This document shows positions 1-32,754 of a stretch of 32,754 nt of DNA, piece by piece. The stretch spans positions 1 to 32,754 of the forward strand of contig JAQVHY010000022.1 in NCBI GenBank assembly GCA_028695935.1, read 5' to 3'. The notes beneath the pieces were generated by a model. The model had not been told where the DNA came from and did not search any database. It saw only the letters and a program-made list of their open reading frames with translations. The stretch comes from Desulfobacca sp. (GTDB lineage Bacteria > Desulfobacterota > Desulfobaccia > Desulfobaccales > Desulfobaccaceae). Position 1 is the stretch's first letter. Each line of letters opens with the position of its first letter. The translations under genes were made by a program, and so were the position numbers.

Positions 1-15
1 GCGCTCTTCCGATCT
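1..15. other. Sequencing adapter remnant at contig end
   Basis: Bases 2-15 (CGCTCTTCCGATCT) are identical to the last 14 bases of the standard Illumina TruSeq read-1 adapter. They sit exactly at the window edge and the hypE reading frame becomes sensible only after them. This is almost certainly untrimmed adapter and not genomic DNA. Confidence 0.9.
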
Positions 16-665
16 GGGTGCAACTGGTGACCGGCGATACCAAGGTAGTGGAAAGAGGCCAGGGCGATGGCCTCTACATCAACACTGCCGGGTTAGGGCT
101 GATCACCCATACCTTAGATATCGCCCCGGCCCGGGTACGGCCCGGCGACATGGCGCTGGTCAACGGTGACTTGGGACGCCACGGGATGGCGGTGATGGCG
201 GTGCGGGAGGGACTGGCCTTTGAGACCCCGATCGAAAGCGATGCCGCGCCCCTAGCCGACCTGGTACTGGCCCTCATCGAGGCTGGGATTGAGATCCATT
301 GCCTGCGGGATCTGACCCGCGGGGGGCTGGTCAGCGCCCTGGTGGAGATTGCCGAAACCGCTCAGGTGCATATCCATCTGGACGAACAGGCCCTGCCTCT
401 TAACCCGGCGGTTCGGGCCGCTTGCGAACTCTTGGGCCTGGACCCGCTGCACGTGGCCTGTGAAGGCCGGTTTGTCGCCCTGGTGCCGGCTAATCAGGCC
501 AGCCAGGTCTTAGAACTGATGCGGACCCACCCTTTGGGGGCCCAAGCCTGTGTAGTGGGTGAGGTCAGCCACGGGGAGACTGGCCGTCTGACCTTAACGA
601 CGCCGATCGGCACCACCCGCCGCCTGGAGCGAGCCAGCGGCGACCAATTACCGCGCATCTGTTAA
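16..665 (+). CDS. hypE: Hydrogenase maturation protein HypE, 5'-truncated
   Basis: HypE dehydrates the thiocarboxamide made by HypF on its C-terminal cysteine to a thiocyanate, the source of the cyanide ligands of NiFe hydrogenases, working with HypC and HypD in the cytoplasm. About 216 residues are present, covering the end of the AIR-synthase N domain (VTGDTKVVERG at the start) and the whole C domain (DLTRGGL, then ACEGRF). The protein ends in the diagnostic PRIC, whose last Cys is the modified residue. Family members are about 330-350 residues, so roughly 120 N-terminal residues are missing. They are lost at the contig edge after the adapter bases, not by mutation. The GTG at 18 is an internal valine. 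No other hyp gene is visible because the upstream side is not in the window. Confidence 0.95.
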
Positions 666-731
666 AAAGGGGCCGGTCCGTTGACGGGGCAACGATCTTT
701 GCTGGGGAGACTGCCCCTCCTTAATGATAAG

Positions 732-760
732 TTGATCAACCGGGGGCCTAAAGGTTAAAT
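732..760 (+). promoter_or_regulatory. Possible promoter for tlyA
   Basis: TTGATC (732-737), a 17-base spacer and TTAAAT (755-760) lie about 25 bases before the proposed tlyA start. Each hexamer has about four matches to the sigma-70 consensus. This is weak evidence from sequence alone. Confidence 0.3.
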
Positions 761-784
761 ATAAGGCAACACCGGGGGGCAAAA

Positions 785-1546
785 CTGAAATCGGCACCAA
801 GATCCAAAACACGGCTGGACTGTTTAGTAGTGGAGCGCGGCCTGGCGGCCAGCCGGGAGCGGGCCCGGGCCCTGATCCTGGCCGGCAAGGTGCTGGTGGC
901 CGGAGTGCCGGTAACCAAGGCCGGGGCCCTGGTCTCGTCCCAAGCCCCTCTGACCTTGCAAACCGCCGATATCCCCTATGTCAGCCGCGGGGGCGTCAAA
1001 CTGGCTGCGGCCCTGGAGCATTTTCAGATCAACGTGGCCGGCCAAGTAATTCTGGATGTCGGTGCGTCCACGGGCGGGTTTACCGATTGTGTGCTGCAAC
1101 GGGGGGCTAAGCGGGTCTATGCCGTGGATGTGGGCTATGGGCAACTGGCCTGGAGCTTAAGGCAGGATGCCCGGGTGGTTATCTTGGAACGCACCAACAT
1201 CCGCTATTTGCCGCGCGAAGCCATTCCGGAACCGATTGATCTGGCCACCATCGACGTGTCGTTTATTTCGCTGACCCTGGTGTTACCCAAGGTCCGGGAA
1301 TTTGTGCGTCCGGGGGGGGCCATCCTGGCGTTGGTCAAACCCCAGTTTGAGGTCGGACGCCACCAGGTGGGCAAGGGCGGGGTAGTGCGCGATCCGAGGC
1401 TACAACTGCAGGTGGTGGAAGATCTCAAAGCCCTGGCCACTTCCTTGGGCCTGGAAGTTTTCGGGCATTTACCCTCGCCGATCTTGGGACCCAAAGGCAA
1501 CCAGGAATATTTGCTCTATCTGGGCGTGCCGCTCCGGGTTCAATAA
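785..1546 (+). CDS. tlyA: TlyA family rRNA 2'-O-methyltransferase (hemolysin A family)
   Basis: TlyA proteins are SAM-dependent ribose 2'-O-methyltransferases acting on 16S and/or 23S rRNA cytidines. The N-terminus (residues about 10-65, RLDCLVVERGLAASRERA) is an S4 RNA-binding domain. It is followed by an FtsJ/RrmJ-like domain with SAM motif LDVGASTGGFTDCVLQ, then VYAVDVGYGQL and ALVKPQFEVG. The first ATG/GTG-type codon is GTG at 830, inside the S4 domain, which would delete the conserved RLDxLLVERG segment. In frame upstream the only plausible start before the stop at 749 is CTG at 785, with a GGGGGG purine stretch 6-11 bases before it. From there the protein is 253 residues, normal for the family. 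The neighbour hypE is functionally unrelated. The function is secure; the CTG start is inferred. Confidence 0.9.
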   Translation: MKSAPRSKTRLDCLVVERGLAASRERARALILAGKVLVAGVPVTKAGALVSSQAPLTLQTADIPYVSRGGVKLAAALEHFQINVAGQVILDVGASTGGFTDCVLQRGAKRVYAVDVGYGQLAWSLRQDARVVILERTNIRYLPREAIPEPIDLATIDVSFISLTLVLPKVREFVRPGGAILALVKPQFEVGRHQVGKGGVVRDPRLQLQVVEDLKALATSLGLEVFGHLPSPILGPKGNQEYLLYLGVPLRVQ

Positions 1547-1587
1547 ATCGGAGGTTTTTTCTGTCCTGAAAATGTCTTTGTTCAACT

Positions 1588-1826
1588 CGTTCCCAAGTTG
1601 TACTTGGGAACGAAATAAGGATGCCCATCTATCTTGGTAGGATAAGGCGTGCCCGAGATGCAAAAGGCGGGATGCGCTTCGCTTTCCCGCCCTACGGTCT
1701 GCTGAGGTTTCATAGGCTGGTTTACCTCGTGCCCAAGTTGTACTTGGGCAAGTCCTGGGTTGCCAAGCTTAGCTTGTCCCTAAACCTTGCGCACCCAATT
1801 TCAGCTGGGCAACGAGAGCTGAAATT
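1588..1826. repeat. Cluster of small palindromic repeats
   Basis: At least three related perfect or near-perfect inverted repeats lie in the tlyA-murI gap. At 1588-1612, arms CGTTCCCAAGT and ACTTGGGAACG flank TGT. At 1730-1750, arms TGCCCAAGT and ACTTGGGCA flank the same TGT. At 1797-1826, arms AATTTCAGC and GCTGAAATT flank a loop that carries TGGGCAACG. A degenerate copy (GCCAAGCTTAGCTTG) lies at 1762-1776. The shared core and loop indicate one dispersed repeat family. No gene is seen in this stretch. Confidence 0.75.
1666..1691. repeat. GC-rich hairpin repeat
   Basis: GGCGGGA (1666-1672) and TCCCGCC (1685-1691) are perfect inverted arms around TGCGCTTCGCTT, followed by CTACGG. It resembles widely dispersed intergenic repeats of environmental proteobacteria. 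No T tract follows, so it is not a typical intrinsic terminator. Confidence 0.5.
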
Positions 1827-1840
1827 GATTCGGCTGGGGC

Positions 1841-2644
1841 TTACAATTCCACGATTTCGGGCGCAATCGGGTGGCCCATAAACAGGCTGGCCAGCCTCTG
1901 GAAGCCGGGGGTCAGGTCGGTAGTCAGGTAGCGGCGCTGGCCCTGACGCGAGAGCCGGGTCTCGATTTCCGGATGCCGCCTCAGATATTCGGCCAGTTTT
2001 CCCCCGGTCACCTCGGCCGAGCAGATGATCTCCAGGTCATGGTTCATCAGGGCCTGGATCTGGGGTTTGACAATCGAATAGTGGGTGCAACCTAAGATCA
2101 GGGTATCGACCTGGGCCTGGTTTAAGGGGGCTAAGTACCTTTTCAGGATCAGTGCGGTCCCTTCCCACTCCTGCTCGCCGGCTTCGATGATGGGGACCAA
2201 CAGCGGGCAGGCCTGTTGAAATACCTGGGTATCCGGGGCTAATTTTTTCAACTCAATGGCAAAGGAGTTGGAGGTCACCGTGCCCTCGGTACCGATGACG
2301 CCGATGCGCCCTTGCCCTGAGCGCGCCAGGGCAGCCTCCACCGTGGGGATGACCACCCCCAGCACCCGGCGGTCGGGGTAGTGCACCGGGAGATACTGCT
2401 GCTGAATCCGCCGCAGGGCCTTGGAAGAGGCGGTGTGGCAGGCCAGGATAATCAGGATACAACCCTGTTGAAACAGGTAATCCACGGCCTGGTGGGTGAA
2501 GCGATAGACCACTTCATCGGAACGGGTGCCATAGGGAATCCGGGCGTTATCCCCCAGGTAAAGATAATCATAGTCAGGGAGCAGCCGTAAGAATTCCTTC
2601 AGCACCAACAGGCCGCCAAAGCCGGAGTCAAAGACGCCGATCAT
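1841..2644 (-). CDS. murI: Glutamate racemase
   Basis: MurI interconverts L- and D-glutamate, supplying D-Glu for peptidoglycan. The 267 residues begin MIGVFDSGFGG (catalytic-region Asp6), then LGDNARIPYGTRS, and end-half LGCTHY with Cys185 and His187; Glu153 is in place. The first cysteine motif reads ACHTAS (Cys69), where most family members have ACNTAS. The open frame extends much further upstream, but that part is composed of shadow codons of the permease gene. The ATG at 2644 has GAGG eight bases before it and gives the normal family length. The gene begins 11 bases after the permease stop, so it probably shares the transcript of the ABC exporter. Confidence 0.95.
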   Translation of the reverse strand: MIGVFDSGFGGLLVLKEFLRLLPDYDYLYLGDNARIPYGTRSDEVVYRFTHQAVDYLFQQGCILIILACHTASSKALRRIQQQYLPVHYPDRRVLGVVIPTVEAALARSGQGRIGVIGTEGTVTSNSFAIELKKLAPDTQVFQQACPLLVPIIEAGEQEWEGTALILKRYLAPLNQAQVDTLILGCTHYSIVKPQIQALMNHDLEIICSAEVTGGKLAEYLRRHPEIETRLSRQGQRRYLTTDLTPGFQRLASLFMGHPIAPEIVEL

Positions 2645-2655
2645 GGAAACCTCAT

Positions 2656-3450
2656 TTATTCCGAGAGCTTGACCAGCGTGCCGCGCTGGAGCGAAGCTCT
2701 CAGGCTCAGAACCATGAGGAGGTAACTGACCACCAGATAACCCAGACCGAGCAGCAGACCCCACTCTAAGGGATGCGCGACTGACGCGGGAAAGCCATAG
2801 AAGCTGCGAAAGTACTCCAGGAAAAAGGTCAGCGGGATAAATTCCGCCAGCCAGCGCGCCCCGTTGGGCAATAAAGATATCGGATAATAAAGCCCGCAGA
2901 GGATCATCAACAGATAGGTGATGGCCCAGGCGGTGATTTCGGCCCGGTGGCCAAAGATCAGCACCAGGGCGATGACCAGGGTCCCGGCGATCGCGGCCAT
3001 TAAAAAAAGCCCGATCAGGAACCAAACCAGCGCCACCCAGCCGGGGCGTAACAGCTCCATATCAAAATAGTAGACGCTCAGCACCCCCATAATGACAAAC
3101 ACCACCAGGCCGCGCAATAAGCCGATCAACCCGGACCCGAGGACAATATGCCCCAGGCGAATGGGGGCGATAAAGCCGTGTTTGAGGCTTTTACTCCAGA
3201 CATCATAGAGCAAGGCATAGGAAATGTCCAGTTGGACGATCTGCATGGTGTTCATGGCCAGGGCGCCGGTCAACACGAAGGAGACGGTGGCCTCATCCAG
3301 GCGCAGGAATTGGGTCAGCAGGCCCACCGAAAACACCGCCACCAGGGGCCAGAAAAACATCTCAAACATGGCAAAAAAATTGCGGCGATTCATGATGCCG
3401 CCCCGGGCCGCAAAGGCCCAGATTTTAATGCCTTCAGTGAGTAAGCTCAC
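2656..3450 (-). CDS. ABC-2 type transporter permease
   Basis: This is the membrane subunit of an ABC exporter, about 264 residues, of the ABC-2 family. At least six hydrophobic segments are visible: around 30-50, 55-75, 105-125, 137-167, 173-195 and 230-252. A polar N-terminal stretch (IKIWAFAARGGIMNRRNFFAM) precedes the first one. The GTG start at 3450 has GAGG nine bases upstream and overlaps the last 17 bases of the ATPase gene, a sign of translational coupling. The substrate cannot be read from the sequence. Similar modules export drugs, lipids or polysaccharide precursors. Its position between an ATPase and murI might suggest an envelope role, but that is speculation. Confidence 0.85.
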   Translation of the reverse strand: MSLLTEGIKIWAFAARGGIMNRRNFFAMFEMFFWPLVAVFSVGLLTQFLRLDEATVSFVLTGALAMNTMQIVQLDISYALLYDVWSKSLKHGFIAPIRLGHIVLGSGLIGLLRGLVVFVIMGVLSVYYFDMELLRPGWVALVWFLIGLFLMAAIAGTLVIALVLIFGHRAEITAWAITYLLMILCGLYYPISLLPNGARWLAEFIPLTFFLEYFRSFYGFPASVAHPLEWGLLLGLGYLVVSYLLMVLSLRASLQRGTLVKLSE

Positions 3451-4375
3451 GATATAATACCTCTAAATCGACCTCGCGGACCTGCACCTTGGTGAGAGAG
3501 TTGCCGTTGCGCTGCAATTCCGCCAGAATCGGGGCCAGGCGCAATTCCGCCTGATCAACCACCAGTTCCACCACCGGCGGGCGTTCCTGATAGCTCAATA
3601 ACCCCGGCAAACGGCTATAATCCAGGCAGGCCGGGCCGTTCTCAAAGGTCAGGATAAGTTGATCGCCCATGCCCAGACGGGCCTGCAACTCCGGGATGGA
3701 GCCACGGGCCAGGACCCGGCCCTGCTGCAAGAAGGCCACCTCATCACAGAGGTATTCCGCTTCCCGCAGGTTATGCGTGGTAAGCAGAATGGTCAGGCCG
3801 GTAACCTGATTAAGGCGGCGGATTTCGTCCCGGGTGTGTTGGGCCATTACCGGATCCAGACCGCCGGTCGGTTCATCCAGGAATAACAATTGCGGGGTAT
3901 TGATCAGGGCCTTGGCCAGGGCCAGACGTTGTTTGAGGCCGGAGGACAGCCGATCAAAGGGGATCTGGCGCTGCGGGCCTAGTTCAAATAACTCGATCAA
4001 TTCTTCAATCCGGGCGGCCAGGGGCGTCCCCCACAGCCCATAGAGATGGCCATAAAAACGTAAATTCTCGACCACGGTTAAAGACCAGATAAACTTGGTG
4101 GCGCCGCCGGCCAGGTTGATCCGCTCCCGGAGGCGTGAGGCCTGGCGGCGGACATCCAGACCCAATACCACCACCTCCCCGGCGTCGGGGCGCAGCAGGG
4201 TGGCCAGGATGGAAATCAGCGTGGTTTTGCCCACGCCGTTAGGCCCCAGAATCCCAAAGATAACCCCCTGGGGAACTTCCAGATTTAGGCCCTGGAGCAC
4301 GGGTTTGACCTGCCGCCCCCAAAAACCGGTGCGATAAGCCTTGTCGAGCCCTTGGGCCTGAATAGCTAATTCCAT
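3434..4375 (-). CDS. ABC transporter ATP-binding protein (ABC-2/DrrA-like)
   Basis: The 313-residue ATPase carries the complete set of motifs: Walker A GPNGVGKTT (44-52), signature LSSGLKQR (143-150), Walker B LLFLDEP (163-169), D-loop GGLDP and switch histidine in TTHNLREAE (His201). The last about 85 residues form the accessory domain common in DrrA/CcmA-like ATPases. It pairs with the permease whose start lies inside its 3' end, so two ATPase and two permease chains probably form the exporter. ATG at 4375 is preceded by AGAG. Upstream on the minus strand is a TATAAT hexamer and then a tandem heptamer repeat, but no good -35 box. Confidence 0.92.
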   Translation of the reverse strand: MELAIQAQGLDKAYRTGFWGRQVKPVLQGLNLEVPQGVIFGILGPNGVGKTTLISILATLLRPDAGEVVVLGLDVRRQASRLRERINLAGGATKFIWSLTVVENLRFYGHLYGLWGTPLAARIEELIELFELGPQRQIPFDRLSSGLKQRLALAKALINTPQLLFLDEPTGGLDPVMAQHTRDEIRRLNQVTGLTILLTTHNLREAEYLCDEVAFLQQGRVLARGSIPELQARLGMGDQLILTFENGPACLDYSRLPGLLSYQERPPVVELVVDQAELRLAPILAELQRNGNSLTKVQVREVDLEVLYRELTH

Positions 4376-4406
4376 AGGCTCTTTATTATAACAGGCAACT
4401 TATAAA

Positions 4407-4434
4407 GTTTTCTGTTTTCTGTTTTCTGTTTTCT
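4407..4434. repeat. Tandem heptanucleotide repeat (GTTTTCT)4
   Basis: Four perfect head-to-tail copies of GTTTTCT lie 32 bases upstream of the ABC ATPase start. They occupy the region where its promoter would be expected. Such short tandem repeats can change copy number by slippage. Confidence 0.9.
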
Positions 4435-4510
4435 GTAAATATAGTTAAATATAAATAGGTTAATCTCAATAGTCGGCCGAACCGTCAACCAAAGCTGTTA
4501 TTAAACCCGA

Positions 4511-5446
4511 TTAGGGCGGGGAGGGCAGATAAGATCTCTCTAAGGCCCGGATTAAATGGGTGATAGTCGTGTTAACCGGCGTAGGCACCCCCAGCTTTTG
4601 ACCTAAGACGACGATCTGGCCGTTTAAGGCCTCGATTTCGGTAGGGCGTTGGGCCAACACATCCTGTAACATGGAAGAGCGGTTCCGGGCCGTAGCTCGG
4701 CAGACCTGCCGGACGCGGTTTAAAGGATCAGGGCTGATCGCAATACCCACCGCCTGGGCCACCGCCTGGGCTTCTTGCACCGCCGCACTGGTTACCTGCC
4801 AAGCCTCGGACACTTCCAACAGCCCGCCATTAGGCAGACGGGTAAGGGCGGTAAGGGGGTTAATACCAACATTTACCAAGAGCTTATCCCAAATCACCGC
4901 CACAATGTCGGCGGCACTCTGACAGTCAAAACCCGCGGCGACAAAGCGGGATACCCAGTCTGCCAACTGCTCCGGCCGGACCTGGGAGCCGGGTGGAATG
5001 CCCAAAATAGTCTTCCCCGGTCCGGCATGCCGGGCCTGCCCCCATTCCAGCAGGGTTACGCCATGCATGATCACTCCGGCCAGCAAGTGTTCCGGGCCGA
5101 CCACCGCGGCCATCTGTTCCAGGTTGCCAATGCCGTTTTGCAGGGTCAGGGCCAATCCCCCTCCGGCCATTAAGGGGGGCAGGCTCTGGGCCGCGGCCCG
5201 GGTCTGATGAGCCTTGACGCTCATAATGGTTAGATCGCAGGGACCGATATCCTGGGCCTCGCAGGTGCAGTTCACCGTTATGTGTTGTTCCTGGTCATCC
5301 AGGGTGATTAACCGGATACCCTGGGCCTGGAGGTAGGCGGCCCGGTCAGGGCGGTAGTCGACCAACCATATTTCCGTCGCCACTTTCTGTAGCCAGACAA
5401 CCAACAGACAACCCAAGGCCCCGGGACCGATGATGGCAATTTTCAC
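4511..5446 (-). CDS. panE: 2-dehydropantoate 2-reductase (ketopantoate reductase)
   Basis: PanE reduces ketopantoate to pantoate with NADPH, the step before PanC in pantothenate and CoA synthesis. The 311 residues start with the Rossmann motif GPGALG (7-12). SVKAHQT (Lys78) and LQNGIGN follow. The C-terminal ApbA domain has WDKLLVNVGINPLTALT, in which the family's catalytic lysine lies. GTG at 5446 is the best start: it sits directly before KIAIIGPGALG and has GAGGA seven to eight bases upstream. An upstream in-frame ATG would add 19 unconserved residues. The other pan genes in this window (panC, panD) are 19 kb away, so the pathway is split here; panB is not seen. ApbA-family paralogues exist, so the symbol is likely but not certain. 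Confidence 0.85.
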   Translation of the reverse strand: MKIAIIGPGALGCLLVVWLQKVATEIWLVDYRPDRAAYLQAQGIRLITLDDQEQHITVNCTCEAQDIGPCDLTIMSVKAHQTRAAAQSLPPLMAGGGLALTLQNGIGNLEQMAAVVGPEHLLAGVIMHGVTLLEWGQARHAGPGKTILGIPPGSQVRPEQLADWVSRFVAAGFDCQSAADIVAVIWDKLLVNVGINPLTALTRLPNGGLLEVSEAWQVTSAAVQEAQAVAQAVGIAISPDPLNRVRQVCRATARNRSSMLQDVLAQRPTEIEALNGQIVVLGQKLGVPTPVNTTITHLIRALERSYLPSPP

Positions 5447-5601
5447 AGTGGTATCCTCGGAAATTGTTGCATGGTAAGTAACCCAAATCACCTGGTTCGT
5501 CAAGTTGGAAGCCCTAGTTTATAGATGCTTGGGCATAAAAAGTCTAGACTTAAAATATTATCCCGGCGGAAGTTTAGGTTAATCGCTTGAGGTCAGGTCG
5601 T

Positions 5602-6387
5602 TTAAGTCCTCTCGGCCAAACGGAGGACCGCCCGCAGAGCCACTTGGATAGCGCGGTCTTCGGCCGCGGCGAGTTCTTCCGGGGTAATAAAAGTCCCTCG
5701 CCAACGGTCGGCAAAGACCGCGGTCAAGCCTCCGGCCCGCAGGGGAAAGTCGGAAACCTGGGCCAGAATAAAGTAAGCCGCCATCTCCATTTCCAGATTC
5801 AGCACTCCTTGGGCCTGAAGGCGCGGCAGTAGAGTCGGATCACAGCCCGAAAAGCCTGGTACCTGGCGCCCCTGGCCGTGGTAAAAATCGCTGGTAGTGC
5901 AGGTCAGACCGCAATGATAGACCAGCCCCCGCTCCTGGGCGGCTGCGGTCAGGGCCTGGGTAACTACCGGGTCGGCCACTGCTTTTAGCTCCGCGGGGGC
6001 ATAAAACTGAGTAGTATTTTCATACCGTAGGGCCTCAGTACTGATAATCAGATCACCCAATTGTATTTCCGGCTGGAGGCTGCCACAACTGCCGATCCGA
6101 ATAAAGGTAGCTTGCGGCTGGTACTGGACCGCCTCGATGACCGCAATGGCGGTATTGTCAGGGCCGATACCAGTAGCCAGGCCGGTAATCCGGATACCTT
6201 GGTAGGACCCGGTAATGGTTAAAAATTCTCTTTGCTGACGCACCAGCTCAACTCTATCAAAGTAGCCCGCCAAACGCCGGATACGATCCGCTGATCCAGA
6301 GGTCAGCACAAAGGGCGCCACTTCTCCGGTCCCGACCCGCAAATGATAGCAACGACCCGCGGCATCACCGGGCAGTTCAGACTCCAT
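5602..6387 (-). CDS. Nucleoside phosphorylase, uridine-phosphorylase-like
   Basis: Members of the PNP/UDP family split nucleosides with phosphate into base and ribose-1-phosphate. The 261 residues show the family landmarks: SGSADRI where canonical enzymes have GDPxR, then GLATGIGPDNTAI (phosphate loop), RIGSCGSLQPEIQLGDL, and LEMEMAAYF (ribose-binding MExE motif). The spacing and the central motif resemble uridine phosphorylase most, but the Gly-Asp-Pro loop is altered, so the substrate may differ. ATG at 6387 has GGAGG eight bases upstream. A TTG at 6411 is in frame but has no site before it. The next gene on this strand, panE, is 155 bases away and probably transcribed separately. Confidence 0.75.
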   Translation of the reverse strand: MESELPGDAAGRCYHLRVGTGEVAPFVLTSGSADRIRRLAGYFDRVELVRQQREFLTITGSYQGIRITGLATGIGPDNTAIAVIEAVQYQPQATFIRIGSCGSLQPEIQLGDLIISTEALRYENTTQFYAPAELKAVADPVVTQALTAAAQERGLVYHCGLTCTTSDFYHGQGRQVPGFSGCDPTLLPRLQAQGVLNLEMEMAAYFILAQVSDFPLRAGGLTAVFADRWRGTFITPEELAAAEDRAIQVALRAVLRLAERT

Positions 6388-6622
6388 GGCCTGGTCCTCC
6401 ACTGACGGCAACTACTAAGCCGGATTAAGTTATTGGTTGTTTATCTCCATTAGTTAGCTTAAAATCGCTGGATTTAAAAATTTCCGGGCTATTTTTGCAA
6501 GCCGGGGCATCCTCTGGGGAGAAATAAATTTTGTTTAAACAATTACTTGTTGCTCAAGTTTATTAATTTTATGTTAGAATTAGGTTAGCCCTTACTATCT
6601 GGGACACCCAAAGGGGATAGCC

Positions 6623-7306
6623 ATGGTCAGACAATTTGATAGAGAACTGGCAGACTTAAAAATGAATCTGCTCCGCATGGCCGAGGCCGCGGAACAAGCC
6701 GGGCAGCATAGCATTGCCTCGGTCCTCAACCGTGACTCCGAGTTGGCCAAAGAGGTCATCATGGGCGATCTGGCCATCAATGATATGGAACTGGAGATTG
6801 ATGAACAATGCCTTAAGCTTCTGGCCCTGCGTCAACCCCTGGCCAAGGATTTGCGTTTTATTACCGCGGCGATGCGGATCAATGCTGATTTAGAGCGCAT
6901 CGGTGACCAGGCGGTGAATATCGCCGAACGCGCCTTAGAGCTGAACCAGCGTCCCCCTTTAAAATTACCCATTGATCTTGAGAAAATGGCTGACATCGCC
7001 TTGGAAATGGTCCGCACCAGTATTGAGGCCTTTGTCCACCAGGACCCCCTGTTGGCGGTCCAGGCCTGCCAGCGCGACGTCGAGGTCGATACCCTGGATG
7101 ACGAATATATTCATAAATTACTTGACTTTATGGTCAAGGATACCCCAGCCGTGGGGCGTGCCTTACACTATATTATCATTATCCGTAACATTGAACGGAT
7201 TGCCGATCTAGCCACTAATGTGGCCGAAGATATCGTCTTTTTGGTGGAAGGCAAAGTGATCAAACACCGCTATAAGGATGGCATGCTCAGTGCCCAAAGT
7301 GTCTAA
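6623..7306 (+). CDS. phoU: Phosphate-signalling complex protein PhoU
   Basis: PhoU links the PstSCAB phosphate transporter to the PhoR-PhoB sensor pair and damps the phosphate-starvation response. The 227 residues form the expected two three-helix repeats. Each carries the metal-cluster motif: INADLERIGDQAVNIAE in the first and IIRNIERIADLATNVAEDI in the second. The start ATG at 6623 has AAGGGG nine bases before it. No pst or phoBR gene is adjacent, so it is a stand-alone copy here. It converges with the dnaA-like gene with only six bases between the stops and no visible terminator. Confidence 0.93.
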   Translation: MVRQFDRELADLKMNLLRMAEAAEQAGQHSIASVLNRDSELAKEVIMGDLAINDMELEIDEQCLKLLALRQPLAKDLRFITAAMRINADLERIGDQAVNIAERALELNQRPPLKLPIDLEKMADIALEMVRTSIEAFVHQDPLLAVQACQRDVEVDTLDDEYIHKLLDFMVKDTPAVGRALHYIIIIRNIERIADLATNVAEDIVFLVEGKVIKHRYKDGMLSAQSV

Positions 7307-7312
7307 CCGGGT

Positions 7313-8677
7313 TTAACGGCGGGATTTGGGAAACTCCCCGGTGGGGGTGGGGTTTTGCAGCTTGTGCTCCAGAAATTTCAGTTCCTGGCCTAAAGCCGAA
7401 GAGACCTTCAGTTCCCGCTCCACCTTATCGAGGGCGTGCAGAATGGTTGAATGGGTGCGTTTAAAGGCCCGCGCCAGGTCCTTGAGAGTCTTCTGGGTGT
7501 AATGCCGGCAGAGATAAATGGCCAGATTTCGGGAACGCACCAGCTTTTTTTTGCGCGACCGGCCGGTCAGCTCCTCTAGACTGACCTGATAGACCTGACA
7601 GGTAAGTTGCTGAATTTTCTCCATGCTCAGACTCTCGGTGGCCACCCGAAAGTCGGAGAGCACTTCCTCGGCTAACCGCACCGTGATCGAGGCGGGGAGC
7701 AAGATCGATTTGGCCACCAAACTATCTAAGGCGCTTTCCATCTGGCGCACATCTTGGGTCACATAGGTGGCCAAACATTCCAATACCTGCTGACAAATCT
7801 TGATCCCCCGATCATCTGACTTCTTGGCCAGGATTTTGACCCGGGTATCAAAGTCGGGCGGCGCGATGGGAGTGATCACCCCCGCACTTAAGCGGGAGTA
7901 CAGTTCTTTTTTTAGACTAGGTATTTCGGCTGGCACATAACCGCTGGTAAAAACCAGCTTTTTCTGCTGGTCGCCCAAAAAATCCAACGTATAACATAGT
8001 TCTGTCTGGATTTTTTCCTTACCACTTAAAAAGTGGACATCCTCCAGCAATAAGATATCGCATTGATGCCGAAATTTATCCTTGAAGCGCTCCATCTGCC
8101 CCTGTTTTAAGGCCGTCACCATTTCATTGGCAAAGTCTTCGGCAGTCAGATACAAAACCCGCTGGCCGCCGCTCTGGGTGTGAATATGGTTACCTACCGC
8201 TTGCGACAGGTGGCTTTTGCCCAGGCCGGGCAAGGAGGTCAAGAACAGCGTCCGTCCATATACCTTATCATTACGGGCTAAAGCCCGGGAGGCCTGAAAG
8301 GCAAAGCGATTACCGGCGCCGACCACAAACTGGTCAAAAGTAAAACTGCGGTTCAGACCGCGCCCCGGCACCGCTAAGGTTTTCATGGCCGGCAATATGG
8401 GTTGTACCGGAACCGGAGTCGTAGTCTGGCGCGCCACAGGTGGTAAGACCTGTAAATCTATAGGGAATCTGGCACCTAAAAGCCGTTCCACCTCCTCACG
8501 AATGAGGTCCAGATAATAGGCTCGTACCCAGTATAACGCAAAGGCATTGGGGCATCCCAGCACTAATTCTCCCTGGGAACCACGAGTGACTTGGAGTGGT
8601 TCAATCCAGAGCTTGAATACCGGGGCTGGGAGCCGTCCTTGCAGGCTATGCTTAACCTCAATCCACGCGGGCTCCAT
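7313..8677 (-). CDS. DnaA-family replication initiator-like protein (divergent)
   Basis: DnaA proteins bind DnaA boxes, form an ATP-bound filament and open the origin. The 454 residues have the four-domain layout: domain I (1-80), Pro/Thr-rich linker (80-105), AAA+ domain (about 110-330) and a C-terminal helix-turn-helix (about 370-440, with KRTHSTILHALDKVE in the DnaA signature position). Several key spots differ from canonical DnaA. Walker A reads SLPGLGKSH instead of GGVGLGKTH. Walker B reads LLLEDVHFL instead of LLIDDIQFL. The signature has THSTILHA instead of DHTTVLHA. The sensor-II arginine (DVRQMESAL) is retained. No dnaN, recF or gyrB is nearby. I therefore call it a DnaA-like paralogue typical of deltaproteobacteria, or possibly the only DnaA if none exists elsewhere. 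Confidence 0.8.
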   Translation of the reverse strand: MEPAWIEVKHSLQGRLPAPVFKLWIEPLQVTRGSQGELVLGCPNAFALYWVRAYYLDLIREEVERLLGARFPIDLQVLPPVARQTTTPVPVQPILPAMKTLAVPGRGLNRSFTFDQFVVGAGNRFAFQASRALARNDKVYGRTLFLTSLPGLGKSHLSQAVGNHIHTQSGGQRVLYLTAEDFANEMVTALKQGQMERFKDKFRHQCDILLLEDVHFLSGKEKIQTELCYTLDFLGDQQKKLVFTSGYVPAEIPSLKKELYSRLSAGVITPIAPPDFDTRVKILAKKSDDRGIKICQQVLECLATYVTQDVRQMESALDSLVAKSILLPASITVRLAEEVLSDFRVATESLSMEKIQQLTCQVYQVSLEELTGRSRKKKLVRSRNLAIYLCRHYTQKTLKDLARAFKRTHSTILHALDKVERELKVSSALGQELKFLEHKLQNPTPTGEFPKSRR

Positions 8678-8904
8678 CCCTTGACCTTATTTTTTGGGAG
8701 ATTATCTTGAGAGCGATACCGATATTGTTAGAGAGGAATTTATCCGAACCGCTGACCGGTGTCAAAGTCGCTGACCCGGAAATAGAAATTAGCTCCTAAA
8801 GTTTGACCTCAGGTTCGAGCGGCTAGCTCAACGAGGTTCCATGAACCTAAAACCGATCCCTGGAAAATAAACACTTTCCTAACCAGCCTGAAACCATCAG
8901 CTTA

Positions 8905-8931
8905 AAATAAAAAAAGCCAGATTAACCTGGC
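8905..8931 (-). terminator. Intrinsic terminator upstream of dnaA-like gene
   Basis: Read on the minus strand, GCCAG and CTGGC form a five-base stem around a six-base loop and are followed immediately by seven T and then ATTTT. It would stop a minus-strand transcript arriving from 9-10 kb before it reaches the dnaA-like gene. This implies an upstream minus-strand transcript. Confidence 0.6.
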
Positions 8932-9354
8932 CGCCCTCAGATCTCAGCTTTACTCTTTTTTTTTCTTATTTGCATAACCAGGGGGAAAATTCCCTGGCAA
9001 AAATCGCCATGGCCGTGATATTGGAGTTAAATTTCCAAATAGATATTTTTTGTCTTCGCGTCCGGAAGCTTAAACGTCAGGTTGAAGTTGTTAAACGTGG
9101 AGAATATCACCCTTTTGGTAAGCAGGTCTCGGCTTCTTTAATAAATATAGTCAACAATATTCATTGGTTAATAAGGTTATGGGTGGCATCCTCAAATCAC
9201 GCCCAGACTTTCCCCTCCCCAGCCGACCTGGATTTTTTGTGCCCAGACCACAGGCAAAGGAGCAGACTCCAAAGTGGTGGGCTCGCGACTGCCTCCTGTT
9301 GTACCCAGCTCTCTCCCCTGCCACCGGTCAGGGTTAGGCAAACATTTCCGCTCC

Positions 9355-9537
9355 CTACCCAAGCCGGACACTAGCCTTGGACTGTGTCTCGGTCTCTGGC
9401 TCCGCGCGGCCCCCGTTATACGCATGACGGCCATAAAGGCAGTATAATCTATGCACCAAGGCCTTGCGTTCTTTTAACGGCATGGTTAGATAGAAATCAC
9501 TCAAGATCAAGGTGGCAATGATATATTTTAGCTCCAT
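9355..9537 (-). CDS. Possible small hypothetical protein (60 aa)
   Basis: The reading frame runs from ATG at 9537, with GGGGGG three bases upstream, to a stop at 9355. The first half (MELKYIIATLILSDFYLTM) is hydrophobic and then basic (PLKERKALVHRLYCLYGRH), like a small membrane-anchored or helical protein. The last 25 residues are low in order. I do not recognise it. The main support is the purine-rich ribosome site and the terminator that lies downstream on the same strand at 8905. It could equally be chance. Confidence 0.3.
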   Translation of the reverse strand: MELKYIIATLILSDFYLTMPLKERKALVHRLYCLYGRHAYNGGRAEPETETQSKASVRLG

Positions 9538-9823
9538 CGTCCCCCCCTGCTTAAATTGATTCTCCCTTGGGGGATTTTTGTGCAATATCCATGCCTACCA
9601 GGTAAGGTTCCCCGCAATTTCCCAGTATGGCCCGGAGACATTCAGGTAAGTGTTCAGGGACCAGTTCTCAGTAAGCATTAAACTGAGTAAATTTCAGAGG
9701 TTATCGATAAAACCTTGCTTGGGCGAGGATAGCCATTTTCCACATCAATAGTATTTTTAACTGACAACTGGCAACTGAATATTTACCAAAAATTTAACGA
9801 GCCGCCTGGCAATTAATAGCCTC

Positions 9824-9852
9824 TTGAGCCTTTAAATTGACAAGCATATAAT
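9824..9852 (+). promoter_or_regulatory. Sigma-70-type promoter for the thrS operon leader
   Basis: TTGAGC (9824-9829), a 17-base spacer and a perfect TATAAT (9847-9852). A second -35-like TTGACA starts at 9837. Transcription from here would give a leader of about 420 bases before thrS. Confidence 0.6.
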
Positions 9853-10189
9853 TTATTTGGTAATTTAAAAGTGCCGGATCAGGGCTGGACAAATTATGCT
9901 ATGCCTTTAGTCAGTTGCCGGTATTTTCCTAATCAGCCTCGCAGGGCGCGCCGCCAGTGCATATTTGTTGAAAGCCATCTGACGTGGCAATTAATCCACA
10001 AGGAGGAACTTTTTGCCACCCGGGAAATGAAGGCTAGGCTTCCGGCCGAATTGCCCCGAGAAGCCCCGACAGTAATAAAATCTCTTGACAGAAAGGGGTT
10101 GTTATGCGAAATTTTGACCGATAATCAAGACTTGAAAGGCCAGATGTTTGAACGACGACTAGGTGTTTAAAACGCAGGATTTGAATTCC

Positions 10190-10266
10190 GTAACGCAGCC
10201 GATAAACAGCAGGTAACAGGATAAGCATCTGGAGTAATCCGTTGCGGTTACTGGGGTGCTTTTTTT
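10190..10266 (+). promoter_or_regulatory. Attenuator-like terminator/antiterminator before thrS
   Basis: The segment from AGCA (10224) to TGCT (10260) folds into a long bulged hairpin (inner stem CCG-TTG-CGG plus AGTAA/TTACT), followed directly by seven T (10260-10266). An upstream GTAACGCA (10190-10197) is complementary, with one bulge, to TGCGGTTAC (10243-10251), which forms the 3' half of the inner terminator stem. The two pairings exclude each other, as expected for a transcription attenuator. The T tract ends 11 bases before the thrS ATG. No T-box TGGNACCGCG motif is present. Confidence 0.6.
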
Positions 10267-10277
10267 ATGAGACTAGC

Positions 10278-12242
10278 ATGTCTACGATTAGAGTGAATCT
10301 CAACCAAGGCCGGGAAGTGACCTTGGAGTCGGGAGTCAGTGTGGCCCAGGCCCTGGAAAGCCTTGGAGTGGCTACTGATCATCAGGTAATCGCGGCCCAG
10401 GTGAATGGTCAAGAAGTGGATCTAGCTTCCCCCTTGGATCAGGATTGTCAGATTAAGCCGATTTTGATCGATACTCCGGCCGGATTAGAAATTTTACGGC
10501 ATAGTACCTCCCATATCATGGCCGAAGCCGTGCGCAGCCTGTTCCCGGGCGTCAAGGTTACTATTGGCCCGGCCATCGAATCCGGTTTTTATTATGATTT
10601 TGATGCGCCGCAACCCTTTACCCCCGAGGATTTGCCCCGTATCGAAGCCCGGATGCAAGAAATTATTGACCAGGACTTGCCTTTTAAGCGCCAGGAGGTG
10701 ACTCACGCCGAGGCCGTGCAGCTCTTTGCCAGTCTGGGGGAAACCTATAAGTTAGAATTGTTACAAGACCTGGCCCAGGAGCGGATCAGCATCTATCGCC
10801 AGGGAGATTTTGTTGATCTGTGCCGCGGACCGCACGTGCCCTCCACCAGCTATATCCCGGCCTTCAAGCTCACTAGCGTTGCCGGGGCTTACTGGCGCGG
10901 CGACGAGCGCCAGCCCATGTTACAACGGATTTATGGCACCGCCTTCCCCTCGCCGGAGGAACTGGCCCAATATCTCCATTATCTGGAAGAGGCTAAACGC
11001 CGGGACCACCGCCGCCTGGGCCGCGAACTGGAATTGTTTATCATCGAAGACGAAGCCGGGCCGGGGATGGTGATTTATCTTCCCAAAGGCGCGATGGTCC
11101 GCTATCTGCTCGAGGAATTCGAACGCCGGGAACATTTACGCCGCGGCTACCAATTGGTCATCGGTCCCCAGATGCTCAAACTAAATCTTTGGAAAACTTC
11201 CGGCCACTTCGAGAATTATCGGGAACACATGTATTTCACTGAGGTCGAGGGTCAGGCCTACGGCATCAAGCCGATGAATTGTTTGGCCCACATGCTGATC
11301 TACAAATCGAAAATTCGGAGTTATCGCGAATTACCCATACGCTATTTTGAACTGGGGACGGTCAACCGGCACGAGAAGTCTGGGGTGCTCCACGGCCTGA
11401 CTCGCGTCCGCCAATTTACCCAGGATGATGCTCATATCTTATGCACCCCGGAGCAGGTGGAGACCGAGATCGCCGGGGTGATCGATTTTGTCGCCGAAGT
11501 CATGGCGGTGTTCGGCTTCGAATATGAGGTGGAACTCTCCACCCGCCCCGAAAAATCTATCGGCACCGACGCCGAATGGGAACTGGCTACCCAGGCTTTG
11601 GTTAAGGCCCTGCAGGCCCGCCAGCTGCCGTACGAGGTCTGTGCGGGGGAGGGGGCCTTTTATGGTCCGAAGATTGATATCAAGCTTAAGGACGCCCTGA
11701 ATCGCCGCTGGCAATGCGCCACCATTCAGTGCGACTTTACCCTACCGGAGCGGTTTGATCTTACTTATGTGGGACCCGACGGCAACCGTCACCGGCCGGT
11801 GATGTTGCATCGGGTAATTTTAGGTTCTTTGGAACGATTTTTAGGGGTATTGATTGAGCACTACGCCGGCGCCTTTCCGTTCTGGTTGGCCCCGGTGCAG
11901 GTAATTCTGCTGCCGGTCACAGATCGGGCCCAGGATTTTGCCGCCGCGGTGGCCCAGCGGCTCCAGGAGGCCGGTCTCCGGGTGGCAAAAGATTTTCGCA
12001 ATGAGAAATTAGGACTAAAAGTCCGTGAAGCTCAACTGCAAAAAATTCCCTATATGATAATCGTCGGGGATCGGGAAGTAGCTTCCCAAACCCTATCAGT
12101 CCGCCAGTTGGATGGCACGGAATCAAAAAATCTGGTGGTTGAAGAACTTGTTCAACAACTGCAGGCCCAAGGACAGATCCCGACCACCTTGAGACGAGGT
12201 GTAGACAGTACAGGAGGAGGGTATCATCCAGAAGAAGGTTAA
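10278..12242 (+). CDS. thrS: Threonyl-tRNA synthetase
   Basis: ThrRS charges tRNA-Thr and edits mischarged serine. The 654 residues have the full bacterial plan: TGS domain (about 1-65), editing domain with [10 protein letters not shown], class II core and anticodon domain (last about 100 residues, [11 protein letters not shown] onward). Core marks are [12 protein letters not shown] (zinc Cys), [31 protein letters not shown] and [17 protein letters not shown]. The frame is open back to a TTG at 10242, but that codon lies inside the terminator hairpin. ATG at 10278, directly before STIRVNL, fits other family members. The ribosome site before it is weak (GAGAC). It heads the thrS-infC-rpmI-rplT-pheS operon and is probably regulated by the leader hairpin at 10190-10266. 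Confidence 0.97.
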
Positions 12243-12732
12243 TATCAATCGGGAGATTACTGCCCCGGAAGTGCGCCTGGTGGGCTCGGATGGCAGCCAG
12301 ATCGGTATTATGCCGATCAGCGAGGCCTTGGAACGCGCCGCGGCAGAACACCTAGATTTGGTAGAAGTCGCTCCCCAGGCCACGCCTCCGGTTTGCCGGA
12401 TCATGGACTACGGCAAGTTCAAATATATGCAGAGCAAGAAAACTCAGGAGGCACGCAAAAAACAGGCCACGATCCAGATTAAGGAAGTCAAGGTCCGGCC
12501 GAAAATTGAGGAGCATGACATTGCCTTTAAACTCCGAAATATTCGCCGCTTCCTGACCCAAAAAGATAAGACCAAAGTTTCCCTGGTCTTTCGCGGCCGG
12601 GAAATAGCCCATCCCGAGCTGGGCTATAACCTGTTAAAAAAGATTGCCGCGGCGGTAGAAGATATCGGCGTAGTGGAACAGCAGCCCAAGTTTGAAGGTC
12701 GCCATATGACCATGGTCTTGGCCCCTAAGTAG
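12226..12732 (+). CDS. infC: Translation initiation factor IF-3
   Basis: IF3 binds the 30S subunit, blocks 50S joining and checks the start codon and initiator tRNA. The protein shows [15 protein letters not shown] at the N-terminus, [14 protein letters not shown] before the linker and [16 protein letters not shown] in the C domain. The first ATG/GTG-type codon (GTG, 12271) would remove the conserved INREI segment. The frame continues upstream to two tandem ATC codons (12223 and 12226), preceded by a strong AGGAGGAGGG (12212-12221). I place the start at ATC 12226, giving 168 residues; 12223 is also possible. Non-AUG starts are known for infC and allow IF3 to limit its own translation. The start overlaps the thrS end by 17 bases, so the two are translationally coupled. 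Confidence 0.95.
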
Positions 12733-12800
12733 AGGAAATATTTATATAACTAGCTAATAAACCAGCCAGGTAGCTTTGCGCTTCCTAAGAGGATATTGAA

Positions 12801-12998
12801 ATGCCCAAAATCAAGACCCATCGCGGCGCCGCCAAGCGCTTTCGGGCCACCGGAGGTGGCCGGCTGAAGCGTAGCAAGGCTTATCATCGCCATATCTTTA
12901 CTAAAAAAAGTCCGAAACGTAAACGCCACTTGCGCCAGATGACTTTAGTCGATAAAACCAATATGAAAAGTCTGGAACGTTTGTTGCCTTATATTTAA
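12801..12998 (+). CDS. rpmI: 50S ribosomal protein L35
   Basis: The 65-residue basic protein matches L35 throughout: [20 protein letters not shown] at the N-terminus, [15 protein letters not shown] in the middle. ATG at 12801 has AGAGGA seven bases upstream. It is the third gene of the thrS operon, 68 bases after infC. In other bacteria L20 represses rpmI-rplT translation. The short gap here may hold such a site, but I did not identify one. Confidence 0.97.
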
Positions 12999-13012
12999 GA
13001 GAGGTTGAGGTT

Positions 13013-13366
13013 ATGCCCAGAGTTAAAAGCAGCGTGCGGGCCCGGGCCCGTCATAAAAAATATCTTAAGCTGGCCAAGGGCTTCCGGGGAGGTCGGCGGC
13101 GTTTGTATCGCTCCGCCCGGGAGGCCGTAGAACGAGGTCTGGCCTTCGCTTACCGGGACCGGAAGGTTCGCAAACGGGAATTCCGCAGCCTGTGGATCAC
13201 CCGGATTAATGCCGCGGTCCGTCCCCTGGGACTATCTTATAGCCGTTTTATCAGCGGCACCAAGAAAGCCGGGATTGCCTTGGATCGCAAGGTGCTGGCC
13301 GATCTGGCCATTTATGATCCACCCGGTTTTGCGCGGATTGCCGAGCTGGCCCGCCAGGCCGGTTAA
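13013..13366 (+). CDS. rplT: 50S ribosomal protein L20
   Basis: The 117 residues show the L20 signature: [24 protein letters not shown] with the long basic N-terminal arm, then [22 protein letters not shown]20 binds 23S rRNA early in assembly and is an autogenous repressor in many bacteria. It follows rpmI by 14 bases with GAGG in the gap. Length and start are normal. Confidence 0.98.
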
Positions 13367-13431
13367 TCGGGACCCAACGAGCCAGATATGGTGGTTTTTA
13401 ACCCCTTGACTTCCCACCCCGGCACATCAGC

Positions 13432-14448
13432 TTGATACTGGCAGAGCTAAAAAAACTGGAGCAAGAGGCCACCGCCCAGATTGCCCAGGCCGCTGATGAC
13501 GCGGCCCTCGAACGTCTGCGGGTCCAGTATCTGGGACGTAAGGGAGCGCTGACCAGTATCTTGCGTTCGGTGCGCGAGCTGCCCCCGGAGATGCGGCCCC
13601 AGGCGGGCCAGGAAGGTAATCGGGTCAAGCAGACCCTGGAACAGGCGCTCAGCCAGGCCCAAGACCGCCTCCAAGCCGCGGCCCAGCAACGGCAGCGCCA
13701 GGTCGGGTTGGATGTCACCCTACCGGGGAGACGGCCGCCGCTGGGCCGCATGCACCCCATTACCCGGATTACCCAGGAGATCTGTGATATCTTTATCCGC
13801 CTGGGCTTTGAGGTCGTCGAAGGCCCCGAGGTAGAGACCGATTATTACAATTTTGAGGCTCTGAACATCCCCAAGGACCACCCGGCCCGGGATATGCAAG
13901 ATACTTTCTATATTTCGGAAAACCTGGTCTTACGAACCCATACCTCGCCCATGCAGATCCGGGTAATGGAAAAGCAACCGCCGCCGGTGCGGATTATCGC
14001 TCCTGGCAAGACCTATCGCCGCGACTCCGATCTGACCCATACCCCGATGTTTCATCAGGTGGAAGCCTTGCTGGTGGACCGACACGTCACCTTTGCCGAC
14101 CTCAAGGGGGTGTTGACGGTATTTGTCCATGAAATCTTTGACCCCTCGGTGGGTCTGCGCTTCCGGCCCAGTTACTTTCCCTTTACCGAACCGAGCGCCG
14201 AAGTCGATATTGCGTGTGTAATCTGCGGCGGGGTGGGCTGTCGGGTCTGCAAAGAGACCGGCTGGCTGGAGGTCATCGGCGCCGGCATGGTTCACCCTGA
14301 AGTATTCCGCTTTGTGGGCTACGATCCCGAAGTCTATACCGGCTTTGCCTTCGGACTGGGCATCGAACGCATTGCCATGCTCAAATACGGTATCGACGAC
14401 CTGCGCCTGTTCTTCGAAAACGACCTGCGCTTCCTGCGGCAATTTTAA
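13432..14448 (+). CDS. pheS: Phenylalanyl-tRNA synthetase alpha subunit
   Basis: PheS is the catalytic subunit of the heterotetrameric PheRS. The 338 residues contain the N-terminal coiled coil (1-100), class II motif 1 near GRMHPITRITQEICDIF, motif 2 YRRDSDLTHTPMFHQVE and motif 3 GFAFGLGIERIAMLKYGI. A CVICGGVGC-RVC cysteine cluster is also present, as in many PheS proteins. The best start is TTG at 13432; an in-frame stop lies at 13399 and no ATG or GTG lies between them. The ribosome site is weak. pheT, which normally follows at once, is absent: the next gene is an antisense restriction endonuclease 58 bases on. The beta subunit must therefore be encoded elsewhere. Confidence 0.97.
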   Translation: MILAELKKLEQEATAQIAQAADDAALERLRVQYLGRKGALTSILRSVRELPPEMRPQAGQEGNRVKQTLEQALSQAQDRLQAAAQQRQRQVGLDVTLPGRRPPLGRMHPITRITQEICDIFIRLGFEVVEGPEVETDYYNFEALNIPKDHPARDMQDTFYISENLVLRTHTSPMQIRVMEKQPPPVRIIAPGKTYRRDSDLTHTPMFHQVEALLVDRHVTFADLKGVLTVFVHEIFDPSVGLRFRPSYFPFTEPSAEVDIACVICGGVGCRVCKETGWLEVIGAGMVHPEVFRFVGYDPEVYTGFAFGLGIERIAMLKYGIDDLRLFFENDLRFLRQF

Positions 14449-14506
14449 AGACTTAATAAATTATTAGGTCCTAAGTGCCACTTCTAATCCTAAACTTATC
14501 AAATTG

Positions 14507-15367
14507 TTAAATTGCCAAATCGAACGGGAGATCACTGATATCTCGTAAGCGTCGGCCCTCAACCATGATTCGCAGCATGTCCATCTGGTCTTGATTATCA
14601 ATTTCTGAAATTGCTTCTTGAAGTTCAGCCAGAGCAAAATGGTAAACACAGTCCAGGTCTCCTGTCCCCATAGCCAAAGCGGCGATCCGGGAAGGGAGTG
14701 GTTCCCCGACTACAGCTACCACATGGGGAAGCGGACCTTTACGATTTCTTATCAGATTCAAAGCTTCGGTGCGCGTGTTTTGCGCTCTGTCGCTTCTAAT
14801 TGTCCATTTACAAGAAATACTGGCATGTAGAATAGGAACTATCTGGGGATGGTTAACTTCTCGGAGGGGGGTTAAGCGAGCACAATGGTCTCCTTGACTA
14901 ATTATCTCAACGGAATCATTGACCTCGTCATCAGTAATTGGGGATCTGGTGATGACAATATCAGGCTTAATAATATAGTCGCCGCGCAGCGAAGCTTCTA
15001 ATTCGGGATATTTCTTAATCGTTTCTTCTAGCTGAGCTAAATGCTCATATTGATAGAATCGGGATATAACAGTTTGCGTAGTTGAATAGTGCCATTTTCC
15101 GGGGCGGAGATGATGCAAGAGGCCAAACGACCTTTCCAGAAAATCTTTAGTAATTTCCTCAAATAAATCGCCAGCAGTCTGTTCTTTGACGCCCTCATAA
15201 CTCATACTACAGCCTATTCGCTGAATTATTCCCCAGGCGATCTTGATACTGGACTTATTACCGGCATCAGCGGAGTTGGGATACTCTAATTCCGTGCCGC
15301 GCCTTATTCTGACCACTTCTTTGCAGATACGACGATGATATTCTTGTCGGATTGCAGAGATGTTCAT
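14507..15367 (-). CDS. Type II restriction endonuclease, NgoMIV family
   Basis: The 286-residue protein has the same length as NgoMIV, a tetrameric enzyme cutting G^CCGGC, and closely resembles it in its C-terminal half (HASISCKWTIRSDRAQN and CVYHFAL, for example). From memory of the NgoMIV literature, the active-site residues are all present: Glu70, Asp136 (Asp140 in NgoMIV), Ser185, Lys187 and Glu201. The CCGG-reading residues Arg191, Asp193 and Arg194 are in place, and so are Asp34, Gln63 and Arg227, which contact the outer G:C pair. GCCGGC specificity is therefore likely. ATG at 15367 sits one base after the methyltransferase stop (TAATATG), so translation is probably coupled. An in-frame ATG at 15439 would extend into the methyltransferase gene and is less likely. 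Codon and base usage are AT-richer than neighbouring genes. Confidence 0.9.
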   Translation of the reverse strand: MNISAIRQEYHRRICKEVVRIRRGTELEYPNSADAGNKSSIKIAWGIIQRIGCSMSYEGVKEQTAGDLFEEITKDFLERSFGLLHHLRPGKWHYSTTQTVISRFYQYEHLAQLEETIKKYPELEASLRGDYIIKPDIVITRSPITDDEVNDSVEIISQGDHCARLTPLREVNHPQIVPILHASISCKWTIRSDRAQNTRTEALNLIRNRKGPLPHVVAVVGEPLPSRIAALAMGTGDLDCVYHFALAELQEAISEIDNQDQMDMLRIMVEGRRLRDISDLPFDLAI

Positions 15368-15368
15368 A

Positions 15369-16772
15369 TTATCGGGGTTTATAAAAACCAATAACGTATT
15401 CTTTATGCATGCGTTGTTGAATTTGTGAATCACGGTCAATGGTTAATCCAGCCGGAAGCATGCGGCGGTTTCGGTCTAGATTGCGTACCCCGATTTTGGG
15501 GACCTCAAACCCGAGGGTTTGTCCGATATCCGCCAGACAGCTTTGAATTTCGGTATCCCGGCCCCGCATAATAGAGCTGCCAACTACTACAATAGCGGCC
15601 TTGCCTGCTTTAAGAACCCGGAACATTTCTCGCAGGGTACGCGTCATTTCTGAGTAATAGCGGTGAAGCACTCGACCTTTTCTATGATCAAGTTTATACA
15701 TTTCATTTACTACTGTTTCCGTTGCGGCAGGCAATTCCTCAAAGCCCACGCCTTGAAGCACTTCCCCGCCAATATAATCCTTTCGTTTATTGCTAAGATC
15801 ATTTATGGCAAACCCCAACCAAGCTAAAGAGAACTTGTGCGAGCGCATATAGTCAATGGCATTAGCTGCATAGGGGGGCGAAGTAACGATTAGGTCAGCA
15901 GAAGCATCAGCAAATGGCAAACTTTGGGCGTCAGCGCAAAGTATTGTGGGGTTAAGCAGACGAAAATCGTTTTTAGGAAGGTTCTTCAAATTATTATGAA
16001 ATCTTTTATCAAATTCCTCCAATACGTTACGAAGCGGTTTAGTCAATAACTTTAATCGCCTTTTTGAAGTTTTTTGCACATTATTTCCTAAATAGATGAT
16101 CTCCCCATTTTTATTGATAACGGCCTTGGCAAGGTGAGGACGGGTGTGGGCTAAATCATAAGCTAACGAAACTCCTCCAGATTTAGTAATGATAATGGCA
16201 GAGAATACTACTTCAAAAAAATTCCTGATTGCGGAATCTGGTATCTGCCTGATTTCCTGAAGAAGAGCGAATAAATTGATCTGGGTTTCGGGGGCAAACC
16301 ATTTATTGATAAACTTCCTAGTTTCAGCGTCAAAAGTTCTCTCAAAGACAATTTTTAACTCTATTTGATTGTGATTTGCGACAAAATTCGCTTGATGTAG
16401 CATACCTTTTTCTAAACCATAAATCTGGTGCTTTTCCAAAGGGGTGACTTTAGCCTTGGCGATCTTCAATGCCAGAGGGTCAATATCCACTCCTACGCCA
16501 TGTCTACCATTAATGTATGCTTCTAAAACCGCAGTTCCTGAGCCCATCATCGGGTCGAGCACTAGATCTGCGGGGTTAGTCAACTCCAAGATGAACTTTC
16601 TAGGCAATTGGGGTGGAAATTTAGCTGGAAAAGCATGGAAATCATGACTGGCGTAATTGCTGTCGTGGCAATGGAAGTCTAACTCCTGGCTGAGTAGATA
16701 TACCAGTTTTTCGCGGTAGCTCAATTCGCGGTCACTATAGACTAATTGCTCTGACAAGGTTAACCGGCCCAC
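15369..16772 (-). CDS. Site-specific DNA methyltransferase (N4-cytosine/N6-adenine type)
   Basis: The 467 residues have an amino-methyltransferase core: HDFHAFPAKFPPQ then motif I DPMMGSGT (73-80), VGVDIDPL (motif II), and motif IV TSPPY (297-301). A region of about 200 residues lies between motifs I and IV, probably including the target-recognition domain. TSPPY favours N4-cytosine modification. The partner endonuclease is immediately downstream in the same direction, so this should protect its sites. The start is taken as GTG at 16772; the site before it is poor, and no ATG exists until about residue 124. A TTGACA lies about 70 bases upstream on the minus strand, without a good -10. The AT-richer composition suggests acquisition by transfer. 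Enzymes of the CCGG family known to me mostly pair with C5 methylases, so this pairing is unusual. Confidence 0.9.
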   Translation of the reverse strand: MGRLTLSEQLVYSDRELSYREKLVYLLSQELDFHCHDSNYASHDFHAFPAKFPPQLPRKFILELTNPADLVLDPMMGSGTAVLEAYINGRHGVGVDIDPLALKIAKAKVTPLEKHQIYGLEKGMLHQANFVANHNQIELKIVFERTFDAETRKFINKWFAPETQINLFALLQEIRQIPDSAIRNFFEVVFSAIIITKSGGVSLAYDLAHTRPHLAKAVINKNGEIIYLGNNVQKTSKRRLKLLTKPLRNVLEEFDKRFHNNLKNLPKNDFRLLNPTILCADAQSLPFADASADLIVTSPPYAANAIDYMRSHKFSLAWLGFAINDLSNKRKDYIGGEVLQGVGFEELPAATETVVNEMYKLDHRKGRVLHRYYSEMTRTLREMFRVLKAGKAAIVVVGSSIMRGRDTEIQSCLADIGQTLGFEVPKIGVRNLDRNRRMLPAGLTIDRDSQIQQRMHKEYVIGFYKPR

Positions 16773-17115
16773 TGATTTGGAAGATTAAAAAAACTCTCTT
16801 GGTCAAGATAATCGTATTCTTAACACTTTCTTTTTTATTTTGTCAATTTTGGAATTTTCTCTAATTTGAAATTACGCACCTTAAGGGTTTTAATGGCGCT
16901 CAGGTTTTTTTGCCCAGGTGTGAGTATATGGCAATAATATCTACTCACTAATTGGTTTTCCCACTAATCTTGGCTTTTCTGGTTTGCTTGGCGTCCATGG
17001 GAAGATATATTTAGATATCCAGTTTTTTCAAGATCGAGCTGGAATTGGAGTCTGACGACCTGTAGTCCAGGTGGATTAGCAAGCCCCTCGCAATAACCTT
17101 TAGTTGGAGATGATC
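16773..17115. other. AT-rich gap between R-M cassette and pyrF
   Basis: No gene is seen in these 343 bases. They contain the inverted repeat GTGAGTA (16920-16926) and TACTCAC (16942-16948) and the promoter-like sequences for the two divergent transcripts. The stretch could be one flank of the inserted restriction-modification cassette. Confidence 0.5.
16984..17011 (+). promoter_or_regulatory. Possible pyrF promoter
   Basis: TTGCTT (16984-16989), 16-base spacer, TATATT (17006-17011). The -10 has five of six consensus bases but the -35 is weak. It would give a leader of about 100 bases. Confidence 0.35.
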
Positions 17116-17832
17116 ATGGAGCCCAAGGATCGTTTGATATTTCCTTTGGATGTATCAAGCCGGGAAGCGGCTTTAGGTTGGATTGAGCAGCTTCAGGGCC
17201 AGGTAGGGCTGTTTAAGGTGGGGCTGGAGCTGTTTGTCGCTGAAGGTCTGCCGTTTTTAAACACTATCGCCGAAATACTGCCCGGCGGCTATTTCCTGGA
17301 TCTGAAATTTAACGATATCCCCGCCACTTTGAAGGCCGCGCAGCACCGGTTATTCAAAAATGTGACGTTCTTCACGGTGCACTGCGATCAGGGTCAGCAA
17401 ATGCTGCGGCAGACCGTGGCCGCCCTCCAGAACCGGGTCAAGTTCCTGGCCGTCACGGTGCTCACCAGTCTTTCCAGTGATGATCTGTTGGCGCTGGGAT
17501 ACGATCGCCGCTATGCCTTAAACCCCACGGAACTGGTGCTGTTGCGGGCCCGGTTTGCCCAAGCGGCCGGCTGCCGCGGGGTAATCTGTTCCGGCCGGGA
17601 GGTCAAGGCCGTTAAGGAGCGGTTCGGCCCGGATTTTCTGGCCATCTGCCCCGGGATCCGCCCGGCCTGGAGCGTGGTGGCGGCTGACGATCAGAAGCGG
17701 GTGGTCACCCCCTACGAAGCAATCCAGGCCGGGGCCGATTATATTGTGGTGGGGAGACCCATACGCCGAGCGGCTAATCCGGTTGAGGCGGCAAAGCGGG
17801 TGGTTGAGGAGATCGAACGGGCCTGCCCTTAA
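17116..17832 (+). CDS. pyrF: Orotidine 5'-phosphate decarboxylase
   Basis: OMP decarboxylase makes UMP in the last step of de novo pyrimidine synthesis. The 238 residues form a TIM barrel with RLIFPLDVSS, KVGLELF, the catalytic DLKFNDIP (Asp62, Lys64, Asp67), TVLTSLS and ICPGIRP, and near the end VVGRPI that binds phosphate. Three starts are possible (TTG 17104, ATG 17110, ATG 17116). ATG 17116 is preferred because GGAG lies six bases before it and it gives the usual N-terminus. The gene stands alone, between the restriction cassette and a small regulator on the other strand. Confidence 0.96.
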   Translation: MEPKDRLIFPLDVSSREAALGWIEQLQGQVGLFKVGLELFVAEGLPFLNTIAEILPGGYFLDLKFNDIPATLKAAQHRLFKNVTFFTVHCDQGQQMLRQTVAALQNRVKFLAVTVLTSLSSDDLLALGYDRRYALNPTELVLLRARFAQAAGCRGVICSGREVKAVKERFGPDFLAICPGIRPAWSVVAADDQKRVVTPYEAIQAGADYIVVGRPIRRAANPVEAAKRVVEEIERACP

Positions 17833-17833
17833 G

Positions 17834-17851
17834 AAACCGACTTTTCGGTTT
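17834..17851. terminator. Hairpin directly after pyrF
   Basis: AAACCGA (17834-17840) and TCGGTTT (17845-17851) form a perfect seven-base stem with a four-base loop one base after the pyrF stop. There is no clear T tract on the plus side, so it is a weak terminator or an mRNA-end stabiliser. Confidence 0.4.
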
Positions 17852-17894
17852 AAAAGTTAAAGTATTACAATCGCTTAACCTTCTAATGGGTTGG

Positions 17895-17920
17895 CTTGGG
17901 AACAAAAACCGGTTGCCAAG
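17895..17920. repeat. Inverted repeat related to the 1.6-1.8 kb cluster
   Basis: CTTGGGAAC (17895-17903) and GTTGCCAAG (17912-17920) are complementary except for one central position. The arms use the same words as the palindromes at 1588-1612 and 1730-1750, but in inverted arrangement. Confidence 0.45.
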
Positions 17921-17956
17921 TTCCAGAAGTGCGAAATTAAAATTACCGATTTATTC

Positions 17957-18184
17957 CTAAGCCGGTAAAACACTTTCCTCATAGGCCTGGTATTCCAGCA
18001 GGTCTTTTATCCCGCAATCGAAATACTGGCACAGGCGGTCGAGATGCTCCCGGCGCACCTGGTGCCATTGATTCTCCGCCAGGCGAACCAGGACGTCTTT
18101 GGTGATTTCGGTTTCTTTGGCCAATCGTCCAAAATCCAGAATCTGATGTTTTTCCATCAACTCACGGAGCCGGCAGATAATCAT
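17957..18184 (-). CDS. Small Xre/Cro-type helix-turn-helix regulator
   Basis: The 75-residue protein is one short HTH domain: MIICRLRELMEKHQI, then LAKETEITKDVLVRLAENQ (HTH), then LDRLCQYFDCGIKDLLEY, as in the YozG-like family. Such proteins are single-domain DNA binders, often in toxin-antitoxin or phage contexts. No partner gene is adjacent, so the target is unknown. The canonical two-part HTH looks intact. ATG at 18184 has AGGAGG six bases before it, an excellent site. A GC-rich hairpin lies about 30 bases upstream. Confidence 0.85.
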   Translation of the reverse strand: MIICRLRELMEKHQILDFGRLAKETEITKDVLVRLAENQWHQVRREHLDRLCQYFDCGIKDLLEYQAYEESVLPA

Positions 18185-18212
18185 GGCAGCCTCCTGGGGG
18201 TTTGCTGAGGCA

Positions 18213-18235
18213 GGGGCGACCCGGCGGGTCGTCCC
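18213..18235. repeat. GC-rich palindromic repeat
   Basis: GGGGCGACCC (18213-18222) and GGGTCGTCCC (18226-18235) pair over ten bases with one G-T, followed by TACGGGG. The form GGGCGACCCGGCGGGTCG is a common dispersed intergenic repeat. It lies upstream of the small regulator. Confidence 0.5.
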
Positions 18236-18332
18236 TACGGGGAGGTATTCTATCAGATGCCCTTTTTTACTTGCAATTGATAACTATCCCTTTTGTCGTT
18301 ATCCCATTTTTTAACCAATTTTCTGACTGCCG

Positions 18333-18953
18333 TCAACTTAACAACAGGGCCGCCAGAAAGCGAAAGATCGGCATGATGATAAAATTTAGCACCCCGGTAT
18401 AGAGGAGGATCAGAATGATAATAAATCCCACCGGTTCCAGTTGAGCATAGTAGCGGTCCAGGGGATGGGGCAACAGGTGCAGGAGCACATGGGAACCATC
18501 GAGAGGAGGAATGGGGATAAGATTGAACAGAAAGAGGAAGATATTGATAATACAACCATAATAGCACAAATAAACCAGCCCCGGATTGTTACCGGCCAGG
18601 CGCAGCACCAGCGCAAAGATCACCGCTAACAGAATGTTGCTCAGCGGCCCGGCAATGCTGACGGTGATTTCTCCCTGACGATAGTTGCGATAATTGAGTG
18701 GATTAACCGGCACCGGTTTGGCCCAGCCGAACAGGATCCCGGCATGGCTGAGCAGCAGAATCGCCGGGACCAGGATAGTGCCGATGGGATCGATATGCAC
18801 TATCGGATTGAAACTCAAGCGGCCATAGATCTTGGCCGTCGGGTCGCCATTGAGCAGAGCCACATAGCCATGCGCCACCTCATGGACGATGACTGAAAAG
18901 AATAACACTACCACCATCAGGGCGATGTCGATGGCGGTTTTCATCTCCAGCAT
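18333..18953 (-). CDS. Site-2-protease-like M50 metallopeptidase (membrane)
   Basis: M50-family integral-membrane zinc proteases cut substrates inside or near the membrane. The 206 residues have at least four hydrophobic segments. The zinc motif HEVAH (24-28) lies in the first, and the second metal-ligand loop PPLDG (Asp151) lies after FLFLFNLIP. There is no PDZ domain, so this is the short rhomboid-like group (YwhC/SpoIVFB-type), not RseP. The substrate is unknown. ATG at 18953 follows the phosphohexomutase stop by six bases, so they share a transcript. The more internal ATG at 18944 is possible too. Confidence 0.88.
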   Translation of the reverse strand: MLEMKTAIDIALMVVVLFFSVIVHEVAHGYVALLNGDPTAKIYGRLSFNPIVHIDPIGTILVPAILLLSHAGILFGWAKPVPVNPLNYRNYRQGEITVSIAGPLSNILLAVIFALVLRLAGNNPGLVYLCYYGCIINIFLFLFNLIPIPPLDGSHVLLHLLPHPLDRYYAQLEPVGFIIILILLYTGVLNFIIMPIFRFLAALLLS

Positions 18954-18959
18954 GGGGGC

Positions 18960-20381
18960 TTAGACCTCTTGAGCCAGGGCTTCACCGGCCCGTCGTAACT
19001 TCTCTAAGGCCTCAGGACTGTGGGCTTCGAGGTAGAGGCGCACCACCGGTTCGGTGCCCGAGGGCCGCAGGCACAGCCAACTGCCATCCTCGAGGATATA
19101 TTTATGGCCATCGATGGTCACATGCTGGGCCACGGCCAGCCCGGCGATTTGGGCCGGCGGGGTGGGCAGGCGAGCCAGTAAACGTTCTTTGGCTTCGTTG
19201 GTTAACCGCAGGTTGATCCGCCGGGTGTAGACCGGGCCGCCGACCCGAGCAAACAGTTGGTCCCGCAACTGCGGCAGGTCCTGGCCTTTGCGGGCCACCA
19301 TTTCGGCCACCAACAGATCGGCCAGGATACCATCTTTCTCGGGTAGATGGCCTTTCATCGAAAACCCTTCGCTCTCTTCGCCGACCATAACAACCTGGTT
19401 TTTAAGGATAAAATCACCTAGGTGTTTGAAGCCCACCGGCGTTTCATATACCGGCAGGCCATGGTAGGCGGCCACCCGGTCGATGAGGTGGGTGGTGGAG
19501 ACGCTGCGGGCCACGCCATCTTTCCAGCCCCGCGTTTCTACCAGATAATCCAGTAATAACGCCAGGATCTCGTTAGCTTCATGGTAATCTCCCTGACCAT
19601 CGACAACCCCGAAGCGGTCGGCATCGCCATCCACCGCCAGCCCCAGGTTAGCGCCGCTAGCCTTAACCCGTTCCTGCAACTCGGCCAGGATGACTTCCGA
19701 AGGCTCGGGTTGATGGCCGCCAAAATAAGGGTCCCGCTGATCGTGCACCGTTTCTACGGTGACCCCGGCGTCTCGCAAAAACCGATCCAGATAGCCGCGG
19801 CCGGTGCCATAGATCGGGTCCACCACCACTTTGAGTCCGGCTTTTTTGAGTAAACCGATATCTACCTTGGTAGCCAGATCCCGGAAATAGTCTTCCCGGG
19901 GGTCAATATCGGTGACCAGCCCCTGGGATCGAACTTCGGCCAGTGGCAAGGTCTTGATATCCTTGTAGGTTATCCCCTGGATGGCGGCTTCGATGGCATT
20001 GGTGACCGGGGTGGGGGCCGGCCCGCCCCAGGCCGGTGAAAACTTGAGGCCATTATAAGGAGCCGGATTATGGCTGGCGGTGAAATTAATGCCGCCATCC
20101 CGATGCCCGTGAATAATGGCAAAGGTCACGACTGGGGTCGGCACATCCCGAGTGGTCAGGAAGCTGGCCACGCCATTGGCGGCCATAACCTCCACCGCGG
20201 CCGCGGCAAAGCTCTCGGACAAAAAGCGAGTATCATAACCGACAATCACTCCCTGGGACCCCAGACCTTCCTGTTGTAAATAATTAGCAATGGCCTGACA
20301 GACCAGACGGACATTGGCAAAGGTAAAATCCTCGGCCAGAAGTCCGCGCCAGCCCGAGGTTCCGAATTTAATCGCGGTCAT
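18960..20381 (-). CDS. Phosphoglucomutase/phosphomannomutase family protein
   Basis: Alpha-D-phosphohexomutases move phosphate between C1 and C6 of hexose phosphates through a phosphoserine. The 473 residues show FGTSGWRG at the N-terminus, the catalytic serine in TASHNPAPYNG (Ser103), the Mg loop DGDADRFG (251-256), GEESEGFS in the sugar-binding spot (GEESGG in the usual form) and RPSGTEPVVRLYLEA that binds phosphate. Glucose versus mannose preference cannot be decided from this. An upstream in-frame extension of 31 residues is not conserved; ATG at 20381 follows AAGGAGG by six bases and gives the expected start. It is first of a pair with the M50 protease. Confidence 0.93.
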   Translation of the reverse strand: MTAIKFGTSGWRGLLAEDFTFANVRLVCQAIANYLQQEGLGSQGVIVGYDTRFLSESFAAAAVEVMAANGVASFLTTRDVPTPVVTFAIIHGHRDGGINFTASHNPAPYNGLKFSPAWGGPAPTPVTNAIEAAIQGITYKDIKTLPLAEVRSQGLVTDIDPREDYFRDLATKVDIGLLKKAGLKVVVDPIYGTGRGYLDRFLRDAGVTVETVHDQRDPYFGGHQPEPSEVILAELQERVKASGANLGLAVDGDADRFGVVDGQGDYHEANEILALLLDYLVETRGWKDGVARSVSTTHLIDRVAAYHGLPVYETPVGFKHLGDFILKNQVVMVGEESEGFSMKGHLPEKDGILADLLVAEMVARKGQDLPQLRDQLFARVGGPVYTRRINLRLTNEAKERLLARLPTPPAQIAGLAVAQHVTIDGHKYILEDGSWLCLRPSGTEPVVRLYLEAHSPEALEKLRRAGEALAQEV

Positions 20382-20433
20382 ACTTCCTCCTTGGCGAGCC
20401 GAGCGCTGGGCAGGGCCAGATCTGGTAACACCC

Positions 20434-21183
20434 TTAGACCCGATAATCCATGACCGGTGAAAAGACTTCTTCACCGTTCAGCCAGCGCTGTATCAGGTTG
20501 GCCAGATTATTCTGGAGCAGAAGATTAACGCCCCCGGCCAGGTCCATATAACCGGATTCCAGGCCCAGGGCCTTGGTCCCCTGCAAAAGCCCATGATGGA
20601 TATCCACCGCGATCTTTTGCCGGTGGATATAGCCGCCGATGCCCGCCAACGGGTCGCCGTGGGCCAGGCCGATTTCACATTGCTCCGCCCGCTTTGAGCT
20701 CCAGGCCCGGCAGCCCATGGGCCGGACGGCATAAATAGTGCAAAGGTTATCCTGTAAAAATGCACACTTTAGTTGCGGTCGGATCTGCACTATGGCTTCC
20801 AGGTCCTTCCCGGCAATGAGCTCTAAGTTTTTTTGCGCTTTGGCGGCCAGCGCCTGCCGCTGCCGCTCACTGAAGTGCTTTTCCAGGAAATCACCGATCA
20901 GGACCGCCTCGGGGGGAGAGATCAAGACCTGGTGATAACAACAGAAACAACAACCGGCTTTACAGGCCACCGGCGGGAGTAGGTCGCCGAGTTCATGTTC
21001 AACTCGCGCGATAACCTGAGCCGCCAACCGGTGTGCCTGGGGAGCCAATTCCAGAGCCTTAGCCCTGGTTTTGCTGGCCCCCAAGGTCACCACTACGGTA
21101 TTTTCTTCGATCCCGCGCAGATCACTGTGAAGACCGATTTCCGAAAGACCATCCCAAGATTCGCCATCCTCCGCAGTGGTCAA
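20434..21183 (-). CDS. YkgJ-family cysteine-cluster protein
   Basis: The 249 residues contain the paired cysteine motifs of this family, CKAGCCFCC near residue 80 and a second group CAFLQDNLC-TIYAVRPMGCRAW, thought to bind zinc or an Fe-S cluster. The function is not established. The flanking parts are not recognised. The only reasonable start is TTG at 21183, with AAGGA nine bases before it; no ATG occurs before the second cysteine cluster. A 52-base gap separates it from the phosphohexomutase, so it may lead that operon. Confidence 0.8.
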   Translation of the reverse strand: MTTAEDGESWDGLSEIGLHSDLRGIEENTVVVTLGASKTRAKALELAPQAHRLAAQVIARVEHELGDLLPPVACKAGCCFCCYHQVLISPPEAVLIGDFLEKHFSERQRQALAAKAQKNLELIAGKDLEAIVQIRPQLKCAFLQDNLCTIYAVRPMGCRAWSSKRAEQCEIGLAHGDPLAGIGGYIHRQKIAVDIHHGLLQGTKALGLESGYMDLAGGVNLLLQNNLANLIQRWLNGEEVFSPVMDYRV

Positions 21184-21312
21184 TTTTTATCGTCCTTATG
21201 TTTTGGATTGGCTAGATTTATCTGGAAACCCATTGTTCTCCTCCCCCTTGATGGAGGATGGTCAGTGTTAAGTTGAGAAGTATTATATGATCTTATTATA
21301 TTAACACTTACG

Positions 21313-21360
21313 CCCCCTCCCCCCAACCCCCTCCCACCAGGGGCGGGGGAGTTTTCGGAT
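21313..21360. repeat. C-rich/G-rich inverted repeat, copy 1
   Basis: CCCCCTCCCCCCAACCCC (21313-21330) is followed by ACCAGGGG and GGGGGAGTTTT. The same words occur at 29085-29129 (copy 2). The C-rich left part and G-rich right part can form a hairpin. It sits in the gap between the YkgJ-like gene and ahcY and contains no gene. Confidence 0.65.
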
Positions 21361-21400
21361 GAAGACTAGCTAACCATTGGGTAGTCAAACACTGGGCAAC

Positions 21401-22657
21401 TTATGTCCCCAGATCGAAAGAGGCCAGATATTTTTCCTGTTCCGGGGTCAGGGTGTCGATCTCGATCCCCAGGGCCGCCAGTTTGAGCCGGGCAATCTCC
21501 CTATCAATCTCCACCGGTACCGAATAGACCCGCTTTTCAAACTTTTGGTGATTCTTAAAGATATATTCAGCGGAAAGGGCCTGATTGGCAAAGCTCATGT
21601 CCATCACCGTAGAGGGATGACCTTCCGCCGCGGCCAGGTTGACCAGACGGCCTTCACCCAGGAGATTGACCCGCTTGCCATTGGTCAGGGTGTACTCCTC
21701 GACAAAATCACGGATGCGCCGGACACCGGTAGAGACCGCTTTGAGACCGGGCAGGTCCAGCTCCACATTAAAATGCCCGGAATTACAAACGATAGCGCCA
21801 TCCTTCATAGTCAGATAATGTTCCCGGCGGATGACATTGATGTCCCCGGTCAAGGTGCAAAAAATATCCCCGACCTGGGCGGCAGCCGCGATCGGCAAGA
21901 CCTGATAGCCATCCATCACTGCTTCCAAGGCCCGCAAGGGTTCAACTTCACAGATAATCACCCGCGCCCCCATGCCGCGGGCCCGCATGGCTACTCCGCG
22001 GCCACACCAGCCATATCCGGAGACCACAAAGACACTGCCCGACATCAGGCGGTTGGTGGCCCGCAGGATGCCGTCGATGGTGCTCTGGCCGGTGCCATAG
22101 CGGTTATCGAACATGAATTTGCTCTGGGCATCGTTAACCGCGATCATGGGATAGTTCAACACCCCTTGGGCCGCCATGGCCTTGAGGCGAATAACCCCGG
22201 TGGTGGTCTCTTCGGTGCCGCCCAGAATGCCCGGCAGGAGTTCCTGGCGCTTGCTGTGGGCGCTGAATACCAGATCAGCCCCGTCATCCATGGTGATCAT
22301 CGGTTTAAGGTCAAGGGCGGCATGGATATGTTTATAGTAGGTTTCACTGTCTTCACCTTTAATGGCGAAGGTGGGGACTTCTTCAAATTTGGCCAGAAAG
22401 GCGGCCACGTCATCCTGGGTACTCAAGGGATTAGAAGCACACAGACGGAGCTCGGCACCGCCCGCCTTCAGGGTAGTCATCAGCACTGCGGTTTCGGTGG
22501 TGACATGCAAACACGCGGCCAGACGCAGGCCCTGTAAAGGTTTTTCTTTTGCAAAGCGTGCCGCAATCGCACTGAGTACCGGCATATCCTGGCGCGCCCA
22601 TTCGACCCTGAGCTTACCCTTCTCGGCTAGAGATAAGTCCTTGACATCATAATCCAT
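21401..22657 (-). CDS. ahcY: S-adenosylhomocysteine hydrolase (short form)
   Basis: AhcY splits SAH to homocysteine and adenosine and so relieves product inhibition of methyltransferases. The 418 residues carry the family marks: [12 protein letters not shown], the NAD loop [26 protein letters not shown] and NSGHFNVE. It lacks the extra insertion and the usual C-terminal HYRY; instead it ends SFDLGT. That is the short type known from archaea and thermophiles. ATG at 22657 has GAGG seven bases upstream. It lies directly after metK on the same strand, but a terminator-like hairpin is between them, so expression may be partly separate. Confidence 0.95.
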
Positions 22658-22693
22658 ATTTATACCTCATAATATAACGTAAAGAAATTTCAT

Positions 22694-22728
22694 AAAAATG
22701 GCGGGGTATGCCTCAGCTCTGCCCCGCC
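22694..22728 (-). terminator. Terminator-like hairpin between metK and ahcY
   Basis: On the minus strand GGCGGGG and CCCCGCC form a seven-base GC stem around a 15-base loop, followed by ATTTTT. It would end or reduce transcripts coming from metK before ahcY. The loop carries GAGG, but no known SAH-riboswitch motif was found. Confidence 0.55.
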
Positions 22729-22750
22729 GGAAGCTAGAATCGACTGCAAC

Positions 22751-23917
<1,167 letters not shown>

Positions 23918-23960
23918 AAATTAAGCTCCTTGTCTCCAAAATAACCCGTTTAAACTATTA

Positions 23961-23988
23961 ATTATAACAAAAATTTCTATGAACCCAA
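23961..23988 (-). promoter_or_regulatory. Likely metK promoter
   Basis: On the minus strand TTGGGT (23988-23983), a 16-base spacer and a perfect TATAAT (23966-23961). It lies in the panD-metK gap. No SAM-riboswitch motif was seen in the 43-base stretch from here to metK. Confidence 0.5.
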
Positions 23989-23996
23989 AGAAATAA

Positions 23997-24374
23997 TTAA
24001 ACAGACAAGGAGCTGGTGGGAAAAGGCATCCGGGCCTGATTATGGGCATCCACAAAGATGATTTGGGGTTGGTATTGCTGAAGTTGGGCCTCGGCATAGG
24101 TGGCATAAGTAGTAATAATAATTAGGTCTCCGACCGCACCCTTGCGGGCCGCAGCGCCATTCAGGCAAATTATGCCACTACCCGCCTCGCCCTCCAAGGC
24201 ATAAGTTTGAAATCGTTCGCCATTGTTAATGTTATAGACATGGACCATTTCGTAGGGCAGGATATTGGCCAGTTGCATCAGGCGGCAATCAATGGTCAGC
24301 GAACCTTCATATTGCAGATCGGACTCGGTAACCGTAGCCCGGTGAATTTTGGATTTGAGCATGGTGCGCATCAT
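23997..24374 (-). CDS. panD: Aspartate 1-decarboxylase
   Basis: PanD makes beta-alanine from aspartate for pantothenate. It is made as a proenzyme that cuts itself at Gly24-Ser25 to form the pyruvoyl group; YEGSLTID is visible at exactly this position when counted from the first ATG. Length is 125 residues. The start ATG overlaps the panC stop in an ATGA overlap (24371-24374), which implies translational coupling. Confidence 0.97.
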
Positions 24375-25225
24375 GATCTGGATTCCTCTAATAGAAAATT
24401 ATCAATTAAACGGGTCGGACCGATCCGTACAGCTAGGGCCAAACGAGCAGCGCCTCTTACCCTGTCAACTTCGGCTAAAGTCGATGGATCCACCAGCGCC
24501 ACGTAATCAATAATGGTTTCCGGGCTATGATTAAGCAACTGCTGCACCACGGCCATAATTCGCTCCCGGGCCACCTGCCCGCCGGCGACCAGCTTCTGGG
24601 CCGCCTGCCCCGCCCGGTACAGGCAGAGGGCGGTTTGGCGTTCGGTCGGATTCAGGTAGAGGTTGCGGGAACTCATGGCCAAGCCGTCCGCTTCCCGGAC
24701 AATGGGACGGCCCACTACCGCCAGGGGCAGATTAAGATCAACGACCATCCGTTGGATAGTTATTAATTGTTGATAGTCTTTTTCGCCAAAAACCGCGATC
24801 TGGGGCTGGACCAGATTGAATAATTTAAGGACCACGGTGGTAACCCCCCGAAAATGCGTCGGCCGACACGCGCCGCACAATCCTTGGGTTACCTCTTCGA
24901 CGGTCACATAAGTCTGATAGCCGGGCGGGTACATGGACTCAGGCTCAGGGGCAAATAGTACATCCACCCCCACCTGTTGGGCCAATTCGCAGTCCCGATC
25001 AAAATCCCGGGGATATCGGGCTAAATCTTCCTGGGGGCCGAATTGGGTGGGATTGACAAACAGACTGACCACCAGACAATCCCCCACCCGACGGCCATAC
25101 TCCATCAGGCTCAGATGTCCCTGATGAAAAAACCCCATGGTCGGCACCAGCACAATCCGCTGGCCCGCGGCCCGCCACTTCAGGGCCTGATCCTGCATGT
25201 CCTGGGGATTTCGGATGATCTCCAC
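24371..25225 (-). CDS. panC: Pantothenate synthetase (pantoate-beta-alanine ligase)
   Basis: PanC joins pantoate and beta-alanine through a pantoyl-adenylate. The 284 residues show [15 protein letters not shown] (HIGH-like HQGH, 34-37), [27 protein letters not shown] and MSSRNLYL (KMSKS-like). A TTG at 25231 is in frame, but GTG at 25225 has AAGG seven bases before it and gives the standard N-terminus MEIIR. panD follows with an ATGA overlap, so panC and panD share a transcript. It is preceded by a hairpin leader (25244-25298). Confidence 0.96.
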
Positions 25226-25243
25226 TGCCAAACCTTAATTGAC

Positions 25244-25298
25244 AAAAAAAAACTCCAGACCTTACCGCTGGAGCTTTTACTCCTCCTGCCTTCCAGCG
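25244..25298 (-). promoter_or_regulatory. Attenuator-like leader of panCD
   Basis: Read on the minus strand, AGCTCCAG (25275-25268) and CTGGAGTT (25258-25251) form an eight-base stem followed by nine T, ending 19 bases before panC: a terminator. Just upstream, CGCTGGA (25298-25292) is perfectly complementary to TCCAGCG (25272-25266), which includes the 5' arm of that terminator. Both pairings cannot exist together. This is the layout of a riboswitch or attenuator expression platform. A pan RNA motif is known upstream of pan genes in some Deltaproteobacteria; membership is not shown here. Confidence 0.6.
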
Positions 25299-25362
25299 AG
25301 TCTCAGTCCATTGCCCTTGGATCCAAGCTCTAGGCCCAATTTAACACCCAACATTATGGATT

Positions 25363-25391
25363 TTTTAACATAAAGGTAATCAAAATGTCAA
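25363..25391 (-). promoter_or_regulatory. Possible panC promoter
   Basis: TTGACA (25391-25386 on the minus strand), 17-base spacer and TTAAAA (25368-25363). The -35 is perfect and the -10 is weak. A leader of about 130 bases, including the attenuator-like hairpins, would follow. Confidence 0.4.
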
Positions 25392-25480
25392 GTCCGACAA
25401 TGATATTTATGGTCGAATTTCTAGGGCTTGATAATCTAATTTATAATGTGAAAACTTTTCCTTTCCCTCTGGTTTTTTGC

Positions 25481-25508
25481 TTGACATCTGTTTATATTTA
25501 TGTAAACT
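25481..25508 (+). promoter_or_regulatory. higBA promoter with overlapping operator palindrome
   Basis: TTGACA (25481-25486), 16-base spacer and TAAACT (25503-25508). An imperfect palindrome with arms GTTTA and TAAAC (25490-25507) covers the spacer and the -10, as expected for binding by the HigA antitoxin. The predicted transcript start is almost at the toxin GTG (25516). Confidence 0.6.
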
Positions 25509-25515
25509 ATCTGTT

Positions 25516-25884
25516 GTGTCGAAACGGAAAATAAAGGTCTTTTATGAGGGCAATTATCATATTGTGGAGTTAGCCGTGACTCATGATGGCAAATGTCCAG
25601 CCCAAGACTTCCTGAATCGGCTCGCAAAAAAGGATTTAGTCAAGGTCGTCCGTATCGTCAAACGATTAGCCGATTTTGGTAAAATATATAATCGTGAGCA
25701 ATTTAAAAAAATTGAGGGCGATTTTTGGGAGTTTAAATCCTCCCAGATCCGATTGCCCTGTTATTTCAAGCCTGGTCACCGGTTAATCATAACCCATGGG
25801 TTTATAAAAAAAGGCAATGAAATCGGCCCGGTGGAAATCGATCGGATGACCAGAATTAAGATGGAATATGAAAAGGAGGATTAA
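25516..25884 (+). CDS. higB: HigB/RelE-like toxin (phage-derived Gp49-like family)
   Basis: HigB-type toxins are ribosome-dependent mRNA interferases. The 122 residues have the RelE fold pattern: KVFYEGNYHIVEL (beta 1), GKCPAQDFLNRL (helix), FKKIEGDFWEFKSSQIRL and FKPGHRLIITHGFIKKGNEI. No ATG lies near the front; GTG at 25516 is the most upstream codon after the predicted promoter and gives the expected N-terminus. The mRNA would then be nearly leaderless. The antitoxin gene begins two bases after the stop. The toxin-first order is characteristic of HigBA. Divergent from panC. Confidence 0.85.
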   Translation: MSKRKIKVFYEGNYHIVELAVTHDGKCPAQDFLNRLAKKDLVKVVRIVKRLADFGKIYNREQFKKIEGDFWEFKSSQIRLPCYFKPGHRLIITHGFIKKGNEIGPVEIDRMTRIKMEYEKED

Positions 25885-25885
25885 G

Positions 25886-26218
25886 ATGAGTCTTCTTCAG
25901 GAATATATGAGAGATGATCAATTCAATAGATTAATGGCCCAAGAAGACCTTATCATGGAGGTTACTGAGACCCTTTGCAAACTGATGCAAGAAAAAGGAG
26001 TATCACGTACTGAATTGGCGGCGCGCCTTGGAAAATCAAAGGGATTTATTTCCCAGGTCCTCAATGGCGGCAGGAACCTTACTCTTCGGACCATAGCTGA
26101 TATAGCTGAAGTTTTGGGGTATAAGCTTTTGCTCTTGCCCCAAAGAAAACCCAAGATTCAAGAACGAGAAGTTATTGGTTTGGAATCTTCCCATCCGAGA
26201 CGGGGTGAAATCAACTAA
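25886..26218 (+). CDS. higA: HigA-like antitoxin, HTH-XRE
   Basis: The 110-residue protein has a central HTH_3 domain, LCKLMQEKGVSRTELAARLGKSKGFISQVLNGGRNLT broken by helix turns, then TIADIAEVLGYKL. It neutralises the toxin upstream and usually represses the operon. ATG at 25886 follows AAGGAGG (25873-25879) by six bases and is one base after the toxin stop, so translation is coupled. A further in-frame ATG at 25868 lies before this site and is rejected. The C-terminus (GLESSHPRRGEIN) is polar and flexible. Confidence 0.88.
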   Translation: MSLLQEYMRDDQFNRLMAQEDLIMEVTETLCKLMQEKGVSRTELAARLGKSKGFISQVLNGGRNLTLRTIADIAEVLGYKLLLLPQRKPKIQEREVIGLESSHPRRGEIN

Positions 26219-26431
26219 TAATCTCTTACCTGTATGAATTTTGCCATACTTTGGGAAAGGGTAGCAGTTTAATGGAGTGAAAAAATCTTGTAATCAAGTG
26301 AGATTTCCAATCCAAAGGTAAAATCATGGGAAGAAAATCCAGAAAAGCGAAAGAACCTGTCAGGACGGTTGATTAACTGCGGATTCTAATTGCCCAATCA
26401 AATCATCACCAACTTCCCCCGGTAATTAAAA

Positions 26432-27997
26432 TTAAACTTTTCCCCAGCCCCCGCCGCCGGGGGTGCGGATCGACAGGCGGGTCCCCGGGGCGACGGTCAG
26501 GTTGATCTTGCCGGGCAGAAGTTGTTTACCTTCTGGAGTAATAAGGAAGTTTTCCCCCTTTTTACCGGGTTGGCCACCGTGGAGGCCATAAGGAGCATAT
26601 TGGCGGCGCTCGGTGAGCAGGCTGATAGTAACTTCCGAAAGAAAGGTAAAGTCTCGGCGTAACCCTTGCCCGCCGGGATGTTGACCGTTCCCTGCCGAAC
26701 CCTCGCGGAAGCTATAACGTTCCACCAATACCGGATAATGCTGCTCTATGACCTCAATGGGGGTATTTTGGGTGTTGGTCATATGCGTATGCACTCCATC
26801 CAGGCCGGGGCAGGTCGGACTGCCCCCCATACCGCCGGCAATGGTCTCGTAATAGGTGAATTCCGCTCCGGTTGCAGGCCACTGTCCGCCAAACGCCAGG
26901 TTATTCATGGTACCCTGGCTGGCCGCGGGAATGGCCTGGGGCAGGGCCGGGGCTAAGGCCCCCAGCACCACGTCCACTACTCGCTGCGAGGTCTCGACGT
27001 TACCCGCGGCTACGGCCGCGGGGAAGCAGGCGTCCAGAATGCTGCCCGGCCGGGTCAGGACGGTCAGGGGCCGGAAACCACCCTGGTTGATAGGATAAGT
27101 CTCGGGCAATAAGGCCAAAAACACATAATAACAGGCGGCCTCCACCACCGCCGGCACGGTGTTCACCCCGCCCTGGACCTGGTCCGCGGATTCCCGAAAA
27201 TCTAGCAGCACCGAGTCACTCTGAACGGTAACCGTCACTTTCAGGGCCAGGTCGCGGTGCCCATAGCCATCATCATCCAAATAATCAGTAAAGGTATAAT
27301 GCCCCGTCGGGATGGTATGAATCAAGGCCCGCATGGCTCGCTCCGTGTAATCCAGCAGGGCCTGGCTAATGTCGTTTAACTTGGGAAGGCCAAAGCGCGC
27401 CACCAGGGCCTGAAGCCGTTCTTGACCGCGTTGCAGGGCGGCCACCTGAGCGGCCAGATCGCCCTGGCGTTCCTCCGGCACCCGCATCTGTTGCAACAGA
27501 CTACCCCAAAATTCTTGGTCCATCTGGCCCTGGCGGTAAAGTAAGGTAGGTGGAATAATAACTCCTTCCTGGCGCAGGTTATCCGCCAGGGGCATGGAGC
27601 CCGGCGTCATCCCCCCGACATCGGCATGATGAGCCCGATTTACCAGGTAAAAAGCTGGCTGCTGGCCTTCCTCCGGGTAATATGGGGTGATCAGGGTCAA
27701 ATCGGGCAGATGAGTCCCGCCCAGATAAGGATCATTGAGCAACATGACATCGCCGGGCGCTAACTGGGGGTAGTGGTTCAGGAGCAGCCGCATGGTTCGG
27801 GGCAAGGCCCCCAGATGGACCGGAATATGCGCGGCCTGGGCCAAGAGTTCACCCGGGGCGGTAAACAGGGCGCAAGAATAATCCTGGCGCTCCTTGATGT
27901 TGGGCGAAAACGCGCTACGCCGCAGCACTATTCCCATTTCTTCGGCCACTGCGGCAAATAGCTTATTAAAAACCGTCAATTCCAGAGAAATAGACAT
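26432..27997 (-). CDS. Hydantoinase B/oxoprolinase family protein
   Basis: HyuB is one subunit of ATP-dependent hydantoinases, 5-oxoprolinases and acetone/acetophenone carboxylases. The 521 residues match the family along their length: SPNIKERQDYSCALF, HIPVHLGA, GDVMLLNDPYLGGTHLPD, NRAHHADVGG, GYGHRDL, NVETSQRV and TPGGGGWG at the end. The usual partner HyuA (ATPase part) is not adjacent on either side. The ATG at 27997 has a poor ribosome site. The substrate cannot be told. It might work with a HyuA encoded elsewhere. Confidence 0.88.
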   Translation of the reverse strand: MSISLELTVFNKLFAAVAEEMGIVLRRSAFSPNIKERQDYSCALFTAPGELLAQAAHIPVHLGALPRTMRLLLNHYPQLAPGDVMLLNDPYLGGTHLPDLTLITPYYPEEGQQPAFYLVNRAHHADVGGMTPGSMPLADNLRQEGVIIPPTLLYRQGQMDQEFWGSLLQQMRVPEERQGDLAAQVAALQRGQERLQALVARFGLPKLNDISQALLDYTERAMRALIHTIPTGHYTFTDYLDDDGYGHRDLALKVTVTVQSDSVLLDFRESADQVQGGVNTVPAVVEAACYYVFLALLPETYPINQGGFRPLTVLTRPGSILDACFPAAVAAGNVETSQRVVDVVLGALAPALPQAIPAASQGTMNNLAFGGQWPATGAEFTYYETIAGGMGGSPTCPGLDGVHTHMTNTQNTPIEVIEQHYPVLVERYSFREGSAGNGQHPGGQGLRRDFTFLSEVTISLLTERRQYAPYGLHGGQPGKKGENFLITPEGKQLLPGKINLTVAPGTRLSIRTPGGGGWGKV

Positions 27998-28120
27998 ATT
28001 ACGGAGTTAATGATTTCGGACCCGGACATCAGTTAGCAGCCATCCCCCAACCGTCTTTTTCCCCTCTCCCTGCCCCCATCGCCAGGGAACGTCAGACTTT
28101 CCGGATAGACCCTAATGCAG

Positions 28121-28151
28121 CAAGCCCAGGCACAAACTGAGCCTGGGCTTG
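28121..28151. terminator. Perfect 11-base hairpin downstream of the methyltransferase gene
   Basis: CAAGCCCAGGC (28121-28131) and GCCTGGGCTTG (28141-28151) are perfect arms around a nine-base loop. No T tract follows on the minus strand, so it may act as a weak terminator or mRNA-end stabiliser for the gene at 28189. Confidence 0.45.
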
Positions 28152-28188
28152 CCAAGGGTTTTCACCGACCAGCGATCAAGACCTTGGA

Positions 28189-28839
28189 TTAATTTGGGTG
28201 CCGATGATTATTTTTGGTCCCCATGATGATGCGATGCAGGTTGAGCAAATTACATTTAACCGTGCTCTGAATATGAATTCCGGTCTCCCGCATCACCTTC
28301 AATACATCCAGATCGGTAGTAAAGCCAATGGGTACACATAAGGGGGCCAAAATATCTTCTACTCGTCCCAGATACCAGCCATTCTCCGAACGGGTATGAT
28401 TAACCGCAATAATCTGTCCTCCCGGCCGCGTGACCCGGATAATTTCCCGGCAGACCTGGTGCGGGTCAGGAACGGTGGTAATGACATAGGAGGCTACCAC
28501 TGCATCAAAATGATTATCGGGGAACTCCAACTGCGCCGCATCCATCACCATCAGTTTGATTTCGGTGGCATTGTTCAGCCCTTGGGCCCGTTTTTGGGCC
28601 TGTTCGATCATTCCTGGGGCGATATCGATACCCACCACCCGGGAATAAGGGGGATAGAGCTCCAGGCTGGAGCCGGTGCCAATCCCGATTTCTAGAATTT
28701 TTTGGCCAGGTCGACGGGAGAGATAGCGGAAGGCCTTCCGGCGTCCCGGTTCCAAGAGTTTGCCAAAGAAAAAATCATAAAATGGGGAATAAAAGGAATA
28801 AAGACGCTCCATATAACGTGAGCAGATCTGATACTGCAT
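28189..28839 (-). CDS. Class I SAM methyltransferase, PmtA-like
   Basis: The 216 residues contain SAM motif I ILEIGIGTGSSLEL (48-61), VVGIDIAPGMI, the motif near DAAQLEFPDNHFDAVVAS and PGGQIIAVNH. The N-terminus (YSFYSPFYDFFFGKLLEPGRRKA) is that of Rhodobacter-type phosphatidylethanolamine N-methyltransferases. The enzyme may methylate lipid headgroups to phosphatidylcholine, but quinone or other methyltransferases share this fold, so the substrate is tentative. ATG at 28839 has GAGG nine bases upstream. SAM made by metK 5 kb away would be its donor. Confidence 0.75.
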   Translation of the reverse strand: MQYQICSRYMERLYSFYSPFYDFFFGKLLEPGRRKAFRYLSRRPGQKILEIGIGTGSSLELYPPYSRVVGIDIAPGMIEQAQKRAQGLNNATEIKLMVMDAAQLEFPDNHFDAVVASYVITTVPDPHQVCREIIRVTRPGGQIIAVNHTRSENGWYLGRVEDILAPLCVPIGFTTDLDVLKVMRETGIHIQSTVKCNLLNLHRIIMGTKNNHRHPN

Positions 28840-29073
28840 AGATATCTACCTCGCTAGCAAAAAATATCGTAATCTAAGCTTAGGTTAAATCAGCAGTTCC
28901 TGGTTGGCTAACAAACCGGTGTATTTTATCCCAAAAACTAACTTAATGTAAACAATTCTTTTCCCTAAATTAAATTTTTTTTAGAACCGACACCGGCCAA
29001 GGCCTTGATTTAAAAACCTTAATATGGGAATCATTATCTAAGTGCGGTTTTTTCCTAATCCTAATTAGTTTTA

Positions 29074-29129
29074 ATCCAGAAACTCCCCCTCCCCCCAACC
29101 CCCCACCAGGGGAGAGGGAGTTTCTGGAT
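29074..29129. repeat. Long inverted repeat, copy 2 of the C/G-rich element
   Basis: Left arm 29074-29094 (ATCCAGAAACTCCC...) and right arm 29109-29129 (...GGGAGTTTCTGGAT) are complementary over 21 bases with one mismatch and a 14-base loop. The core CCCCCTCCCCCCAACCCC is shared with copy 1 at 21313. No T tract follows the hairpin. Confidence 0.75.
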
Positions 29130-29225
29130 GGAAACTAACTGGCAACCGAACCTTACGGTTGCATTATCTAACCTGATGCTTAACTTTCCACCAGGTCCTA
29201 GGCGGTATAGCCGGAAGACCAAGGA

Positions 29226-29254
29226 TTGCCAGTTTAAATTCGGGTTAATGTAAA
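29226..29254 (+). promoter_or_regulatory. Likely promoter of the FKBP-methyltransferase gene
   Basis: TTGCCA (29226-29231), 17-base spacer, TGTAAA (29249-29254). It lies 17 bases before the ATG, leaving a short leader that contains the AAAGGAG site. Confidence 0.45.
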
Positions 29255-29271
29255 AAATTAAAGGAGTTATA

Positions 29272-30537
29272 ATGATCCCGAACAGTTCCCAGGGTAAAGC
29301 TAACCCTGATAATAAATATCCTGCCGCGCAAAGTAATCCTGAGCTGACCGCCGAGATTATCGGCCGTAAAAGTATTGCTAACCTGGGCTTGCAACTGCGC
29401 TGGTCCAGCCCCAGCGTTCGTCATACCGAGACTTATTATTCTACGCTGAACATTTGGCGGGAAGCCGACTTATTGCCACCCAGCCTGTCTCAGGCGCTTA
29501 TGGGCCAGAAAGCCGGAGCTCACCTCCATCTTTCCTTGGCGGGAGGAGCGATTACCCCGGTTTACCGGGAGGACCTGGTTTACCGGTTCCAAATGGAAAA
29601 CTTTGCCGCTGGCCACCAGGTGCCCAGATTGGGACGATTCTACCCTAGAGGGCTACTCACCGGTTTTACCGGCGATCCTATCCCTTTCCGATGCACCGCG
29701 GTGGATGACCTGGCCTTCACCGCCGACTTCAATCATCCCCTGGCCGGAAAATCATTGGAAGTCGAGGTCGTGGTCCTGGAGGTGCAAAAGAAAAGGTCAG
29801 AGCGGGGAGGCCAATGTGTGGATTGGCTGGAACTGCTGACTTCAGGTCCGGGCATCCAAGACCGCTGGCAGGGTTTAGCCACGGATTTCTTTGCCGATGA
29901 CGCGTTTCGACGTAAAGACGAACAAGATGATGCCCGGTTCTATGAGCAGCCGCGTCTGGTCAGCCATATCGACAAACGCGCTATCGAGACCATTAAAATG
30001 GTTTATGGTCGCCTGTTAAAACCGGATTTGCAGGTGCTTGATCTGATGAGCAGTGGCCAATCGCATTTGCCTGATGCTCTTCCGGTAAAATCATTGATCG
30101 GACTGGGCCTGAACGAGGCCGAATTGCGTCATAATCCCCGCTTGACCGATTACCTGGTGCATGACCTCAATCAAGAGCCGCAATTGCCTTTTACTGACCG
30201 GTACTTTGAGGCGGTGATCTGTAATCTCTCGGTGGAATACTTAATTCGCCCCTTTGAGGTTTTCCATGAGGTCGCCCGCGTCCTGAAGCCCGGCGGCCTT
30301 TTCGTCCAGACCTTTTCGCAACGTTGGTTTCCGCCCAAGGTCATCCAGATCTGGCCTGAACTGCATGAATTTGAGCGCCAGGGTCTGGTATTGGAATATT
30401 TTTTAAGGTCGGGAGCTTTTACCAAGTTGGAAACCTTTTCGGCCCGCGGTTGGCCGCGGCCGACCGATGACCGCTATTATTCCCAGACCAAATTTTCCGA
30501 TCCGGTTTTTGCGGTCTGGGGCCAGGCTACTGGTTAA
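29272..30537 (+). CDS. FKBP/SlyD-like domain fused to a degenerate methyltransferase
   Basis: The 421 residues form two parts. Residues about 38-172 look like an FKBP-type prolyl isomerase of the SlyD kind, with LLPPSLSQALMGQKAG, FYPRGLLTGF, PIPFRCTAVDD and the hallmark ADFNHPLAGKSLEVEV (151-166). Residues about 225-400 are a Rossmann methyltransferase: motif I VLDLMSSGQSHLP lacks the usual GxG, but later parts are normal (PFTDRYFEAVICNLSVEYL, VARVLKPGGLFVQTFS). The LMSS-SHLP type of motif I is known in some methyltransferase-like proteins. SAM binding may be weak or changed. ATG at 29272 has AAAGGAG five bases before it. The protein has no signal peptide and is probably cytoplasmic. Function is unknown. 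Confidence 0.75.
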   Translation: MIPNSSQGKANPDNKYPAAQSNPELTAEIIGRKSIANLGLQLRWSSPSVRHTETYYSTLNIWREADLLPPSLSQALMGQKAGAHLHLSLAGGAITPVYREDLVYRFQMENFAAGHQVPRLGRFYPRGLLTGFTGDPIPFRCTAVDDLAFTADFNHPLAGKSLEVEVVVLEVQKKRSERGGQCVDWLELLTSGPGIQDRWQGLATDFFADDAFRRKDEQDDARFYEQPRLVSHIDKRAIETIKMVYGRLLKPDLQVLDLMSSGQSHLPDALPVKSLIGLGLNEAELRHNPRLTDYLVHDLNQEPQLPFTDRYFEAVICNLSVEYLIRPFEVFHEVARVLKPGGLFVQTFSQRWFPPKVIQIWPELHEFERQGLVLEYFLRSGAFTKLETFSARGWPRPTDDRYYSQTKFSDPVFAVWGQATG

Positions 30538-30581
30538 GCCCGCGGGATGATGAAAAAGAAGGCCGACAGGGTAGTTCGAGA

Positions 30582-30611
30582 TTGACAAGGTCAAGGCCAA
30601 ACTTGCATAAT
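30582..30611 (+). promoter_or_regulatory. Likely promoter of the SDR-DUF2867 gene
   Basis: Perfect TTGACA (30582-30587), 18-base spacer, CATAAT (30606-30611). A second TATAAT is at 30617-30622. It lies 35-60 bases before the gene start. Confidence 0.6.
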
Positions 30612-30645
30612 ACGAATATAATGAAAATCTAACGGGATACTGCTT

Positions 30646-32160
30646 ATGCCAAATAAACCGGTATTGGTGACCGGGGCCACGGGATATGTCGGGGGGAGAT
30701 TGGTCCCCAAATTATTGGAGTCGGGCTACCGGGTGCGGGCCTTAGGGAGATCGATCGCCAAACTCAAAGGCCGGCCCTGGGCGTCCCACCCCGAACTTGA
30801 ATTGGCCCAGGGTGATGTGTTGGACGTTGCTTCCCTGCGGCAGGCGGCCAGCGGTTGCAGTGCGGCCTTCTATCTGGTCCACTCGATGCTGGCCGATCCC
30901 AAGGGATTTTCCGACACTGACCGCCAGGCGGCCCAGAACATGGTCAAAGCTGCGGCCGCCGGGGGTTTGGAGCGCATTATCTATCTGGGGGGCCTGGGGA
31001 GCATTGAAGACCCACGACTCAGTCACCATCTGCGTTCCCGGTATGAAGTAGCTCGAATTCTGCAATCCGGGCCGGTACCGACCACTTTTTTACGAGCCGC
31101 GATGATTTTGGGTTCGGGCAGCGCCTCTTTTGAAATCTTGCGCTATCTGGTGGACCGCCTGCCGGTGATGACTACCCCACGCTGGGTGGATACTTGGGTC
31201 CAGCCCATCGCCATCACCAATGTCCTCAACTACCTGCAAGGCTGTCTGGAACATGACGAAACCAAGGGGCAGACATTGGACATCGGCGGCCCAGAGGTGG
31301 TCAGCTATCGCCGCCTGATGGAGATCTATGCGGAAGAGGCCCATCTTTTCAAGCGCCTGATCATCCCCTTGCCGGTTCTCACCCCGCGTCTCAGTTCCTA
31401 TTGGATCCATCTGGTCACCCCGGTGCCCGCCTCTATCGCCAGGCCCCTTGCCGAGGGGCTCAGTAACCCGGTGTTCTGTCGGGACCAGCGCATCCGCAGC
31501 ATCATTCCCCAAGAATTGCTGGACTGCCGCCAGACCATCCGTCGGGCCCTGGACCGTATTCAGCAACAGCGGGTGGATACCTGCTGGACCGATGCCGGGG
31601 CCACGGTGCCACCGGAATGGGTGTACTGCGGGGATACCGCCTATGCCGGAGGCACAATTCTGGAGTTGGGCTATCGCATTACCCTTAAGGCCAGGCCGGA
31701 AGCCGTCTGGGAACCGATTACCAAAATCGGCGGAACCACCGGCTGGTATTTCGGCAATTATTTATGGCACTTGCGGGGCTGGCTGGATCGCCTCCTGGGC
31801 GGCATCGGCTATCGCGGCGGTCGGCGGCATCCGACGGAATTACGGATCGGCGATGCCTTGGATTTCTGGCGCGTTTTAGAGATCGAACCAGGGCGTCGCT
31901 TGCTTTTGCTGGCCGAAATGAAGCTGCCGGGGGAGGCCATCCTGGAATTTCGCCTCCGCCCCGTTGATCAGGACCAGACCGAACTGGAGCAGGTAGCCCG
32001 CTTTTTGCCCCGCGGCCTGGGAGGGATAGTCTATTGGTACAGCCTCTATCCGTTCCATAAATGGATTTATCAAGGTATGCTCGAAGCCCTGGCCCAAGCC
32101 AGCGGCCAGCCCATTGTTTCAGGTCCGGAAATGATCACCGGCAAGCCCAAAAGAAGATAA
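30646..32160 (+). CDS. NmrA-like SDR oxidoreductase with C-terminal DUF2867
   Basis: The 504 residues have two domains. The first about 300 are an extended/atypical SDR with GATGYVGGRLV (NAD(P) site, 10-20), GDVLD, AFYLVHSM, RIIYLGGLG and FLRAAMILGSGSASFEILRYL. The last about 180 match DUF2867, a SRPBCC-like fold (WVYCGDTAYAGG, TGWYFGNYLW, DALDFWRVLEIEPGRRLLL, LPRGLGGIVYWYSLYPFH). The combination is known but its substrate is not. The ATG at 30646 follows a clear promoter but has a weak ribosome site. The metalloprotease-like gene follows by 34 bases and is probably on the same transcript. Confidence 0.85.
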   Translation: MPNKPVLVTGATGYVGGRLVPKLLESGYRVRALGRSIAKLKGRPWASHPELELAQGDVLDVASLRQAASGCSAAFYLVHSMLADPKGFSDTDRQAAQNMVKAAAAGGLERIIYLGGLGSIEDPRLSHHLRSRYEVARILQSGPVPTTFLRAAMILGSGSASFEILRYLVDRLPVMTTPRWVDTWVQPIAITNVLNYLQGCLEHDETKGQTLDIGGPEVVSYRRLMEIYAEEAHLFKRLIIPLPVLTPRLSSYWIHLVTPVPASIARPLAEGLSNPVFCRDQRIRSIIPQELLDCRQTIRRALDRIQQQRVDTCWTDAGATVPPEWVYCGDTAYAGGTILELGYRITLKARPEAVWEPITKIGGTTGWYFGNYLWHLRGWLDRLLGGIGYRGGRRHPTELRIGDALDFWRVLEIEPGRRLLLLAEMKLPGEAILEFRLRPVDQDQTELEQVARFLPRGLGGIVYWYSLYPFHKWIYQGMLEALAQASGQPIVSGPEMITGKPKRR

Positions 32161-32194
32161 CCGGATAAACCCTGGTTTGGGTAGCCCTAATAAA

Positions 32195-32611
32195 ATGAAA
32201 TGCCCCAAGTGTGGCAAGAGCATCGACCCCGTCCAGCATGGCGACCTGACTTTCGATGATCAGGTCTGGTGCGCTGACTGCCATCAGTACGATGGAGAAC
32301 TGTTCCGTCACCGGGACTTTGCCGAACTGGAGAATTGGGCCTTAAAAATCTGCGCGGCCTTTGGCCAGGAGCCGGTGGCGCTGCAACAAAACTTAAAATC
32401 TTTGACCAACCCGAGGATTTATTGGCAGGACTCCACCTTTGTATTGGCCGAAGCCGACCATCAGCAGCGTAGTATTTTGCTTTATCCTCCGGGTTATCGC
32501 CTCCCCACCTTATGCCACGAACTGGCCCATATCTTCACCGGCCAGGACCACACCGAAGCATGGGCCCGGACCTTCGCCAAACTGGTCGCCTGGGTCAAAA
32601 CTCAACTTTAA
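32195..32611 (+). CDS. Small zinc-ribbon protein with HELAH metalloprotease motif
   Basis: The 138 residues start with a zinc ribbon (MKCPKC, Cys3/Cys6, and WCADC, Cys26/Cys29). They end with the metallopeptidase motif CHELAHIFTGQDHTEAW: His108 and His112 of HELAH, Glu109, and His119 as possible third ligand. This layout resembles SprT-like/minimal gluzincins, but with the ribbon at the N-terminus instead of the C-terminus. The middle (45-100) is not recognised. A TTG at 32177 would add six residues; ATG at 32195 is chosen because it begins the ribbon. Neither has a good ribosome site. I do not know its substrate; proteolytic activity is inferred. Confidence 0.7.
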   Translation: MKCPKCGKSIDPVQHGDLTFDDQVWCADCHQYDGELFRHRDFAELENWALKICAAFGQEPVALQQNLKSLTNPRIYWQDSTFVLAEADHQQRSILLYPPGYRLPTLCHELAHIFTGQDHTEAWARTFAKLVAWVKTQL

Positions 32612-32702
32612 ACATCAGCCCGGTTATTGCAGCCTTATACCAAGTAGCGATCAAAAAGGTAATAAATCGGAAAAATCCCCCTTGATCCCCAATGCCATTG
32701 AC

Positions 32703-32754
32703 TTAAGCCCATTTGTTGGCCCACTTGCCGTGGCGGCTTTTGGAGCGGCGGGGG
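32703..32754 (-). CDS. Possible C-terminus of a minus-strand gene, cut by the window
   Basis: From the window edge to a TAA at 32703 the minus strand reads 16 basic codons (PRRSKSRHGKWANKWA). The basic, Lys/Arg-rich tail looks coding, but 16 codons are not enough to identify it. Confidence 0.2.
   Translation of the reverse strand, partial: PRRSKSRHGKWANKWA

Follow-up and report, generated by a model that had tools for sequence, protein, structure and literature searches.

A single-hairpin pan-type RNA element as likely transcription attenuator of panC-panD, and a possible second target in bacteria without PanB

The window, i.e., the whole stretch of 32,754 nucleotides from a contig of Desulfobacca sp. 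that was analysed, carries panC and panD on its minus strand, as well as a gene for a PanE-like ketopantoate reductase, before which no pan element was found with the covariance model described below (Table 1). The start of panC is most likely GTG 25225-25223 (Shine-Dalgarno-like AAGG at 25236-25233), as judged from its alignment with the ATG of relatives; the TTG at 25231 of the open reading frame list is disfavoured on the same grounds. Genes for S-adenosylmethionine synthetase and S-adenosylhomocysteine hydrolase (21401-23917, minus strand) are located 3' of panD and may be reached by read-through. Divergently from panC, a HigB/HigA-like toxin-antitoxin pair (Gp49-like and HTH_3; 25477-26218, plus strand) is encoded, for which no counterpart was seen ahead of the leader in the near-identical relative L002 and which therefore probably represents a recent insertion above the panC promoter.

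Table 1. Features of the panC-panD leader and associated genes in the window
Feature	Position	Strand	Details
Predicted promoter	25363-25391	-	-35 TTGACA 25391-25386, 17-nt spacer, -10-like TTAAAA 25368-25363
pan-type hairpin (putative sensor)	25298-25330	-	GAG CUUGG (A) UCC - loop - GGA CUGAG (A) CUC, two bulged A
Antiterminator	25257-25309	-	25309-25305, 25301-25300 and 25298-25292 with 25261-25257, 25265-25264 and 25272-25266, respectively
Intrinsic terminator	25244-25273	-	6-bp stem CTCCAG/CTGGAG, 9-nt loop, nine T
panC, pantoate-beta-alanine ligase	24371-25225	-	Pfam PF02569, 343.8 bits
panD, aspartate 1-decarboxylase	23997-24374	-	Pfam PF02261, 170.3 bits; 4-nt overlap with panC
PanE-like ketopantoate reductase (ApbA_C)	~4511-5503	-	

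Transcription of panC-panD is predicted to start near 25356. The promoter fits the leader of about 130 bases assumed in a preliminary description of this DNA, and it lies upstream of position 25266, so that the later start named there as refuting an attenuator finds no support. L002 and L003, the nearest relatives, also keep the TTGACA/TTAAAA promoter, and further relatives have promoters of the TTGACA type 5' of the hairpin. The window's promoter is absent from the list of the promoter scan, because its -10 element lacks the T required at position 6. The terminator, previously placed at 25244-25275, is indeed found there on the minus strand, with arms at 25273-25268 and 25258-25253 and a T run at 25252-25244, and ends 18 nt 5' of the panC GTG. 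It was not reported by the automatic terminator scan, since the latter allows loops of up to 8 nt and the loop here comprises 9 nt.

The alternative hairpin that the preliminary description had set against the terminator proved exact (CGCTGGA 25298-25292 with TCCAGCG 25272-25266) and, as claimed, the two exclude each other. The pairing reaches further than described, including AC 25301-25300 with GT 25265-25264 and GGACT 25309-25305 with GGTCT 25261-25257, and forms the core of an antiterminator that is conserved in 25 aligned leaders. In the window, this duplex (GGACU/GGUCU, AC/GU and CGCUGGA/UCCAGCG), broken up by internal loops, has an energy of -20.4 kcal/mol (z -3.3 versus shuffles). The antiterminator has bases in common with the pan hairpin as well as with the terminator and thus excludes both. 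A terminator and an exclusive antiterminator, the hallmark of a transcription attenuator, are situated between the predicted promoter and panC. The sequence CTTGGATCCAAG, noted earlier as further structure, is present at 25328-25317, but its palindromic character is incidental, as CTTGGATCC represents the 5' arm of the hairpin 25330-25298.

This hairpin reads GAG-CUUGG(A)UCC-loop-GGACUGAG(A)CUC with one bulged A per side. The window holds a single instance of the core pattern GCTTGGATCC-N-GGACYGAGAC, and 100 shuffles hold none. The pan RNA, known from delta-proteobacteria, Firmicutes and Chloroflexi, consists of a stem in which two bulged A are conserved; it is located 5' of genes for PanB, PanC or aspartate decarboxylase and occurs mostly in tandem, the original description speaking of 'most', not all (PMC2864571). 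In the window, the genes downstream of the leader, panC and panD, agree with this location, whereas the leader harbours one hairpin instead of a tandem. The Rfam search at the gathering score yielded no match in the window. The pan model RF01749, proposed earlier as a check, does align along the whole leader, but with 18.4 bits versus a gathering score of 36.2; of the two hairpins in the model, the leader clearly matches the second alone, with both bulged A and the CUUGG/CUGAG core. Likewise, none of the panC loci of 20 relatives reaches the pan cut-off, and above-threshold pan matches were obtained in three genomes among the relatives (G022, G043 and G052), one of them in the window's order. 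The tandem model is unfit either to accept or to reject a single-hairpin variant. Matches of SNORD22 and snoZ247 in the window are attributed to chance, since these are snoRNA families and the scores remain far under the respective thresholds. Because the tandem model gives 18.4 bits against its cut-off of 36.2, the panCD leader is regarded, from its sequence, as a single-hairpin pan-type variant, for which Rfam membership by score is not claimed. Whether the attenuator candidate belongs to the pan RNAs or is distinct, left open in the preliminary description, can be answered with pan-type, by virtue of the same bulged-A stem and the same downstream genes in a single-hairpin form.

PanC is encoded in 53 of 59 related genomes, and in every relative of the order with a readable leader, hairpin, linker and terminator are located directly 5' of panC, the T run of the terminator mostly touching the panC ATG. 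The hairpin core is invariant in all 25 aligned leaders, including the unpaired A10 and A31 (numbering of the window's row). Across these leaders, 99 % of the cells of the hairpin and 92 % of those of the terminator are paired, versus 19-49 % overall in slid controls. Covariation, the absence of which would have spoken against the preliminary description, is present in both: the loop-end pair of the hairpin shows a compensatory change (15 G-C, 7 A-U), and two-sided changes occur at three terminator pairs (among others C-G/U-A in 6 sequences). In the same 25 leaders, the 3' arm of the hairpin together with the linker can pair with the 5' arm, the loop and the start of the 3' arm of the terminator. 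Native antiterminator duplexes (-19.4 kcal/mol, mean z -2.3 versus shuffles) are more stable than swapped ones (-17.7 kcal/mol; permutation p 0.00015). Two sequence types achieve the pairing in different ways, CUC/GAG plus CGGG/CCCG in family f2 and UCGC/GCGA in some members of family f1. The covariation of the antiterminator is modest within families (p 0.034), as the hairpin's 3' arm scarcely varies. A covariance model (R1, 82 positions) finds the element in all 29 genomes of the order, which documents its presence and is not an independent test, since many of these genomes supplied the model. The minimum free energy of the window leader alone is ordinary (z -1.25 versus shuffles) and was not used as evidence; support for the leader elements is comparative and does not derive from the folding energy of a single leader.

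The single-hairpin form extends well beyond the order. Scanning 84,980 species with the pattern GCTTGGATCC-N(3,16)-GGACYGAGAC yielded at least 119 genome stretches, and the titles of the matches listed name Deltaproteobacteria, Acidobacteria, Chloroflexi, Clostridia, Nitrospinae, Myxococcota and others. Of 113 distinct elements among the matches listed, 53 were followed by panB, 21 by panC, 20 by a DUF2520-like reductase gene, 7 by hxlB and 2 by panD, and 110 of these 113 have no second hairpin within 120 nt. Positions left free by the pattern covary: the basal pair is paired in 98 % of 111 distinct elements among the matches listed versus 86 % in shuffles; for the apical pairs of the same elements, the values are 73 versus 45 % and 59 versus 39 %. 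The Rfam pan cut-off was reached by 2 of 20 pattern-found loci searched. Few Rfam passes and mostly single elements together indicate a widespread variant that is largely missed by the tandem model. Two pattern matches (L144 and L150) precede unrelated genes and possibly arose by chance; a pan-type hairpin in the Clostridia bacterium R1-B15.2 (L112) stands before an OPT-type transporter gene, named by eye, and may be either a sign of pan control or a chance match.

The leader very likely represents a single-hairpin pan variant acting as transcription attenuator of panC-panD, with the folded hairpin as OFF state; its polarity, the identity of the effector and an action by hairpin stabilisation are what we infer. 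An effector, presumably reporting sufficient pantothenate or CoA, would hold the pan hairpin 25330-25298 folded and thereby bar its 3' arm from the antiterminator, such that the terminator 25273-25244 could form and transcription would stop before panC. With the hairpin unheld, its 3' arm and the linker would pair with the 5' arm and loop of the terminator, and RNA polymerase would read through. Since hairpin and antiterminator are incompatible, as are antiterminator and terminator, a stabilised pan hairpin should lead to termination. This dependence renders the reverse polarity, in which the folded hairpin favours expression, improbable: the 3' arm of the hairpin belongs to the antiterminator, so that folding favours termination, and in the leaders of hxlB (see below) an upstream CCUCC-like stretch can reach across the folded hairpin and sequester the Shine-Dalgarno sequence. 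The latter is a weak trend (mean z -1.4), with p ~0.01 in some hxlB leaders and no such sequestration in others. A plain intrinsic terminator that closes a transcript from upstream and shields panC, without any switching, would by itself look alike at 25244-25273. It is a most improbable explanation, however, considering that the terminator follows the predicted panC promoter and is near the start codon in all relatives, that the 1 kb upstream contains no end of a minus-strand gene, and that the antiterminator is conserved.

Less readily set aside, though short of the expected case, is a variant of the attenuator reading in which a regulatory RNA-binding protein rather than a metabolite stabilises the pan hairpin. 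With only 33 nt, the hairpin is small for a metabolite aptamer, hence a protein effector is possible, and its strong sequence conservation and two bulged A agree with this. Moreover, the discoverers of the pan RNA proposed a dimeric protein-binding motif, since most are tandem (PMC2864571). This dimer argument is gone for the present variant, however, as 110 of the 113 elements among the matches listed are single, and no candidate protein has been identified. In the literature searched, no effector was found for the pan RNA, which has been described since 2010. For the attenuator favoured here, a single hairpin with plain terminator and antiterminator shrinks the question of the pan effector to an RNA of about 90 nt accessible to in vitro transcription.

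According to the covariance model, most genomes of the order carry the hairpin a second time. The additional copy in the window's genome is located at G000:C137:21667-21721 (locus L185/L211), 5' of hxlB (6-phospho-3-hexuloisomerase, TIGR03127) and a gene for a 429-aa fusion of 3-hexulose-6-phosphate synthase (HPS, TIGR03128) with an RraA-like aldolase domain (PF03737); further such loci of PanB-less genomes are L186-L208, L231, L233, L234, L071 and L076. The pan hairpin stands 5' of hxlB in the window's order, in families f3 and f63, and in the separate genome of L076. The strict pattern is missing before hxlB in the f1 genomes G003 and G005; in G003, a hairpin that has diverged yet can still pair is present there. 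In f18 genomes with the fusion, no copy was found in the vicinity of hxlB or of panC, nor does one accompany the unfused HPS of PanB-bearing f39 genomes. Since the same hairpin precedes the hxlB-fusion pair in the same genomes, the pan regulon of the order would comprise panCD and hxlB-hps/rraA. In hxlB leaders, the hairpin is followed by the Shine-Dalgarno sequence, and in many species a terminator-like hairpin with T run resides inside the gene start. At L189-L202, the terminator-like GGGAGGCTTTTTTTT falls within the first hxlB codons, and the N-terminus of HxlB (LPS..REAFFSES) therefore seems shaped by the RNA element.

PanB (PF02548) was found in none of the 29 genomes of the window's order (control genomes: 11 of 14 positive), while PanC, PanD and PanE are present, PanE in 28 of 29. 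The ketopantoate reductase of the order is likely PanE; the DUF2520 reductase, considered for this role, is absent (0/29). Among 197 genomes sampled from the phylum, PanB is present in 174 and absent in 23, and the full-length fusion occurs in 16 genomes, all among the 23 without PanB and none among the 174 PanB-bearing ones (Fisher p 2e-18, genomes being treated as independent despite their kinship). The fusion lineages are the window's order, f3, f18 and f63. In a larger sample, the fusion was found in 25 of 395 genomes, the newly found ones all being PanB-less; this comparison covers one phylum.

Based on regulation, domain content and phyletic pattern, we propose as a possibility close to evenly balanced that the pan-controlled hxlB-hps/rraA operon replaces PanB in PanB-less bacteria, ketopantoate being formed from formaldehyde and 2-oxoisovalerate. 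In line with the established enzymology of their families, HxlB and HPS running backwards would release formaldehyde from fructose 6-phosphate. HxlB and the HPS half would convert fructose 6-phosphate via hexulose 6-phosphate to formaldehyde, the RraA-like aldolase half would join the latter to 2-oxoisovalerate, and PanE, PanC and PanD would then turn the resulting ketopantoate into pantothenate. A precedent for the aldol step is YfaU, a metal-dependent 2-oxoacid aldolase that adds formaldehyde to 2-oxoacids, as does PanB in vitro (PMC7611260). The RraA-like half keeps the stretch WGELAT...DGAxRD, aligned with the RD pair of the solved RraA-like protein 3k4i. Formaldehyde release, aldolase precedent and the kept RD stretch together suggest that the operon could make ketopantoate without folate; a link between hexulose-6-phosphate synthase and ketopantoate was not found in the literature searched.

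Conceivable as well, if somewhat under an even chance, is a role of the operon in the handling of formaldehyde or in making pentoses by the ribulose monophosphate route, with the link to PanB absence reflecting shared ancestry. By their scores, the two proteins are canonical HxlA and HxlB, and the fusions are 72-91 % identical to one another, so that the lineages may share one transfer and the genomes are not independent. However, the pan hairpin before the operon in the order, f3 and f63 ties it to the pantothenate genes, the unfused HPS-PHI genes of PanB-bearing f39 lack this hairpin, and the RD pair kept in the RraA-like half aligns with solved RraA-like proteins. Should the replacement of PanB hold true, vitamin B5 would be made by a route that needs no folate, the formaldehyde being passed on within a single fusion protein. 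Through its second target, the pan element indicates which genes may stand in for the absent PanB in bacteria that possess the remaining pantothenate pathway.

The element resembles the pan RNA RF01749 in its stem with two bulged A, the core CxUGGAUCC...GGACYGxGAC and the pan genes downstream; it differs by its single hairpin, sub-cut-off score and explicit terminator/antiterminator, and by a regulon that also covers hxlB-hps/rraA, where the hairpin adjoins the Shine-Dalgarno sequence. Transcription-terminating OFF riboswitches include the FMN and lysine classes. Common to these and the proposed attenuator are a sensor 3' strand shared with the antiterminator and a terminator beside the first gene of a biosynthetic operon, whereas the sensor here is a single 33-nt hairpin without junction or pseudoknot, and its ligand is putative. 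PanB and the proposed HxlB/HPS-RraA system would agree in their product, ketopantoate, and the same RNA element precedes panB elsewhere; they are unrelated in sequence, and formaldehyde would be derived from a sugar phosphate instead of methylene-tetrahydrofolate.
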